From: Pseudoalteromonas rubra | GTDB taxonomy: Bacteria; Pseudomonadota; Gammaproteobacteria; Enterobacterales; Alteromonadaceae | Direction: 5' to 3' | Assembly (NCBI RefSeq): GCF_005886805.2 | Contig: NZ_CP045429.1 | Coordinates: forward strand, 590,501-654,500 | Length of the DNA stretch: 64,000 nt | Shown: in pieces, positions 1 through 64,000 of the stretch | Numbering within the stretch: position 1 is the stretch's first letter | Layout of the letters: the number at the start of each line of letters is the position of its first letter | Program-made: the position numbers and the translations under genes | The notes under the pieces: model-generated | Database searches by the model: none | What the model was told of the DNA's origin: nothing | What the model saw: the letters and a program-made list of their open reading frames with translations, nothing else

Positions 1-43
1 ATAGTAATCTCTTTATTTTCGTAGTGTTGTAGTGACAGGCATT

Positions 44-1537
44 CTACGGATCGCGTTTCGGCTTGACCAGTGTTTTTAACTCATCCAGATAATCTTTAGA
101 AGCGTCAGCCTCCGCACCTGTTGATGGTGTCGAGGCTGTTTCGACCGGTAAGTGCAGGATCAATGTATCGCCGGGAGATAGTAAACTTTGCGTGGTTAGT
201 TTATTCCAGTCGAGCAGATCTTTCATCGGTACCTGGTACTGACGGCTGACAGCCCACAAAGAGTCGCCATCCTGGATCACGTGATGCTTTTCATAGGTTG
301 CCACTTTTGCGGGTCGTTGCTGCTGCAAGTAGGGGCTGATCTCATAATCTACCGTAAGGTCGTCTTTCGCATGGGCTCTGTGAATAAGGAGTATTTCGCC
401 AACCTGGATCAGGTCCCGGGTTTTGTTATTGAGTTGTTTAAGCTGTGCCACACTGGTGTTGTGGCGTCTGGCGATACCATACAAGGTATCATTGAGCTTA
501 ACCTGATAGTGGGTACTGAACTGGCGACGATAGAAGTCAGTGGCAAACAATTGTTGTTGATCCATGGGCAACAGGACCTTAAATGGGCCCTTGGCCGGGC
601 TTTGATGGCGCAGGTATCCGGGATTGAGCTGATGTAACCGTTGCTTATCAATATTGAGCAGACCGGCAAGAATGCCAAAATTAAATGGCTGTCCGACATC
701 CAGTACCGTTGTTTGTGCCTGGTTCGCCAAACTAGGGCGTTGCAGCCCAGTCTGGGGGTGTTGCAACAGGTAGCTCAGTGCCAACAGCTTGGGGACATAG
801 TCGGCAGTTTCTCTGGGTAACTTCAGGTGCCAGAAGTGGCTACTGCGATTGTGCTTCTGATTATAGCGAATGGCAGCTTTGACGCGCCCCTCGCCACTAT
901 TATAGGCCGCCAGTGCATGTAACCAGTTGCCATTAAACCTTTGTCGCAGATACTGCAAATAGTCGAGTGCAGCGTCCGTCGCAGCCAATACGTCCTGACG
1001 GCCATCATACCAATCATTGCTTTGTAACCCGAAGTGATAAGCGGTGGCATCGACCAACTGCCAGACACCGACAGCCCCTTGAGAGGAGCGTGCAGTCGGT
1101 CGAAAGTCACTTTCTACAAAGGGCAATAAAGCGAGCTCCATAGGTAACTTACGCTGTTCGACTTTCTTCACTATGTGGTAGAGATAAGGTGCAGCTCGCT
1201 CATTAACACTTAACAGATAATTAGGTTGTGACAGGTACCATTCTACGCGTTTTTGCAATCGCGCATTCGGTGAGATATCAAAGCTCAGATTTGCCGCGAT
1301 GTATTGCCACAACTCCTGATACGTTTGTGGCTGTTCAGTGACCGCCGGTAGCGGCGGTGAAGTTTCAGGTGGTGTTGTGACAGCAGGTGGTGTTGCCTGG
1401 GCTGGTTGATTCAATACCTCAGTGATCTCAGTTGGGGTTGCGCGCTGAGGTGCAGTGCTGAGACATGCCGTCAGCACCATTGAGCATAATACGATGACAC
1501 CGCAGCGTAACGGACTAAATACGCGCCACCAAGACAT
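44..1537 (-). CDS. mltD: Membrane-bound lytic murein transglycosylase D
   Basis: Lipoprotein that cleaves peptidoglycan glycan strands non-hydrolytically to 1,6-anhydro ends, acting at the inner face of the outer membrane. Residues 1-25 form a lipoprotein signal peptide ending in LTAC (Cys25 lipidated). After a Pro/Thr-rich linker comes a GH23/SLT domain; the ELALLPFVES segment places the catalytic Glu near residue 142. Two LysM peptidoglycan-binding modules follow (about 345-390 and 418-465), each with the DTL/DSL...LxxGxxL pattern. Length (497 aa) fits MltD. The neighbouring zapA operon is also cell-envelope related but is separated by about 50 bp. Identification is confident; substrate detail is family knowledge. 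Confidence 0.93.
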   Translation of the reverse strand: MSWWRVFSPLRCGVIVLCSMVLTACLSTAPQRATPTEITEVLNQPAQATPPAVTTPPETSPPLPAVTEQPQTYQELWQYIAANLSFDISPNARLQKRVEWYLSQPNYLLSVNERAAPYLYHIVKKVEQRKLPMELALLPFVESDFRPTARSSQGAVGVWQLVDATAYHFGLQSNDWYDGRQDVLAATDAALDYLQYLRQRFNGNWLHALAAYNSGEGRVKAAIRYNQKHNRSSHFWHLKLPRETADYVPKLLALSYLLQHPQTGLQRPSLANQAQTTVLDVGQPFNFGILAGLLNIDKQRLHQLNPGYLRHQSPAKGPFKVLLPMDQQQLFATDFYRRQFSTHYQVKLNDTLYGIARRHNTSVAQLKQLNNKTRDLIQVGEILLIHRAHAKDDLTVDYEISPYLQQQRPAKVATYEKHHVIQDGDSLWAVSRQYQVPMKDLLDWNKLTTQSLLSPGDTLILHLPVETASTPSTGAEADASKDYLDELKTLVKPKRDP

Positions 1538-1586
1538 AGAAAAACCGGTCTGAAATTCTCATAAGCTTCACTATACTGGCTGTCGA

Positions 1587-2555
1587 TTATTTATTCAAAG
1601 CCTTCTTGTGACTGAGTACTTTGATCGCTTGAGTAAAATGTTGCGTCAGTTGCGCTTCGTTGTAGGGTTGGTTCTGGTACAGGGTGACGACGCGTTTTGG
1701 CATCTGCGTATTGCTCCGGGTCAGCTGTTGCTGTGCCAGATCCATAAATGTGATCGGCAATTCCAGCTCTTCGGCTTGATAGGGCTTACCAAATGCGGGC
1801 ATGACCCAATTTAGTGCTGGTGTGTTTTTGAGTGCTTGTAAACTGCGTTGCCAGGTGGTGTTGCGCACGTAGGGAAGCAGGTTTGCACTGTGCCCGGCAA
1901 AAAGTGCGCCGTGCTGTGCAATAAAGACACTCAGATCATGGCCGCTTTGGCCCTGAAATTGGGTTAGCTGGAGTGTCAGGCCACCGAGCTTCAGCTCACG
2001 GGGTTGCACCGCTGGGTTTGTCACAGCGATACTGTGGAGTGTTTGCCAGCGGGTCAGTCGTTGCTTGGCCAGTGTCACGCGCTTTTGCCACGGAGCCTGT
2101 TGCTCAGCAGGGAGTTTACTGAGCCGCTGTTCACTGAGTTCAATGCTTTTTGCAAAGTTGGCAAGCTGTGTATCGAGTGCTGTTCGCATTGTGTGATCAT
2201 TCAATTGCGGGGCGTCTGGCAGGTGGACACTGGCATCAGGAAAGGCCTGTTTTAGCAAAGCCAGCCCGGTAAGCTGGTGCGGTTCGCTTGACGTTGCAAT
2301 GAGGTGACATAGCGGAGTGGTAAGGCGCGTTTTGAGCTGATTGATCAGTTGTTCCAGTGCAACAAAATCGCCGTGGCTGTCAATTAAGGCACTACAGGTC
2401 TTGCCTTTGATTAAAGCCATATTGGGTAAAATATAGCGTGCTTTTGCCTGAGGAGCGATTAGCGTGACCTGTGGGGAAACAGTGTGCCAACTGGCGGCGA
2501 TGACGGGAGGCGTCAGTGTTAACAGGAGAATGAAAACAGAGAGCAGGCGAAACAC
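1587..2555 (-). CDS. Exported metallo-beta-lactamase-fold protein with degraded metal site
   Basis: Residues 1-20 are a signal peptide, so the protein is periplasmic. The body resembles the MBL-fold hydrolases of the SoxH/quinoprotein-relay type: an N-terminal strand pair ending in ALIDSHGD, a central helix region, then GHDLSVFI and LFAGH segments. The position where active family members carry HxHxDH reads TSSEPHQLTG, so most zinc ligands are missing, and the usual Asp of LFAGD is His. I infer a non-catalytic or repurposed fold. It starts with GTG placed directly after the zapA stop codon, so it is almost certainly co-translated with zapA. Function unknown. Confidence 0.75.
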   Translation of the reverse strand: MFRLLSVFILLLTLTPPVIAASWHTVSPQVTLIAPQAKARYILPNMALIKGKTCSALIDSHGDFVALEQLINQLKTRLTTPLCHLIATSSEPHQLTGLALLKQAFPDASVHLPDAPQLNDHTMRTALDTQLANFAKSIELSEQRLSKLPAEQQAPWQKRVTLAKQRLTRWQTLHSIAVTNPAVQPRELKLGGLTLQLTQFQGQSGHDLSVFIAQHGALFAGHSANLLPYVRNTTWQRSLQALKNTPALNWVMPAFGKPYQAEELELPITFMDLAQQQLTRSNTQMPKRVVTLYQNQPYNEAQLTQHFTQAIKVLSHKKALNK

Positions 2556-2843
2556 CTAGTTGCTCTCTACTTGGTTACTGATACGTTGCGTGAGTTGCAG
2601 CAGCGTTTGCTGGGCTTGTTGGGTATCACTTTGCAGTGCTAGCAACTCATGGCAAAGGTGCAAGGCAGCAAGCAACAGAGCGTTGTGATCGCTGCGCACG
2701 GTGTCGCGTTGACGCATTTCGTCAACCCTGCCATTTAGCAGGTCAACGGCGTCAATCAGCGCTTGTTGTTGTCCTGGTGTACAGGAAAACTGGTGGCTTT
2801 TTCCCAGCAGGGTAACGGTGACCTGTTCGGGCGACTCTGACAT
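2556..2843 (-). CDS. zapA: Cell division protein ZapA
   Basis: Small cytoplasmic FtsZ-associated protein that crosslinks FtsZ protofilaments and stabilises the Z ring. The 95-residue protein has the typical N-terminal beta segment (VTVTLLGKSHQFSC), the region around residues 30-45 equivalent to 'LN..V.E.R....', and a long C-terminal coiled coil. Its ATG overlaps the stop codon of the upstream coiled-coil gene in a TAATG arrangement, and its stop abuts the GTG of the downstream MBL-like gene, so the three form a tight translationally coupled operon. In many gammaproteobacteria zapA is followed by 6S RNA and fau; neither is found here. Confidence 0.9.
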   Translation of the reverse strand: MSESPEQVTVTLLGKSHQFSCTPGQQQALIDAVDLLNGRVDEMRQRDTVRSDHNALLLAALHLCHELLALQSDTQQAQQTLLQLTQRISNQVESN

Positions 2844-3070
2844 TAGCCTGCCTGACTAGCACTCTGTAATTTTTCTAGCAGCCCACTTAGCGTTGAGCTG
2901 GTTTCTTTTTGTTTTTCTTCGCTTTCTAGTACTTCTAGCTGAAGCGTCTCATTTTCGTCAATTAGCTTGCTATTTTGTTCTTTCAGTGAGTTTACCTGTT
3001 CGGTCAATGTATTGTTTTGTGCAATAAGTTGATCAATCAGTTGCTCGAGTTGAGGGAGAATTTCTTTCAT
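2843..3070 (-). CDS. TIGR02449-type ZapB-like coiled-coil protein
   Basis: A 75-residue, almost wholly helical protein (EQLIDQLIAQNNTLTEQ then repeated heptads) of the short coiled-coil type found upstream of zapA in many gammaproteobacteria. It resembles ZapB-like divisome factors; a role alongside ZapA at the Z ring is inferred from linkage, not demonstrated by sequence. Start is uncertain: ATGs at 3109 and 3085 also lie in frame, and none has a strong Shine-Dalgarno. The start at 3070 is preferred because it matches the usual family N-terminus just before the first heptad. Confidence 0.75.
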   Translation of the reverse strand: MKEILPQLEQLIDQLIAQNNTLTEQVNSLKEQNSKLIDENETLQLEVLESEEKQKETSSTLSGLLEKLQSASQAG

Positions 3071-3293
3071 ATTAAATGCGCTCATTATCACTGTGTTTAT
3101 GTCATGCAAATGTAAAGCAAAGTGGGCTGCAAAGCTAGTGATTAGGGTAGGTTATGCTGATTTTTGTCTCGTTTTGAGCGATAATAACAGTTACTAACTA
3201 TTTTGTTCATTTATGGTTCAGCTATAGAGGCAACAACGGGCCTCTCTGAGCGCATACACGATGAACAATGCCCACCTAAATTAGGAACGGATA

Positions 3294-4130
3294 ATGCTCA
3301 GTTATCGACATTCATTTCATGCAGGTAACCCTGCTGATGTCATTAAACATCTGGTACTGGCACAAGTACTGGAATACATGACGCGCAAAGACAAGCCTTT
3401 TGACTATATAGATACGCATTCAGGTGCCGGGTTGTTTGAGCTGGCGGCCAAAGATGCGCAAAAGACACAAGAGTATTTACAGGGCATTGCCAAGTTGTGG
3501 TCGTATGCTGGCCAGGTCGATGCCATTCGCGGTTATGTGGATGTTGTTAAGTCGCTGAACAAAGACACACTGGCGTATTATCCTGGCTCTCCAAAAGTCG
3601 CTGAGCAGTTTTTGCGCAAACAGGACAAAGGTTGGTTTTTCGAGCTGCACCCGCAGGATCTTAAGCTGCTGGAAAAAAACACCGGGCATAAGCGTTCTTT
3701 GCGTGTTAAAGGCGAAGATGGCTTTAAGGGCTTAATGGGGTTAGTGCCACCGCAATCTCGCCGTGCCTGTGTCCTGATGGACCCGCCTTATGAAATAAAG
3801 TCGGATTATGAAGTGGCTGCTCGTTCAATCATCAAAGCGCACAAACGTTTTTCGTCAGGCACTTATATGATTTGGTATCCTGTGGTGGAGCGTGCCCGGA
3901 TCGATCAGATGGAGCAAACCCTGATTGGATCTGGGGTGCGAAATATTCAGCTGTTTGAATTGGCTACGGAAGCAGATACTGAGGAACGGGGTATGACGGC
4001 GTCGGGCATGATTGTCATCAACCCACCCTGGACCCTCAAAGCGACGATGGATGAAGTGCTGCCTGAGCTCGTTCAGCATTTGTCTTCAGAAACGGGGTTT
4101 TTCCGCAGCGAACAGCTGGTGGCTGAATAA
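3294..4130 (+). CDS. rlmJ: 23S rRNA (adenine2030-N6)-methyltransferase
   Basis: SAM-dependent methyltransferase that modifies A2030 of 23S rRNA. The N-terminus MLSYRHSFHAGN and the following ADVIKHLVL are diagnostic of RlmJ. The DTHSGAG segment near residue 41 is the SAM-binding motif, and DPPY at about 163-166 is the N6-adenine catalytic motif IV. Length (278 aa) equals the family norm. It is transcribed alone, divergent from the zapA operon and convergent with the binding-protein gene three bases beyond its stop. Confidence 0.95.
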   Translation: MLSYRHSFHAGNPADVIKHLVLAQVLEYMTRKDKPFDYIDTHSGAGLFELAAKDAQKTQEYLQGIAKLWSYAGQVDAIRGYVDVVKSLNKDTLAYYPGSPKVAEQFLRKQDKGWFFELHPQDLKLLEKNTGHKRSLRVKGEDGFKGLMGLVPPQSRRACVLMDPPYEIKSDYEVAARSIIKAHKRFSSGTYMIWYPVVERARIDQMEQTLIGSGVRNIQLFELATEADTEERGMTASGMIVINPPWTLKATMDEVLPELVQHLSSETGFFRSEQLVAE

Positions 4131-4133
4131 TCC

Positions 4134-4937
4134 TTACTCGTTGCCCGGTGCCTGCGCGGTGGAAACATGTTGCAGGTAATCGGTTTCGATTTGGGTGATT
4201 TGCCCGCTGTCGCGCAATGTCTGGATCGCTTGGTTGAGCACAGGTAAGAGGTGTGCATGTTCAGCGCGCAGGCGAATGTGCAAGGTGCCATGTGAGTGCA
4301 ATTGGTTAAAGTGCAGCGCCACATTGTCCTGAGCAGACCAATATTGGGCAGGCAGATCACCCAGGATGGCGATATCGATCCGTCCTTTGTTTAGCGCTTG
4401 TATCAGAGCGCGCTCAGATTCAAAGTCAACCCGGACAAACTCATCGTCGTCATGGTAATAATAACCTCGTACTGTCCCCACCATTCGACCCGACAAATTG
4501 TTTAACGAGGGGGCGGGGGCGCGTGTCACCACATATTCACGAATGGGGAGCATGGCGTCAGAAAAGACAAACCGCGGATCAGTGAGCTGTGAGGCTTTCA
4601 ACCAGGCAGGGCTGATCAGGTCAAAGTCTATTTTGCCTGATTCCAGATAGCGGTTAGTGCGCTTTGCGGGTAAGACAATATTTTCGCCTTCAATTGCCGA
4701 CTGTGTGAGGATCCGTGCCACTAAATCAGGCAGTATGCCAGGGTGCTGTGGGTTGTTGGTGAAGTAGGGGTAGAAGGTGCCAGAGCCACTGATACTGTAT
4801 TTTAAGGTTACAGCTTCGCGCGCGGTGGGGGTGTGAGTGCCCTGGTCAACAGGCGCAGCGATGACGCCCTGGCTAGATAAAAGCCACGAAGTAAGTAAAA
4901 GCAGGATGCAAAAAGGCGAAATAAGTGTAAAACTCAT
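4134..4937 (-). CDS. Orphan periplasmic substrate-binding protein (family 3-like)
   Basis: Residues 1-28 form a hydrophobic signal peptide ending near VIAAP. The mature part has the layout of family 3 solute-binding/transglutaminase-like sensor proteins: GILPDLVARIL near the start, FDLISPAW in the middle, and an RALIQALNKGRIDIAIL ligand-lobe segment. No ABC permease or ATPase is nearby, so it may be a free periplasmic sensor protein. It is divergent from the EAL-HDOD gene, sharing an intergenic region of about 155 bp. Ligand unknown. Confidence 0.75.
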   Translation of the reverse strand: MSFTLISPFCILLLLTSWLLSSQGVIAAPVDQGTHTPTAREAVTLKYSISGSGTFYPYFTNNPQHPGILPDLVARILTQSAIEGENIVLPAKRTNRYLESGKIDFDLISPAWLKASQLTDPRFVFSDAMLPIREYVVTRAPAPSLNNLSGRMVGTVRGYYYHDDDEFVRVDFESERALIQALNKGRIDIAILGDLPAQYWSAQDNVALHFNQLHSHGTLHIRLRAEHAHLLPVLNQAIQTLRDSGQITQIETDYLQHVSTAQAPGNE

Positions 4938-5092
4938 AAGACCTATGATAGTAAAAGAGAGGCTGTCCCGGCAACTGCCTGATGCACAGTTTCATGATAC
5001 CCCAAGTAGTGAGGAAATAGTTTGCTCAGGGGCGTGAGTTTTCATATGCTGGGACAATGGAAGCCTTTAAAGTACAAGAGTTAAGGATGTTA

Positions 5093-6364
5093 ATGAGCGG
5101 TCATATTGCCAAGTCAAAAAAAGACGCGGTGCAATATATTGCACGCCAGGCCATTTTCAATCGTGAACAGAGCGTGGCTGCCTATGAATTGTTGTATCGG
5201 GACTCACATAATAATGCCTTTCCAATCGGGGTCAGTGATGGCCAGGCGACAGGACGGTTGTTTTTTAACTCTCTGCTTTTTATTGGTGTAGAACGGCTTG
5301 CCGCAGGCGTGCCTGCATTTATCAACTTATCAGATGAAACCTTACTCCAGGAGCTGCCTAAGTTACTTCGGCCACAGGGGCTCGTGATTGAAATCGTTGA
5401 ACGTTCAACCAATCTGGACGAACTGGTGATGACAGTCACTAAATTGAAAAAGCTAGGATATCGCTTTGCGTTAGATGATTACGACGGTGACGAGCGCTGG
5501 GAAGTCTTATTGCCTCTGATGGATTACATCAAAATCGAAGTGCTTGAGCCGGTGATTAAAACCACCATGATGCTGAAAAAGCTTAAGCGACGTTTTCCCA
5601 CCACCAAAGTGATTGTTGAGCGTATTGAAACCCTGGAGCACTACAGCTTTATCAAAAGTGCCGGGGCTGATTACTTTCAGGGCTTCTTCTTTGCTGTGCC
5701 TGAAATGCTCAATCATGGTAATGTCGAGCCCTCTAAAATGGTGGTGCTTGATTTATTGCGTTGTACGGCCAAAAAGTCCCTGTGCTTCAAAGAAATCCAA
5801 CAGAGAATTGCCAAAGATCTCAGCCTGACAGCGCGGGTGCTAAAGCTGGCCAATGCCAAAGCCGGAGAAGATAAAATCGAGATCCGCTCAATTGCGCAGG
5901 CAGTTGTCTATTTGGGTGAGGATGCGATCCGTCAGTTCGTAAAGGTACTGGCTTTAAGTGAGTTAGGGGCAGATAAGCCCAGTGAACTGACTAAGCTAGG
6001 GCTGGCACGGGCGAAGTTTCTTGAACAATTCTTGCTGCCAGGCGGTGATGAAATGGCACAACAAGGCTATCTGATTGGCTTGATGTCAGTGCTCGATGCG
6101 GTGCTGGATGTTGAGTTGTCGGTTATTGTCGATGAGTTTTCACTGGATCCAGACCTCAGCAGTGCGTTATTGAGCTACAAAGGCTTGATAGGGGGAGCAT
6201 TACGCCTAGCGATTGAAGTTGAGCGCAATAATATTCAGGAAGCTGAGCTGATCCTTAATGCGATCCGCCCGGCGTCCAGTCTTGAACTCCTCTTCTCGCT
6301 GGCGCTGGACAGCCGGGTCTATGCCGATGAAATTTACGCTGTTGTAAAAGAAGACGTCGCCTGA
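5093..6364 (+). CDS. EAL-HDOD signalling protein
   Basis: Cytoplasmic protein with an N-terminal degenerate EAL domain (about residues 10-210) and a C-terminal HDOD domain (about 210-410). The family hallmark YIARQAIFNREQ...AYELLYRD is at the N-terminus: the catalytic EAL motif reads ELL, and ALDDYDG replaces the usual DDFG. It is therefore probably a binding or scaffold protein rather than a c-di-GMP phosphodiesterase. The start at 5093 is chosen because AAGGA lies five bases upstream; an in-frame ATG at 5057 would add 12 residues without a convincing ribosome site. Related proteins regulate motility or biofilm, but the target here is unknown. Confidence 0.85.
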   Translation: MSGHIAKSKKDAVQYIARQAIFNREQSVAAYELLYRDSHNNAFPIGVSDGQATGRLFFNSLLFIGVERLAAGVPAFINLSDETLLQELPKLLRPQGLVIEIVERSTNLDELVMTVTKLKKLGYRFALDDYDGDERWEVLLPLMDYIKIEVLEPVIKTTMMLKKLKRRFPTTKVIVERIETLEHYSFIKSAGADYFQGFFFAVPEMLNHGNVEPSKMVVLDLLRCTAKKSLCFKEIQQRIAKDLSLTARVLKLANAKAGEDKIEIRSIAQAVVYLGEDAIRQFVKVLALSELGADKPSELTKLGLARAKFLEQFLLPGGDEMAQQGYLIGLMSVLDAVLDVELSVIVDEFSLDPDLSSALLSYKGLIGGALRLAIEVERNNIQEAELILNAIRPASSLELLFSLALDSRVYADEIYAVVKEDVA

Positions 6365-6380
6365 GCCCGCAGAGCGGGCT
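6364..6380. terminator. GC-rich hairpin between convergent genes
   Basis: AGCCCGC-AGA-GCGGGCT, a perfect 7-bp stem located between the stop of the EAL-HDOD gene and the stop of ppx. It has no clear T-run on either side, so terminator function is only plausible. Confidence 0.45.
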
Positions 6381-6389
6381 TAGATCGGG

Positions 6390-7877
6390 TTAGCCCACGG
6401 AGGGGAACATTAGCGTCATATTGAGGGTTTTCCAATAGGTTTGCTCTTGTTGAAGATCAGCCACAAACAGGGAGTGTTGGGCGAGCCAGTCAGGCTCGAA
6501 TGTAAGTAGTAAGCTGTCGTCCATCGCCTCGAGTGTGAATTTGGCAACCTGATCGATTTGTCGTTTTTGGTGCACCAGGATAGCCAGTCGCAGCAAGGTA
6601 AGCAGCCGGGCGAAATGGGTCAGATCGGCCTCGACCATGGCGGACAGTTCAGTGCGTTTAATTTTCTTACGATGAAAACGGATCAGGGTCCCCAGCAGCT
6701 GCTGTTGCTCCTGAGTAAAACCGGGTAGTTGTGCGTTGAGCACGATGTAAGCGCTGTGTTTGTGGATCCCCGAAGAGTTAATCGCTAACCCCACTTCGTG
6801 TAATCTGGCGGCCCAGCGCAGCACTTGCAGGTCGAATTCACTGAGTGCCCAGTTCTGGCGCACCATGTCGACCATCTGATTAAGTGTCTCGCAGATATGT
6901 TCAGCATGTTGCTTATCAACGGCATAATGGTCACCGACTGCACTGATGGTGCGGGTGCGAATATCAAACTCATCATTTTGCGCCATCTCCTGTAACAGAC
7001 CTTCACGCAATGAGTTATCGCAATAGGTTAGCTCGTCAATATTGAGCTGTCTGAATGCCCCGATCAGAATCGACAAACCGCCGGCAATGCTGGCATAACG
7101 CTCCTCGGGTAACGCTTTGAGGTTGAGTGTATGAGGTGAGTCGGCCTCAATCAGACGTTGTTTTATCTGCTCCAGCACAGCCAGGGTCAGGGTATCCTGC
7201 GCAAATAGCTCCTGGGCAATGGCACACAAGGTTTTGATGGTGCCGGAGGTGCCAATACAGGTTTGCCAACCGGCTTTACGGTAGCTGGCAGAGATGGCCT
7301 CAATGTTTTGTTCAGCTTTAATTTCGGCTTTGGCAAAGCGTTTTGCTGTCATTTTCAGGTCTTGAAAATACCCGTTACTGAGCGTGACGCAGCCGATATT
7401 ACGACTGGTGAGTAATTTGTGATCCAGGTGTTTGCCAATGATAAGCTCAGTGCTGCCACCACCAATGTCAATGACCAGGCGGTTATCTTCACTATGAATG
7501 TGGTTCGCTACACCCTGATAGATAAGACGGGCCTCTTCCTGACCAGAAATGACGTTGATTTTAAAAGGAAATACTTTTTTTGCTCGGGCCAGAAAATCGC
7601 GAATATTGCGACAATTGCGCAGCGTATAGGTCGCGACAACCTGTACGCTGTGCTTATCAAAACCCTGTAAAGTGGCAGCAAATTGTTGCAGTACATGCAG
7701 CGCCCGCTCAATGGCTTCTTCGCTTAAGTTGAACTGTTCGTCCAGACCGGCGGCCAGAAACACACGCTGCTTTTCTTTGTGCAACAATTGCAGACGACCA
7801 TCGACCTCCCGCGCGACGACTAAATGAAAACTGTTCGAGCCTAAATCAACGGCCGCGATGGAAGGGTATGTGGTCAT
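6390..7877 (-). CDS. ppx: Exopolyphosphatase (Ppx/GppA family)
   Basis: Processively releases phosphate from polyphosphate chain ends; homologues may also act on pppGpp. The ASKHA phosphatase fold is visible: AAVDLGSNSFHLVV at the N-terminus (phosphate loop 1), ISGQEEARLIYQGV near residue 110, and DIGGGSTELIIG near 137-150 (second phosphate loop). A C-terminal HD-like helical domain with ARLHEVG follows. At 495 aa it has the two-domain length of Ppx. It lies 10 bp downstream of ppk on the same strand, which favours the name ppx over gppA and implies co-transcription from the Pho promoter upstream of ppk. Confidence 0.92.
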   Translation of the reverse strand: MTTYPSIAAVDLGSNSFHLVVAREVDGRLQLLHKEKQRVFLAAGLDEQFNLSEEAIERALHVLQQFAATLQGFDKHSVQVVATYTLRNCRNIRDFLARAKKVFPFKINVISGQEEARLIYQGVANHIHSEDNRLVIDIGGGSTELIIGKHLDHKLLTSRNIGCVTLSNGYFQDLKMTAKRFAKAEIKAEQNIEAISASYRKAGWQTCIGTSGTIKTLCAIAQELFAQDTLTLAVLEQIKQRLIEADSPHTLNLKALPEERYASIAGGLSILIGAFRQLNIDELTYCDNSLREGLLQEMAQNDEFDIRTRTISAVGDHYAVDKQHAEHICETLNQMVDMVRQNWALSEFDLQVLRWAARLHEVGLAINSSGIHKHSAYIVLNAQLPGFTQEQQQLLGTLIRFHRKKIKRTELSAMVEADLTHFARLLTLLRLAILVHQKRQIDQVAKFTLEAMDDSLLLTFEPDWLAQHSLFVADLQQEQTYWKTLNMTLMFPSVG

Positions 7878-7887
7878 AAAGCTGCCC

Positions 7888-9987
7888 TTATGTATTGGAT
7901 TGATTACTTTCCCACTTTTTCAGATGGTCATAGATAGCTATCTGGGAGCGGATCTTCTTCTTATTACCGCGACGAACATAGAGATTCTTCTGTTCGCTGT
8001 CAATGATCCGAGCTTTGGCCCTGTCTTTGAATTGCAGCTCGAGAATATCGATGATCAGTTGCTTGAGTGATTCATCATAGATAGGCGCACCGACTTCAAC
8101 CCGGTGATCCAGATTGCGGGTCATCCAGTCGGCAGAAGAAATGTAGACCTGCGGATCACCTGCATTTTCGAAGACCATCACCCTGGGATGCTCTAAAAAG
8201 CGGTCGACAATACTGATCACTTTGATGTTCTCACTAAAGCGGGGTAACCCGGGTACCAGGGCACACATGCCGCGAATGATCATGCGGACTTTTACGCCGG
8301 CCATTGACGCATTGTACAAGGCGTCGATGAGCTCTTTGTCTACCAGGTTATTCACCTTGACGGTGATCTTGGCTGTTTTACCTGCCTGAGCGTTTTTGCT
8401 TTCCTGATTAATCAAAGTCAGAATTTTCTCTCGCGCATTGAGCGGAGAAATCATCAGGTGCTTAAAATTAAAGGGTCGGTAGCTGCTCTCGATAAACTTG
8501 AACACGTCGTCACACTCATCACAGATCTCCGGGTGTTTTGTGAATAAGCTGAAGTCGGTGTAAATTCGTGCTGTTTTTTCATGGAAGTTACCGGTTCCGA
8601 TGTGGGCGTATTTAACTATCTGGCCCTTTTCTTTGCGGTGTACCACGCACAGTTTACTGTGTACTTTCAGTGCCGGGATCCCCACCATGACCTTGATGCC
8701 ATAGTCGCTGAGCATTTTCGCCCATTCAATGTTGTTTTGTTCATCAAAGCGGGCTTTGAGCTCAACCATCACGGTGACTTTCTTTCCGTTTTTGGCTGCA
8801 TTGATCAGCGAAGACATCAACCTTGAGCGAGACGCGACACGGTAAATATTGACCTTAATCTGAGTCACTTTGGGATCAAAGGCGGCCTGGCGCACATATT
8901 CAAGCATGTGATTGAAAGTGTGGTAGGGGTAATAAAGCAAAATATCTTGTTTTGAGATAGCCCGGAAGATGCTTTGGTGTGCGTTGAAGGCTTCACTTTG
9001 TAGCGGTGGCAGTGGTTTATTTTCCAGATAGCCACGGCCGACGTTAGGAAAGCCGATGAAATCGCGGAAGTTCCGGTACGGGCCGCCCGGGATCAGGGCG
9101 TCCTGACTGGTTACGCCAAGGCGCTTTTTCATCACTTTCAGTATTTCTTCTGGCATCGCTTCGTCATAGGTCAGGCGCACAGGCTCGGCATATAAGCGCT
9201 GTTTGAGACCCTTCGACATTTTATCCAGCAGACCTTCTTCAATTTCGTCGTCGAGGTTGTACTCGGCATCCCGGGTCAGTTTTATCTCATAGCCTTCAAT
9301 GCTGTCAAAACTGAGAAAGTTCCTGAATACTTCGTGGAGGTAGAAGCGTACGACTTCATCAAGCATGACAATGGTTTTGTGACGACGGGTTTTCTCCGGC
9401 GGTAACAGAATAAAGCGTTCCAGACGATCAGTGGGCAGCTCAAGCAGAGCATGATGTTGCTTATCACCGCGCATTTCGACAAACAAATAGGTCAGGGCGT
9501 CATTGATGTGATCTGAGTAATCTTTGTTCTCGCTAAGCAAAATAGGGCACATATGCTGTAGCACTTGATCCTGAAAATACTTAGCCAGCCATTGCTGGTG
9601 AAAATCCGACAGCTCAGCAGGCTTTTTGATATGAATGTTGTGCTCATTCAGGTCAATCAGGATCTGATCGTAAATGTGTGAGAACTTCTTGCCCAGTTCC
9701 AGTACTTTCTTGTTCATCTGGTTAAGCAGCGCTTCGTCTTCGTCAAAGTCCGCCTCGGGCAGGTTACTTAATAAGATACGACGTTTTACATCGGCAACAC
9801 GGACACGGAAGAATTCATCTAAGTTATTGGAAAATATCCCCAAGAATCTGATCCGTTCAATAATTGGATTGCTTTTGTCTTTGGCTTCTTGAAGCACACG
9901 TTCGTTAAAAGAGAGCCAGCTCAGCTCCTTGGCAAAGTAGCTGATGGTAATGGGATCGTTAGATAATGCCTGCATCTTTCTGTCCAT
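7888..9987 (-). CDS. ppk: Polyphosphate kinase 1
   Basis: Makes inorganic polyphosphate from ATP reversibly. The protein shows the PPK1 order: N domain beginning FAKELSWLSFNERVL, head domain, then two C domains with PVRLTYDEAMP, LLYYPYHTFNHMLE, the phosphohistidine site KVHSKLCVVHR and AHIGTGNFHEKTARIYTD. Length (699 aa) is normal. Two starts are possible, 9987 and 9975 (MQAL); neither has a strong ribosome site. A PhoB box with correctly spaced -10 lies immediately upstream, so induction under phosphate limitation is expected. Forms an operon with ppx. Confidence 0.96.
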   Translation of the reverse strand: MDRKMQALSNDPITISYFAKELSWLSFNERVLQEAKDKSNPIIERIRFLGIFSNNLDEFFRVRVADVKRRILLSNLPEADFDEDEALLNQMNKKVLELGKKFSHIYDQILIDLNEHNIHIKKPAELSDFHQQWLAKYFQDQVLQHMCPILLSENKDYSDHINDALTYLFVEMRGDKQHHALLELPTDRLERFILLPPEKTRRHKTIVMLDEVVRFYLHEVFRNFLSFDSIEGYEIKLTRDAEYNLDDEIEEGLLDKMSKGLKQRLYAEPVRLTYDEAMPEEILKVMKKRLGVTSQDALIPGGPYRNFRDFIGFPNVGRGYLENKPLPPLQSEAFNAHQSIFRAISKQDILLYYPYHTFNHMLEYVRQAAFDPKVTQIKVNIYRVASRSRLMSSLINAAKNGKKVTVMVELKARFDEQNNIEWAKMLSDYGIKVMVGIPALKVHSKLCVVHRKEKGQIVKYAHIGTGNFHEKTARIYTDFSLFTKHPEICDECDDVFKFIESSYRPFNFKHLMISPLNAREKILTLINQESKNAQAGKTAKITVKVNNLVDKELIDALYNASMAGVKVRMIIRGMCALVPGLPRFSENIKVISIVDRFLEHPRVMVFENAGDPQVYISSADWMTRNLDHRVEVGAPIYDESLKQLIIDILELQFKDRAKARIIDSEQKNLYVRRGNKKKIRSQIAIYDHLKKWESNQSNT

Positions 9988-10007
9988 GGTAATTTAAAGC
10001 TGCGCGT

Positions 10008-10041
10008 AGAATATGTCGGTAGTGTGACACTTATATGACAT
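10008..10041 (-). promoter_or_regulatory. Pho box and -10 of the ppk-ppx promoter
   Basis: Read on the minus strand: ATGTCAT-ATAA-GTGTCAC (positions 10041-10024), a 7-4-7 direct repeat matching the PhoB consensus CTGTCAT at 6 and 5 of 7 positions. After exactly 10 bases comes TATTCT (10013-10008) as the -10. This is the geometry of PhoB-activated sigma70 promoters where the box replaces the -35. The transcription start would fall only about 15 bases ahead of the 9987 start codon. Confidence 0.65.
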
Positions 10042-10146
10042 GCGCTGTCATGTCACCAAATTATCAACAAAGTGTAGACCACTCTGCCTGGTTTGCTTTG
10101 TTTGATATCAAAGTGTCTGTACATTGAAAGAACATAGGTGGAATGA

Positions 10147-10175
10147 CCGGTAAGGCACCGTAACGACCTTACCGG
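10147..10175 (-). terminator. Hairpin downstream of gcvR
   Basis: CCGGTAAGG and CCTTACCGG form a perfect 9-bp stem with an 11-nt loop, ten bases beyond the gcvR stop. There is no strong T-run after it in the gcvR direction, so it may act as an RNA-stabilising 3' hairpin rather than an intrinsic terminator. Confidence 0.45.
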
Positions 10176-10184
10176 ATAACGCTA

Positions 10185-10688
10185 TTAAGGTTGTTCAACA
10201 TCCACGATCAGATCGCTGGTGATCGCCTCAAGCGCTTCGACAACGTTGTCTTTTAGCATCCCTGCAGGCAGGCTGACGGTGGCAAATGCGCTAAATATCG
10301 GTACTCCCCAATTTGGTGCGCTTTGTTGTTTAGAATTAAGGTGGGTAATATTCGCCCCCTTATGACGGATCACCGCTGCCAGCTCCTGTACAATGCCAGG
10401 TCTGTCATTACCTGTGATCACCAGGTTGAGTGTTTCCGGCTCTGTGCTGTCGGTTTGCTCGCCATTGGCAATCCGCACTTCCAGCTCCGGGATATCAAGT
10501 ACGGCGTTTTGTAGCTCTTGCAAGTGCTCCTCTGCTACTTCAACCTGTACTATCCCTGCAAACTGTCCGGCGAAGTGGCTTAGGTTACTGGTTAGCCAGT
10601 TACCGTGATGGTTAAGAATGGTTGAGGAAACCCTTTCAACGAGACCTGGTTGGTCCTTGCCTATAAGTGTTAGTACTAACTGCTTCAT
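10185..10688 (-). CDS. gcvR: GcvR-type ACT-domain regulator
   Basis: The 167-residue protein is made of two ACT domains. The first starts LVLTLIGKDQPGLVERVS, the second LNLVITGNDRPGIVQELAAVI; both carry the D-(Q/R)-PG ligand-loop signature. This layout is that of GcvR, which in Escherichia coli antagonises GcvA at the glycine cleavage operon. No gcvTHP or gcvA gene is in the window, so the exact role is assigned by family resemblance only. It is monocistronic and divergent from pstC with a long intergenic region. Confidence 0.82.
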   Translation of the reverse strand: MKQLVLTLIGKDQPGLVERVSSTILNHHGNWLTSNLSHFAGQFAGIVQVEVAEEHLQELQNAVLDIPELEVRIANGEQTDSTEPETLNLVITGNDRPGIVQELAAVIRHKGANITHLNSKQQSAPNWGVPIFSAFATVSLPAGMLKDNVVEALEAITSDLIVDVEQP

Positions 10689-11077
10689 ATCACATGTCTC
10701 TTATTATTGGTGGCTCGGTATCTAAGCCCTGAATGAAAGCGAATAATCGCTCTATAAGCCTAGTAAATGAAACTTATTTGTCTACTTCCGATAATGGATA
10801 CAATGTAAAAAATTGCAAAAATCACCGGTGTCACTGTAATCCAGACCTTACTTGGGGTGTTAAGTTCCTTTGACAGCACGCAATATCATTATTTCCCGGC
10901 TGTCGGTATGCGGTGTCTTTCTTTGTGTGTGGGAGATTTTTTTTGAGGCAATATCGGTACTTTGGTGTAAAGTTGGGAACGGTTTGTCCGTGGTTTGAAG
11001 CGGTCAGGCTGAGAAAATACGCCAAGGACAGTACAGAATTACGGCCAGTCTGTAAAAGCGGGCAGACTTGGGTTGAG
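10689..11077. other. Intergenic region between gcvR and the pst promoter
   Basis: About 390 bp with no credible gene. It must hold the gcvR promoter and leader. A minus-strand open frame of 85 codons at 10831-11088 has no ribosome site and runs through the Pho box end, so it is not accepted. No hairpin terminator or known RNA element was recognised. Confidence 0.5.
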
Positions 11078-11111
11078 GTGTAACACAACTGTCATCTTGA
11101 TGAAATATAAT
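11078..11111 (+). promoter_or_regulatory. Pho box and -10 of the pst operon promoter
   Basis: GTGTAAC-ACAA-CTGTCAT (11078-11095) is a 7-4-7 direct repeat; the second half is a perfect PhoB half-site. Exactly 10 bases later comes the consensus -10 TATAAT (11106-11111). This is the canonical architecture of a PhoB-dependent promoter and lies 32 bp upstream of the pstC start codon. Confidence 0.8.
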
Positions 11112-11143
11112 GCGCCGCAGTTTGATTATGAAAGGGTATTTTG

Positions 11144-13378
11144 ATGACTTCCAATCCGCAAAAACCATCCTTTAAAACGGATAGAAGCCGTCTCTTAAAG
11201 GACCGCTTTGCCCAGTTTGGCATTACCTCAGGTGGGGTAATGGTATTGGTCGCTTTGCTATTGATATTCTTCTATTTGCTTTATGTTGTTCAGCCTATTT
11301 TCGAATCCGCTAAGGTCGAAAAACGGGTTGATATTGCATTGTCTGCCGAGAAGCGCTACTTCGCGCTGGGTGTAGAAGAGCAAACAGAGATTGCGTATCT
11401 GCTGGACAACACCGGTCAGGTTGATTTTTATCAGGTAAAGGGCGACAACACGGGCTCGCTGCTGAGCACTTTGCAAACACAGCTTGATGGCCAGATCACC
11501 AGCTTTGCGAAAAGTGCACCATTTCTAGGTCAGTATGCATACGGCCTTGACAACGGTGAGGTGCAAATCCTTAAGCCCAATTTTGTGGTTACTTTCCCGG
11601 GTAATCAGCGTGTGATGAAGCCACGTCTGGGTTATCCGCTGGATGGCCAACAATTGTTGGTTGATGAGCAGCGTCAGGCGCTGAAAAAGTTTGCTTTCAG
11701 TCATTACGAAGACAAAACTGCCGTGGTTGCACTGACAGCCGACAAGCGCGTGATCTTCGCGTCGTTTGCGGCTGAAGAAAATATGTTCTCGGGTGAAATG
11801 GAATGGCAGGTAACGCGTACTGAATTACCTATTGAAGGTCGCATTGACGATCTGCTTATTTCGCCAGACACAACGCGTACTTTTGTACGTTCTGCAAATC
11901 AGATTTATATCTTTGACACTCGCTTTGCGGACGATATCAAGCAATTCCAGTTATTGGCAGCCAACGAAGAAAATGCCAACCTGGTCAGCATGGCGTTGCT
12001 GGCAGGTGCCAACTCGCTGATGCTGGCAAACGACAATGGCGAAGTGTCGCAATGGTTTGAAGTGAACACGGACGATGGCCGTGAGTTTGCCAAAATTCGT
12101 GCTTTTGACAGCGATAAGAGTAAGCACATGAGAGTGCACAGTGAGTTTTATCGCCGTACTTTCTTTACCACCACAGAACAAGGTGAGCTGGGCGTTTACT
12201 ACACCACCAGTGAAGCCGAGCTGTGGCGTGGTAAGGTGGCTGAGCAGGCCATTGATGCCTTCGCGATTTCACCGCGAGCCAATGCAGCGTTATTGCTGAC
12301 GGGCAACCAGGTGAGCGTATTTGAGATCCACAATGAGCACCCGGAAGTGACCTGGTCGGCATTGTGGCAGGAAGTTTGGTACGAAGGTTACCCGGAGCCG
12401 GCGTATACCTGGCAGTCTACATCTGCCAGTGATGATTTTGAATCCAAATTCTCATTAGTACCAATTTCGTTCGGTACGATTAAGGCAGCGTTCTACGCCA
12501 TGCTGTTTGCGGTTCCGATTGCCCTGTCTGCGGCGATTTATACTGCTTACTTTATGTCGAGTGAGTTGCGCCGTGTGGTAAAGCCAACGGTTGAAATCAT
12601 GGAAGCACTGCCTACCGTTATTCTGGGTTTCCTGGCAGGTCTGTGGTTAGCACCGCTGATTGAAAGCCACTTACCAGCGATTGTTGCTCTACTGCTATTA
12701 CTGCCATTGGCCATTCTGGGTACGGCGCTGGGTTGGACTAAGCTGCCGAAAACCATCCGTCACCTGATCCCGGACGGTTGGCACTCAATCTTGCTGATCC
12801 CGGTCGTTTTGCTGGTTGGCTGGTTATCATTTGCCATGAGCGACGTGATTGAAGGATGGATGTTCGGCGGTAACGTACGTCAGTATCTGACCAACGAACT
12901 GGGCCTGACCTTTGATCAGCGTAACTCTCTGGTTGTAGGTATTGCGATGGGCTTTGCGGTTATCCCGACGATTTTCTCAATTGCTGAAGATGCGGTATTT
13001 AGCGTGCCTAAACACCTGTCTAATGGTTCACTCGCACTGGGTGCAACTCAATGGCAAACCCTGGTTCGTGTAGTCCTGCTGACAGCCAGCCCAGGCATCT
13101 TCTCGGCGGTGATGATGGGACTTGGTCGTGCCGTGGGTGAAACCATGATTGTACTGATGGCGACGGGTAATACACCGATTATGGATTGGAGTATCTTCCA
13201 GGGGATGCGTACTTTGGCGGCGAACATTGCGGTAGAAATGCCTGAATCGGAAGTTGGCAGTTCACACTATCGGATCCTGTTCCTGGCAGCCTTTGTATTG
13301 TTTATTTTTACTTTCGTATTTAACACGATGGCTGAGTTTGTACGTCAGCAGCTGCGTGAAAAATATAGCTCAATGTAA
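11144..13378 (+). CDS. pstC: Phosphate ABC transporter permease PstC, long form
   Basis: Inner-membrane permease of the high-affinity phosphate importer. A transmembrane helix near residues 28-50 is followed by a large periplasmic insert (to about 430) that is probably beta-propeller-like, then the permease core with the EMEALPTVILGFLAG-type loop and the LGATQWQTL...GRAVGETMIVLMATGN coupling segment. The long form (744 aa against about 320 in Escherichia coli) is the type seen in Vibrio and Shewanella relatives. Start at 11144 ATG is chosen over the adjacent TTG at 11141 because AAAGGG lies seven bases upstream. First gene of pstC-pstA-pstB-phoU; no pstS is present in the window. Confidence 0.93.
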   Translation: MTSNPQKPSFKTDRSRLLKDRFAQFGITSGGVMVLVALLLIFFYLLYVVQPIFESAKVEKRVDIALSAEKRYFALGVEEQTEIAYLLDNTGQVDFYQVKGDNTGSLLSTLQTQLDGQITSFAKSAPFLGQYAYGLDNGEVQILKPNFVVTFPGNQRVMKPRLGYPLDGQQLLVDEQRQALKKFAFSHYEDKTAVVALTADKRVIFASFAAEENMFSGEMEWQVTRTELPIEGRIDDLLISPDTTRTFVRSANQIYIFDTRFADDIKQFQLLAANEENANLVSMALLAGANSLMLANDNGEVSQWFEVNTDDGREFAKIRAFDSDKSKHMRVHSEFYRRTFFTTTEQGELGVYYTTSEAELWRGKVAEQAIDAFAISPRANAALLLTGNQVSVFEIHNEHPEVTWSALWQEVWYEGYPEPAYTWQSTSASDDFESKFSLVPISFGTIKAAFYAMLFAVPIALSAAIYTAYFMSSELRRVVKPTVEIMEALPTVILGFLAGLWLAPLIESHLPAIVALLLLLPLAILGTALGWTKLPKTIRHLIPDGWHSILLIPVVLLVGWLSFAMSDVIEGWMFGGNVRQYLTNELGLTFDQRNSLVVGIAMGFAVIPTIFSIAEDAVFSVPKHLSNGSLALGATQWQTLVRVVLLTASPGIFSAVMMGLGRAVGETMIVLMATGNTPIMDWSIFQGMRTLAANIAVEMPESEVGSSHYRILFLAAFVLFIFTFVFNTMAEFVRQQLREKYSSM

Positions 13379-13393
13379 CTGGAGTGAGATGAC

Positions 13394-15043
13394 ATGGTAA
13401 GACAGTGGTTTAAGTCAGGATCTCCGTGGATCTGGATGACAGGTGGTGCGGTCAGCATCAGTTTGATCTCGGTACTGGGTCTGCTTGCGATGATTGCGTG
13501 GAAAGGGCTGAGCTTTTTCTGGCCTTCCGAAGTGGTGGAAATGCACTTGCAAGGCTCGGTTCAGAAACAAACCGTCATTGGTGAAATCTACGACAGAGAG
13601 TTAGTGCCTAAATCTCGACTGGAAGCGACGGGCCTGGATTTTTCTAATCACCCAGGCGAGTACATCGAGCGCTTATTGGTAAAAACGGGTAACCGTGAGT
13701 ACGTTGAGCTGGATTTCCGTTGGATCCTGTCCACCGATATCCAAAGTCAGTCAAAACCGGCGCAGCTAGCGGTCTTTGAACGTACTAAAAATGGTAACTT
13801 CTACGGCTACGTTGAGCGTGTTATTCGCGACGGTCAGGTTGTCACTGACAACCCGGTAGAAGCGCTGGAAGAGATGGTTGAACGTGCTGTAGATCTGAAC
13901 GATGAAGCACTTGACCTGCAAAACGGTGAGATTGGCCACATTAACTATGAGCTGGAGCGTTTGCGTCTTAAAGAGCGTGCTTATCAGCTGGATAATGAAC
14001 TGACGCCTGAAATCATCGCAGATCTGGAAGCGCAGCGTGCTGCCTTGCGTGATGAATACAAAGTGCTGGAAAAGACGCTGTTTGAACTGCGTAACGGTGC
14101 GAAGCGTGACCAGGTCGTGGTGCGAGACATGCGTGGTGAAGAAGTAACGCTGCCTTTGTATCAGGTATTAGACTTCTGGTTCCCGAATGACATGGGTTTC
14201 TTTGCTAAACTGGGTCACTATATGTCGCAAATTGGTAAGTTCATCAGCGATGACCCACGTGAAGCGAATACTGAAGGCGGGGTATTCCCGGCCATCTTTG
14301 GTACTGTGTTTATGGTTATGCTGATGGCGGTAATTGTGACCCCATTTGGTGTTGTTGCTGCGATTTACCTACACGAATATGCTGCGAAAAATGCTGTGAC
14401 TAAAATGATCCGCATTGCGGTGATCAACCTGGCAGGTGTTCCGTCTATCGTATACGGTGTATTCGGTTTAGGTTTCTTCGTTTATATGCTGGGTGGCTCA
14501 CTTGATGCTCTGTTTTACCCAGAAGCTGCACCGAGTCCGGTATTTGGTACGCCAGGCGTGATTTGGTCAGCACTGACACTGGCAATCCTGACGCTGCCTG
14601 TGGTGATTGTATCGACCGAAGAAGGCTTGTCCCGTATTCCAAGCACAGTGCGTCATGGTTCGCTGGCACTGGGCGCGACCAAAGCCGAGACCTTATGGCG
14701 TATTATTATTCCTATGGCCAGCCCGGCAATTATGACCGGTCTGATCCTCGCGGTTGCCCGAGCAGCCGGTGAGGTTGCACCGCTGATGCTGGTGGGTGTG
14801 GTGAAAATGGCACCGACCTTGCCGCTGGATGGTAACTTCCCGTATATTCACCTTGACCGGAAGTTTATGCACCTGGGTTTCCATATTTATGATGTGGGCT
14901 TCCAGAGCCCGAACGTAGAAGCGGCACGTCCTTTGGTGTATGCGACCGCCTTCTTACTGGTAACCGTGATCATTGCACTGAACATCACTGCAATTGGGAT
15001 CCGTAACCACCTACGTGAAAAATTCAGAGCTTTAGAGCACTAA
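13394..15043 (+). CDS. pstA: Phosphate ABC transporter permease PstA, long form
   Basis: Second Pst permease subunit, pairing with PstC in the membrane. An N-terminal transmembrane helix (about residues 18-40) is followed by a periplasmic insert containing a charged helical stretch (about 150-240). The permease core begins near residue 295 with GVVAAIYLHEYA, and the ABC coupling loop is ALGATKAETLWRIIIP with the following GEVAPLMLVG. Length (549 aa) again is the long form. It starts 15 bases after pstC with GGAG ahead of ATG, consistent with co-transcription. Confidence 0.93.
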   Translation: MVRQWFKSGSPWIWMTGGAVSISLISVLGLLAMIAWKGLSFFWPSEVVEMHLQGSVQKQTVIGEIYDRELVPKSRLEATGLDFSNHPGEYIERLLVKTGNREYVELDFRWILSTDIQSQSKPAQLAVFERTKNGNFYGYVERVIRDGQVVTDNPVEALEEMVERAVDLNDEALDLQNGEIGHINYELERLRLKERAYQLDNELTPEIIADLEAQRAALRDEYKVLEKTLFELRNGAKRDQVVVRDMRGEEVTLPLYQVLDFWFPNDMGFFAKLGHYMSQIGKFISDDPREANTEGGVFPAIFGTVFMVMLMAVIVTPFGVVAAIYLHEYAAKNAVTKMIRIAVINLAGVPSIVYGVFGLGFFVYMLGGSLDALFYPEAAPSPVFGTPGVIWSALTLAILTLPVVIVSTEEGLSRIPSTVRHGSLALGATKAETLWRIIIPMASPAIMTGLILAVARAAGEVAPLMLVGVVKMAPTLPLDGNFPYIHLDRKFMHLGFHIYDVGFQSPNVEAARPLVYATAFLLVTVIIALNITAIGIRNHLREKFRALEH

Positions 15044-15072
15044 TAGTAAAGTATTTAAATAGGTAAACATTT

Positions 15073-15900
15073 ATGATTACAGTAGCGCCACAGGTAAATA
15101 ATGCAGATACCAGCAAAAAGTTGGATCTGGAAAACTTGAGCCCGGAACTAACCGCGTTAGAGATCAAAAACCTTGACCTTTACTATGGTGACAAACAGGC
15201 TCTGAGCAATATCAACATGTTGATCCCACGCGGTCAGGTAACAGCGTTTATCGGCCCGTCGGGTTGTGGTAAATCGACGCTATTGCGTTGTATTAACCGC
15301 ATGAATGACCTGGTCGACACGTGTCGTATTGAGGGAGAAATTAATCTCAACGGCACCAACATTTATGACAAAAGTGTTGATGTAGCGGCTCTGCGCCGTA
15401 ATGTTGGTATGGTATTCCAGCGTCCAAACCCATTCCCTAAGTCTATTTACGAGAATGTTGTTTACGGTCTACGCTTACAGGGTGTAAAAGACAAACGTAA
15501 GCTAGATGAAGTGGTGGAGCGCTCACTGCGTGGTGCTGCTTTATGGGATGAAGTAAAAGATCGTTTGCACGACAGTGCATTTGGTTTGTCGGGTGGTCAG
15601 CAGCAGCGTCTAGTTATTGCACGCTCAATTGCGATTGAGCCAGAGGTATTATTGCTGGATGAGCCAACCTCGGCACTAGACCCTATCTCAACTTTGGTTA
15701 TTGAAGAGCTGATCAACGACCTGAAAGAAAAGTACACCGTGGTGATCGTTACTCACAACATGCAGCAGGCAGCGCGGGTATCCGATCAAACAGCCTTTAT
15801 GTACATGGGTGAACTGATCGAATATTCAGATACTAATACTCTGTTTACAACACCGACCAAGAAGAAAACCGAAGACTATATTACCGGTCGTTATGGTTAA
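15073..15900 (+). CDS. pstB: Phosphate ABC transporter ATPase PstB
   Basis: Cytoplasmic ATPase that drives phosphate import and takes part in PhoR signalling. Walker [10 protein letters not shown] is at residues 61-69, the Q-loop at [11 protein letters not shown], the signature LSGGQ at about 172-176 and Walker [13 protein letters not shown] at about 194-205, followed by the H-loop in [12 protein letters not shown]. Length (275 aa) is normal with a slightly long N-terminal extension. It lies about 30 bases after pstA. Confidence 0.96.
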
Positions 15901-15909
15901 TTCATCGGG

Positions 15910-15949
15910 CTCAGCAAAGCGCTGAGTCAGCGCCTCCACAAGGAGGCGC
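15910..15949 (+). promoter_or_regulatory. Two hairpins in the pstB-phoU spacer
   Basis: CTCAGC-5 nt-GCTGAG (15910-15926) is followed three bases later by GCGCCTCC-ACAA-GGAGGCGC (15930-15949), a perfect 8-bp GC-rich stem. There is no T-run, so these are more likely an mRNA-stabilising or processing element that sets the pstB to phoU ratio than a terminator. Confidence 0.5.
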
Positions 15950-15982
15950 CTATGCCGTGTTGAAACAAATTAGGAACTGACT

Positions 15983-16684
15983 ATGGAACATAATATTAAT
16001 AAGCATATCTCTGGCCGCTTTAACGAAGAGCTGGAGAACGTTCGTAACCATGTACTGAGTATGGGCGGACTGGTTGAACAACAGCTAAACTTGGCCCTCG
16101 ATGCAGTGAGCCATTGTGATGAAAATAAGGCCCGTAAAGTCAGCGAAAACGACTATCAGGTGAATGCCATGGAAGTGAGCATTGACGAAGAATGTACTCG
16201 CATTATTGCTAAGCGTCAGCCGGCGGCCAGTGACTTACGATTGGTTGTTGCCATTGCAAAAACCATTGCAGATCTGGAGCGTATTGGTGATGAAGCAGAA
16301 CGCATTGCGAAAGTAGCACTGGACTCTTTCACGAAAGATCAGCAGGACTTGTTGGTGAATGTGGAAAACATGGGTCGTCTGGTTTCTCAGATGCTACATG
16401 ATGTGCTGGATGCATTTGCCAGAATGGATGCGCAGCGGGCATTTGAGGTACATAAAGAAGACGCTAAAGTTGACCGTGAATATGAAGCACTTACGCGTCA
16501 GATCATGACCTATATGATGGAAGACCCGCGTTCAATTCCAAAAATTATGGACCTGATCTGGTCAGTTCGCTCACTCGAGCGCATCGGTGATCGTTGTCAG
16601 AATATTGCAGAATATGTAATTTATTTCGTTAATGGCAAAGATATTCGCCATACTTCTCAGGAAGACATCGAAAAGTCACTGTAG
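15983..16684 (+). CDS. phoU: Phosphate signalling protein PhoU
   Basis: Negative regulator linking the Pst transporter to the PhoR/PhoB two-component system. The 233-residue helical protein holds two PhoU repeats; the metal-binding motif appears as DLERIGDEAERIAK in the first repeat and SLERIGDRCQNIAEYV in the second, as expected. It follows pstB by about 80 bp containing two hairpins. Last gene of the pst operon. Confidence 0.95.
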   Translation: MEHNINKHISGRFNEELENVRNHVLSMGGLVEQQLNLALDAVSHCDENKARKVSENDYQVNAMEVSIDEECTRIIAKRQPAASDLRLVVAIAKTIADLERIGDEAERIAKVALDSFTKDQQDLLVNVENMGRLVSQMLHDVLDAFARMDAQRAFEVHKEDAKVDREYEALTRQIMTYMMEDPRSIPKIMDLIWSVRSLERIGDRCQNIAEYVIYFVNGKDIRHTSQEDIEKSL

Positions 16685-16778
16685 TACTAAAAATAAGCAA
16701 GTACCAATAGTAGACACTGTGTTGTTTTTTATTTATAACTGTTTGTGAGTAAAAAGTAATCAATAGAAGGAATGAACT

Positions 16779-16931
16779 ATGAAACTAGCTCTGAACAAAA
16801 AAAGTATGAAACAACTTGCGATGAAAAGTAAGTCACTCAATGACAAAATGACGCCCCAGATTGCAGGGGGAGTCGGGCCCATGCATACGGAGTTAACTTG
16901 CTATCAGGATTGTTTTGTAAAGGAAGTATGA
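16779..16931 (+). CDS. Small peptide with GG-ended leader, possible RiPP precursor
   Basis: A 50-codon gene with a strong ribosome site (AGAAGGA, seven bases before ATG) and its own terminator 21 bp beyond the stop. The first half is a basic leader (MKLALNKKSMKQLAMKSKSL) leading to TPQIAGG at residues 25-31, the pattern of double-glycine or lanthipeptide-type leaders. The remaining 19 residues hold two cysteines (41, 45) and two threonines (37, 40). I infer a ribosomally made, processed peptide precursor. No modification enzyme, protease-exporter or immunity gene lies next to it, so the product and its partners are unknown. Its site between phoU and the Pit operon has no obvious meaning. Confidence 0.65.
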   Translation: MKLALNKKSMKQLAMKSKSLNDKMTPQIAGGVGPMHTELTCYQDCFVKEV

Positions 16932-16952
16932 TCTGGTGCGGGCATGAACATG

Positions 16953-16977
16953 AGCGAGCTATATGCTCGCTTTGTTC
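16953..16977 (+). terminator. Terminator of the small peptide gene
   Basis: AGCGAGC-TATAT-GCTCGCT followed by TTGTT, a perfect 7-bp stem with a short T-rich tail, placed 21 bases after the stop of the 50-codon gene. Confidence 0.6.
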
Positions 16978-17234
16978 GAGTTAATTCCGCCCAGGCTTGC
17001 TCATACGTTACAAAATTATCCAATCTCGTTAGGGGATTTATCTGACTATTTTTTCTATGTTTATTGTAGAGTTAAGCAAACAGAAGGTTGCTGTCTTTGC
17101 GTGACAACCTTACAGTTTGTTAAACGTGATTGTGCCGTTAATCAGAACTTCACACGAAAAAGCGTTCACAATTTGGCTTAATACTGTAAAATTGCGCCCT
17201 GCACATGCATATTAATATGATTTAAGGGTCAGTT
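16978..17234. other. Intergenic region ahead of the DUF47-pit operon
   Basis: About 255 bp. It contains an in-frame-looking stretch of 72 codons (16963-17181) that overlaps the preceding terminator and has no ribosome site, so it is not called. TTCACA occurs twice 16 bp apart near 17150. No Pho box was found, so the Pit operon does not look PhoB-activated. Confidence 0.4.
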
Positions 17235-17912
17235 ATGCCTAGTAATGCATTTTTAGGAGTGTTCGCAAAGTCTCCTATTAAGCCGATTGAAGAGCACATA
17301 AAGATCGTCCATCAAGCCAGTGAAACCTTGATCCCGTTCTTTAATCATGCCTTCAAAGGGGAATGGACCGAGGCCGATGCGCTTCGTGTGCAGATCCGTA
17401 ACCTGGAAAGAGAAGCAGATACATTAAAACGTGAAGTGCGCCTGCACTTGCCACGTGGTCTGTTTATGCCAGTAGAACGTACAGATTTACTGGAACTCAT
17501 TACCCACCAAGACAAGATCGCCAATAAAGCCAAAGACATCGCTGGACGTGTAATTGGTCGTGAACTGGAGATCCCTGAATCAATTCAAGCCGACTTTTTG
17601 GCGTATCTGACACGCTGTGTTGATGCGACAAAACAAGCCTCAGAAGCCATCAACGAATTCGATGAACTACTGGAAACCGGTTTCCGTGGTCGCGAAGTTG
17701 CACTGGTCGAAAAAATGCTCGTTGAACTGGATGCCATCGAGGAAGATACCGATGAGATGCAGATCCGTATTCGTATGGGATTACGCAGCATTGAAAGTGA
17801 ACTCAATCCAATTGATGTGATGTTCTTATATAAGATCATCGAGTGGGTTGGTGAGCTGGCAGACATTGCTGAGCGCGTAGGTTCACGACTGGAGCTGATG
17901 CTGGCGCGTTAA
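17235..17912 (+). CDS. DUF47/TIGR00153 PhoU-like Pit accessory protein
   Basis: A 225-residue helical protein of the TIGR00153 (DUF47) family, structurally related to PhoU. Characteristic segments are PIEEHIKIVHQAS near residue 17, LPRGLFMPVERTDLLELI near 76 and IEWVGELADIAERVGSRLE at the C-terminus. Members are usually encoded just before Pit-type phosphate permeases, as here with a 50-bp gap, and are thought to control them. Its ATG follows AAGGG by a normal distance. Confidence 0.9.
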   Translation: MPSNAFLGVFAKSPIKPIEEHIKIVHQASETLIPFFNHAFKGEWTEADALRVQIRNLEREADTLKREVRLHLPRGLFMPVERTDLLELITHQDKIANKAKDIAGRVIGRELEIPESIQADFLAYLTRCVDATKQASEAINEFDELLETGFRGREVALVEKMLVELDAIEEDTDEMQIRIRMGLRSIESELNPIDVMFLYKIIEWVGELADIAERVGSRLELMLAR

Positions 17913-17962
17913 GCGTGCACCATCTGCCTTCACACAATTAGTTAAGAATTAAAGGTTTTACA

Positions 17963-19231
17963 ATGGATATCATTGCATCCTATGGCACGCTATTGATTAT
18001 TATAGCGGCCGCAGTTGGTTTCTTTATGGCCTATGGTATTGGTGCGAACGACGTAGCCAATGCAATGGGTACATCGGTTGGTTCTAAAGCACTGACCATC
18101 AAGCAGGCGATCATCATCGCGATGATTTTTGAATTTGCCGGTGCCTACCTGGCCGGTGGTGAGGTAACGTCAACGATCCGTAAGGGGATCATCGATTCAA
18201 CCCCATTTATGGACGTACCTGAACTGATGGTACTGGGCATGATTTCGGCCCTGTTTGCCGCTGGTACCTGGTTATTATTGGCTTCAATGCTAGGCTGGCC
18301 GGTCTCGACCACGCACTCTATCATTGGTGCCATCATAGGTTTTGCGCTAGTCGCTGTGGGCAGCGAAGCCATTCAGTGGGGTAAAGTCGCAGGTATCGTG
18401 GGCAGCTGGATTGTCACCCCGGCCATTTCTGGCTTTATTGCGTACCTTATCTTTATGAGTGCGCAGAAGCTGATTTTCGATACAGATAAACCGCTTGAGA
18501 ACGCGAAGCGCTTTGTGCCTGTGTATATGGGTCTGGCTGGTTTCGTGATGTCACTGGTGACAATTAAAAAAGGCCTGAAGCACATCGGTGTTGATCTGGG
18601 TGCTGTAGAAGGGTATGCGCTGGCTATCGGTATTGCAGTGATTGTTGGCTTGATTGGTAAAATGGCCATCAACCGTCTGAAAATCGACCCGAATGCGGAT
18701 AAACAAATGCACTTCAACAACGTTGAAAAAGTGTTTGCTATCCTGATGGTATTAACGGCATGTTGTATGGCGTTTGCGCATGGTTCGAATGATGTTGCCA
18801 ACGCGATTGGTCCTTTGGCTGCGGTGGTAAACATCGTGGAGCACAATGGTGAAATTGCCAAGAAGGCTGCATTGGCGTGGTGGATCTTGCCTCTGGGTGG
18901 TCTCGGCATCGTAGTCGGTCTGGCTGTATTGGGTAAAAAAGTAATTAAAACCATTGGTGAAGGCATCACGCACCTGACGCCAAGCCGAGGTTTCGCTGCC
19001 GAACTTGCTGCTGCGTCGACCGTAGTGATTGCATCGGGCACGGGCCTGCCAATCTCAACCACGCAAACGCTGGTTGGTGCGGTACTGGGTGTTGGTATGG
19101 CACGCGGTATTGCCGCGCTAAACATGGGTGTGATCAGAAACATTGTGGTTTCGTGGGTTATCACATTGCCAGTTGGCGCTGCCCTTGCTATTGTTATATT
19201 CTACATTCTGAGAAGCGCGTTCGGCGTTTAA
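17963..19231 (+). CDS. pit: Low-affinity inorganic phosphate transporter (Pit family)
   Basis: Inner-membrane phosphate:cation symporter. The two inverted Pit repeats are clear: GIGANDVANAMGTSVGSKALT near residue 26 and AHGSNDVANAIGPLAAVV near 272, each carrying the GxNDVANA signature, with STTHS and STTQT motifs in the paired loops. About ten transmembrane segments are predicted across 422 residues. Forms an operon with the DUF47 gene and ends at an intrinsic terminator. Its placement beside pst-phoU gives the cell both low- and high-affinity phosphate uptake from one locus. Confidence 0.93.
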   Translation: MDIIASYGTLLIIIAAAVGFFMAYGIGANDVANAMGTSVGSKALTIKQAIIIAMIFEFAGAYLAGGEVTSTIRKGIIDSTPFMDVPELMVLGMISALFAAGTWLLLASMLGWPVSTTHSIIGAIIGFALVAVGSEAIQWGKVAGIVGSWIVTPAISGFIAYLIFMSAQKLIFDTDKPLENAKRFVPVYMGLAGFVMSLVTIKKGLKHIGVDLGAVEGYALAIGIAVIVGLIGKMAINRLKIDPNADKQMHFNNVEKVFAILMVLTACCMAFAHGSNDVANAIGPLAAVVNIVEHNGEIAKKAALAWWILPLGGLGIVVGLAVLGKKVIKTIGEGITHLTPSRGFAAELAAASTVVIASGTGLPISTTQTLVGAVLGVGMARGIAALNMGVIRNIVVSWVITLPVGAALAIVIFYILRSAFGV

Positions 19232-19255
19232 CAGAAAGGACAGACTTTTAGCTTG

Positions 19256-19293
19256 AAAAGATCTCAATGCCTTTGGTGTTGGGGTCTTTTTAT
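19256..19293 (+). terminator. Intrinsic terminator after pit
   Basis: AAAAGATCTC pairs with GGGGTCTTTT (two G-T pairs) around a 15-nt loop and is followed by T-rich sequence. It ends only 16 bp before the oxyR start codon. Confidence 0.75.
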
Positions 19294-19308
19294 TTGTGGG
19301 TATAAAAA

Positions 19309-20229
19309 GTGAATAACTTACCAAGCATTAAACAGTTACAGTATCTAATTGCCGTACATCAGCACCAGCATTTTGGTCGTGCTGCGGAAGCTTGTTTTAT
19401 TGGCCAGTCAACCCTGAGCAGTGCCATTCAGAATCTGGAAGAAACCCTGGGATGCCAACTGATAGAGCGTGAAAACCGCAGCCTGATGTTTACGGATGTG
19501 GGCGAAGAGGTCGTTGAGCGTGCTAAGCGCATCATTGGTGACACCATCAGTGTGGTGGAATTGACCAAGAGCTTTAAACACCCGCTATCGGGCAAACTGG
19601 TTTTAGGGATTATTCCTACCATTGCTAGTTTTATTGCCGCGCCCTTATATCGCTTTTGTAAAGATGCTTTCCCTGAATTGCAACTGGTTTTGGTAGAGGA
19701 TACCAGTGACCGCTTACTCGACAAGTTGGAGCAGGGGCATATCGATATGGGCATGCTGGCACTGCCCTACCGGACAGAGAAATTTCATACTCAAGTGATA
19801 GCCCGGGACCATTTCTCTTTGGTACGTCACCTGGACTACCAGGTACCTGAGCAGCTGGATGATTTTAATGTGTTGCCTGAGCAAAGTGTCTTTTTGCTGG
19901 AGCGGGAACACTGCATGACCGATCATGCGCTCAGTGCGTGTCACCTTAATCGTAGTGCGTGTATCAACCCTTTCGAAGCTGCCAATCTGCATACCTTGTT
20001 GAGTATGGTGGAATATCAAAATGGCGTGACCTTTTTGCCACAGATGGCACTCAACGCCGGGATCCTGGATGGTAAGCCAATGGTCGCGACGGCGCCGCAA
20101 CCAGATGCCTATCGAGAGATTGGCTTGTTATGGCGCAAGACCACCGGACGGATCCGTGATTTTCGATTGTTCAGTGACAAAGCGGGCGAGTTTGTAGCGC
20201 AGCATTGCAGTGAGACGAACAACCGATAA
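19309..20229 (+). CDS. oxyR: LysR-family hydrogen peroxide sensor OxyR
   Basis: Transcription activator of the peroxide response. Residues 1-65 form the LysR winged helix-turn-helix (LQYLIAVHQHQHFGRAAEAC), followed by the regulatory domain. The two redox cysteines are present at about 202 and 211, nine residues apart as in Escherichia coli OxyR (C199/C208), within EREHCMTDHALSAC. Length (306 aa) is typical. The start is GTG. A TATAAA lies at 19301, just ahead of the start, and the pit terminator ends 16 bp upstream, so its transcription probably begins within or near the terminator region or by read-through. Confidence 0.9.
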   Translation: MNNLPSIKQLQYLIAVHQHQHFGRAAEACFIGQSTLSSAIQNLEETLGCQLIERENRSLMFTDVGEEVVERAKRIIGDTISVVELTKSFKHPLSGKLVLGIIPTIASFIAAPLYRFCKDAFPELQLVLVEDTSDRLLDKLEQGHIDMGMLALPYRTEKFHTQVIARDHFSLVRHLDYQVPEQLDDFNVLPEQSVFLLEREHCMTDHALSACHLNRSACINPFEAANLHTLLSMVEYQNGVTFLPQMALNAGILDGKPMVATAPQPDAYREIGLLWRKTTGRIRDFRLFSDKAGEFVAQHCSETNNR

Positions 20230-20230
20230 T

Positions 20231-20456
20231 ATTACCAATTTCACTTAATACCTTGTTCGATTTGAAGGAGCAAATAAGACGGTAACGGCGTTAAAAACTT
20301 CTCATTTAGAACCTTATACCTTAGACATAGGTTCACAAATTTTAGCCTCGCCTATATGGACGTAGGTGCCTCAGCGATAGCAGGACGCGGGAGCGGTGTT
20401 ACCGACCCTATTTTTTCACCTCAAAATAGAACTCTTAATTAAGCAAATTGGTATAA
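20231..20456. repeat. TIR-bounded intergenic element (MITE-like)
   Basis: The spacer after oxyR is bounded by inverted ends: TACCAATTT at 20233-20241 and AAATTGGTA at 20445-20453, with further similarity inward (TTTCACTTAAT against ATTAAGCAAAT). Inside are further paired segments: CGGTAAC/GTTACCG, GAACCT/AGGTTC and CTATTTT/AAAATAG. There is no coding frame. The compact nested structure suggests a non-autonomous mobile or palindromic repeat, but a second copy is not present in this window, so repetitiveness is inferred. Confidence 0.5.
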
Positions 20457-20482
20457 AATCATGAAGGGCAGTTGCCCTTCAT
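20454..20482 (-). terminator. Terminator of the small membrane protein gene
   Basis: ATGAAGGGCA-GT-TGCCCTTCAT is a perfect 10-bp inverted repeat; on the minus strand it is followed by GATTTTAT. It lies about 40 bp beyond the stop of the 67-codon gene and just outside the TIR element. Confidence 0.6.
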
Positions 20483-20520
20483 GTGTGATAGTCAGTGCTG
20501 AAATGGGCCGTGAAGTGCGG

Positions 20521-20724
20521 TTACGACTCCAAAGAACCCAACTGGCGGCTTGATTTGAGGTCGGGCAAGAATAATAAGTAAACCCACACCACCAGGTTAA
20601 AGTAAGGCACTAAGCCCAGTAAGGTAAAAAACAGTTTAGGGTAGCCTTTGTGGCTTGCGCTTCGGTAACATTGTACGGCGATAACAACGTATATGAGCAA
20701 CAATATAATAGACAGCTGTACCAT
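20521..20724 (-). CDS. Small two-helix membrane protein
   Basis: A 67-residue protein with two hydrophobic helices (about 3-18 and 29-52) separated by a short basic loop (CYRSASHKGYPK). The tail is polar. The start at 20724 is chosen because GGAGGAA lies directly upstream at ideal spacing; the longer in-frame start at 20760 has none. I do not recognise a named family. It is single-gene, with its own terminator, and sits downstream of the REC-GGDEF-EAL gene on the same strand, about 165 bp away. Confidence 0.7.
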   Translation of the reverse strand: MVQLSIILLLIYVVIAVQCYRSASHKGYPKLFFTLLGLVPYFNLVVWVYLLFLPDLKSSRQLGSLES

Positions 20725-20888
20725 TGCGATTCCTCCATTTCCATAGCCAGACGTGTCCAAATCCGTTGAATGTCTTGTAAATACCTGTGTTTCAGCTATT
20801 TAAAGTGACACGTCAAAATGTACGCTTAATTATAGATGAGAATTACCCAAGAGGCAGCTATATTTTAGTCGAATTTTGTACAAAAAGA

Positions 20889-23399
20889 CTAGCAGGCTGT
20901 TTTCTCAGATAAAATAGTTTGCAGTACTGCAGTAAGCTGTTCAACCGGTAATGGGCGCGAAATATAGTAGCCCTGACCATAATCAATGCCAATCTCTTTG
21001 AGTGCGTCAAAAATCTCTTTGCTCTCCACATACTCAGCCACTGAGCGCTTATCCAGCGAGTGACTGATGTCATTCACGGCTTTCACCAGCGCTAAATCTA
21101 TCGGGTCATTGAGCATGTCACGTACAAACGAGCCGTCAATCTTAACATGTTGAGCTGGCAGCTGTTTTAAGTAGCTGAAGGTACTGAATCCGGTGCCAAA
21201 GTCATCGATAGAGAAGTGACAGCCGAGCTCATTGAGTTTGGCAATCATCGCCTGTGTGGCACTGAGGTTATTAATACTGGCCGACTCGGTGATCTCAAAA
21301 ATAATCGCACTGGCCGCGACCTGGAACTCCGCCAGACAAGACTGAATATGCGGTAACAAGCGTTCATCGAGGAAAGACTGTGCGGATAAATTGACGGAGA
21401 CCTGATGTAATTCGGGGTGACTTGCGATGGCGCGAATGCACTCGCGGATCACACACTGATCCATCAGATAGGTATCGTTTAGCAACTCCAGCGCCGGGAT
21501 AAACTGGTTTGGGTAAACCAGGTTGTCATCTATACGTAATCTTAATAAGGCCTCGAAGTAGGCCACCTGATTGCGTTTAAAATCCCAAATTGGCTGGTAG
21601 TGCAGTTCAATGTGATTATTTTGCAGAGCCTGACGCACATTGTGCCCCCACTCCAGGCCAGTTTGCAGGGTGCTGTTTTGCGCATCTTCTTTGCTGTAGC
21701 AGTGAACCAGATTACGGCCTAAGTTTTTAGCAATGTATAGCGCAATATCGGCCTGCTTTAGGCACTCACTGGGATCACTGTTCTGATGTGTTATCTGTGC
21801 TAAACCAATAGAACAACTGATAGTATAACTGGCTTCCTCAGAATGAAACTGATGATGCTCAATGGCGCTACAGACACTTTCAGCCAGCATATGTGCATCC
21901 AACAGGGGAGTATGTTTCAGTAAAATCGCAAACTCATCACCTCCAATTCGGAAGATCAGGTGTTCATCTGCAATGTGTTCACCAAACAGTTGGGCGACCT
22001 CTTTGAGCACAATATCACCTTGCTGGTGACCTTTGCTGTCATTGATGATCTTAAAGTGGTCCAGATCAATATAGATTAGCGCATGTTCAAGGTGTGCGTC
22101 TTGTTTTGCCTGTTCACAGAATAGGTTTAATTGCTGATCGAAGTAGTAGCGGTTATGCAGTCCCGTCAGGGTGTCGTGTAAAGCAAGATGGCGTAACTGA
22201 AGCTCAGCCTGCTTGCGTTCGTGAATGTTGTCTATGGTCGCCGTTATAGTGGCAGTACTGGTGACGTTTTTTATGAGCTGAAAACGACATTCTACCCAGA
22301 GTGAGCATTGGTTACTTTGCATCACTTGTAGCTCAAGCAATGCCGATTGTTGCTCACCCTGCTGGACCTTAGTCAAGACTGTCGCCAGTTTTTCCCGATG
22401 CTCTGCCAGCACGTAGTCAAACATACTGGTATGCATGCTGGCCTTGAGTTTGTGGCCTACCAGCTGTTCCCAGGCTGGATTTAAAAAGCGGATCACGCCC
22501 GCGGTATCCAGCTCCATCACAACCGTATTGAGGTGCAGCAAAATGCGCTGGTGTGCTGAGAACAAGTCTTTGTAGCGTCGCTCGCTACGACTCAGTTGCT
22601 CGACTTTTTCGGCAAATTCCGCATAACTCACCATAAAGTCTTCACGACGGGCCGCATGGTCGCACACTTTGCTGAGTAAAGACAGATCATAAGGCGCTCG
22701 GACAAAATCGGTGACGCCCAGCAAGAGCAGTTGCTCGGCATAGTCGGCATCACGGTTGTCTATGATGGTCACAATGGCCTGACTGGGTTTGTGCTGTAAA
22801 ATATTGGCGACCAGTTCTTTACCCGAGTCACTGTGTGTTGCAGTGGCATCCAGCAAAACAATTGCAAACTCATTTTGCAAGAATTGCGACAGTGCCCCAT
22901 TGGTGGTGGTGACATGAGTGGTCGTAAAGTTCAGGGATAAATGCTGACAGATCTCATCCGCACGGGTTTGATCCGGCTCGAGCAACAGCAGGTTTAAGCG
23001 ACTGCTTTTTTCCAGGTGTGTAGATAACACATTTGCCAGTACCTGAGGCAGTACATCCTGACGCTCCAGAGGCAGCACTGCATCTATGCTATAACTGCGT
23101 GCTGTGGTTTCAGCAATACGTTCACAATAAGTGGGGGGCGTCAGTACAATTGGGGTATTTTTCGGGGTTTTTAATAGTCCGGAGCGCACCATACGAGAAA
23201 ATCGCCAGCCATCAATTTTTCCGACATTTAGCCCGGTAATGATTAGATCTACGGCTTGTTGCTTTAATACACCCAGTGCCGCTTGCGTATCACTGTGCTC
23301 AACGATGCGAAAGACATTCAGCGAGGACAAGGTTTTGACGATCAGCTGGCGCTCTTGTTGATCCGCATTAACCAGCAATAATGTGAGTTGCTTTGCCAT
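20889..23399 (-). CDS. REC-REC-PAS-GGDEF-EAL c-di-GMP signalling protein
   Basis: Cytoplasmic protein with two receiver domains (about 1-120 and 137-258), a PAS domain (about 282-400), GGDEF (405-565) and EAL (580-832). The first receiver has lost its phospho-acceptor (ITGLNVGKIDG where Asp is expected); the second keeps it (VLLDAT). The diguanylate cyclase motif is intact (IGGDEF). The EAL active site has EALLR, NLSAQSF, EITES, DDFGTG and KIDGSF, but the usual AEGVE reads AEYVE. It may therefore do both reactions or mainly one. It has no transmembrane helix and is probably controlled by phosphorylation of the second receiver. No cognate kinase is adjacent. Confidence 0.88.
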   Translation of the reverse strand: MAKQLTLLLVNADQQERQLIVKTLSSLNVFRIVEHSDTQAALGVLKQQAVDLIITGLNVGKIDGWRFSRMVRSGLLKTPKNTPIVLTPPTYCERIAETTARSYSIDAVLPLERQDVLPQVLANVLSTHLEKSSRLNLLLLEPDQTRADEICQHLSLNFTTTHVTTTNGALSQFLQNEFAIVLLDATATHSDSGKELVANILQHKPSQAIVTIIDNRDADYAEQLLLLGVTDFVRAPYDLSLLSKVCDHAARREDFMVSYAEFAEKVEQLSRSERRYKDLFSAHQRILLHLNTVVMELDTAGVIRFLNPAWEQLVGHKLKASMHTSMFDYVLAEHREKLATVLTKVQQGEQQSALLELQVMQSNQCSLWVECRFQLIKNVTSTATITATIDNIHERKQAELQLRHLALHDTLTGLHNRYYFDQQLNLFCEQAKQDAHLEHALIYIDLDHFKIINDSKGHQQGDIVLKEVAQLFGEHIADEHLIFRIGGDEFAILLKHTPLLDAHMLAESVCSAIEHHQFHSEEASYTISCSIGLAQITHQNSDPSECLKQADIALYIAKNLGRNLVHCYSKEDAQNSTLQTGLEWGHNVRQALQNNHIELHYQPIWDFKRNQVAYFEALLRLRIDDNLVYPNQFIPALELLNDTYLMDQCVIRECIRAIASHPELHQVSVNLSAQSFLDERLLPHIQSCLAEFQVAASAIIFEITESASINNLSATQAMIAKLNELGCHFSIDDFGTGFSTFSYLKQLPAQHVKIDGSFVRDMLNDPIDLALVKAVNDISHSLDKRSVAEYVESKEIFDALKEIGIDYGQGYYISRPLPVEQLTAVLQTILSEKTAC

Positions 23400-23666
23400 G
23401 GTGTTACTACCTTAAACCCATGAAATAAGTAAACAAGTTTTTGCCCTTACAGTCAGTGATATGTCTCGCTTTGTGCACTTAGGATGTGCCCGGAACTTTA
23501 GGGGGCACGATACGGCGCGTTTTAGCTGCGAATTTTCGTACAATAGCGACTAGATTAAAGCTATTTTTCTATACTGACAAGCGTTACATAGTTTTACCTC
23601 AGCACTTGATTTAGCGTAGGTGGATCACTAGACTTGGCGCCTATTTGCATTAATTTGAGGTCTTCT

Positions 23667-24707
23667 ATGCGCGTTGCTGACTTTAGTTTTGAACTCCCTG
23701 ATGAGCTGATTGCTCGCCACCCTAAAAAAGAACGCTCCAGTAGTCGTTTGTTGACACTGGATGGCAACACTGGTGATTTACAGCACAAAGTGTTCAAGGA
23801 CATTGTCGATTTGATCAATCCGGAAGATCTCATTATTTTCAATAATACCAAAGTGATCCCGGCGCGGATGTTCGGGCAAAAAGCCACGGGTGGTAAGCTG
23901 GAAGTGCTGGTTGAGCGAGTACTGGATGAGCACAGTGTGTTGGCACATGTACGAGCGAGTAAATCGCCAAAAGAAGGCGCAGAGATACTACTTGAAGGTA
24001 AAGCCAAAGCGACTATGGTTGCCCGCCACGGGGAGCTATTTGAGCTCAAGTTCCACGGTGACGCTTCGGTGTTATCGATTCTGGACGAAATCGGTCATAT
24101 GCCGTTGCCACCTTATATTGATCGTCCTGACGAAGAAGAAGATAAAGAGCGCTACCAGACTGTGTATGGGGAGAAGCCGGGCGCCGTTGCAGCGCCTACC
24201 GCCGGCCTGCATTTTGACGACGCGCTGATGACCCAATTAAAAGACAAGGGCGTCGAGATGGCGTTTGTGACGCTTCACGTTGGTGCGGGAACCTTCCAGC
24301 CTGTGCGTGTGGATGATGTGAATGACCACCAAATGCACTCTGAATATATTGAGGTACCTCAGGAAGTGGTCGAGGCAATTGCCGCTGCGCGTCAGCGTGG
24401 TGGTCGGGTTATCGCAGTTGGCACAACCTCTGTGCGTTCACTGGAGTCTGCTGCCAAAGCGCACCCGGATGAGCTGAAGCCGTTTTATGGTGACACCGAT
24501 ATCTTCATTTATCCGGGCTATCAGTTCCAACTGGTTGACGCCATGGTGACCAACTTCCATCTGCCTGAGTCAACATTGATCATGCTGGTGAGTGCCTTTT
24601 CGGGACAGTCGCATATTATGCATGCCTATGAAACTGCGATTGCCGAGCAGTATCGCTTCTTCAGCTATGGTGATGCCATGTTCCTGACCAGGCAGGACAA
24701 AGCGTAA
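23667..24707 (+). CDS. queA: S-adenosylmethionine:tRNA ribosyltransferase-isomerase
   Basis: Converts preQ1-modified tRNA to epoxyqueuosine using the ribosyl group of SAM. The start [19 protein letters not shown] and internal [16 protein letters not shown] and [11 protein letters not shown] segments are diagnostic. The 5' part includes [12 protein letters not shown]. The start at 23667 is preferred over 23634 since GAGG lies seven bases upstream and it matches the family N-terminus; length becomes 346 aa. It is followed by a terminator and then tgt, the preceding enzyme of the same pathway. Confidence 0.96.
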
Positions 24708-24713
24708 TTGTAA

Positions 24714-24740
24714 AAACCCAGCATTAAGGCTGGGTTTCTC
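24714..24740 (+). terminator. Terminator after queA
   Basis: AAACCCAGC-ATTAAG-GCTGGGTTT, a 9-bp stem with a T-containing tail, seven bases beyond the queA stop. It separates queA from tgt transcription at least partly. Confidence 0.8.
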
Positions 24741-24865
24741 TATTTTAACCCCTGAATTCTGTGGCTTGGCGCTTTAAAGTGCTAATTTAGCCCCAATATT
24801 ATTGCCACTATGGTAGAATCGGACGGTTTTCAGTATAGCCAGGTGTCGCATCTGGTTAAGAGTAA

Positions 24866-26020
<1,155 letters not shown>

Positions 26021-26053
26021 CAGTTTGCAATAAAAATTAAATGAGGAAGAGCT

Positions 26054-26392
26054 ATGAGCTTATTTATGTCTAGCGCGCATGCCAGTACGGCAGCCGCAGC
26101 ACCAGCCGGTGGCGAGTGGAGCATGTTGATCATGCTGGGTATTTTTGGTCTGGTATTCTATTTCCTGATCTACCGCCCACAAGCGAAGCGTGTCAAAGAG
26201 CATAAAGATCTGATGAGTGCGCTGACCAAAGGTGATGAAGTACTAACTCAGGGTGGCCTGGTTGGTAAAATCTCTAAGGTTGCAGAAGACAAAGATTTTA
26301 TCGTTATTGCCCTGAATGATCAGGCAGAAGTAACGGTACAAAAATCAGCGATTTCAGCTGTGCTACCAAAAGGCACAATGAAGTCGCTATAA
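26054..26392 (+). CDS. yajC: Sec translocon accessory subunit YajC
   Basis: Single-pass inner-membrane protein that associates with SecDF. Residues 21-43 form the transmembrane helix ending in FYFLIYRPQAKR, the YajC hallmark, followed by KEHKDLMSALTKGDEVLTQGGLVGKI and a small beta domain. Length 112 aa is normal. First gene of the yajC-secD-secF operon and probably also transcribed from the tgt promoter. Confidence 0.96.
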   Translation: MSLFMSSAHASTAAAAPAGGEWSMLIMLGIFGLVFYFLIYRPQAKRVKEHKDLMSALTKGDEVLTQGGLVGKISKVAEDKDFIVIALNDQAEVTVQKSAISAVLPKGTMKSL

Positions 26393-26413
26393 ACTAGCAA
26401 TAAGGATGATCCA

Positions 26414-28273
26414 GTGTTAAACAAGTACCCAATGTGGAAATATTTACTTGTGCTCGCTGTATTGGCCGTAGGTATTTTATACGCTACACCTAACCTGTAT
26501 GGTCGTGATCCGGCCATACAGGTTTCTGGTACTAAAGGTACCAATGCCGATCTCAGTGTGCTCGACCAGGTAAATAAAACACTTAAAGACAATAGCCTCA
26601 CCGTAAAATCGACTGCCCTTGAAAATGGCCAGGTTTTGATCCGCTTCACGAATGTTGAAGATCAGCTAAAGGCGCAGGATCTGCTGCGTAATACTCTGAG
26701 TGACGATTATATCTCCGCCATAAACATGTCACCTGCACAGCCTGACTGGTTAAAGAATTTAGGTGCTAACCCAATGAAACTGGGTCTGGACCTGAGCGGT
26801 GGTGTTCATTTTACGATGGAAGTGGACATGGCAACGGCCATGGACAAAGCATTTGAGCAGATGGAGCAGGATTATAAGAGCGATCTAAGAGAAGAAAAAC
26901 TACGTTATCGCTCGATTCGTCGTGTTGCCAACAGTGACCGTATTCAGGTGGTCATGCGTTCTGATGAAGACCGAGATGCCGCTGAGCGTTTTCTTAAAAA
27001 GCGTTACCCGGGTAATCTGTTTATCAATGACAGCAGCAACGGCCTGGCGTTTTTCTCAACGCTGAGCGAGTTGAAAATCAAAGAACTGCGTGACTACGCC
27101 ATCAAACAAAACGAAACCATCATTCGTAACCGGATCAACCAGCTGGGTGTAGCAGAGCCGAACGTACAGCGCCAGGGTGCGGAACGTATTATCGTTCAGC
27201 TTCCAGGTGTACAGGATACCGCGCGTGCGAAAGAGATTTTAGGCGCGACGGCGACGCTGGAATTCCGTGAAGTTGACCAAAATGCTGATGCCCGAGCGGC
27301 AGCCCAGGGTCGCGTGCCTCCGGGTTCTGAAGTGATCATGCACCAGGCCGGTTATCCCGTTGTTGTGAAAAAACGTGTGGTACTGGAAGGGTCGCACATC
27401 ACAGGCGCACAGTCTGGTCTTGATGAGTATCAACGCCCTAAAGTAAGCATCAACCTGGACAGCAAAGGTGGTGCGAAAATGAGTGCCTTTACCAAACGTG
27501 CGATTGGCAAACCGATGGCAACTGTTTTCATCGAATACAAGCCGTCAGGTAAAGTCGACAAGAATGGTAAAGCGCTGCCGCCAATCAAAGTGGAAGAAGT
27601 CATCAATGTGGCAACTATCCAGGCGCGTTTGAACAGTTCTTTCCAAATCACCGGTATTAACACGCCGGCAGAAGCCCATAACCTGAGCCTGTTGCTGCGA
27701 GCAGGGGCACTGGTTGCGCCGATCCAAATTGTTGAAGAGCGTACGGTGGGTCCGAGCCTCGGTCAGGAAAACATCCAGGCAGGTATGACTGCGGTTGTTC
27801 TGGGCTTTGCATTCGTACTGGCATTTATGCTGATGTACTACAAAGGCTTTGGTCTGGTTGCGAACCTGGCGTTGGCTGCCAACCTGGTCATGATTGTGGG
27901 CGTTATGTCGATGATCCCAGGGGCCACACTGACGTTACCTGGTATTGCTGGTATCGTACTAACCGTCGGTATGGCAGTTGATGCTAATGTACTGATTTTC
28001 GAGCGTATCCGTGAAGAGTTGGGTGAAGGACGTAGTCCTCAGCAAGCCGTTCATCATGGTTATGACAGTGCCTTTAGCACCATTTTCGACGCCAACATCA
28101 CCACGCTGATCGCTGCGGTGATCCTGTTCTCAGTGGGGACAGGTCCGATCGCAGGTTTCGCAGTGACACTGGCTATAGGTATCTTAACGTCGATGTTTAC
28201 GGCTATCGTCGGTACTCGTGCGGTGATCAATGCGGTCATCGGTGGCAAGCGAATTAACTCGCTTTCAATCTAG
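26414..28273 (+). CDS. secD: Protein translocase subunit SecD
   Basis: Inner-membrane subunit that uses the proton gradient to pull exported proteins through SecYEG. GTG start at 26414 gives [14 protein letters not shown], matching the family; AAGGA is upstream. After helix 1 (about 9-27) a large periplasmic domain runs to about 450, including [16 protein letters not shown]. The C-terminal part has five helices with [15 protein letters not shown]. Length 619 aa is normal. It lies 21 bp after yajC. Confidence 0.97.
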
Positions 28274-28282
28274 GAGACGGAC

Positions 28283-29224
28283 ATGCAGTTATTAAGAATT
28301 AAAGATACCATCCGTTTTATGTCGGCACGTAAAGTGTCAATGGCATTTTCTGCGCTACTGATCCTGGCCTCTATTTTAAGCCTGACGTTCAAAGGCATGA
28401 ACATGGGTCTGGATTTCACTGGTGGTACGGCAGTAGAGGTGGGTTTTTCGCAGCCTGCGGATTTGCCAAAAGTACGTAGTACGCTGGCAGAGAATGGCTT
28501 CCCGGATGCATCGGTCACGCTGTTTGGTTCAAGTCAGGACGTGCTGGTACGTCTGGCTCCGCGTGATGATGTGAAAGCTGAAATCCTGGGTAACCAACTG
28601 GTTGATGCGCTGAAGCAGGTCGACAGCAACGTTGAAATGCGTCGTATCGAGTTCGTTGGCCCGAGTGTGGGTGAGGACCTCAAAGAGCAGGGCGGTCTGG
28701 CAATGCTGACTGCATTGCTGTGTATCCTTATCTATGTTGCGTTTCGATTCGAGTGGCGTTTTGCTGTCGGTGCGGTTGCCGCTTTGTTCCACGATGTGAT
28801 CCTGACCATGGGTTTATTCTCATTGCTTGGACTGGAGTTCGACCTGACGATTCTGGCCGCGATCCTCGCCGTGATAGGTTACTCACTAAATGATACCATC
28901 GTTGTATCTGACCGGATCCGCGAAAACTTCCGTAAAGTTCGTATTGATGACACGTTGGAGATTATTGATATCTCGCTGACACAGACACTGAACCGGACGT
29001 TAGTGACATCAATCACAACTATTCTGGTATTGGTTGCCCTGTTTGTCTGGGGTGGCCAGACCATCCATGGGTTTGCAACGGCCTTGTTATTCGGTGTATT
29101 CATCGGTACTTACTCATCAGTCTATGTCGCCAGTTCAGTGGCGGTTGCGATGGGCGTGAGTAAGGAAGATCTGATCCCGGTTGAAGTGGAAAAAGAAGGC
29201 GCCGATCTGGATGCCATGCCATAA
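28283..29224 (+). CDS. secF: Protein translocase subunit SecF
   Basis: Partner of SecD. Has an N-terminal helix, then LDFTGGTAVEVGF, a short periplasmic domain and five further helices with VIGYSLNDTIVVSDRIRENF, the SecF signature. Length 313 aa is normal. Starts nine bases after secD with AGGAG just upstream. The operon ends at a strong terminator. Confidence 0.97.
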   Translation: MQLLRIKDTIRFMSARKVSMAFSALLILASILSLTFKGMNMGLDFTGGTAVEVGFSQPADLPKVRSTLAENGFPDASVTLFGSSQDVLVRLAPRDDVKAEILGNQLVDALKQVDSNVEMRRIEFVGPSVGEDLKEQGGLAMLTALLCILIYVAFRFEWRFAVGAVAALFHDVILTMGLFSLLGLEFDLTILAAILAVIGYSLNDTIVVSDRIRENFRKVRIDDTLEIIDISLTQTLNRTLVTSITTILVLVALFVWGGQTIHGFATALLFGVFIGTYSSVYVASSVAVAMGVSKEDLIPVEVEKEGADLDAMP

Positions 29225-29243
29225 TCAACCAACTAGCTAACGG

Positions 29244-29270
29244 AAGCCGCGATTGTATCGCGGCTTTTTT
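29244..29270 (+). terminator. Terminator of the yajC-secD-secF operon
   Basis: AGCCGCGAT-TGT-ATCGCGGCT followed by TTTTTT; a classic intrinsic terminator 20 bases past the secF stop. Confidence 0.92.
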
Positions 29271-29290
29271 GTGAGAACGGGGGAAATACT

Positions 29291-29884
29291 ATGCGTAAGG
29301 AATGTGCAGCGGCATTCGTTTGCTTATCGCTATTCGGGTGTTCTGAGCCATCAGGGCCGGCGGCTAATGCCCGGGCTGCGACATCTGCTGTGCAGGGCAG
29401 TGGCATTGAACCGTATGCGTTGTTAGCCAGCGAGTTACTGACAGACATTCGTATCCAGCGTGATGCAGGGGTGATCCAGGCTCGTGCGGATGACCTGATA
29501 CAGCAAAGTGATGTGGTCCTGGATGCCTTTAAACGGGCTTACCCACAGTGCCGGTCTTATCTGGATGCGGTATTGACACTCAGAGCGTCTTTGGCTGAGA
29601 TGTCTCTTGCAGCACTGGAACAAGACTATCATGGCGATGGCAAGTTACCTGAGTTACCTGAGTTACCCGATCCGGTGTGCTATCATAGCAAAGATTTAGT
29701 GGTGCATCCTGCGACGGTTTTGGTGATGGCAAAAGGGGGGCTTGCAGGCGACGACGCGTATTTGGAAGCGGAACTGGAAATGGTCGAGGTGATGGCCCAT
29801 ATTGAACAGGTAAAACAAGCATTTAAACGCGTTGAGGTGAGCATAGAGCAACAGGGAGTTGCAAATGATTCAACATCAAATTAG
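29291..29884 (+). CDS. Small putative lipoprotein of unknown function
   Basis: A 197-residue protein with a short signal peptide ending LSLFGC (Cys17 the likely lipidation site). The body is mainly helical. A tripled 9-bp unit around 29643-29670 encodes LPELPELP. Two cysteines near residues 78 and 129 could form a disulphide in the periplasm. GGGG lies nine bases before ATG. No family recognised. It is followed by a Pho-box-like sequence and the EAL-CBS-GGDEF gene at 87 bp, and probably is a separate transcription unit from secDF because the strong terminator precedes it. Confidence 0.7.
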   Translation: MRKECAAAFVCLSLFGCSEPSGPAANARAATSAVQGSGIEPYALLASELLTDIRIQRDAGVIQARADDLIQQSDVVLDAFKRAYPQCRSYLDAVLTLRASLAEMSLAALEQDYHGDGKLPELPELPDPVCYHSKDLVVHPATVLVMAKGGLAGDDAYLEAELEMVEVMAHIEQVKQAFKRVEVSIEQQGVANDSTSN

Positions 29885-29898
29885 GTACAATCGTCTTT

Positions 29899-29916
29899 TT
29901 GACATATAACTGTCAT
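29899..29916 (+). promoter_or_regulatory. Candidate Pho box ahead of the EAL-CBS-GGDEF gene
   Basis: TTGACAT-ATAA-CTGTCAT is a 7-4-7 repeat; the second half is a perfect PhoB half-site and the first matches at 5 of 7. A -10 is less clear: TAATTT lies at the ideal 10-base spacing, while the better GATAAT lies at 8. Regulation is therefore a hypothesis. Confidence 0.4.
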
Positions 29917-29971
29917 GTAAAATTGATAATTTGCTCGATTATCAATCAAACCTCATCTTGGTCATCGAGCA

Positions 29972-31759
29972 GTGGACTCAACGCAGATCCTTTTGGATGA
30001 AATCATCGCTAACAAAGCCGTTTATACGGCATTCCAGCCAATCTATGACTTGGCAAAGGAGCAGGTGCTGGGCTTCGAGGCTTTAAGCCGCGGTAAGCGT
30101 GGTTCTGTGTTGGAGCAACCAGATAGTTTGTTCGCGGCAGCCAGTCGCTACGATCGTCTGTCGGAGCTGGAATTGTTGTGCCGTCAGAGGGCCATTACTC
30201 AGTTTGTGGCGCAACAATTGCCCGGCAAGCTGTTTCTTAATGTTAGCCCAAAAGCACTGCTGGACCCTCGTCATCCGAGGGGGGAAACCTTACACCTGGT
30301 TGAACAGGCTGGATTGGCAGCCAGCCGTATAGTGATTGAAGTGACTGAGCAAGATAAGGTCGATGATGGTTTTTTGTTGTTAAAGACCATAGCCCACTAC
30401 CGTCAGCTGGGTTTCACTATCGCCATTGATGACTTAGGTGCAGGCTATTCCGGGCTAAAGCAGTGGTCAGAACTCTGTCCTGACTTTGTTAAAGTGGATC
30501 GTTATTTCATCGACTATTGCGATCAGAGTATCGTTAAACGAGAGTTTCTCAAGTCTATTATTGAACTGGCTAAGGCAACCAATACTGCGGTGATTGCGGA
30601 GGGCATTGAGCGGATGGAAGAGCTCGCTTTACTGGAGCAGTTAGGGATTGTGAATGCGCAGGGATATCTGTTGGCTAAACCAAGTGAGCAGCCGGCTCTG
30701 GAGATGATCAATCTGGCACAGCATCGTCACAGCAGCAGTAAGGATAATCCATTTGAGCAGTCTATTGCGATTGGCTGGCTGGCGAAGGACGTTGCTGCAA
30801 TCCACACCTGTACTCAATGTCTTGATGCCCATCGACATTTTGAGCGTGATAAACGACTGATGAGTTTGACTGTAGTGAATGATGCAAGACAGCCTGTTGG
30901 CTTGCTGCATCGGGATCAGTTGACGGAAGTGTTTGCTGCCCCCTATGGTCATGCCTTATTCGATAAAAAGCCAGTGACTGAGCTAATGGACAAACAACCG
31001 CTGATTGTTGATGAGCAAGAGCAACTCGACAGTGTCAGCCAGCTGATCACTGAGCATGAATTCGACATCCGACGTCATATTATTATTACCCGGGAAGGAC
31101 GCTATCTGGGTTTGGCACCTTTAAGGGATATCCTGAAGCACATTACCGACGAAAAGATCCGCCATGCGCAACATGCCAACCCGCTAACCATGCTGCCGGG
31201 CAATGTGGCTATCAATGAGGCCATTGAACAACGCCTACGTGCTATGCATGGCTTTTCGCTCGCCTACATCGACCTCAATCATTTTAAGCAATTTAATGAC
31301 CTTTATGGTTACGCCAGTGGCGACAGTGTGATTAAGTTGCTGGCAGAGGTGACAGTCGCTGTGTGTAAACATAGCCACTGCTTTGTCGGCCATATTGGCG
31401 GCGATGACTTTATGGTGGTGTTTGACAACGACGATGCTGAAAACCTGTGCCATGAGATAATTCAGCGCTTTGAAGCCCAGTCTAAAGCTTTCTTTACGCC
31501 AGAGCATGTTGCGGCTGGCGGTTACTGGGCCAGTAATCGTGAAGGTCAGAAGCAATTTGTGCCGTTACTGACGTTATCTATCGGGCTGGTATCACCGGAT
31601 GTGGAATCCTGTAGTAACAGCCATCAGGTCGCTGCATTGGCAACCGACGCGAAAAAAGAGGCCAAGCGCTATCGCAACAGTTATTTGTTTGTCTGTAATC
31701 GTCGCAAGCCCAGTGCTCCGGTCGTGCGGTTAGAAGCGGTCAGTAGCTTGGCTACTTAA
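29972..31759 (+). CDS. EAL-CBS-GGDEF c-di-GMP signalling protein
   Basis: A soluble protein with EAL (about 1-250), a CBS pair (about 265-390) and GGDEF (about 405-575). The EAL active site is complete: EALSR, NVSPKAL, EVTEQ, DDLGAG, KVDRYF, AEGIE and QGYLLAKP, so phosphodiesterase activity is likely. The cyclase motif is GGDDF, a near-consensus variant, and the upstream RxxD inhibitory site is absent. The CBS pair probably senses a nucleotide. Start is GTG with a weak ribosome site. It may be under PhoB control through the box 56 bp upstream. Confidence 0.88.
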   Translation: MDSTQILLDEIIANKAVYTAFQPIYDLAKEQVLGFEALSRGKRGSVLEQPDSLFAAASRYDRLSELELLCRQRAITQFVAQQLPGKLFLNVSPKALLDPRHPRGETLHLVEQAGLAASRIVIEVTEQDKVDDGFLLLKTIAHYRQLGFTIAIDDLGAGYSGLKQWSELCPDFVKVDRYFIDYCDQSIVKREFLKSIIELAKATNTAVIAEGIERMEELALLEQLGIVNAQGYLLAKPSEQPALEMINLAQHRHSSSKDNPFEQSIAIGWLAKDVAAIHTCTQCLDAHRHFERDKRLMSLTVVNDARQPVGLLHRDQLTEVFAAPYGHALFDKKPVTELMDKQPLIVDEQEQLDSVSQLITEHEFDIRRHIIITREGRYLGLAPLRDILKHITDEKIRHAQHANPLTMLPGNVAINEAIEQRLRAMHGFSLAYIDLNHFKQFNDLYGYASGDSVIKLLAEVTVAVCKHSHCFVGHIGGDDFMVVFDNDDAENLCHEIIQRFEAQSKAFFTPEHVAAGGYWASNREGQKQFVPLLTLSIGLVSPDVESCSNSHQVAALATDAKKEAKRYRNSYLFVCNRRKPSAPVVRLEAVSSLAT

Positions 31760-31887
31760 TTCAGCGATTTATGACAACACAATCTCGGTTGAGTATTGTT
31801 GCAGTTAGGTGTAGTTTGGAGGTCAGGGTGATATGTCCTTGGATTGCACAATACAGGACTGACAATTCAATATGAGCTAGGTGGTGT

Positions 31888-32679
31888 ATGGTAAAACGGG
31901 TTATCTATCTGATGCTGTTACTGCTTGGTGCGGCGGTCGAGGCAAAGTCCACCATTTATGTTGCAAAAGAAATGCGGCCCCTCTATGACCGGGATTTGTT
32001 TCTTTATGAATTGCTCGACTTATCGCTAAAAGCGGCTGAATACCCCTTTGATATTCAACATGTTAAGGTCCACCCACATCAACAAAGAACGTTACTGGCA
32101 TTGAGCAAAGGTGAGGTTGACCTGCACTGGAGCATGTCGAGTCCGGCGCGAGAAAAGCTGGCCATCGCGGTTAAGTTTCCACTCTTTGATGGCCTGATTG
32201 GCAAGCGTGCGCTGCTGGTACATCGTGAGCAACTGACCCGGTTTGAGGCTGTTCAAAGCAAAGCCGGGCTAGCTAAGCTGGTTGCTGTGCAGGGACATGA
32301 CTGGCCGGATACCAAGATACTGGCTGCTAACGGATTAAAGGTCAGGCCGATAGTGAATTACCAGGCGATGTTTGATTTGGTGATCAATCAAAAAGCAGAC
32401 TATTTTCCCCGTTCAGTGGTTGAGGTGGATTCTGAGCTCGCAGCTCAATCTGCCGCTGAACTGGTCAAATTGCCCGGTGTTTATTTGTCATACCCAGCAC
32501 ACTTCTACTTTTTTGTGAACAAGCAAAAACCAGAACTGGCAGAAAAGCTGGATCAGGGTTTGAGGCGCCTGAAAGACAATGGTCAGTATGAGCAGTTACT
32601 GGCGCGCTATTTTGATCTCTCCTTCTTAGCGACAGCACAGCCGATATATCTGGATAACCCATTCTTTCACACTGATTGA
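31888..32679 (+). CDS. Orphan periplasmic binding protein-like protein
   Basis: Residues 1-19 are a signal peptide ending near VEAKS. The mature part has two alpha/beta lobes resembling family 3 solute-binding proteins: IYVAKEMRPLYD at the start, LLALSKGEVDLHWS in lobe one, and a C-terminal helix LRRLKDNGQYEQLLARYF that is typical of the family. No transporter genes are adjacent. It follows the EAL-CBS-GGDEF gene by 128 bp and converges on the membrane-protein pair, its stop only one base from the other's stop. Confidence 0.72.
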   Translation: MVKRVIYLMLLLLGAAVEAKSTIYVAKEMRPLYDRDLFLYELLDLSLKAAEYPFDIQHVKVHPHQQRTLLALSKGEVDLHWSMSSPAREKLAIAVKFPLFDGLIGKRALLVHREQLTRFEAVQSKAGLAKLVAVQGHDWPDTKILAANGLKVRPIVNYQAMFDLVINQKADYFPRSVVEVDSELAAQSAAELVKLPGVYLSYPAHFYFFVNKQKPELAEKLDQGLRRLKDNGQYEQLLARYFDLSFLATAQPIYLDNPFFHTD

Positions 32680-32680
32680 C

Positions 32681-33304
32681 CTATTTGGCGCTACCTTGCG
32701 GGCTCAGACGCTGTTGTTGGCAGGTGATCATGGTGAGCACTAAGAGGATGCCACACACCGATGAATAAAACAGATAGCCCGTTACCTCAAATGCATAGAA
32801 GAAAAGGGTGATGTCATATCCTCTGCCATTACGCAGATAGTTCTCGAATAAGGCTAAAAAGCTAAATATGGCGGTGAGCAAACATAGCCATGGCAGCAGG
32901 GTATCCGCAAAAGTATAATAGATACTTCTGTTTGGAAAGAGGCGTTTAGTTATCTCCATCCGGTAGATTAGCAGCACTAGTAAAATAAGCTCTTTGATAA
33001 AATGCAGACCAAAAATCAGACTGTTTTGGAACAGACGGTTTTGCGTCTCTGAGGTCAGGCTGATCAGGCCAGTTGAGAATAGCAAGTTTTCATAAATAAT
33101 GGGAAACAGGGCCAGTCCTGTTAACCCGCACAGGTTCACATCTTTCAGTCGGACACCAATGATAAACAGGCCGCTAAGTAAGAGAGAGTATGCCGAAAAG
33201 ACGTAGAAAGTTGCGTCGCGAAGAATGATCAATATCAGACTGAGTGCGACTATGGCCATCAGCAAGGGGCTATTGATATAGCGAAAGTGGACCGCGAAGG
33301 CCAT
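32681..33304 (-). CDS. Integral membrane protein, second of a duplicated pair
   Basis: A 207-residue hydrophobic protein with about six transmembrane helices. No family recognised. It is a diverged duplicate of the next gene upstream (33372-33992): blocks such as ENLLFSTGLISL, FADTLLPWL and GYDIT.FFYAFE.TGYL occur in the same order in both. A charged loop (YRMEITKRLFPNRS) lies in the middle. A strong inverted repeat separates the two copies, so relative expression may differ. Its stop nearly touches that of the convergent binding-protein gene. Confidence 0.72.
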   Translation of the reverse strand: MAFAVHFRYINSPLLMAIVALSLILIILRDATFYVFSAYSLLLSGLFIIGVRLKDVNLCGLTGLALFPIIYENLLFSTGLISLTSETQNRLFQNSLIFGLHFIKELILLVLLIYRMEITKRLFPNRSIYYTFADTLLPWLCLLTAIFSFLALFENYLRNGRGYDITLFFYAFEVTGYLFYSSVCGILLVLTMITCQQQRLSPQGSAK

Positions 33305-33328
33305 GCATCAAATCCCTGGATGTTATTC

Positions 33329-33363
33329 AGACAAACCTGTCGATGGACTATACAGGTTTGTCT
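33329..33363. terminator. Perfect 12-bp hairpin between duplicated genes
   Basis: AGACAAACCTGT and ACAGGTTTGTCT form a perfect 12-bp stem with an 11-nt loop in the 67-bp spacer between the two membrane-protein genes. There is no T-run in the direction of transcription, so it could attenuate transcription or protect the upstream mRNA end. Confidence 0.5.
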
Positions 33364-33371
33364 TTCGAATG

Positions 33372-33992
33372 TTAACTCCGTTTTTTAATGGTCGGAACTT
33401 TCAGCTCATAGGCTTCTTTATAAGAGATCACCGTTAGCGCAACCAGCATGGCACATATGGTGGAAAAGATCAGATAGCCTGTAATTTCAAAGGCGTAAAA
33501 GAAGAAGGTAATATCGTATCCTTTACCATTACGGAAGTAGTTCTCTATCAGTGCGAAGAAGCTGATGGCTGCGCCTATGAGGTAGAGCCAGGGCATGATG
33601 CTGTCAGCAAAGGTGGCACGGATCTGATGCTTAGGAAACAACCATTTGGTGATTTCAACGCGATAGGTGAGGAGCACCAAAATCAGAAGCTCTCTGGCCA
33701 TGGAAAGGCCGAATATAATGCTGTTTTGTAGCAGGCGATTTTCTTCGTCCGAGTAAAGGCTTATCAGGCCTGTGGAAAACAGCAGATTTTCGATCAGTAT
33801 GGATGACAAATTCATCATAGCGAGGACGCAAATATTAATGTCTTTGATCCGCAGTCCGATCAGGAAAACCAGGGAGATGATTGCAATACAAGAGAGGATG
33901 AACACATAGGTTGCATCCTGCATAATAAAAATGACTACTACCATCACGACGTATGGTAGTAGCAGGTCTTTAATCGATAAATCCTTTGTCAT
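33372..33992 (-). CDS. Integral membrane protein, first of a duplicated pair
   Basis: A 206-residue protein with about six transmembrane helices, paralogous along its whole length to the gene at 32681-33304 (ENLLFSTGLISL, NRLLQNSIIFGL, GYDITFFFYAFEITGYL). Its ATG overlaps the TGA of a 40-codon gene in an ATGA arrangement, so translation is probably coupled to that peptide. Function unknown; an immunity, export or sensory role tied to the peptide is one possibility but is inference from linkage only. Confidence 0.75.
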   Translation of the reverse strand: MTKDLSIKDLLLPYVVMVVVIFIMQDATYVFILSCIAIISLVFLIGLRIKDINICVLAMMNLSSILIENLLFSTGLISLYSDEENRLLQNSIIFGLSMARELLILVLLTYRVEITKWLFPKHQIRATFADSIMPWLYLIGAAISFFALIENYFRNGKGYDITFFFYAFEITGYLIFSTICAMLVALTVISYKEAYELKVPTIKKRS

Positions 33993-34111
33993 GTCGAAGT
34001 ACGTTTTGTCTCTAATTTTTGGGAAGTTTGTTGGCCTTTGGGTCTAACAGGGTGTAACACACTGGAACCGGCAGCGACTTTTTGGCAATCAGTGAATGAA
34101 AGAGATTTCAT
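33989..34111 (-). CDS. 40-residue peptide with microcin-like leader
   Basis: A 40-codon gene with a good ribosome site (AAGGAA seven bases before the ATG at 34111) and a stop overlapping the start of the membrane-protein gene. The N-terminus MKSLSFTDCQKVAAG matches the spacing of double-glycine microcin leaders (Met1, Leu4, Asp/Glu8, Val12, Gly15), as in the microcin V leader, except that position 14 is Ala instead of Gly. The following 25 residues are polar and basic. It may be a secreted peptide precursor or simply an upstream coupling ORF; the leader match is suggestive, not proof. Confidence 0.5.
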   Translation of the reverse strand: MKSLSFTDCQKVAAGSSVLHPVRPKGQQTSQKLETKRTST

Positions 34112-34453
34112 ATTGATGTTCCTTATGTCATTGTTGTTTGCCTAACCAAAACGACTGCAATAACTGGCTAGTCAGCTTCTAGAGTATAGGCACTGCATCC
34201 GCCTTTGCTCATTCATCTGTAAATTACGTGCACGTCACGCAAACGTAATTTAGATGAACTGGGTGTGCTTTAAGACCTATCATATATGATTTATTTCATA
34301 CAGCACAACATAAGGTCTATTAAGCTCTGGTTAATAAATTTACCACCTAGTCCAGAAAAGTGAAATGAAATTTTTCATATAACTTTAATTAATTGTTAAT
34401 TATATTGTTCGTTTCACTTTTTCTTCTTGAAAATCTGAATATTAACTACGTTG
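34112..34453. other. AT-rich intergenic region with a large inverted repeat
   Basis: About 340 bp upstream of the 40-codon gene and downstream of the chemoreceptor gene. It holds an imperfect hairpin at 34213-34257, a palindrome ATCATATATGAT near 34279, and an AGACCT/AGGTCT pair flanking it. The chemoreceptor's 3' end near 34380 has a weak ATGAAA/TTTCAT hairpin. No further gene was found. Confidence 0.5.
34213..34257. repeat. Long imperfect inverted repeat
   Basis: TCATC-TG-TAAATTACGT, a 13-nt loop, then ACGTAATTTA-GATGA: a 10-bp perfect inner stem and 5-bp outer stem separated by a two-base bulge. It could be an operator for a dimeric regulator or an RNA hairpin. Confidence 0.5.
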
Positions 34454-36085
34454 CTAAACTTTAAATTTTGCCATTTCTTTTTCCAGTTGATGCGTTAATG
34501 CCGTGATGCTGTCAGTTGCCTGATGCGCATGGTGTGAGACCTGGGCTGTCTGACTGGCAGTATCTGATATGGTTACCACACGGTGTGCGGTGTCTTCTCC
34601 GGCTGCAAGCTGTTCTTTTGCGGCTTGGGCAATCTGGTCACTCATTTGCGATATTGCACTGAGCGATTCAGCCACCCGTTTCAGTGCTTCACTGGCTTCG
34701 TTAGACATTGTCACGGTTTTTTCACTGGTGGCAATACTCAGGGTAACTGATGCTTTGGCTTCCTGAGTTGCAGATTGAAGATTACCAATCATGGTATGGA
34801 TTTCTTCTGTGCTGCTTTGGGTGCGTTGTGCCAGCTGTCTGACTTCGTCGGCAACGACTGCGAACCCGCGACCTTGCTCTCCGGCACGTGCCGCCTCAAT
34901 CGCAGCGTTCAATGCCAGCAGATTGGTTTGCTCCGCAATACTTTGGATCACACTCAGTACATTGGCGATGTTTTTTACTTCTTCATCAAGCACCTGAATA
35001 TTATTACCTGCACTGTCGATTTGCTGCTCTAATAGGACAATGGCTTCAGACGCTTTAGTCGTGAGCTTATCGGCACTTTGCCCCTGGCCTTCTGCTTGTT
35101 GCACAGAGTCAGCTGCTTGCTCTGCGTGCTCAACCACGGTTTGCGCAGAGGCGGTGAGTTCGGTGATTGCTGATGCCACCATTTGGGTTTCTTCGCTCAG
35201 GCTGCGAGTGAGTGACTCCAGCTCATTAGAACGAGCTTCACCATTGTGGCTTTGTTCATTAAGCGAATCGCTGACAGATTTTAGCCCGCCAACCACACCT
35301 TTTAGTCCTTCTTGCATGTATTCCATGCCAGCCAGAATACTGTCTGGTTTGGCGTTGTCGTTGTGGATCTGTGAAGTGAGGTTACCGCGCGAAACTTCCT
35401 GAACGATGTCGAGGACGTCATCCAGCTCTGCGCCTAGTTTGTTCGACAGAGACAAGCCAAAGCGAGTTAAAGCAAAGGTCAGTGCGACGGCGATAAGTAA
35501 TGACAAAGACGCGAGCCAGCTTGCAGTATCCCAATAGCGCTCATCGACTTCCTGATAACTGATACCAGTTCCCACATACCAGCCGAACAGAGGGGTTTTT
35601 TGCACGACTGAAGTCATGGCTGCGACGGTGCCATTGCGCTGTGATGTCCAGTTGTAGGTAATGATACGATTTGTTTGCGAGCCGACCAAACGTTCCACCA
35701 TGCGCCCGATACTATTACCGTTGGCATCTTTAAAGTCGTTGAAGCTGGTGTCGTGTAAATGCGGGTCATGTGGCGCAGCGATGAAGTTGAGTTCACTGTC
35801 CACCACGTACACGTACTCAGAGTCGTGATATTTGTTTTCTCGTAAAATCTGCGATGCGAGTGTTTTGGCCTGTTCCTCTGTCAGGGCGCCGCTGCGCACA
35901 AACCCTTCAAACTGCTGCACTATATTGGCTGTGCTTTTCATCAGTTGATTGATACGCGCAATATTGTCTGTTTCGCTTGCATGTCTGAGGGATTGCAGCC
36001 CCACAATTGCCACCAGAATGAGGGCAACAAAAATAGAAGCTGCAAATAGGATGATTTTTGTTCTTAAAGTAAGTGATGAAAACAC
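34454..36085 (-). CDS. Methyl-accepting chemotaxis protein with Cache sensor
   Basis: A transmembrane chemoreceptor. Helix 1 (about residues 10-30) is followed by a periplasmic single-Cache domain containing the [18 protein letters not shown] region and [13 protein letters not shown]. Helix 2 lies near 190-210, then HAMP, then the cytoplasmic signalling domain with the conserved hairpin tip [37 protein letters not shown] at 36085 is preferred as start because AGGGG lies six bases upstream and places the first helix at the N-terminus; the longer in-frame ATG at 36160 has no ribosome site. No chemotaxis operon is nearby; ligand unknown. Confidence 0.9.
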
Positions 36086-36211
36086 GTGATGCCCCTGTAG
36101 CAGAATCTGATTTAATGATTTAACACGAATTCCGTATTGTGGAAAGCTGAAAAAGGTCATTATAACAGTAATCTTAGATGATTTTTCCTCACTATAGGGG
36201 GTGACAGCGTT

Positions 36212-36922
36212 TTACCTTGCATTAATTATGTTAACTTCCGTATCGCTGAGTAAGCGGTACTCACCGGCCGCCAGTTTCGTATCCAGCTCAATACCAGCAA
36301 CATTTTCTCGGTGCAGTTCTACGACCTTATTACCGACCGCTGCTAGCATACGCTTCACCTGATGGTACTTTCCTTCGCAGATAGATAAGCGTAGCGCATA
36401 CTTATCCAGCTGCTCTGCTATGGCGGGCTGAGTGAGGCTTTTTTCATTGTGCAACGCGACACCCTGACGTAGTTGCTCGAGTGCTTCTTCGGTGAGTGCT
36501 TCTTGTGTTTCAACCAGGTAAGTTTTGTACTTTTGTTTCTTAGGTGAGGTGATTTGATGAGACCAGTCGCCATCATTGGTAATTAAAACAAGTCCTGTGG
36601 TATCCAGGTCCAGCCGCCCCGCAACATGAAAATCTTTTAAGTTGTGCTCGTCCAAAAGCTCAAAAACGGTGGGGTGCAGGTCGTCCTGATTGGCGCACAC
36701 ATAACCAGTCGGTTTGTTCAGCATATAGTAACGCTTACCGAGATAAACCAGTGGCGTCTGGTCCCATTCGACTAGATCATCCTGCCCAACAGAATAATCT
36801 GCTTTGCTGATGGTGACTCCATTGACAACGGCCAGGCCTTTTTTGATCCCTATTTTGACTTTACTGCGAGGCAGCTCCTGGATGTGGCTGACAAACTTAT
36901 CTAAACGACAGGGGAATTTCAT
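36212..36922 (-). CDS. rsuA: 16S rRNA pseudouridine(516) synthase
   Basis: Isomerises U516 of 16S rRNA. An N-terminal S4 RNA-binding domain (CRLDKFVSH...) is followed by the catalytic domain with YYMLNKPTGYVCA and AGRLDLDTTGLVLITNDG, where the Asp in RLDLDTTG is catalytic, then HQVKRMLAAVGNKVVELHR. The start at 36922 matches the family N-terminus and gives 236 aa; an upstream in-frame start at 36961 is not supported. Single gene. Confidence 0.92.
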   Translation of the reverse strand: MKFPCRLDKFVSHIQELPRSKVKIGIKKGLAVVNGVTISKADYSVGQDDLVEWDQTPLVYLGKRYYMLNKPTGYVCANQDDLHPTVFELLDEHNLKDFHVAGRLDLDTTGLVLITNDGDWSHQITSPKKQKYKTYLVETQEALTEEALEQLRQGVALHNEKSLTQPAIAEQLDKYALRLSICEGKYHQVKRMLAAVGNKVVELHRENVAGIELDTKLAAGEYRLLSDTEVNIINAR

Positions 36923-37004
36923 AGTGATTGCTCTGTAAAGTGAAAATGACCCGCACGTCAATGCGGGTGAGCTGAGAGCAGCTCTGATTAAGGGCTATTA
37001 TACG

Positions 37005-37337
37005 TCAGTTCTTGCGGTAGATCTCTGGCTCTAAGTCATAGGGGTGAACACTGAGGTGGAGTTGCTCGCCATCGACTACTGCGTTCAGCGCATGTAGTAG
37101 CGTCTCACTCAGCAGTTGCTTTTGTGCTATCGTTCTGCCGGAAATAATGTGGGCTTGCACGTGAATAAAGCCTCTGTGGTCGCTACCCAGATGATAGTCG
37201 TGATAAGCAATTGCCCGGGTTTTAATGGACGAAGGATCAAACAGCTGAGTACGTTCAGCACCTTGATGGACGGCCTGGACAAGTTCAGAAACGGAAATAT
37301 TCAGATGGGCAGAGTGTTCAATGATCAGATGAGGCAT
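37005..37337 (-). CDS. 5-carboxymethyl-2-hydroxymuconate isomerase family protein
   Basis: A 110-residue tautomerase-superfamily protein. Processing of the initiator Met would expose the catalytic Pro at the N-terminus (MPHLIIEHSAHL). The family isomerises a homoprotocatechuate breakdown intermediate, but no other genes of that pathway are in the window, so the physiological substrate is unclear. Single gene, divergent from the following 265-aa protein. Confidence 0.85.
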   Translation of the reverse strand: MPHLIIEHSAHLNISVSELVQAVHQGAERTQLFDPSSIKTRAIAYHDYHLGSDHRGFIHVQAHIISGRTIAQKQLLSETLLHALNAVVDGEQLHLSVHPYDLEPEIYRKN

Positions 37338-37462
37338 GGTATCACAGGGTAATTGTCGCTAATATGGCAATATGATATGAATCTTTTCTTGCAATGCCAA
37401 GTGATAAGTGGGCGGTGAGAGCGCCCGGAACTGGCATGTTTTGATACAGAAGACAGGATATT

Positions 37463-38260
37463 ATGCTGGCGATATTTAAATCTAAACCGCTACTGGAAGA
37501 CGCTCAGGCTCAGCAGTTAATTCATTTGTTTGGCTGGGCGGTTGAGCATTTTGACGTCGATTTTTTTCTCCGTCACACACGGATTGTTGAGCCTACCGTG
37601 CAGGACTTCCCGGATCAGGTTAATAGTGTTGAGCAAATGGCACAAACTGTGTTTGGCCGGGTGCGCGATTATGCCGGGTTGCAGCACTGGCCTGTTGCTT
37701 TATTACCACCGCAGCAAATGCCGTTGCAGCAGACCTTCCCAAATTTTACACTTAGTGGTGGATTGCGCGGAGAGCAGGTGTCGGTGTCGGAAAAACCAGC
37801 TATGCCGATTGCTCTTTCCTATAACCCTAATCAAATCAACCAGCCTCAGGATATGGTTGCAAGTTTAGCTGGTTCTCTGGCGATGATTTTGATTCATCAG
37901 GTGGGTAAATTACCACCAGGCGGTCAGGAACATTTACCCGTTGCCGCAGATGTGCTGGCTGTGTACATGGGGTTTGGTGTGATGTTGAGTAACAGTGCTT
38001 ACCATTTCAGAGGTGGGTGTGGCTCTTGTTATAATGCCTATGCCAATCGGCAGGCTGCCCTCAGTGAGGCAGAAACGATCTTTGTGCATGCCTTGGTGTG
38101 TCATTTCAAGCCACAATATAACGGTGCGAAACACCTTAAACCCCACCTCAAAGGATTGTATAAAAAAGCCTGTAAACAGCTTCAGGGCATTTTAAAAACG
38201 TCTCCGGATCCCGTTTTACTGGCACTGGAGGATCGCAGTCGTGTCGCCTTATCTGGATGA
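37463..38260 (+). CDS. Conserved protein, possible degenerate zinc-peptidase fold
   Basis: A 265-residue soluble protein I cannot name. Its central part, PQDMVASLAGSLAMILIHQVG followed about 20 residues later by ADVLAVYMGFGVMLSNSAYHF and then LSEAETIFVHAL, recalls hypothetical proteins in which the first segment carries HELxH and the second supplies a third metal ligand. Here the HExxH is absent, so if related it is inactive. CGSC near residue 187 may bind metal. Its end overlaps the next gene by 20 bases, suggesting co-expression with the LysE-type exporter. Confidence 0.7.
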   Translation: MLAIFKSKPLLEDAQAQQLIHLFGWAVEHFDVDFFLRHTRIVEPTVQDFPDQVNSVEQMAQTVFGRVRDYAGLQHWPVALLPPQQMPLQQTFPNFTLSGGLRGEQVSVSEKPAMPIALSYNPNQINQPQDMVASLAGSLAMILIHQVGKLPPGGQEHLPVAADVLAVYMGFGVMLSNSAYHFRGGCGSCYNAYANRQAALSEAETIFVHALVCHFKPQYNGAKHLKPHLKGLYKKACKQLQGILKTSPDPVLLALEDRSRVALSG

Positions 38261-38864
38261 GTTTGTTTTGATTGCGCTGGCACATTTTTTTGCGGTTGCC
38301 AGCCCCGGGCCTGACTTTGCCGTTGTACTGAAACAAAGCATTAGCTTTGGTCGCCGTAATGCTCTGATGACCAGCGCAGGAGTAGGGTTAGGGATATTGG
38401 TGCATGTCACTTATTGTCTGCTTGGTGTCGCGTTGTTGTTAGCGCAATCGCCGGAGTTATTTAATGTCTTTAAATACCTAGCTGGCGCTTACCTGGCGTA
38501 CATGGGTATTCAGGCTTTACGTGCAAGTGCCAATCCGGCCTCACAGCAAACAGCTACCCCATCTGCGACCGAGGAAAGTGCCATGCAGGCACTGCGGCGC
38601 GGCTTTTTGGTGAACGCATTGAACCCAAAAGCGACATTGTTTTTCCTTTCCTTGTTTACCTTGGTGATTGATCCTGGCACCCCTCAGTCCGTACAAATCT
38701 TGTACGGATTATATATGGCTGTGGCAACTTGGTTGTGGTTTTCTTCCCTTTCCATGGTGCTGAGCAAAGCCACTGTCCGCAGCTTTTTTCAACGTGCCGG
38801 GCATTGGTTTGATCGCGGAATAGGGGTAATTCTACTGCTGCTGGCGCTTAGGGTAATACTTTAA
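38241..38864 (+). CDS. LysE/RhtB-family amino acid exporter
   Basis: A 207-residue inner-membrane protein with about six helices. The family signature SPGPDFAVVLKQSISFGRR lies near residues 20-38, and ALNPKATLFFLSLF near 118 is the second conserved region. The start is GTG at 38241 with GGAGG nine bases upstream, lying inside the 3' end of the preceding gene. Substrate (an amino acid or derivative) cannot be told from sequence. Confidence 0.88.
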   Translation: MSPYLDEFVLIALAHFFAVASPGPDFAVVLKQSISFGRRNALMTSAGVGLGILVHVTYCLLGVALLLAQSPELFNVFKYLAGAYLAYMGIQALRASANPASQQTATPSATEESAMQALRRGFLVNALNPKATLFFLSLFTLVIDPGTPQSVQILYGLYMAVATWLWFSSLSMVLSKATVRSFFQRAGHWFDRGIGVILLLLALRVIL

Positions 38865-38881
38865 TAATACCAGGAGTCATG

Positions 38882-39382
38882 ATGGCAGACAGAGACATAC
38901 TTAACTTTGCTTTTGGATCAAATTTAACCCCTGCGCGCCTGCAGGCGCGTTTACCAGCAGCCCAATTGCTTGGCACCGCCCGCCTGCCAGGCTACACCTT
39001 GGGTTTTCGTCATCTTGGTCAGGATGGCTCGGCTAAATGCTCCATTGAACCGGATGATAGCGCTGTGGCATGTGTGCATGGCGTTTTGTATGCCTTAACC
39101 GAGCAAGAGATAGCACAGTTAGACCGCATAGAAGGTGAAGGCTATCAGCGACAAGGTGTTGAGGTGATCCGCGCTTGCGGTTCGCGGCTCACTGCGCACT
39201 GTTATATCACACAACAATTTTACGACGACCTGCTGCCGTTTTCCTGGTATCTGGAGCATGTGCTGCGGGGCGTGCAACATCATCAATTCCCTGCGTCGTA
39301 TCAGCAGCTGCTCGCTAAGCAGCCATGTACTCTGGACCTGGATTTCCACAGAGCGCGACGGGAATTGTCCATTCATCAATAA
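38882..39382 (+). CDS. Gamma-glutamylcyclotransferase-like protein
   Basis: A 166-residue protein of the GGCT-like fold. The FAFGSNLTPARLQAR motif near the N-terminus is the substrate-binding P-loop-like signature (YGSN in the family), and LTEQEIAQLDRIEGEGYQR holds the catalytic Glu region. It probably cleaves gamma-glutamyl peptides or related compounds to 5-oxoproline. Start at 38882 gives proper spacing from AGGAG; ATG at 38879 is too close. It lies 17 bp after the exporter gene, so the two may be co-transcribed. Confidence 0.82.
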   Translation: MADRDILNFAFGSNLTPARLQARLPAAQLLGTARLPGYTLGFRHLGQDGSAKCSIEPDDSAVACVHGVLYALTEQEIAQLDRIEGEGYQRQGVEVIRACGSRLTAHCYITQQFYDDLLPFSWYLEHVLRGVQHHQFPASYQQLLAKQPCTLDLDFHRARRELSIHQ

Positions 39383-39397
39383 GGAATAGCAATACAC

Positions 39398-40975
39398 ATG
39401 AAGTACCAAATTGGTAAAGGCTTGATCGCCACCGTAATGTTGTCGGTGAGTAGTTTTTCTGCGTTGGCTGAGCAATATGCGCCAGGCGTGAATATCGCGG
39501 ATGTTGAGCAGGCTGTTACTGAGGCCATGGAGAGGTTCCATATACCTGGCATTGCACTCGCTGTGGTTGAGCGCGGTGAAGTTGTATTGAGCAAAGGATA
39601 TGGGTTACGCCATATTGCTCACGAGGATAAGGTGGATGAGGATACCTTGTTTGGGATCGCTTCAAATAGTAAGGCATTTACCGCTGCGGCTCTGGCAGTA
39701 TTGGTGGATGAAGGCAAGCTGAGCTGGAGTGATGAGGTCATCAAACACATCCCGGAGTTTCGTTTGTCAGACCCTTATGTAACGCGAGCAATGACGATTG
39801 CTGATCTGCTCAGCCATCGTAGTGGACTGGGGAAAGGAGCTGGTGATCTAATGATCTGGCCAGATACCGACAAAACCATGGCTGATCTATTGGAAGGGAT
39901 AGCACACTTACCAATAGAGAGCAGCTTGCGCAGCACTTATGCCTACAACAATCTCATGTTTGTGGTTGCAGGTGAAGTCGTCAATCGCGTAAGTGGAATG
40001 GGGTGGCGAGATTTTGTTGAGCAGCGATTGTTTAAACCAATGGGGATGGATACTTCACGTGCCGGATTTTCACGGATCCCACAGGAGAACCAGAACTGGG
40101 CGACCGGGAGTATATTTTGGCAGGGTCAACTCACTCCTTTCTTCGTGGACTACCTGGAGGATTTTCGCGGAGCGGGTGCCATTGCTTCCAGTGCCAACGA
40201 TATGAGTTTGTGGCTAAAAACTCTGTTAGCTGCAGGCAAAATGCCAAATGGCAACGCGCTGTTTAGCGAAGTTCAACAGGTTTATATGTGGCATCCATAC
40301 ATCATGCGTTGGCCAAATGAAGCGGGCAAAGCATATCAGCGGCAGTTTCGGGGGTATGGTTTAGGTTGGGCGATAGAAGATTATTTCGGTCACAAAAAAG
40401 TGTGGCACGGGGGTGGGATCCCTGGCATGGTCTCTCAAGTTGCCATGATACCAGGCAAGCAGCTGGGTGTAGTGGTGCTGTCTAACCAACAGGCTTTTCC
40501 AGCTTTGACGGCCATTATTAATGAGGTGTTCGAGGATGCGTTGGGATTGCCTGATAAGGAGTGGGTCAAAGAAGCCGCTGAGAAGTATCAGCTGAAGCGT
40601 GAAGAAGCATACCGCTCTGCAGGGGCTGTGAAGTTAGACAAGCGACAACCACAACTGGCAAATCAAGTATACACAGGCACGTTGGTCAGTCCATGGTACG
40701 GCAATGTGATTGTGGAAGAGCTCAATGGTGAGCTGTATATTGATTTTACCCATACAGCAATGCTCAAAGGGAAACTGCACCACCATACGGGTAACACCTT
40801 TGTCGTGAGATGGCAGCACCCTATGTTAGAAGCAGACGCTTACATTGATTTTACTCTGTCTCCGTCACAACAGGTTGAAGCTGCGAGTATGTCCTGGGTG
40901 AACCCGGATGTTACCGATTTCAGTTTTGATTTTCATAACTTGCAGCTTAAAGCTAAGGCGCTTTCAACAGAGTAA
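39398..40975 (+). CDS. Exported serine hydrolase, beta-lactamase class C family
   Basis: Residues 1-24 are a signal peptide (ending ALAE), so it is periplasmic or secreted. The serine beta-lactamase-fold motifs are present: SNSK (nucleophile Ser and Lys) within FGIASNSKAFTAAAL near residue 86, YAYNN as the YxN motif near 185, and HGGGIPG as the KTG-equivalent near 345. A C-terminal beta domain of about 110 residues follows. Length 525 aa fits the beta-lactamase-related esterase/peptidase group rather than true AmpC enzymes, so resistance activity is not implied. Confidence 0.88.
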   Translation: MKYQIGKGLIATVMLSVSSFSALAEQYAPGVNIADVEQAVTEAMERFHIPGIALAVVERGEVVLSKGYGLRHIAHEDKVDEDTLFGIASNSKAFTAAALAVLVDEGKLSWSDEVIKHIPEFRLSDPYVTRAMTIADLLSHRSGLGKGAGDLMIWPDTDKTMADLLEGIAHLPIESSLRSTYAYNNLMFVVAGEVVNRVSGMGWRDFVEQRLFKPMGMDTSRAGFSRIPQENQNWATGSIFWQGQLTPFFVDYLEDFRGAGAIASSANDMSLWLKTLLAAGKMPNGNALFSEVQQVYMWHPYIMRWPNEAGKAYQRQFRGYGLGWAIEDYFGHKKVWHGGGIPGMVSQVAMIPGKQLGVVVLSNQQAFPALTAIINEVFEDALGLPDKEWVKEAAEKYQLKREEAYRSAGAVKLDKRQPQLANQVYTGTLVSPWYGNVIVEELNGELYIDFTHTAMLKGKLHHHTGNTFVVRWQHPMLEADAYIDFTLSPSQQVEAASMSWVNPDVTDFSFDFHNLQLKAKALSTE

Positions 40976-41062
40976 GCCGGCAGGTTACACCAAAGTATCA
41001 GGGCCCGCGCTACACGGCTCTGATACACTCATATTATGACTCTACGAAGGACTGATTTTGCT

Positions 41063-41980
41063 ATGCGTACTGCATTGATCACTCACCCGCTTTGTCGTAA
41101 ACATAAAATGATTGCGGATCATCCTGAATGTCCGGAGCGACTGGACGCCATTTCAGATCGAATTCTGGCGTCTGGATTAGATGTGGCCATTGAATATAAA
41201 ACGGCACCCAAGGCGACACTGGAAGACATTGCGCGCGTGCATGACCAGGCGCATATTAGTCGGGTGTGTGAGGCATTGCCCGAGTCAGGCCTGGCTGAGC
41301 TGGACGGTGACACCTGGTTATGTCCCGATTCTATGAAAGCAATTGAGCGTGCGGTCGGGGCTGGTTTATTGGCCGTTGATGAAGTACTTGCAGGCAAGCT
41401 TGATGCGGCTTTTTGTGCCGTGCGCCCGCCAGGACATCATGCTAATCAAAATAGTTCTTCCGGATTTTGCGTATTCAATAACCTGGCCATTGCGGTTGCT
41501 TATGCCCAGCAGCAGGGCGTGGAGCGAATAGCGGTGCTCGACATTGACGTACACCATGGTAACGGGACGCAGGACATAGTGCGCGATGACCCCCGGGTAC
41601 TGTTTTGTTCATTATTCCAATACCCTTTTTATCCTAATACAGCGATTGAAAACACGGATTCTATCTTGAATTCCCCGCTACCCGCTGGCAGCGATGGGCG
41701 AGATTTTCGTGCGCTGGTGGAACAGCAATGGCTACCCAGGCTGGTGGAATTTTCGCCTCAGCTAATCTTCATCAGTGCCGGGTTTGACGCGCACCTTGAG
41801 GATGATATGGGAGGACTGGGCTTTGTGGAGCAAGATTATGTGTGGTTTACAGAGCAGGTGATTGCCTTCGCCAGGGCACACTCATGCCTGGGTATCATTT
41901 CCTATCTCGAAGGGGGCTATGATTTGTCATCGCTGGGGCGCAGCGTTGAGTGTCATGTTCGTGCGCTGGCAGAAGCCTGA
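41063..41980 (+). CDS. Histone-deacetylase-family metal hydrolase
   Basis: A 305-residue arginase/deacetylase-fold enzyme. Key zinc-site elements are visible: RPPGHHA (His pair), DIDVHHGNGTQD (Asp and His ligands), GFDAH (third ligand Asp) and EGGYDLSSL. Bacterial members act on acetylated polyamines, acetoin-related or small amide substrates; the substrate here is unknown. The start at 41063 (MRTALITHPLC) matches the family; an ATG at 41036 in the same frame has no ribosome site. Confidence 0.88.
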   Translation: MRTALITHPLCRKHKMIADHPECPERLDAISDRILASGLDVAIEYKTAPKATLEDIARVHDQAHISRVCEALPESGLAELDGDTWLCPDSMKAIERAVGAGLLAVDEVLAGKLDAAFCAVRPPGHHANQNSSSGFCVFNNLAIAVAYAQQQGVERIAVLDIDVHHGNGTQDIVRDDPRVLFCSLFQYPFYPNTAIENTDSILNSPLPAGSDGRDFRALVEQQWLPRLVEFSPQLIFISAGFDAHLEDDMGGLGFVEQDYVWFTEQVIAFARAHSCLGIISYLEGGYDLSSLGRSVECHVRALAEA

Positions 41981-41990
41981 ACCACCTCAA

Positions 41991-42284
41991 TTAGCTGATA
42001 CTTTCTAACAATTCGAAGGCCTCTTTGACGCTGCACTGATTGAGTTTAGACACGCAGCATTGACCTTCCTGTACTAAGGTTTGTTGCACTAATCGGGTGA
42101 GTGCATCGGCCGATAGAGAAGGGGCCTGTTGGCCTGAGCGAGTCAAATACTGGCCATCAGGATAGATACAGATCCCCTCGTCAGGGCCCGCATAATGGCA
42201 CATTTCCGCCAATTCAGTCTCATTACTGACATAAGCTAGACTTTGGTCTAACCATAATAGGAACGGGTACGACTTTATTGTCAT
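41991..42284 (-). CDS. Small protein of unknown function, possibly DUF4144-like
   Basis: A 97-residue acidic protein with no signal peptide or transmembrane helix. Layout, with a short beta segment near the N-terminus (YPFLLWLDQSLAYVSNETEL), a DGQYL turn and a C-terminal helix, recalls small gammaproteobacterial DUF4144-type proteins, but the match is from memory and weak. Four cysteines lie at about 29, 76, 77 and 84. It is divergent from the CBS-PAS-GGDEF-EAL gene, with the two promoters in the roughly 75-bp spacer. Confidence 0.65.
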   Translation of the reverse strand: MTIKSYPFLLWLDQSLAYVSNETELAEMCHYAGPDEGICIYPDGQYLTRSGQQAPSLSADALTRLVQQTLVQEGQCCVSKLNQCSVKEAFELLESIS

Positions 42285-42360
42285 TATTTGTTCTTGGTCA
42301 AGGTTGTTTAAATTGTCTTCATTATACTCGATTAGATTGGCTGAAAGCGAGGCTGTGCTT

Positions 42361-44913
42361 ATGATGGGCGATACACGTCAACTGCAAATTAAAGATGTTT
42401 ACTCTAATAACCTGCTGTGTTGTGACTACACAACGCGTTTGTATGATGCGTTGAGTTTGATGCGTGAGCGGCGGGTCAGTTCGATATTTATTGAGCAGGA
42501 CGGCAAAATCGTCGGGATTTGGACAGAGTCAGACTGTGTCAGTCTGGATTTTGAGCACACTGGTCTGGCACAGACTGCCATTGGTAATATTATGAACTCA
42601 CCGGTACATGATATTTTGATCAGTCAGACGCTGAGTGAAGCCACTATCAAGTTTCACCAGCTGGGGATCCGTCACCTTTTGGTAAAAGACGCCCATAATC
42701 AACCGCTGGGTGTAGTGTCTCTGTCTGATATTGTGCGCAATCAGGGGCTGGACCACTATCTGCACTTTCGCCCCATAGAAGATCATTTCGAGTCACAGAT
42801 CAGCACCCTAGATGCCCAAGCCTGTATTTCCGAAGCGATTCACGCGATGCGCCGGGACAAGACCACCGCAGTGCTGGTATATAACCAGGTATTGGCTGAG
42901 TATGGCATTATCACCCAACGGGATGTGGCCTATGTGATCCTGAATCAGGACTGGCGTATGCCCTGCTGGGAATTGGCCAGCTATCCGATGGAATCCATGA
43001 CCCCCAAAGACAGCCTGTTCGATGCTTACCGTCTGATGACGGCACGTTCAATTCGTCATCTGGTGATCCGTGAACCTGGCTCTGGTGCTGTAATGGGCTT
43101 ACTGGCTTTGAAGAATGTGCTGACAGAAATAGAAACCGCTTATTGTAGTGAGCTGGAGAAAGTGCTGGCTCAGCGGGACTTGGCATTACAAAAGTCGGAA
43201 AAAAACCTCTATTTGGCTAACCGCATTATCGACGCCTCACTCGATGGCATTATGATCACCCGGGCCAATGGCGAAATCATCCAAATCAACCCTGCGTTCA
43301 GCGCGTTGACGGGGTATCAGGACTATGAGGTACTGGGCAAAAACCCCAGCCTGCTGAGTTCGGGTGTCCATGGTCAGGATTATTATGAAAGGATGTGGTC
43401 GGAATTGTCGCATAAGGGGGTTTGGCAGGGAGAGATCTGTAATAAGCGTAAAAGTGGCGAAGTGTATGTCGAGTGGCTGACCATCATTGAAATCAATGAA
43501 CCCTACAGTGATGATGTGCTCTATGCCGCCATTTTCAGTGACATCACCGAACGTAAAAATGCGGAAGAGAAAATTGCCCGACTGGCGTATTTTGATGAAC
43601 TCACAGGGTTGCCTAATCGCCGGCTATTTTACGACAGGTTGTCTATGGCGCTAGCCTCGGCGCAGCGAGATAAACACAAACTCAGCGTGATGTTCATAGA
43701 TTTAGATCGCTTTAAGGAGGTCAATGACACCTTAGGTCACAGTGCCGGGGATAAACTGCTCAGCCAGGTTAGTGAGCGGATAAAAGCCATTCTTAAGCCA
43801 GGAGACACACTGGCCCGTCTGGGCGGGGATGAGTTTGTTGTGCTGCTTACCGAAGTCGAGCATATGGAAGATGTGGTGGGCTTTGCCGATCAGGTACTCA
43901 GTGAGCTCAGTGTGCCCTTTGCGTTGGGTGAGCTAAATGTGGCGGCGACGGCATCACTGGGGGCGGCAATCTACCCTGAGGATGGCCTGGACAGCGAAAG
44001 CCTGCTCAAGCATGCTGATGTGGCCATGTACCGCTCTAAAGAATTGGGACGCAATTCTTTCCAGCTGTATAAAGCATCGATGAATGCGCGCTCGCTTGAA
44101 CGCTTGTCTATGTTGAGTCGCTTTCAAAGCGCCCTCGAAGGCGGCGAGTTTGAACTCCATTATCAGCCATTGCGTTGCCTGACGAGCGGTCGGATCATGA
44201 GTGTAGAGTGTTTGCTGCGCTGGCAAGACCCAAACCTGGGCACCATCTCGCCAGCCCAATTCATTCCGCTGGCAGAAGAGCTCGGTTTGATTGTGAAATT
44301 GGATCAGTGGGTGATCAACGAAGCCTGCCGACAAATGACTCAATGGTTGAATGAAGGGCTGGACATGCGTCGCATCGCGATTAATATTTCTGCCAGTCAC
44401 CTCAGTCAGGGAGATCTTGTGATGACCATGGCCAAAGCGCTGGAACAGCATAATCTGGATGGTCATTATGTCGAGCTGGAGCTGACCGAGACCAGCTTCG
44501 TTAGCAATTTGCATGATGCTAAGGTGATGCTTAACAAGCTGAAAAGTCTGGGGGTCTCGATTGCGCTTGATGATTTTGGCACTGGCTATTCGGCGCTGAG
44601 TTACCTGACTAAGCTGCCCATCGACATACTGAAAATCGATGCCAGTTTCATCGCCAAAATACCAGATGAATATGGCAACAGTGAGATTGTGACGGCGATT
44701 GTTGCGATGGCCAAAGCACTGAACTTACATGTGGTGGCGGAAGGGGTTGAGAAATCCGTGCAGCAGAAGTTTTTGCAAAAGCTGGGTTGCCACACGATGC
44801 AGGGATATCACTATTGTCGGCCTCTGCCTCAGTCAGACTGGCTGAACTTTTACCGTTCCGAGCGGGGGTTGAGTGAGTTCACTCCCCCGCAACGACGGGT
44901 GAGCGGCCGCTAA
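42361..44913 (+). CDS. CBS-PAS-GGDEF-EAL c-di-GMP signalling protein
   Basis: A soluble 850-residue protein with four CBS motifs in two pairs (about 4-130 and 135-260), a coiled linker, PAS (about 290-400), GGDEF (415-575) and EAL (590-840). The cyclase motif LGGDEF is intact. The EAL motif reads ECLLR, keeping the catalytic Glu; NISASHL, ELTET, DDFGTG, KIDASF, AEGVE and QGYHYCRPLP are present. Either activity is possible, with CBS nucleotide sensing as input. The start at 42361 has GAGG eight bases upstream; an earlier TTG frame start at 42304 lies upstream of a TATACT -10-like sequence and is not favoured. Confidence 0.88.
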   Translation: MMGDTRQLQIKDVYSNNLLCCDYTTRLYDALSLMRERRVSSIFIEQDGKIVGIWTESDCVSLDFEHTGLAQTAIGNIMNSPVHDILISQTLSEATIKFHQLGIRHLLVKDAHNQPLGVVSLSDIVRNQGLDHYLHFRPIEDHFESQISTLDAQACISEAIHAMRRDKTTAVLVYNQVLAEYGIITQRDVAYVILNQDWRMPCWELASYPMESMTPKDSLFDAYRLMTARSIRHLVIREPGSGAVMGLLALKNVLTEIETAYCSELEKVLAQRDLALQKSEKNLYLANRIIDASLDGIMITRANGEIIQINPAFSALTGYQDYEVLGKNPSLLSSGVHGQDYYERMWSELSHKGVWQGEICNKRKSGEVYVEWLTIIEINEPYSDDVLYAAIFSDITERKNAEEKIARLAYFDELTGLPNRRLFYDRLSMALASAQRDKHKLSVMFIDLDRFKEVNDTLGHSAGDKLLSQVSERIKAILKPGDTLARLGGDEFVVLLTEVEHMEDVVGFADQVLSELSVPFALGELNVAATASLGAAIYPEDGLDSESLLKHADVAMYRSKELGRNSFQLYKASMNARSLERLSMLSRFQSALEGGEFELHYQPLRCLTSGRIMSVECLLRWQDPNLGTISPAQFIPLAEELGLIVKLDQWVINEACRQMTQWLNEGLDMRRIAINISASHLSQGDLVMTMAKALEQHNLDGHYVELELTETSFVSNLHDAKVMLNKLKSLGVSIALDDFGTGYSALSYLTKLPIDILKIDASFIAKIPDEYGNSEIVTAIVAMAKALNLHVVAEGVEKSVQQKFLQKLGCHTMQGYHYCRPLPQSDWLNFYRSERGLSEFTPPQRRVSGR

Positions 44914-44921
44914 ATGGCCGC
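44903..44921. terminator. GC-rich hairpin between convergent genes
   Basis: GCGGCC-GCTAAAT-GGCCGC, a 6-bp stem spanning the stop codon of the CBS-PAS-GGDEF-EAL gene, eight bases before the stop of the convergent DUF2797 gene. No T-run. Confidence 0.35.
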
Positions 44922-44928
44922 GCACGAG

Positions 44929-45756
44929 CTAGTCCAGACTCACCGAGACTTCGTATGAGGTGAACTTGCGGATATTGATCACACCCGTGTCGAAGATCAG
45001 ATACTGGCCTTTAATACCTTGTAGTATGCCACTGACTACGGGCTCTTTATCAAAGTTAAAAGAGCTGATCTTGCTTGGATAGTCGGTTACCGGGAAGTTC
45101 AGGTCTACCACGTCTTCATCGAGTCGCTTAATCGCGGTGGCACCAAACAGTTCAGCCAGCTCATCCAGCTTAGCCTGGATCTGTGGGATCAGCTCTGCCG
45201 CGGATGCTTTAAGGTCCAGCTCTGGATTAATGCCTTTGAGCATATTGCGCCAATTGGTTTTATCAGCAATAAATTCCGCGAGCGCTACTTCTACCAGGCC
45301 CGATTGCAACCGGGTCTGCACTTTGAAGATGGGGACTGCCTGCGTGGCGCCCTGATCTATCCAGCGTGTCGGGATTTGGGTATGACGGGTGATCCCCACT
45401 TTCAGGCCTGAGGTGTTTGCCAGGTATACGTAGTGCGGGATCATACAATGTGTTTCGCCCCATTCTGGCTCACGGCAGGTACCCTGATCATAATGACAGG
45501 TCTCTGGCTTCATGATACACATGTCGCAACTCGCCAGTTTTTTCATACACACAAAGCAGTGGCCCTGAGAGTAACTCTTCTTGGTTTTCTTACCACAATT
45601 ACAGCAGAAAATGTTGCCACTAAATGTGAGCGTCAGACGCTTGCCAATCAGCTCGTTCAATGGCAACAAATCGTCGCCCACAGGCAGCTGATAGTTTATG
45701 GTTGGTGCTGATGCACAATTCAATTGTGCCTGCATCTTACGTAGAGTACCTTGCAT
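44929..45756 (-). CDS. DUF2797 protein with cysteine clusters
   Basis: A 275-residue protein of the DUF2797 family. It has an N-terminal domain with paired cysteines (CCNCGKK, CFVCMKK, CDMC, plus CHYDQGTC), probably binding zinc. The middle segment YVYLANTSGLKVGITR...RWIDQGA resembles the GIY-YIG nuclease core, with YVY and KVG strands and a later Arg; nuclease activity is inferred only. Start at 45756 has GGGG eight bases upstream; the upstream in-frame start at 45798 adds 14 residues without support. Single gene. Confidence 0.82.
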   Translation of the reverse strand: MQGTLRKMQAQLNCASAPTINYQLPVGDDLLPLNELIGKRLTLTFSGNIFCCNCGKKTKKSYSQGHCFVCMKKLASCDMCIMKPETCHYDQGTCREPEWGETHCMIPHYVYLANTSGLKVGITRHTQIPTRWIDQGATQAVPIFKVQTRLQSGLVEVALAEFIADKTNWRNMLKGINPELDLKASAAELIPQIQAKLDELAELFGATAIKRLDEDVVDLNFPVTDYPSKISSFNFDKEPVVSGILQGIKGQYLIFDTGVINIRKFTSYEVSVSLD

Positions 45757-45833
45757 CTTTACGCCCCTAAAGATGGTTGAAATAGGCGATCCTAGCAAAG
45801 CGTGACACAGAGGTGAAGGAAAGAGGGAGAAAT

Positions 45834-45859
45834 AAAAAACCGGGTCACAGACCCGGCTT
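45834..45859 (-). terminator. Terminator after purD
   Basis: On the minus strand CCGGGT-CTGTG-ACCCGG followed by TTTTTT, 14 bases beyond the purD stop: an intrinsic terminator. Confidence 0.88.
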
Positions 45860-45872
45860 TGCGTTATGCGCT

Positions 45873-47156
45873 TTACTGTTCGCGTGCAATGGCACGGTAG
45901 GCGATGTCAGTACGGTATTCGACACCGTCCCAGTTAATCTCCTGTACCAGTGCATACGCGCGCTTTTGTGCTTCTGTGACGGTGTGACCCAGCGCAGTAG
46001 CACACAGGACACGGCCACCAGCTGTCACGACGGCGTCACCATCTTGCTTAGTGCCTGCATGGAAGACTTTTTCACCTTCCGGATAGGTAACACGTAAACC
46101 AGAGATAGCATCGCCTTTCGGATAGCTGGCTGGATAACCCTTGGCTGCCAACACCACACCCACTGCGGCGCGAGGATCAAACTGAATTTCAGTCTGGTCC
46201 AGCTCTTGTCGGTTAGCCACTTCAATCAGGGTCACCAGATCAGATTGCAGACGCAGCATGATAGGTTGCGTTTCCGGATCGCCAAAGCGACAGTTGTATT
46301 CGATCACTTTTGGCGTGCCATCAGCTGCAATCATCAGACCTGCATACAGGAAGCCCGTGTAAGGGTGGCCTTCTGCCGCCATGCCCTCAACGGTAGGTGT
46401 GATCACCTCATCCATAATGCGCTGGTGGATCTCTGCGGTTACAACCGGAGCTGGCGAGTATGCGCCCATGCCGCCCGTATTCGGACCTTCGTCGCCATTA
46501 TAAGCGCGCTTGTGGTCCTGACTGGTGGCGAATGGTAAAACGTTCTTGCCATCAACCATCACGATGAATGAGGCTTCCTCACCTTCGAGGAACTCCTCGA
46601 TCACAACGCGGCTACCAGCGTCACCAAATGCATTGCCTGCCAGCATATCACGAATGGCGTCTTCAGCTTCGGCTTCAGTCATTGCCACGATCACGCCTTT
46701 ACCGGCAGCCAGGCCATCTGCTTTTACAACGATTGGTGCGCCTTGTGCTTTAACATAAGCCAAAGCAGGCTCAATTTCTTCAAAGGTCTGATAAGCTGCC
46801 GTTGGGATCTGATGGCGAGCTAAAAAGTCCTTAGTGAATGACTTAGAGCCTTCTAATTGAGCTGCCCCCTGAGTTGGGCCAAAAATGGCCAGACCGGCTT
46901 CACGGAAGCGGTCAACGACGCCGATCACCAGTGGTGCTTCGGGGCCAACAATCGTGAGCTCAACTTTGTTGTCCTGGGCAAAAGCCAGCAGGGCATCGAT
47001 GTCTTCAACACCAATGGCCACATTTTGCAGTTTTGGCTCAAGGGCCGTGCCTGCGTTGCCTGGGGCAACAAATACAGTTTTTACAGATGGGTTTTGCGCA
47101 GCCTTGAACGCCAGTGCGTGTTCACGGCCGCCGCTGCCAATGACAAGTATATTCAT
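45873..47156 (-). CDS. purD: Phosphoribosylamine-glycine ligase
   Basis: Joins glycine to phosphoribosylamine in the second step of purine synthesis. ATP-grasp fold: N-terminal NILVIGSGGREHALAFK, GPEAPLVIGVVD, the ATP-binding loop VVKADGLAAGKGVIVA, GGMGAYSPAPV and NCRFGDPETQPIMLRL are all present. Length 427 aa is normal. It lies 15 bp downstream of the lipoprotein methyltransferase gene, with AGGA ahead of its ATG, so those two are one operon; purH is upstream but separated by a terminator. Confidence 0.97.
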   Translation of the reverse strand: MNILVIGSGGREHALAFKAAQNPSVKTVFVAPGNAGTALEPKLQNVAIGVEDIDALLAFAQDNKVELTIVGPEAPLVIGVVDRFREAGLAIFGPTQGAAQLEGSKSFTKDFLARHQIPTAAYQTFEEIEPALAYVKAQGAPIVVKADGLAAGKGVIVAMTEAEAEDAIRDMLAGNAFGDAGSRVVIEEFLEGEEASFIVMVDGKNVLPFATSQDHKRAYNGDEGPNTGGMGAYSPAPVVTAEIHQRIMDEVITPTVEGMAAEGHPYTGFLYAGLMIAADGTPKVIEYNCRFGDPETQPIMLRLQSDLVTLIEVANRQELDQTEIQFDPRAAVGVVLAAKGYPASYPKGDAISGLRVTYPEGEKVFHAGTKQDGDAVVTAGGRVLCATALGHTVTEAQKRAYALVQEINWDGVEYRTDIAYRAIAREQ

Positions 47157-47171
47157 GGCAATTGATTCCTA

Positions 47172-47996
47172 TTAAAGCTTTTTGAATTTCAGGGTCATTC
47201 GATCGCTTTCCCCGATGGCCTTGTACTGCTCGGCCTTTTCATCACCCAAAGCTAAACGTGGTGGTAAAGTCCACACACCTTTCGGGTGGTTGGCGCTGTC
47301 CAACGGGTTGGCGTTGATTTCACTGCTTGCAACTAATTCGAATCCAGCTTGTTTAGCCAGGTTGATGACATAGTTTTGCTTCATATAACCAGAACGTTTC
47401 TGGTCTTCATCATCACGGTGTTCAGGTAAACGGTGCGCAACAACGCCCAATGTACCGCCTGGTTTCAGCGCTTTATTGAAAGCCTGTAAAGCAGCCAGCA
47501 CACCCTCGTCACCCTGACGCATGTACCAGTTATGAACGCTACGGAAGATCAGTACCATGTCAGCGCTACCTGCAGGGGCAATATCAACATGTGTGCCTGG
47601 TGCAAACTCGGTGATTTTGACTTCACTAAAGCGTGCATCTTCAGCGACTTTTTTCTTGAAGCCGTCCAGAGAGCGTTTGAAGTAGCCTTCACTGTTTTCC
47701 GGGAAGTGTGCTGCGTAGTAAGTCCCCTGGCCCTTAACAACCGGTGCCAGAATTTCACTGTACCAGCCACCACCAGGAGCAATTTCAACAACGGTCATGT
47801 TTGGCTGAAGGCCAAAAAATGCCAGCGTTTGCTCCGGGTGACGATACTGGTCGCGTGCACGGTTCTCAGCCTTACGTTCAGCGCTTGCCACTGCTGAGCT
47901 AAGCTCGCTGGACGCACCGCTTTCAGACGTGCTGTTACAGCCACTCAGGGCGGTCAAAATACCTGCTGCGATGATAGATTTAATGGCAAATTTCAT
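47172..47996 (-). CDS. Lipoprotein with class I methyltransferase fold
   Basis: Residues 1-21 form a lipoprotein signal peptide with ALSGC at the end, so the protein should be anchored in the envelope. The rest resembles the exported predicted methyltransferases (COG4798-like): VVEIAPGGGWYSEIL is a SAM-binding motif I, DMVLIFRSVHNWYM and ALKPGGTLGVVAHR are later motifs. Why a SAM enzyme would be exported is unclear, since SAM is cytoplasmic. The start at 47996 is chosen because AAGGA lies eight bases upstream; a start at 48017 is possible. It lies between purH and purD, which are adjacent in related bacteria. Confidence 0.78.
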   Translation of the reverse strand: MKFAIKSIIAAGILTALSGCNSTSESGASSELSSAVASAERKAENRARDQYRHPEQTLAFFGLQPNMTVVEIAPGGGWYSEILAPVVKGQGTYYAAHFPENSEGYFKRSLDGFKKKVAEDARFSEVKITEFAPGTHVDIAPAGSADMVLIFRSVHNWYMRQGDEGVLAALQAFNKALKPGGTLGVVAHRLPEHRDDEDQKRSGYMKQNYVINLAKQAGFELVASSEINANPLDSANHPKGVWTLPPRLALGDEKAEQYKAIGESDRMTLKFKKL

Positions 47997-48062
47997 AGTC
48001 AGTTCCTTCACTGTCATTATTGTGATTGTCTTTTACTCACAATACTGGAAATTAGCGCAAAC

Positions 48063-48093
48063 AAAAAGCGCGAAACGGTGAAGGTTTCGCGCT
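48063..48093 (-). terminator. Terminator after purH
   Basis: AGCGCGAAAC pairs with GTTTCGCGCT around a 7-nt loop, and on the minus strand is followed by a run of T. It lies just past the purH stop and separates purH from the methyltransferase-purD pair. Confidence 0.9.
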
Positions 48094-48099
48094 CATCGA

Positions 48100-49686
48100 T
48101 TAGTGACGGAAATGACGCATGCCAGTGAAGACCATGGCCATGCCCGCTTCGTCGGCTGCGGCAATGACTTCTTCATCGCGCATTGAGCCGCCAGGCTGGA
48201 TCACCGCAGTGATACCAGCTTCCGCTGCGGCATCGATACCGTCGCGGAACGGGAAGAAGGCGTCAGAGGCCATAACAGATCCTTTGACTTCCAGGTTTTC
48301 ATCGGCGGCTTTGATACCAGCGATCTTCGCAGAGTAAACACGGCTCATCTGGCCAGCACCCACACCTATGGTCATGCCATCGCGTGCATAAACGATTGCA
48401 TTCGACTTAACGAATTTAGCTACTTTCCAGCAGAACATCAGATCTTTCAGCTCTTGCTCGGTTGGCTGGCGCTTAGACACGACTTTCAAATCGCTCGCCT
48501 GAACCATGCCCTGATCGCGATCCTGAATGAGAACACCACCATTGACACGCTTGATGTCAACGCCGGTTGTTGCCGTTTGCCATTCACCACATTCTAGCAA
48601 ACGTACGTTCTTCTTTGCTGCCACAATTTGTGCCGCAGCGTCAGAGATTTTAGGGGCAATGATCACTTCAACGAACTGGCGTGCAATGATGGCTTCAGCC
48701 GTATCGGCGTCCAGCTCGCGGTTGAAAGCAATGATGCCGCCAAATGCAGACGTCGGATCGGTTTTGAAGGCGCGGTCATAGGCGCTCAGGATGTCTTTAT
48801 CTTCCGCAACGCCACATGGGTTAGCATGTTTAACGATCACACAGGCCGGTTCTGAGAAGCTTTTTACACACTCCAGGGCCGCATCGGTATCCGCGATGTT
48901 GTTGTACGACAGTGCTTTACCCTGAATTTGTTTCGCTGTCGCCACAGACGCTTCTTCAATGTCGTTTTCAACATAGAAGGCTGCGTCCTGATGCGAGTTT
49001 TCACCGTAGCGCATATCCTGCTTTTTAGTGAACTGCATATTGATGGTGCGTGGGAACTTAGTGTCTTCGGCTGCTTCTTCGGTATAGTCTGGGACCATTT
49101 TACCGAAGTAGTTCGCGATCATGCCATCATACTGAGCTGTGTGCTCATAAGCAGCTATCGCCAGGTCAAAGCGCGTTTTGTACTCAGTTGAGCCATTATT
49201 CGCTTTCATCTCGTTAATAACGCGGCCGTAGTCAGCTGCATTCACAACAATGGTCACATCTTTGTGGTTCTTCGCAGCAGCGCGAACCATAGTTGGACCG
49301 CCGATGTCGATGTTCTCAATGGCATCTTCCAGTGAGCAGTCAGCTTTTGCAACGGTTTGTGCAAAGGGGTATAAGTTGACTACGACCATATCAATGGCTG
49401 AGATGTTGTTGTCTGCCATCACGCCTTCGTCCTGGCCGCGACGTGCAAGAATACCACCGTGGATTTTCGGGTGTAGGGTTTTGACCCGGCCGTCCATGAT
49501 TTCCGGGTGACCGGTATGGTCAGATACTTCAGTAACAGGAATGCCGTTCTCGGCGATGAGTTTACAGGTGCCGCCAGTTGACAGGAGTTCAACGCCTTGC
49601 TCACTCAGAGCGCGGGCAAATTCAACGATACCGGTTTTGTCTGATACGCTTAGCAGCGCGCGACGAATTGGACGATGTATATCCAT
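48100..49686 (-). CDS. purH: Bifunctional AICAR transformylase/IMP cyclohydrolase
   Basis: Catalyses the last two steps to IMP. The N-terminal MGS-like domain (about 1-195) starts [20 protein letters not shown]; the transformylase domain contains [23 protein letters not shown] and [28 protein letters not shown]. Length 528 aa is normal. A weak PurR-like inverted sequence (GAAAACGATTGA, 49760-49771) lies in the upstream region; purine repression is plausible but not shown. The fis terminator lies further upstream. Confidence 0.97.
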
Positions 49687-49881
49687 GATGGTTCAGGTTT
49701 CCTCAATGATAAGTTAAGGGCTAGCTTAGAAGTGCTGTATTTTAGCCTAACTTGGCTCAGAAAACGATTGAAAATGCGTGAGTGAGATTGAGAAAAACGG
49801 GGTTGCTTTTGGCTGTTTGTCATTTATTGCGGATGAATGTTCGGGTTACGACAATAATTGCATGACAAAAGTGATGTAAAC

Positions 49882-49908
49882 AAAAAAGCACCCGAAGGTG
49901 CTTTTTTT
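49882..49908 (-). terminator. Terminator after fis
   Basis: AAAAAAGCACC-CGAA-GGTGCTTTTTT, a strong symmetric stem with flanking A/T runs, 17 bases beyond the fis stop. It would work in both directions. Confidence 0.9.
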
Positions 49909-49925
49909 GTTTGGCTATGAACTGA

Positions 49926-50216
49926 TTAGTTCATACCGTACTTTTTCAGTTTCTTACGCAGAGTACCACGGTTGATACCCAGTAAGATTGCAGCACGAGT
50001 CTGGTTACCACGTGTGTAAGTCATTACTTCTTCAAGTAGTGGTGCTTCAAGCTCAGAAAGAACCAACTCATAAACGTCTTGTACGTCCTGACCGTTAAGC
50101 TGTTTCAGGTAGTGGTGTACAGCTTTTTTCACTGCATCGCGAAGTGGTTGCGGTTTCTCTTGTGACTGAACATGAGCGTTAGTGATAAATGGAGAAGTCA
50201 CATTTTGTTCGAACAT
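49926..50216 (-). CDS. fis: DNA-binding protein Fis
   Basis: Nucleoid protein that bends DNA and activates rRNA and other growth-phase promoters. The 96-residue sequence ends with the conserved [30 protein letters not shown] helix-turn-helix, nearly identical to Escherichia coli Fis. It follows dusB by about 15 bp on the same strand, the standard dusB-fis operon, so its expression is presumably driven by the dusB promoter. Confidence 0.97.
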
Positions 50217-50231
50217 CTTTATGTCTCTTTC

Positions 50232-51203
50232 TTAGTTAGCTGCTAGTGTTTCAAAATAGTGTTCTAATGTCTCGACTTGCGCATTGGCATCATCCAGAGC
50301 ATTGAATACTCGCCTAAATTGACCTTCTTGGTCATGGGCCTGCAAATACCAGGACACATGTTTGCGTGCGATGCGTACACCCATTGGCATACCGTAGAAC
50401 TGATGGAGGTTTGTCAAATGCTCCATCAAAATGCTTCGCACCTCGGATAATTCCGGCGCTGCAAGCGTTTCTCCAGTACGCAAATAATGGTCAATCTCCC
50501 GGAAAATCCAGGGGCGACCTTGGGCTGCTCGACCAATCATGATGGCATCTGCGCCCGTATATTCCAGAACCTGCTTGGCCTTTTGCGGAGAGTCAATATC
50601 TCCATTAGCCACCACAGGAATGCCAACCGCTGCCTTAATCGCCTTGATCGTGGCATATTCAGCATCGCCTTTATACATACATGCACGGGTGCGTCCATGT
50701 ACGGCCAAAGACGCAATGCCATTGCGCTCAGCAATGCGGGCAATCTCAATACCATTGCGATTTTCCGGGTCCCATCCTGTACGGATTTTAAGAGTGACAG
50801 GGACGTCGACTGCGTTGACCACCGCCTGAACTATCTCTTCCACTAGTTCCGGATATTGCAATAGTGCTGAGCCTGCCAGCTTTTTATTCACTTTCTTAGC
50901 GGGGCAGCCCATATTGATATCTATGATCTGCGCGCCATTACTGACATTGAACTGAGCGGCTTGTGCCATCAATTCAGGATCGGCTCCGGCAATTTGCACG
51001 GAACGAATACCCGATTCACCGCTGTGATCCATGCGGTTCATTGATTTATCGGTTTTCCATACCTTCGGATTTGAAGACAACATTTCTGACACCGCCAGCC
51101 CGGCACCTAAACGCCGACACAATTGTCTGAAAGGCCTGTCGGTGATCCCCGCCATTGGCGCGACCATTAAGTTGTTTTCAAGTTGGTAAGGACCAATACG
51201 CAC
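50232..51203 (-). CDS. dusB: tRNA-dihydrouridine synthase B
   Basis: FMN enzyme reducing uridine in tRNA D-loops. Visible are the TIM-barrel FMN site MVAPMAGITDRPFRQLCRR, the catalytic Cys region INMGCPAKKVNKKLAGSAL, HGRTRACMYKG, VVANGDI and MIGRAAQGRPWIFREI. Length 323 aa is normal. Starts the dusB-fis operon. The region upstream to prmA (about 240 bp) carries the promoter and an AT-rich stretch. Confidence 0.95.
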   Translation of the reverse strand: MRIGPYQLENNLMVAPMAGITDRPFRQLCRRLGAGLAVSEMLSSNPKVWKTDKSMNRMDHSGESGIRSVQIAGADPELMAQAAQFNVSNGAQIIDINMGCPAKKVNKKLAGSALLQYPELVEEIVQAVVNAVDVPVTLKIRTGWDPENRNGIEIARIAERNGIASLAVHGRTRACMYKGDAEYATIKAIKAAVGIPVVANGDIDSPQKAKQVLEYTGADAIMIGRAAQGRPWIFREIDHYLRTGETLAAPELSEVRSILMEHLTNLHQFYGMPMGVRIARKHVSWYLQAHDQEGQFRRVFNALDDANAQVETLEHYFETLAAN

Positions 51204-51396
51204 TGCTGTTCAATCCGCCTCTTTTCAAGGGGCGCTAAGTTTACGGTTTTTTTTGCAAAAATCAAAGGCTATAAATTGAACATAAGTGCTTTTTTTTTGA
51301 GCTTGATGGGTTGACTTTTTATAACAAACTGACTGAAGGCCATAATTGTTTTAAAATTAACCGTTTTACATTTCAATGAGGTGGGTATAACGCTGT

Positions 51397-51434
51397 AAAA
51401 AATGCGTAAAGCCTGTTAACTAAGGGCTTTACGC
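51397..51434 (-). terminator. Terminator after prmA
   Basis: GCGTAAAGCC and GGCTTTACGC form a perfect 10-bp stem; on the minus strand it is followed by ATTTTTT. Separates prmA from dusB-fis. Confidence 0.9.
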
Positions 51435-51445
51435 GTGATAAGGCA

Positions 51446-52318
51446 CTAACCTTTTTTTCCGCTCACTCGGGTCCATTCACCTTCCTGCGCAATGGCATCA
51501 AGTGCAAGGAAAGGGGCATAGACATCGGCAACAGATTGCGCCTGCTCATCCAGGATCCCTGACATGGCAATTTCACCGCCTGGTTTAAGAAAACCGAGGA
51601 TCACTTCGTGAAGCTCTCTGAGGGGCTGAGCGAGGATATTTGCAACTACGATATCTGCAGAAAACTCAGGCTGGTTCTCTGGCAGATAGACTTCCAGCTG
51701 CTCGGCTACGCCATTACGAGCGGCATTATCACGACTGGCAACCAGTGCCTGTGGATCGATATCTATGCCGATCACGCGCTCTGCACCCAATTTGATTGCC
51801 GCGATCCCAAGGATCCCGGAGCCACAGCCGAAATCGACGACAGTTTTGCCACTCAGGTCTTGCTGCTCTAGCCATTTCAGGCACAGCGCAGTGGTTGCAT
51901 GGGTGCCTGTACCAAATGCTAGTCCAGGATCAAGTAAGACATTCACTGCGTTCGGATCGGGTACATCACGCCAACTGGGGCAGATCCATAAACGCTCGCC
52001 GAATTTGATCGGGTGGAAGTTGTCCATCCACTCTCGTTCCCAGTCTTTGTCTTCCAGCTGTTCCAGTTTGTACTTAAGCGGCACATCACTGGCCGTCTTT
52101 AAATAGTCCACAACCGCTTGCATGTCGTGATTTGCTTCAAATAAACCAATTACTATGGTTTGTGGCCATAACAATACTTCGCCGGGCTTAGGCTCATATA
52201 TGGGATTGTTTTGTCCGTCTATATACGTCACGGACGGACAGCCGATTTCCATGAGCAAATCGCTGTAATGGTCGGCGCTGGTTTTGTCGGCATCAATGCG
52301 GATCTGGATCCAAGCCAT
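51446..52318 (-). CDS. prmA: Ribosomal protein L11 methyltransferase
   Basis: Trimethylates L11. N-terminal substrate-recognition domain, then the SAM domain with [36 protein letters not shown] and DIDPQAL, and ANILAQPL as motif IV. Length 290 aa is normal. The order prmA-dusB-fis is conserved across gammaproteobacteria. Confidence 0.96.
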
Positions 52319-52365
52319 AGTTGTTACCTATTTATAAATCGGGTCTTGAGACCTGTGAGTAAACT

Positions 52366-52389
52366 AAAAAGGCCGCAAATGCGGCCTTT
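52366..52389 (-). terminator. Terminator after rpoD
   Basis: AAAAAGGCCGC-AAAT-GCGGCCTTT; on the minus strand the 6-bp GC stem is followed by TTTTT. It ends the rpsU-yqeY-dnaG-rpoD block. Confidence 0.9.
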
Positions 52390-52408
52390 AATGATTTTGA
52401 ATGGGCGC

Positions 52409-54253
52409 TTAGCCTTTGACATCCAGGAAGCTCTTCAGCAAATCAGAGCGCGATGGATGACGCAGCTTTCGGAGCGCTTTGGCTTCAATCTGACGAATAC
52501 GCTCACGTGTAACGTCAAACTGTTTACCAACTTCTTCCAGCGTATGGTCGGTATTCATATCGATACCAAAACGCATGCGCAGTACTTTTGCTTCACGAGC
52601 CGTCAGGCCAGCAAGCACCTCATTGGTGGCGCCGCGCAGGCTTTCCATTGTGGCTGAATCCACCGGCGACTCAATCGTGGTGTCTTCGATGAAATCACCC
52701 AGATGCGAATCTTCATCATCACCGATTGGGGTTTCCATGGAGATTGGCTCTTTGGCAATTTTCAACACTTTGCGGATCTTGTCTTCTGGCATCATCATGC
52801 GCTCTGCCAGCTCTTCCGGACTCGGCTCACGCCCCATTTCCTGTAGCATCTGACGCGAAATACGATTCAACTTGTTGATAGTTTCAATCATATGTACCGG
52901 AATACGGATTGTACGTGCCTGGTCCGCAATAGAGCGGGTGATTGCCTGACGGATCCACCACGTCGCATAAGTAGAGAACTTATAACCACGACGGTATTCA
53001 AACTTATCAACGGCTTTCATCAGGCCAATGTTACCTTCCTGGATCAGATCCAGGAATTGCAGACCACGGTTGGTGTATTTCTTGGCAATTGAAATAACCA
53101 GACGTAAATTGGCTTCAACCATTTCTTTTTTCGCACGACGGGCTTTCGCCTCACCAATGCTCATACGACGGTTGATGTCTTTGATACGTTCAATGCTCAG
53201 GCCTGTGCTTTCTTCAATGGCCGTCAGCTTGTTCACACAGCGCTCGATCTCTGGCTTAACTTGTGCCAGCTTAGCTGAGTGTTTGTCACCTGCGGCAATT
53301 TCTGCATCGACCCAGGCCATATCGGTTTCATTGTTGGCGAAGTGCTTGATGAAGGTTTTCTTCGGCAGTTTCGCTATCTGGCAAGCTTGTTTCATGATGA
53401 TACGTTCTTGTACGCGAACGCGATCCATCATGTCACGCATGTTATTTACCATGCGGTCAAATTGCTTTGGTACCAGCTTGAACTTACGGAATAACTCGCC
53501 AATTTCGGCGATCGCAGCTTGTGAATCCGGATGCGCACGGCCTTTTACTTCAAAACACTTACGTGCATTGTTGTACAGGGTTCTTAATTCTTCGAAGTGC
53601 TCGCGCGCAATTTCAGGATCTGGGCCAGTATCAGCGTCTTCCGAATCGTCGTCGTCTTCATCGCCATCATCATCTTCATCGTCGAGATCTTCTTCGCTCA
53701 GCTCTGAACCGATGTGCGTTGCTGAAATAGGGGCTTCGTCGTCTTCCAACGAATCAAAGAAACCAGATACGATGTCGCTCAGGCGCATCTCCTCGGCTTC
53801 GTACTTGTCCCATTGTTCCAGCAGGTAAGTAATGGCTTCAGGATACTCGGCAACCGAGATCTGAACCTGATTAATCCCTTCTTCAATGCGTTTAGCGATT
53901 AGAATTTCGCCTTCACGCGTCAGCAGTTCAACCGTGCCCATTTCACGCATATACATACGTACTGGATCTGTGGTTCTGCCGATTTCTTTTTCTACCGTTG
54001 CCAATGCGGCAGCCGCTGCTTCGGCTGCATCCTCGTCGGTCGTGGTTTCCTGCATCATCAGTTCATCGGCATCGGGTGCAGATTCTGCTACCTGGATACC
54101 CATATCATTGATCATGCTAATGATATCTTCTACTTGATCCGAATCTATGATGTCTTGTGGAAGGTGATCGTTAACTTCTGCAAAAGTTAAGTAACCTTGC
54201 TCTTTACCTTTCTGAATCAGAAGTTTGAGTTGTGACTGAGGAGATTGATCCAT
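52409..54253 (-). CDS. rpoD: RNA polymerase primary sigma factor
   Basis: Sigma70. Region 1.1 starts [23 protein letters not shown]; region 2 contains [47 protein letters not shown]; region 4 ends with the [20 protein letters not shown] helix-turn-helix. An Asp/Glu-rich tract of about 25 residues lies in the non-conserved region (near 190-215). The start at 54253 gives 614 aa and fits the family; the in-frame start at 54382 would overlap dnaG and adds an unrelated 43-residue leader. Forms the macromolecular synthesis cluster with dnaG and rpsU. Confidence 0.97.
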
Positions 54254-54356
54254 AGAGATTATTGCTTCCACTCTGATAAAGTTGTTACAACGGGCGTCAG
54301 CTAAAAACCACACTATTTTGGTTGACGCAGTGAATAGAACATTATAACAGCAAAAA

Positions 54357-56114
54357 TTAATTTTGACCAGTTCTTCGCGCACCTAACGCTTGAGTCAGGA
54401 GCGCGCATTCCAGTCGTTCATCGCTGTTTAAACCTTCTGTTTTGTCTTTTATTAATAAGGTCTCAAGGCGCAAATTTAAACACTGATCTTCAATAAACTG
54501 AAAAGTGTTTTTAAATTCATCAATAAGCTTTTCTTCATCAATGTTATGTTGCCAGGTTGCCAGTTTATTGAGTGCCGAATATTCAGGCGTGTCCCTAAAA
54601 GCTTCAAGGATATGCGCCGTTGTATAATCAGGTCGTGATAAACAGGTGGCCTGTAAAGTCAGGAACAAGCGCATACCGGGTAAAGGGAGTTCTGCCAGAT
54701 CCGGTAAGTGTTCGACAACCGACGCCAGACCTGGATGCTGTAGCAACAGACCAATCGCCCTGCGCATTGGCGTGACTTTAAATTTACGTTCAATGGCATG
54801 CTGTTTTCGCGGTGTCGCCAGCTTGGCACTCAGTTGCTCGCGGGTACGGCCGATCAGGCGCGCTAGAGTCGTCAGTAAAGACTCCTGATAATACTCGCTG
54901 GGTACTTTTTCTATTAGTGGCAGAGCTTCACTGAGTAACTTAGCTTTACCGGCATCTGTGGTTAAATCACATTGTTCTGACAGCCGGGAAAAGAGCACTT
55001 TGTCATAGTCTTGTGCGTCAGACAGGCGTTGTTCAAATGCTTCTTTACCTTCCTTTTGTACCAAGGAGTCGGGGTCTTCACCATCGGGCAGAAAGACAAA
55101 GCGCAATGACTTGCCATCCTTTAAGTTGGGCAGTGCATGCTCCAGCGCGCGCCAGGCGGCATCTTTGCCGGCTCGGTCACCATCATAGCAACAAATGACC
55201 TGATCCGTGTTACGAAATAAGGTCTGCATATGTTCGGCTGTGGTCGCTGTGCCCAATGCAGCTACGGCATAGTCGATGCCATATTCAGAGAGGGCGACGA
55301 CGTCCATATAGCCTTCGACTATCAGTACCTGTGCGAGCTGACGATGCGCTTGTTTGGCTTCATAAAAGCCATATAACTCAAAGCTCTTATGAAAGATCCG
55401 TGTTTCCGGTGAGTTAAGATATTTAGGGCCCTGATCTTGCCCCATGATACGACCACCGAAGGCGATCACCCTGCCGCGCTTATCACGAATAGGGAACATC
55501 AGCCGGTCGCGGAAAAAGTCGAATTGGCGGCCAGGTGATTTCTCTGTTGCGAGTTTTAACTCAACCAGTTGCTGGCGTTGTGCCGGGTTGCGCGCTAGGG
55601 TGCGAATGAGCTGATCCCACTCAGGCGGTGCAAAGCCAATCTGAAATTTATCAATGGTTTGCTGTGACAGGCCACGCCCGGTGACGTAGGCTTTAACCTC
55701 CGCTGATTTCTGATGCTGATTAAGCTGCTGCTGATAGTAACGCGCAGTTTGCTGCATCAGATCGTAATCGGACTTTTTCTCTTCAAAGCTTCTTTGTGGT
55801 CCGCCCAGGCCTTGTTCTCTGGGGATTTCCAGGCTGAACTGACCCGCTAATTCTTCAATGGCATCGACGAATTCGAGCTTGTCGTATTCCATTAAAAATG
55901 AAATGGCATTGCCATTCGCACCACAGCCAAAACAGTGATAGAACTGCTTATCACGAGAGACGGTGAAAGAGGGGGTTTTCTCGTTATGAAAAGGGCAACA
56001 GGCCTGATAATCTTTGCCGGCTTTTTTCAGACCGATACGGTTATCGATTAATTCAACGATGTCGGTTCTGGCCAACAGGTCGTCGATAAATTGTCTTGGG
56101 ATTTTTCCTGCCAT
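54357..56114 (-). CDS. dnaG: DNA primase
   Basis: Makes RNA primers for replication. Zinc-finger motif [11 protein letters not shown]...CFGCGANG at about residues 40-65, the RNA polymerase/TOPRIM domain ([32 protein letters not shown]), and a C-terminal DnaB-binding helical domain. Length 585 aa is normal. Lies between yqeY and rpoD on the same strand; a hairpin precedes it, as in the Escherichia coli rpsU-dnaG spacer, and would set its low level. Confidence 0.97.
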
Positions 56115-56138
56115 TTTTACCCTATCGCTTAGACGAAG

Positions 56139-56161
56139 AAACCGAGCGCGAGGCTCGGTTT
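56139..56161 (-). terminator. Attenuator hairpin between yqeY and dnaG
   Basis: On the minus strand ACCGAGC-CTCGC-GCTCGGT followed by TTCTTC, a GC-rich stem with a weak T tail. Its position matches the partial terminator that lowers dnaG expression in Escherichia coli. Confidence 0.65.
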
Positions 56162-56187
56162 ACTTATAATCATACTTGATGCGGGGC

Positions 56188-56634
56188 TTATGCGCTAAGT
56201 TTCTGTTTAATTAAACCTGAAACTTTACCCATATCGGCACGACCTTCAGCTTTTGCTTTGATCACGCCCATTACTTTGCCCATATCCTGCATACCAGCGG
56301 CGCCGGTATCGGCGATTGCAGACTCGATCAAGCTTGCTATCTCTTCTTCGCTCAAAGGTTGAGGTAAGAAGGACTCAAGCACTATGATCTCACCCGCTTC
56401 TACGTCCGCTAAATCTTCGCGGCCAGCGTCTTTATACTGAGTATAAGAATCGCGGCGTTGCTTTACCAGCTTCACTAAAACGGAGGTAATACCTGCGTCG
56501 TCCAGTGTGGTCTGGTTGTCGATTTCTCGTTGCTTAACTTCAGCAAGGGCAGCACGAATAGCAGTAAGACGAGGTTTGTCTTTGGCTTTCATTGCCGCTT
56601 TTTGCGCGTCTTTTAACGTAGCTAACAGGCTCAT
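56188..56634 (-). CDS. GatB/YqeY domain protein
   Basis: A 148-residue helical protein of the YqeY family, related to the tRNA-binding tail of GatB. Segments LLATLKDAQKAAMKAKDKPRLTAIR and GAAGMQDMGKVMGVIKAKAEGRADMGKVSGLIKQKL match the family. Its insertion between rpsU and dnaG is common in Pseudomonas and related groups. Function in the cell is not settled. The ATG at 56634 is used; an in-frame TTG at 56640 is an alternative. Confidence 0.93.
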   Translation of the reverse strand: MSLLATLKDAQKAAMKAKDKPRLTAIRAALAEVKQREIDNQTTLDDAGITSVLVKLVKQRRDSYTQYKDAGREDLADVEAGEIIVLESFLPQPLSEEEIASLIESAIADTGAAGMQDMGKVMGVIKAKAEGRADMGKVSGLIKQKLSA

Positions 56635-56652
56635 ATGCAAGACTCGCAGCGA

Positions 56653-56868
56653 TTAGTATAATTTAACGCGACGTGCGTTTTCGCGAGAAAGCTTTTTCAT
56701 GTGACGCTTAACAGCAGCCGCTTTCTTACGCTTACGCTCAGCTGTTGGCTTTTCATAGTGCTCGCGACGACGAACTTCTGAAAGGATACCTGCTTTTTCA
56801 CATGAACGCTTGAAACGACGAAGTGCTACGTCAAACGGTTCGTTCTCTCTTACTTTAATTACTGGCAT
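56653..56868 (-). CDS. rpsU: 30S ribosomal protein S21
   Basis: A 71-residue basic protein; [21 protein letters not shown] is the S21 N-terminus and the C-terminal half is rich in Arg/Lys. First gene of the rpsU-yqeY-dnaG-rpoD cluster, 18 bp before yqeY. In Escherichia coli S21 promotes translation initiation. Confidence 0.97.
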
Positions 56869-57096
56869 TAAAAATTCACCTACCTAATTAGTGAGCTTTG
56901 CTCTAACCGACCAAAAAACGGTCAATTGGTTCAAAAATGGTGCGGTATTGTAAGCCGAAGCATCACCGCATGTAAAGACCAAATTATAGTTAAAATTGCA
57001 CCAGCTGTCATGCCACAGCCCCGAAGTCGCGGTCAACATGAGCATTTATACTAAACTGTCCATTAATTCAGCAAGTTAGTGTAAATGCAGAATTGA

Positions 57097-57675
57097 TTAA
57101 GTGCGTTGGTAGAGACGACAACAAACCTGTCCGGCTTGTTTTTCTTTCAAAATGGCCCAGTTTTCGGGAAATGTGGGCGTACTCTCACGCTCAAACTCGA
57201 CATAAATGAGGGCATTTTCACTTAGCCACTGATTGGCTTCCAGCAAAGCACAGCAGGATTGCACCATGTCGCGTCTGAACGGTGGGTCAACAAATACCAG
57301 GTCAAACGGTTGTGCCGCTGGGGTAGCCAGTTTAATCAGGGTATCGCCCTGTTCGACCCTGGCATTGTCAACCTTGAGGGTATCGGCGTTGTGTTGCAGC
57401 TGTTGTGCAACCTGCTTATCAAATTCGAAGAAGGTGGCGCTGTGAGCAAACCGTGACAATGCCTCAAAGCCCAAGCTACCAGAGCCCGCAAAGCAGTCTA
57501 GGACCTTGGCGTCTCTGACATCCTGCATCAGCCAGTTAAATACGGTTTCTTTGACTCGGTCGGTGGTTGGTCTGAGCCCTTCAACGTTTTTTACGGGCAA
57601 TTTGCGGCCTCGGAATCGCCCACTGATCAATCGGATATGCCCTGACACCGGCTTTTTAGACTGCTGCTTTCTCAT
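57097..57675 (-). CDS. rsmD: 16S rRNA (guanine966-N2)-methyltransferase
   Basis: Methylates G966. SGRFRGRKLPV near the N-terminus, VLDCFAGSGSLGFEALSR as SAM motif I and DLVFVDPPFRRDM as motif IV (DPPF) are all visible. Length 192 aa is normal. It is divergent from ftsY, the usual gammaproteobacterial arrangement, with about 290 bp between them that must hold both promoters. Confidence 0.95.
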   Translation of the reverse strand: MRKQQSKKPVSGHIRLISGRFRGRKLPVKNVEGLRPTTDRVKETVFNWLMQDVRDAKVLDCFAGSGSLGFEALSRFAHSATFFEFDKQVAQQLQHNADTLKVDNARVEQGDTLIKLATPAAQPFDLVFVDPPFRRDMVQSCCALLEANQWLSENALIYVEFERESTPTFPENWAILKEKQAGQVCCRLYQRT

Positions 57676-57963
57676 TTTTTATCAACTAAGCACAAAAGAT
57701 AGCGTTCAGTATACCGCATCGGGTGAGGTGCATAGCAAGGTTTATTGCGATGCCATGCTTTTATCAGGCAGATATCACTAAGCTGTGATTTTTCATCCTA
57801 TTGGAACATGTTACACTGTCGCCCCAGTAATGATAGAGCTTGTTATCAGCCATTTACCTGGCCTGTCAGGTTTTCCTACAGAGCGCGGCCAGTGCATTTG
57901 GAGTATCTGCGCAAACAAGTTCTCACTAATTTGATTGCACACTAAAACGGTATTTAGCGAGTT

Positions 57964-60249
57964 ATGGGTAAAAAGAACAAAATTCTATCCTGGTTAGGAT
58001 TTGGAAAATCAGATAAAAAGCAGCAAGAAGCTGAACGAGAAGCCGCTCGCTTGGCCGAAGAGCAGGCTCAGCGAGAAGAAGCCGAGCGATTAGCTAAAGA
58101 GCAGGCTCAGCGTGAAGAAGCCGAGCGATTAGCTAAAGAGCAGGCAGAGCGTGAAGAAGTCGAGCGTTTAGCTAAAGAGCAGGCGGAACGTGAAGAAGCT
58201 GAGCGTTTAGCTAAAGAGCAGGCAGAACGTGAAGAAGCCGAGCGTCTTGCTAAAGAGCAGGCAGAACGTGAAGAAGCCGAGCGTCTTGCTAAAGAGCAGG
58301 CAGAGCGAGACGAAACTGCGCGTTTAGCTAAAGAGCAGGCAGAGCGTGCAGAAGCTGAGCGTTTAGCTAAAGAGCAAGCAGAACGTGAAGAAGCCGAGCG
58401 TTTAGTTAAAGAGCAGGCAGAGCGTGCAGAAGCTGAGCGTTTAGCTAAAGAGCAGGCAGAACGTGAAGAAGCCGAGCGTTTAGCTAAAGAACAGGCAGAG
58501 CGTGAAGAAGCTGAGCGTCTTGCTAAAGAGCAGGCAGAGCGAGAAGAAGCTGCGCGTTTAGCTAAAGAGCAAGCAGAGAATGAAGAAGCTGCGCGTTTAG
58601 CCAAAGAACAGACCGAGCGTGCAGAAACTGAGCGTTTAGCTAAAGAACAAGCAGAGAATGAAGAAGCTGCGCGTTTAGCCAAAGAACAGGCCGAGCGTGC
58701 AGAAGCTGAGCGTCTTGCCAAAGAACAGGCTGAGCGTGCAGAAGCTGAGCGTCTTGCCAAAGAACAGGCTGAGCGTGCAGAAGCTGAGCGTCTTGCTAAA
58801 GAGCGGGCAGAGCGTGAAGAAGCTGAGCGTTTAGCCAAAGAGCAGGCAGAACGTGAAGAAGCTGAGCGTTTAGCCAAAGAACAGGCAGAACGTGAAGAAG
58901 CTGAGCGTTTAGCCAAAGAAAAGGCAGAGCGTGAAGAAGCTGAGCGTTTAGCCAAAGAAAAGGCAGAGCGTGAAGAAGCTGAGCGTTTAGCCAAAGAACA
59001 GGCAGAACGTGAAGAAGCTGAGCGTTTAGCCAAAGAACAGGCCGAACGTGAAGAAGCTGAGCGTTTAGCCAAAGAACAGGCCGAACGTGAAGAAGCTGCG
59101 CGTTTAGCCAAAGAAAAGGCAGAACGTGAAGAAGCTGAGCGTTTAGCCAAAGAACAGGCAGAACGTGAAGAGGCTGAGCGTTTAGCTAAAGAGCAAGCAG
59201 AGCGTGAAGAGGCTGAGCGTTTAGCTAAAGAGCAAGCAGAGCGTGAAGAGGCTGAGCGTTTAGCTAAAGAGCAAGCAGAACGTGAAGAAGCTGAGCGTCA
59301 GGCTCAGGAACAAGAAAAACCGAAGAAGAAAGGTTTTTTTGCTCGTCTGAAGCAGGGCTTGCTGAAGACTAAGAGCAACATAGGTTCCGGCTTTGCCAAT
59401 ATTTTCCGTGGTAAAAAGATTGACGATGAGCTATTCGAAGATCTTGAAACCCAGCTATTAACAGCTGACATTGGTGTCGAGACAACCATGAAGCTGATAG
59501 ATAACCTGACTGATGCAGCGGACCGCAAACAGCTCAAAGACGGTGAAGCGCTGTATGACCTGATGAAGCAGGAAATGGCAGATATCCTGAAGGATGCAGA
59601 AAAGCCGCTTGAGATCCCGACCAATAAAAAACCATTTGTCATTTTGATGGTGGGTGTGAATGGGGTTGGTAAGACTACGACAATCGGTAAAATGGCGAAG
59701 CAGTTCCAGGCTCAGGGCAAGTCTGTGATGCTGGCAGCAGGTGATACCTTCCGTGCTGCGGCGGTGGAGCAGCTGCAAGTGTGGGGTGAGCGTAACGATA
59801 TACCGGTCATTGCCCAGCATACCGGTGCAGACAGTGCATCAGTTGTATTTGATGCCTTTCAGGCAGCGCAGGCACGAGACGTTGATGTCTTGATAGCAGA
59901 TACGGCAGGTCGACTGCAGAATAAAGATAACCTGATGCAGGAGCTTGAAAAAATAGCGCGCGTTATGAAAAAGCTGGATCCGGATGCACCACATGAAGTG
60001 ATGCTTACCATAGACGCTGGTACGGGCCAAAATGCGATTAGTCAGGTGAAACTATTTGATCAGGCTGTGGGTCTGACTGGCATCGCCTTGACTAAGCTGG
60101 ATGGCACGGCAAAGGGTGGGGTGATCTTTGCGGTTGCAGATCAATTTAAGGTACCTATCCGTTATATTGGGGTTGGTGAAAGTATTGACGATCTGAGAAC
60201 CTTTAAGAGCGATGACTTTATCGAAGCACTGTTCAGTCAGGATAATTAA
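57964..60249 (+). CDS. ftsY: Signal recognition particle receptor FtsY with expanded repeat domain
   Basis: Docks SRP-ribosome complexes at the membrane. The last about 305 residues form the NG domain: [16 protein letters not shown], the GTPase P-loop [53 protein letters not shown] and [13 protein letters not shown] are intact, so the enzyme should be active. The first about 36 residues include a short basic amphipathic segment that could bind membrane. Residues 37-452 consist of about 32 copies of a 13-residue unit (consensus [13 protein letters not shown]), making the protein 761 aa against 497 in Escherichia coli. The repeat probably replaces the acidic A domain. Followed by ftsE and ftsX. 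Confidence 0.96.
58072..59319 (+). repeat. About 32 tandem 39-bp repeats within ftsY
   Basis: Imperfect 39-bp units encode the 13-residue consensus [13 protein letters not shown]; variants include RAEAERL, NEEAARL, RDETARL and KEKAE. Third-position differences between units (gaagcc/gaagct, ttagct/cttgct/ttagcc, gagcag/gaacag) show sub-blocks, the later ones being more uniform, as expected from repeated local duplication. Confidence 0.95.
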
Positions 60250-60329
60250 GTCTGGCAGACAGGTGCTGCTCTGATCCCGCTTGTCGGGATCGGGTAAAGT
60301 GGAAGCAGTAAAATAATACAGGGCAGGCA

Positions 60330-61022
60330 ATGATCACGTTTGAGCAAGTCAGTAAAACCTACCCCGGTGGACATCGGGCGCTGGAAAAGATCAGTTTTGA
60401 GCTTACGAAAGGTGAGCTGGCGTTTCTGACTGGTCACAGTGGCGCGGGTAAGAGTACCCTGCTGAAGTTGATCAGCCTGATGGAACGCCCCTCAGCCGGG
60501 CGTGTCGCCATCAATGGTGTCGATCTGAATCAAATTAAAAATAGCCAGGTGCCGTATATTCGTCGCGACATTGGCATTATTTTTCAAAATCACCGCCTGC
60601 TGGAGCGCTATAACGTTTTTGACAATGTAGCACTGCCATTGGTTATTGAGGGTACCCATCATAAACATATGACCAAGCGAGTACATGCGGCACTCGACAA
60701 GGTCGGTTTGTTAGACAAAGTAAAGTGTCAGCCGAGTACTTTGTCTGGCGGTGAACAGCAGCGCGTGGGGATCGCCCGCGCAATTGTCAATTCTCCCCCT
60801 TTATTACTGGCAGATGAGCCAACCGGTAACCTGGATCCGGAATTGTCGATGGAAATACTCAAATTGTTTGAGGACTTTAACCGTCATGGCACCTCAGTAC
60901 TGATTGCCACACACGATCTTGGTTTAATTGCACGGATGAAATACCGCAGTCTGACACTGGACCATGGCCGTTTAATTCAGGATCCGCTGCTGGGCACTTC
61001 GCTGCCGGGAGGCGCGCTATGA
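60330..61022 (+). CDS. ftsE: Cell division ATPase FtsE
   Basis: ATPase of the FtsEX complex that controls periplasmic amidase activation at the septum. Walker [10 protein letters not shown] at about residues 36-44, [15 protein letters not shown] as signature motif, Walker [14 protein letters not shown] and H-loop [10 protein letters not shown] are present. Length 230 aa is normal. Its stop overlaps the ftsX start by four bases (ATGA), so the two are translationally coupled. Confidence 0.97.
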
Positions 61023-62005
61023 GTCTATTGTTTAAAGGTCGCGGTACGCAAAACGACAAACAAAGCAAATCGGTGATCCTGAAGTGTTACTTCTTCATTA
61101 TTACCATACTGCGTCAGGGCGTACACAGCTTAGGTGAAATGTGGCGCACCCCATTAGCGTCGATGATGACCATTTTGGTGTTGGGCCTGAGTCTTACGTT
61201 ACCCACCACACTCTATGTGGTGGTTAAGAATGTGCAGAAAGTCAGTAGCGGTTTTCAGGAAGCTGCTGAGATTTCTTTGTTTGTCAAAGACAGCGTCAGT
61301 GAGCAGGCAACACAGACTTTGGTAAAGCGACTGGCACTTTACCCTGAAATTGACACTGTCAGCTTTATTGGCAAGGATAAAGCGCTGGAAGAGTTCAAAT
61401 CCATTTCCGGGTTTGGTCAGGCGTTGGATTATCTCGAAGAAAACCCATTGCCCAGCGTTGTTCTGGTGACTCCGACAGTTCGTCATCGTAGCGCACAGGC
61501 TGCTAACGCTCTGCTAAATAAACTCGAGCAGGAAAGGGAAATTGAGTTTGGCAAACTAGATATTGAATGGCTTGAACGCCTGAATGCCTTGCTCAGCTTG
61601 CTTAAAGAAAGTGTGATCACCATCGGTTTACTGCTGCTTAGTGCAGTAGTTCTTATTATTGGTAACACCATTCGCCTGTCTATTATGGATAAGAAAGAAG
61701 AGATCCAGGTACTTAAGCTTGTTGGTGCGACCAACACATTTATTCATACGCCGTTTTTATGGACTGGGATCTGGTATGGGATTATTGGCGGCTTGATCGC
61801 CTTTATTTGCGTCATGTTGATGCTGTGGTGGCTGGAGTCAGCCGTTGCCCTGGTGGTGGGTGTGTATCAAAGTAACTTTGTACTACAGGGGTTATCTGGC
61901 TCAGAGCTGCTGTGCCTGCTATTGCTGGCCGTGGCATTGGGCTTTATCGGGTCTTTTCTATCGGTAAGAAAGTACATTAAAGACATCGAGCCTGATAAAG
62001 TGTAG
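61019..62005 (+). CDS. ftsX: Cell division permease-like protein FtsX
   Basis: Membrane subunit of FtsEX. A cytoplasmic N-terminus is followed by helix 1 near residues 45-67, a periplasmic domain of about 100 residues (EISLFVKDSVSEQ...), then three helices with NTIRLSIMDKKEEIQVLKLVGATNTFIHTPFLW in the MacB/FtsX-type core. Length 328 aa is normal. Followed by a long inverted repeat with CIRCE half-sites. Confidence 0.96.
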   Translation: MSLLFKGRGTQNDKQSKSVILKCYFFIITILRQGVHSLGEMWRTPLASMMTILVLGLSLTLPTTLYVVVKNVQKVSSGFQEAAEISLFVKDSVSEQATQTLVKRLALYPEIDTVSFIGKDKALEEFKSISGFGQALDYLEENPLPSVVLVTPTVRHRSAQAANALLNKLEQEREIEFGKLDIEWLERLNALLSLLKESVITIGLLLLSAVVLIIGNTIRLSIMDKKEEIQVLKLVGATNTFIHTPFLWTGIWYGIIGGLIAFICVMLMLWWLESAVALVVGVYQSNFVLQGLSGSELLCLLLLAVALGFIGSFLSVRKYIKDIEPDKV

Positions 62006-62025
62006 AACTGCGCTCAGTTGTAATG

Positions 62026-62105
62026 GCTAAGAGAGTGCTAACTGACGAATACTTTAGCACTCTCTTAGCGCTGATTAGCACTCTAAACCTGCCAAATTAG
62101 CACTG
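62026..62105 (+). repeat. Periodic CIRCE half-site array and 16-bp hairpin
   Basis: GCTAAGAGAGTGCTAA (62026-62041) and TTAGCACTCTCTTAGC (62054-62069) form a perfect 16-bp stem with a 12-nt loop. The stem contains GAGTGCTAA at 62033 and TTAGCACTC at 62054. Further copies follow: TTAGCACTC at 62075 and TTAGCACTG at 62097. Starts are spaced 21, 21 and 22 bases, about two helical turns. No T-run follows the hairpin. Confidence 0.7.
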
Positions 62106-62223
62106 TCAGATATCGCAGCTGGCATTATCTGAATATCCGCTTACCATAAGCACTTTTCCATAAAATAAAATCCCATTTTAAATCAAAGGTTTAATTGTTA
62201 ATTAAAGTGTAATAATAAAAAGC

Positions 62224-62253
62224 TTGATCTTTTAGGGGAAAAAGTAGTAGATT
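62224..62253 (+). promoter_or_regulatory. Likely sigma70 promoter of rpoH
   Basis: TTGATC (62224-62229), 18 bases, TAGATT (62248-62253). The start of transcription would fall near 62260, inside the CIRCE operator. Confidence 0.55.
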
Positions 62254-62257
62254 GCAT

Positions 62258-62284
62258 TTAGCACTCTAAGGTAAAGAGTGCTAA
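62258..62284 (+). promoter_or_regulatory. Perfect CIRCE operator (HrcA site) upstream of rpoH
   Basis: TTAGCACTC, nine bases, GAGTGCTAA: an exact match to the CIRCE consensus, extended by one more T-A pair (TTTAGCACTC/GAGTGCTAAA). It lies 33 bp upstream of the rpoH ATG and over the predicted transcription start, an ideal position for repression by HrcA. No hrcA gene is in the window. Confidence 0.92.
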
Positions 62285-62317
62285 AATTGGCAAAACGAAT
62301 TATCACTGAGGTGAAAA

Positions 62318-63181
62318 ATGAGTAAAGACATATATGCGATGGCACTGACCGCTGGGCAACAAAGCGCGAGTATAGAGGGCTACCTACAATCGGTAAGTTC
62401 TATTCCGATGCTGGACGCTGAGCAGGAAAAAGCGCTGGCAACCCGCCTGCATGAGGATGGGGATTTGCACGCAGCTAAGCAGCTCATTATCTCTCATTTG
62501 AGATTTGTCGCACATATTGCCAAAAGTTACTCTGGTTATGGTTTACCGCAGGCAGATTTAATCCAGGAAGGCAATATTGGTCTGATGAAAGCAGTAAAGC
62601 GTTTTGATCCGACAGTTGGTGTGCGCCTGGTGTCGTTTGCAGTACACTGGATCAAAGCCGAAATTCATGAATACGTGTTAAAGAACTGGCGTATCGTTAA
62701 AGTTGCCACGACTAAAGCGCAACGTAAGCTATTCTTCAACCTGCGTAAAAATAAGAAACGCCTGGGTTGGTTTAATCAGGAAGAGATCACCACAGTTGCA
62801 AATGAACTGGGTGTGAGTGAAAAAGAAGTACGTGAAATGGAATCGCGAATGAGCGGCCAGGACATGGGCTTCGACTTAACTGCGGATGACGATGATAACA
62901 GTCCAAGCAGCAGTTTCTCTCCGGTTCAATATCTGACAGATGCAAGCAGTGATGTTGCAGAGGTCATTGAAGAGGAGCAGTGGCAGGAACAGTCTCAAAA
63001 TCGTCTCATCGCCGCAATGAAGACGCTAGATGAACGTTCTCAGGATATTGTTGCTGCACGCTGGCTGTCCGAAGATAAGGCCACCTTACAAGACCTGGCG
63101 GATAAATATCAGGTTTCAGCAGAGCGAGTTCGTCAGCTAGAAAAATCGGCGATGAAAAAGTTACAGGCAGCAATGAGCTAA
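62318..63181 (+). CDS. rpoH: RNA polymerase heat shock sigma factor RpoH
   Basis: Sigma32, which directs chaperone and protease genes. Region 2 shows [38 protein letters not shown]; the RpoH box [18 protein letters not shown] is present near residue 132; region 4 ends with the helix-turn-helix [17 protein letters not shown]. Length 287 aa is normal, and GAGGTG lies six bases before ATG. Preceded by a perfect CIRCE operator, so it is probably repressed by HrcA in addition to any usual control. Conserved order ftsY-ftsE-ftsX-rpoH. Confidence 0.97.
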
Positions 63182-63210
63182 TCGCTTAAGCTAGATGAAT
63201 AAATTTTAAG

Positions 63211-63237
63211 ATGCCGCTCATGTTAGCGGCATTTTTT
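63211..63237 (+). terminator. Terminator after rpoH
   Basis: ATGCCGCT-CATGTT-AGCGGCAT followed by TTTTT, 30 bases beyond the rpoH stop. Classic intrinsic terminator. Confidence 0.9.
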
Positions 63238-63316
63238 ATGGCTGTAACAAAATTGAGCTTACAAGTGTAAGCCTATTTGATTATAATGCGCCGACTTGAT
63301 AATAGGAGTCTCTATT

Positions 63317-64000
63317 TTGTTAGCTGTAGTTCGAATTCTGGCAATGGCGCTGTTTATCATCCTCAGTTGTCTGGCTGGCCTGACATTGAGCCTGATCCGC
63401 CCTTTCCATGCTAATAACGTGCACGTGGTCGCTTCCTGGTTTGGTAAGATGTCGCGTGTGATCGGGGTTAAGCTCGAGATCTCAATCGATCCCGGTGCAA
63501 AAGATTTGGGCCCGGCAATGTACATTGCCAATCACCAGAATAATTATGATTTATTTACCTTACCAGCTGTGGTGCCGCACAATACAGTGAGTATGGGTAA
63601 GAAAAGTCTGAAGTGGGTACCTTTTTTCGGCCAATTATATTGGTTATCCGGTAATATCCTGATCGACAGGGCGAATCGTACTAAAGCGGTGAACACCCTG
63701 GACAAATCCATTGCAAAAATTAAGCAACGAGGTATGTCATTGTGGATGTTCCCGGAAGGAACGCGTAGCTATGGCAGAGGCTTACTGCCGTTTAAGACCG
63801 GTGCGTTTCATACGGCCCTGAGTGCTGATGTGCCCGTTGTCCCTGTCTGTATGAACAGTACGGCTGGCCAGATTAAACTCAATCGCTGGAATAATGGGAC
63901 GGTATACATAGATATTCTGGCACCAATCAGTCTGGATAAAGACATACCAGCGCGTGAGCATGCCAAACAGATCCATGCTAAAATGGCAGCACATATTGCA
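63317..64000 (+). CDS. plsC: 1-acylglycerol-3-phosphate acyltransferase, cut by window end
   Basis: Adds the second acyl chain in phosphatidic acid synthesis at the inner membrane. The reading frame is open for 228 codons to the window edge (family about 245 aa), so roughly the last few codons and stop are missing. An N-terminal membrane helix is followed by the catalytic ANHQNNYD (NHx4D motif), GKKSLKWVPFFGQLYWL, and FPEGTRS, then GLLPFKTGAFH. The start is TTG at 63317 with AGGAG eight bases upstream. It is not in the supplied frame list because of that start and the missing stop. Confidence 0.93.
   Translation, partial: MLAVVRILAMALFIILSCLAGLTLSLIRPFHANNVHVVASWFGKMSRVIGVKLEISIDPGAKDLGPAMYIANHQNNYDLFTLPAVVPHNTVSMGKKSLKWVPFFGQLYWLSGNILIDRANRTKAVNTLDKSIAKIKQRGMSLWMFPEGTRSYGRGLLPFKTGAFHTALSADVPVVPVCMNSTAGQIKLNRWNNGTVYIDILAPISLDKDIPAREHAKQIHAKMAAHIA

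Follow-up and report, generated by a model that had tools for sequence, protein, structure and literature searches.

Does the HrcA repressor stand above the heat-shock sigma factor, sigma32, in Pseudoalteromonas rubra? Repressor-type control by HrcA and sigma32-type control of the heat-shock response are usually described as parallel, and the question is raised by a copy of the HrcA operator, CIRCE, that lies directly before rpoH in the stretch of DNA analyzed herein (the window: 64,000 nt of NZ_CP045429.1, assembly GCF_005886805.2, positions 590,501 to 654,500). The elements concerned are as follows.

61019..62005, + strand: ftsX (TIGR00439), the 5' neighbor of rpoH, outside the proposed circuit
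62258..62284, + strand: perfect CIRCE operator, found by pattern match, reading TTAGCACTCTAAGGTAAAGAGTGCTAA
62318..63181, + strand: rpoH, encoding sigma32 (TIGR02392 equivalog, 420.5 bits against a cut-off of 323.1)

The perfect repeat reported in the preliminary description of this DNA was confirmed, with 18 of 18 arm bases matching the consensus TTAGCACTC-N9-GAGTGCTAA and a gap of 33 bp between its end and the rpoH start. Within the window, it is the sole match at three or fewer mismatches (chance expectation, 0.03), and a search of the whole genome (5.94 Mb, two contigs), which the preliminary description had proposed, returned no other site at two or fewer. At exactly three mismatches there are 11 sites, of which nine are copies of one sequence and the two nonrepeated ones lie inside ORFs. 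The nine-copy palindrome (around position 1501 of loci L002 to L004) lies approximately 160 to 165 bp 5' of 16S rRNA genes in the three of nine copies checked. Upstream of CIRCE and rpoH are ftsE and ftsX; in addition, ftsY (57964 to 60249) encodes a greatly extended series of repeats near the N terminus, in which a 39-bp unit occurs approximately 32 times (58058 to 59298, 90% matching).

An HrcA homologue and its co-occurrence with the operator

The genome encodes an HrcA homologue, the presence of which had been left as a check. Specifically, the PF01628 domain was found in a protein (locus L005) at 45.9 bits in the genome search and 44.8 bits in the protein, over a cut-off of 22.2, and the gene lies beside grpE in the order nadK (divergent)/hrcA-grpE. 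Because its TIGR00331 score falls under the equivalog cut-off (116.7 bits against 197.2), we name it a homologue and not an equivalog, and routine annotation may miss it. The HrcA DNA-binding domain, PF03444, is likewise below its gathering score (14.7 against 21), and the C-terminal GPxRMxY motif has been lost across the genus. This far-reaching sequence divergence is a counterpoint to reading the repeat as an HrcA operator. The divergence is uneven, however: among columns that are at least 85% conserved across 44 HrcA sequences from elsewhere in the order (29 of 30 order loci gave a usable frame), the genus proteins keep 22 of 33 in the DNA-binding (winged-helix) half against 12 of 30 in the remainder, and the sensor half has, as judged from these alignments, diverged. 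The predicted structure of the P. rubra protein (pLDDT, 83.8; pTM, 0.68) has as its best Foldseek match the HrcA of Thermotoga maritima (1stz_A; E 1.7e-17, prob 1.00), although the whole chains superimpose with a TM score of only 0.50 and an rmsd of 13.2. A profile built by aligning 14 HrcA sequences from the genus with 17 from outside it matched 1STZ at an E value of 7.8e-42.

The same divergence, with scores below the NCBIfam and Pfam DNA-binding domain cut-offs, is what would favor a regulator other than HrcA as the protein that binds this CIRCE-like sequence. We consider that improbable: the better-kept half is the winged helix, the first structural match is an HrcA, hrcA exceeds the PF01628 cut-off in all 99 genomes of the genus, and CIRCE and hrcA share their pattern of presence and absence across the family. 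Among 118 family genomes, CIRCE at two or fewer mismatches was found in 23, against one for a reversed control pattern, and in 20 of these it precedes rpoH, at a distance of 32 to 37 bp in 17 and of 45, 77, and 107 bp in the others; the three remaining genomes contain 2-mismatch sites only, with no rpoH match in the loci fetched. hrcA exceeded the PF01628 cut-off in 19 of the 118, and all 19 have CIRCE at rpoH, as does just one of the 99 hrcA-less genomes. That one (G110) also yields no nadK match, so that its assembly probably lacks the hrcA region; the hrcA-less set includes a genome (G039) with a subthreshold PF01628 score (20.6 bits) and no CIRCE. A single genus (g50) is split, with one member having both hrcA and CIRCE and two having neither. 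The association gives a Fisher p value of 5e-21 per genome and of 3e-10 per genus (9 of 52), values that serve as guides since the sampled genomes are related. Joint presence and absence is what is predicted for an HrcA operator, and it lends support, at the level of sequence, to the hierarchy of HrcA over sigma32 that the preliminary description had proposed. In the 22 of 99 hrcA-less genomes that were inspected before rpoH, the best CIRCE match had 5 to 9 mismatches. The nadK loci of nine hrcA-less relatives contained no hrcA match, with grpE present in six of them, and the hrcA-carrying genomes of the family showed no CIRCE at two or fewer mismatches except at rpoH.

CIRCE at two or fewer mismatches is found in 97 of the 99 genus genomes; the other two have no rpoH match at E 1e-60 and are therefore uninformative. 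In all 32 of the loci tested by tblastn, from among these 97 genomes, the site lies 32 to 34 bp before rpoH, which answers the question of whether the repeat is conserved in relatives: it occupies the same place. The closest named rpoH among the best 80 of 592 candidates, that of P. luteoviolacea (89% identical), is likewise preceded, at 33 bp, by a perfect CIRCE. A second site at two or fewer mismatches occurs in 8 of 99 genus genomes, and the six among the matches listed all have two mismatches; since the reversed control pattern occurs in 5 of 99, chance is their likely source.

Anatomy of the operator and promoter

The genus has a longer form of CIRCE, TTAGCACTCT-N7-AGAGTGCTAA, with one more base per arm. 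Both the inner T and the inner A are present in all 28 unique sites of the genus, in 13 of 16 from the rest of the family, in 12 of 23 from outgroups in the order, and in 13 of 64 elsewhere (genus against elsewhere, p 5e-14, with relatedness ignored). The arms are perfect in 27 of the 28 unique genus sites and the spacer varies.

These properties bear on whether HrcA regulation has already been lost in the genus, with hrcA and CIRCE left as decaying relics. Decay would fit the divergence of the protein and the disappearance of the groESL operator at two or fewer mismatches, although outgroup families have one. It would also fit one genome (G146, locus L082), in which the weakest hrcA match (22.5 bits, a 232-aa frame) accompanies a 1-mismatch CIRCE and gene and operator are possibly a case of decay. 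For the genus as a whole, we regard this explanation as very improbable, given that perfect arms around variable spacers need selection, that the extension is present in every unique genus site (28 of 28, against 13 of 64 elsewhere), and that the hrcA matches are without an internal stop in 99 of 99 genomes.

Ahead of the operator, a block conserved at an equal distance from CIRCE across the 32 genus loci (CTTGAT or CTTGCA, approximately 18 bases, then TAGATT, TAAATT, or similar) points to two promoter elements.

62224..62229, + strand: inferred -35 element of the rpoH promoter, TTGATC
62248..62253, + strand: inferred -10 element of the rpoH promoter, TAGATT

The resulting TTGATC-N18-TAGATT is sigma70-like and predicts a transcription start at approximately 62258 to 62262, in the first bases of CIRCE. 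By our own count, 8 of its 12 positions agree with the consensus, and a generic promoter scan with a threshold of 9 made no call on it. The preliminary description had set the repeat on the rpoH transcription start; the exact repeat stands, while the start site there is a prediction from this block, by which CIRCE would overlie the start point of a sigma70-like promoter that is conserved in the genus.

Before rpoH in one member of the Lysobacteraceae (L252), we observed a symmetric CIRCE variant, TTAGCAGTC-N9-GACTGCTAA, with weaker forms in three further loci (L235, Luteimonas; L238, Xanthomonas; L249), which suggests a shifted HrcA specificity in these lineages. That the palindrome instead acts as RNA, through a stem in the leader at the 5' end of the rpoH mRNA that serves in stability or as a thermometer, is hardly credible and was rejected on arm variation and folding: the first 27 nt of the predicted transcript do fold into a stem, but the 28 unique genus sites contain no compensatory pair and their sole arm change breaks one, the leader fold is ordinary (z -1.6), no Rfam family reaches its gathering score near the site, the presence of CIRCE tracks hrcA, the same sequence precedes groES in other genomes, and the symmetric change in the L252 lineage is equally predicted by a DNA palindrome. 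Perfect arms, a variable spacer, and an uncompensated change are as expected for a DNA site, unlike an RNA stem.

A predicted feedback circuit

The second half of the circuit that we propose lies before hrcA, where P. rubra has a sigma32-like box, CTTGAAA-N13-CCTTAT, and some relatives have CTTGAAA-N12-CCCCAA. At three or fewer mismatches, such a box precedes 25 of the 33 hrcA genes from the genus (compared with 11 of 165 shuffles), with four mismatches in the other 8; it precedes 6 of 15 genes in the rest of the family (5 of 75 shuffles) and 20 of 29 from outgroups in the order (10 of 145 shuffles), with the limit that this box, like the promoter, is a pattern match among related sequences, for which shuffle tests overstate independence. 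The P. rubra box (L005, 2402 to 2365) is so near the hrcA ATG that the mRNA leader would be almost nil. Autoregulation by HrcA was considered and rejected, as the best CIRCE-like site in 9 kb around hrcA-grpE has six mismatches.

Overall, we consider it very probable that the repeat is a working operator of the HrcA homologue of this genome and that HrcA represses rpoH in a serial feedback circuit. By occupying CIRCE, an HrcA dimer would cover the start of the sigma70-type rpoH promoter and keep rpoH transcription low. Protein damage would inactivate HrcA, either because GroEL is diverted or through the action of heat on HrcA itself, as in known systems, and rpoH would be derepressed. sigma32 would then switch on the chaperone genes, including hrcA-grpE via the sigma32-like box, and fresh HrcA would shut rpoH down again. 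With CIRCE over the rpoH promoter start and a sigma32-like box at hrcA, such a feedback loop is likely. The parts of this scheme that can be read in the genomes are a predicted operator in a fixed place, an hrcA gene that co-occurs with it, the lack of any other operator at two or fewer mismatches, the promoter-like block, and the sigma32-like box; from them, we infer HrcA binding, repression, a signal, and feedback.

With regard to the signal, HrcA activity is GroE dependent in Bacillus, and the HrcA of Campylobacter jejuni is reportedly an intrinsic protein thermosensor. Taken together with the diverged C-terminal half found here, the latter makes direct sensing possible. A point against simple repression may come from Xylella, also a gammaproteobacterium, for which a rise of approximately 4-fold in hrcA and 2-fold in rpoH upon nitrogen starvation is reported (PMC3224663); this joint rise counts against simple HrcA repression of rpoH if the Xylella rpoH carries CIRCE.

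Half-sites upstream of the operator

The region between ftsX and rpoH contains four further CIRCE half-sites that were absent from the preliminary description.

62033..62041, - strand: half-site 1 (GAGTGCTAA), part of a 16-bp stem, 62026-62041 / 62054-62069
62054..62062, + strand: half-site 2 (TTAGCACTC), 21 bp from half-site 1
62075..62083, + strand: half-site 3 (TTAGCACTC), 21 bp from half-site 2
62097..62105, + strand: half-site 4 (TTAGCACTC, 1 mismatch), 22 bp from half-site 3

Their spacing of 21, 21, and 22 bp corresponds to two DNA turns. Among 10 genus loci read for the array, besides the 32 tested by tblastn for rpoH, those of four near relatives have a partly turned-over version of it, in which half-site 1 is exact in two (L375 and L376) and has one mismatch in two (L377 and L378); of the other six loci, five had none and one (L382) had a different, everted pair. 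One or two extra half-sites, at other positions, occur in 5 of the other 31 tblastn-tested genus loci. Half-sites 1 and 2 also make the perfect 16-bp stem at 62026 to 62069 (z -4.6), and a generic scan of it found no terminator-like site and no T-run. Its arms, read by eye, co-vary in L378, which makes a structural or terminator role possible. Separately, tandem CIRCE pairs were observed at rpoH in ten loci, 30 to 33 bp (approximately three DNA turns) apart.

Distribution beyond the family

CIRCE at rpoH is not peculiar to P. rubra. Among the 80 named rpoH loci analyzed (the best 80 of 592 candidates, mostly from Beta- and Gammaproteobacteria by title), the best CIRCE match before the gene is bimodally distributed, with 34 loci at 0 to 2 mismatches (20 of them at 0), one at 3, one at 5, and 44 at 6 to 9, which is the level of shuffled sequence; the last group includes the sampled Enterobacterales, Vibrio, Pseudomonas, Aeromonas, and Halomonas. 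In the class sample, CIRCE at one or fewer mismatches was found in 199 of 274 genomes. Among the matches listed, 70 sites in 35 genomes were classified as lying at rpoH (30), groES (30), hrcA (8), or elsewhere (2), with groES and rpoH sites together in 25 of the 35; this classification left out the listed sites of three genomes and one site from each of two more. groES and groEL were recognized by tblastn in the class sample and by short sequence motifs in the order outgroups.

For the latter, 16 of the 39 hrcA-positive genomes outside the family were examined, chosen for carrying hrcA, and CIRCE was found at rpoH in all 16 and also at groES in 11. In two families (f7 and f14), all 12 genomes examined have rpoH sites and 11 have groES sites too, and in the four genomes of another (f20) rpoH is the only site at 0 or 1 mismatch. 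Two loci from one f20 genus (L186 and L187) have 2-mismatch CIRCE-like sites approximately 250 to 260 bp before an ORF that we take to be sppA. The set of HrcA targets appears to shrink from groESL and rpoH to rpoH alone, followed by loss of HrcA in many relatives, a direction that is read from this distribution.

The presence of CIRCE at rpoH thus holds, and its portrayal in the preliminary description as an unusual placement does not, for it is common in Beta- and Gammaproteobacteria outside the sampled Enterobacterales, Vibrio, and Pseudomonas. It follows that the oddity here is rpoH as the apparently sole operator of HrcA, and with it what appear to be a diverged sensor half and an operator that is longer by one base per arm.

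Discussion

One reading that would join these observations, which we put forward tentatively and find somewhat doubtful as a whole, is that the HrcA of this genus is a dedicated, one-operator repressor of rpoH. Its remade sensor half would no longer read GroE in the classical way, perhaps responding to temperature or another signal; its operator would have gained one base per arm, with one clade adding a helically phased half-site array; and HrcA over sigma32 would be ancestral in Beta- and Gammaproteobacteria and lost in the lineage of Escherichia coli. If this were true, the textbook picture of heat-shock control would rest on a lineage that lost the ancestral arrangement. The wide distribution of CIRCE at rpoH does suggest that E. 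coli is the derived case, and Pseudoalteromonas provides a natural setting in which to test the restriction of a repressor to a single target and the joint change of operator and protein.

In E. coli, rpoH is controlled by mRNA structure and several promoters and, to our knowledge, there is no HrcA. P. rubra shares with it the same sigma factor and the position of rpoH after ftsE-ftsX. The difference lies in HrcA and its operator, the sampled Enterobacterales loci among the best 80 of 592 lying at the background level noted above. In Bacillus subtilis, HrcA and CIRCE act on the dnaK and groE operons, with the operator at the transcription start, and we know of no sigma32 in that species. The sequence and spacing of the operator, its placement at the (here predicted) transcription start, and an HrcA homologue are shared with P. 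rubra; the B. subtilis targets, however, are chaperone operons, whereas in P. rubra the target would be the sigma factor itself. The two heat-shock circuits look serial here, with HrcA above sigma32.

Alphaproteobacteria such as Agrobacterium also have HrcA and RpoH in one cell, but there, according to a review, which cites a paper titled 'Differential and independent roles...', both control groE and so meet on that operon, whereas the P. rubra circuits look serial. Our literature search found no report that rpoH is under HrcA control in Pseudoalteromonas, nor in Beta- or Gammaproteobacteria, although earlier predictions are possible (RegPrecise; Permina and Gelfand 2003, on heat-shock regulons of these two classes). 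The sole precedent found in that search is the prediction for Geobacter sulfurreducens, of the Delta class, of a perfect-armed CIRCE at position -51 relative to the rpoH start (Rodionov 2004, PMC545781). The likeness to P. rubra extends to the presence of hrcA. The HrcA of G. sulfurreducens is also assigned sites at groESL and hrcA-grpE-dnaKJ (PMC545781), whereas in P. rubra, at two or fewer mismatches, it has rpoH only.
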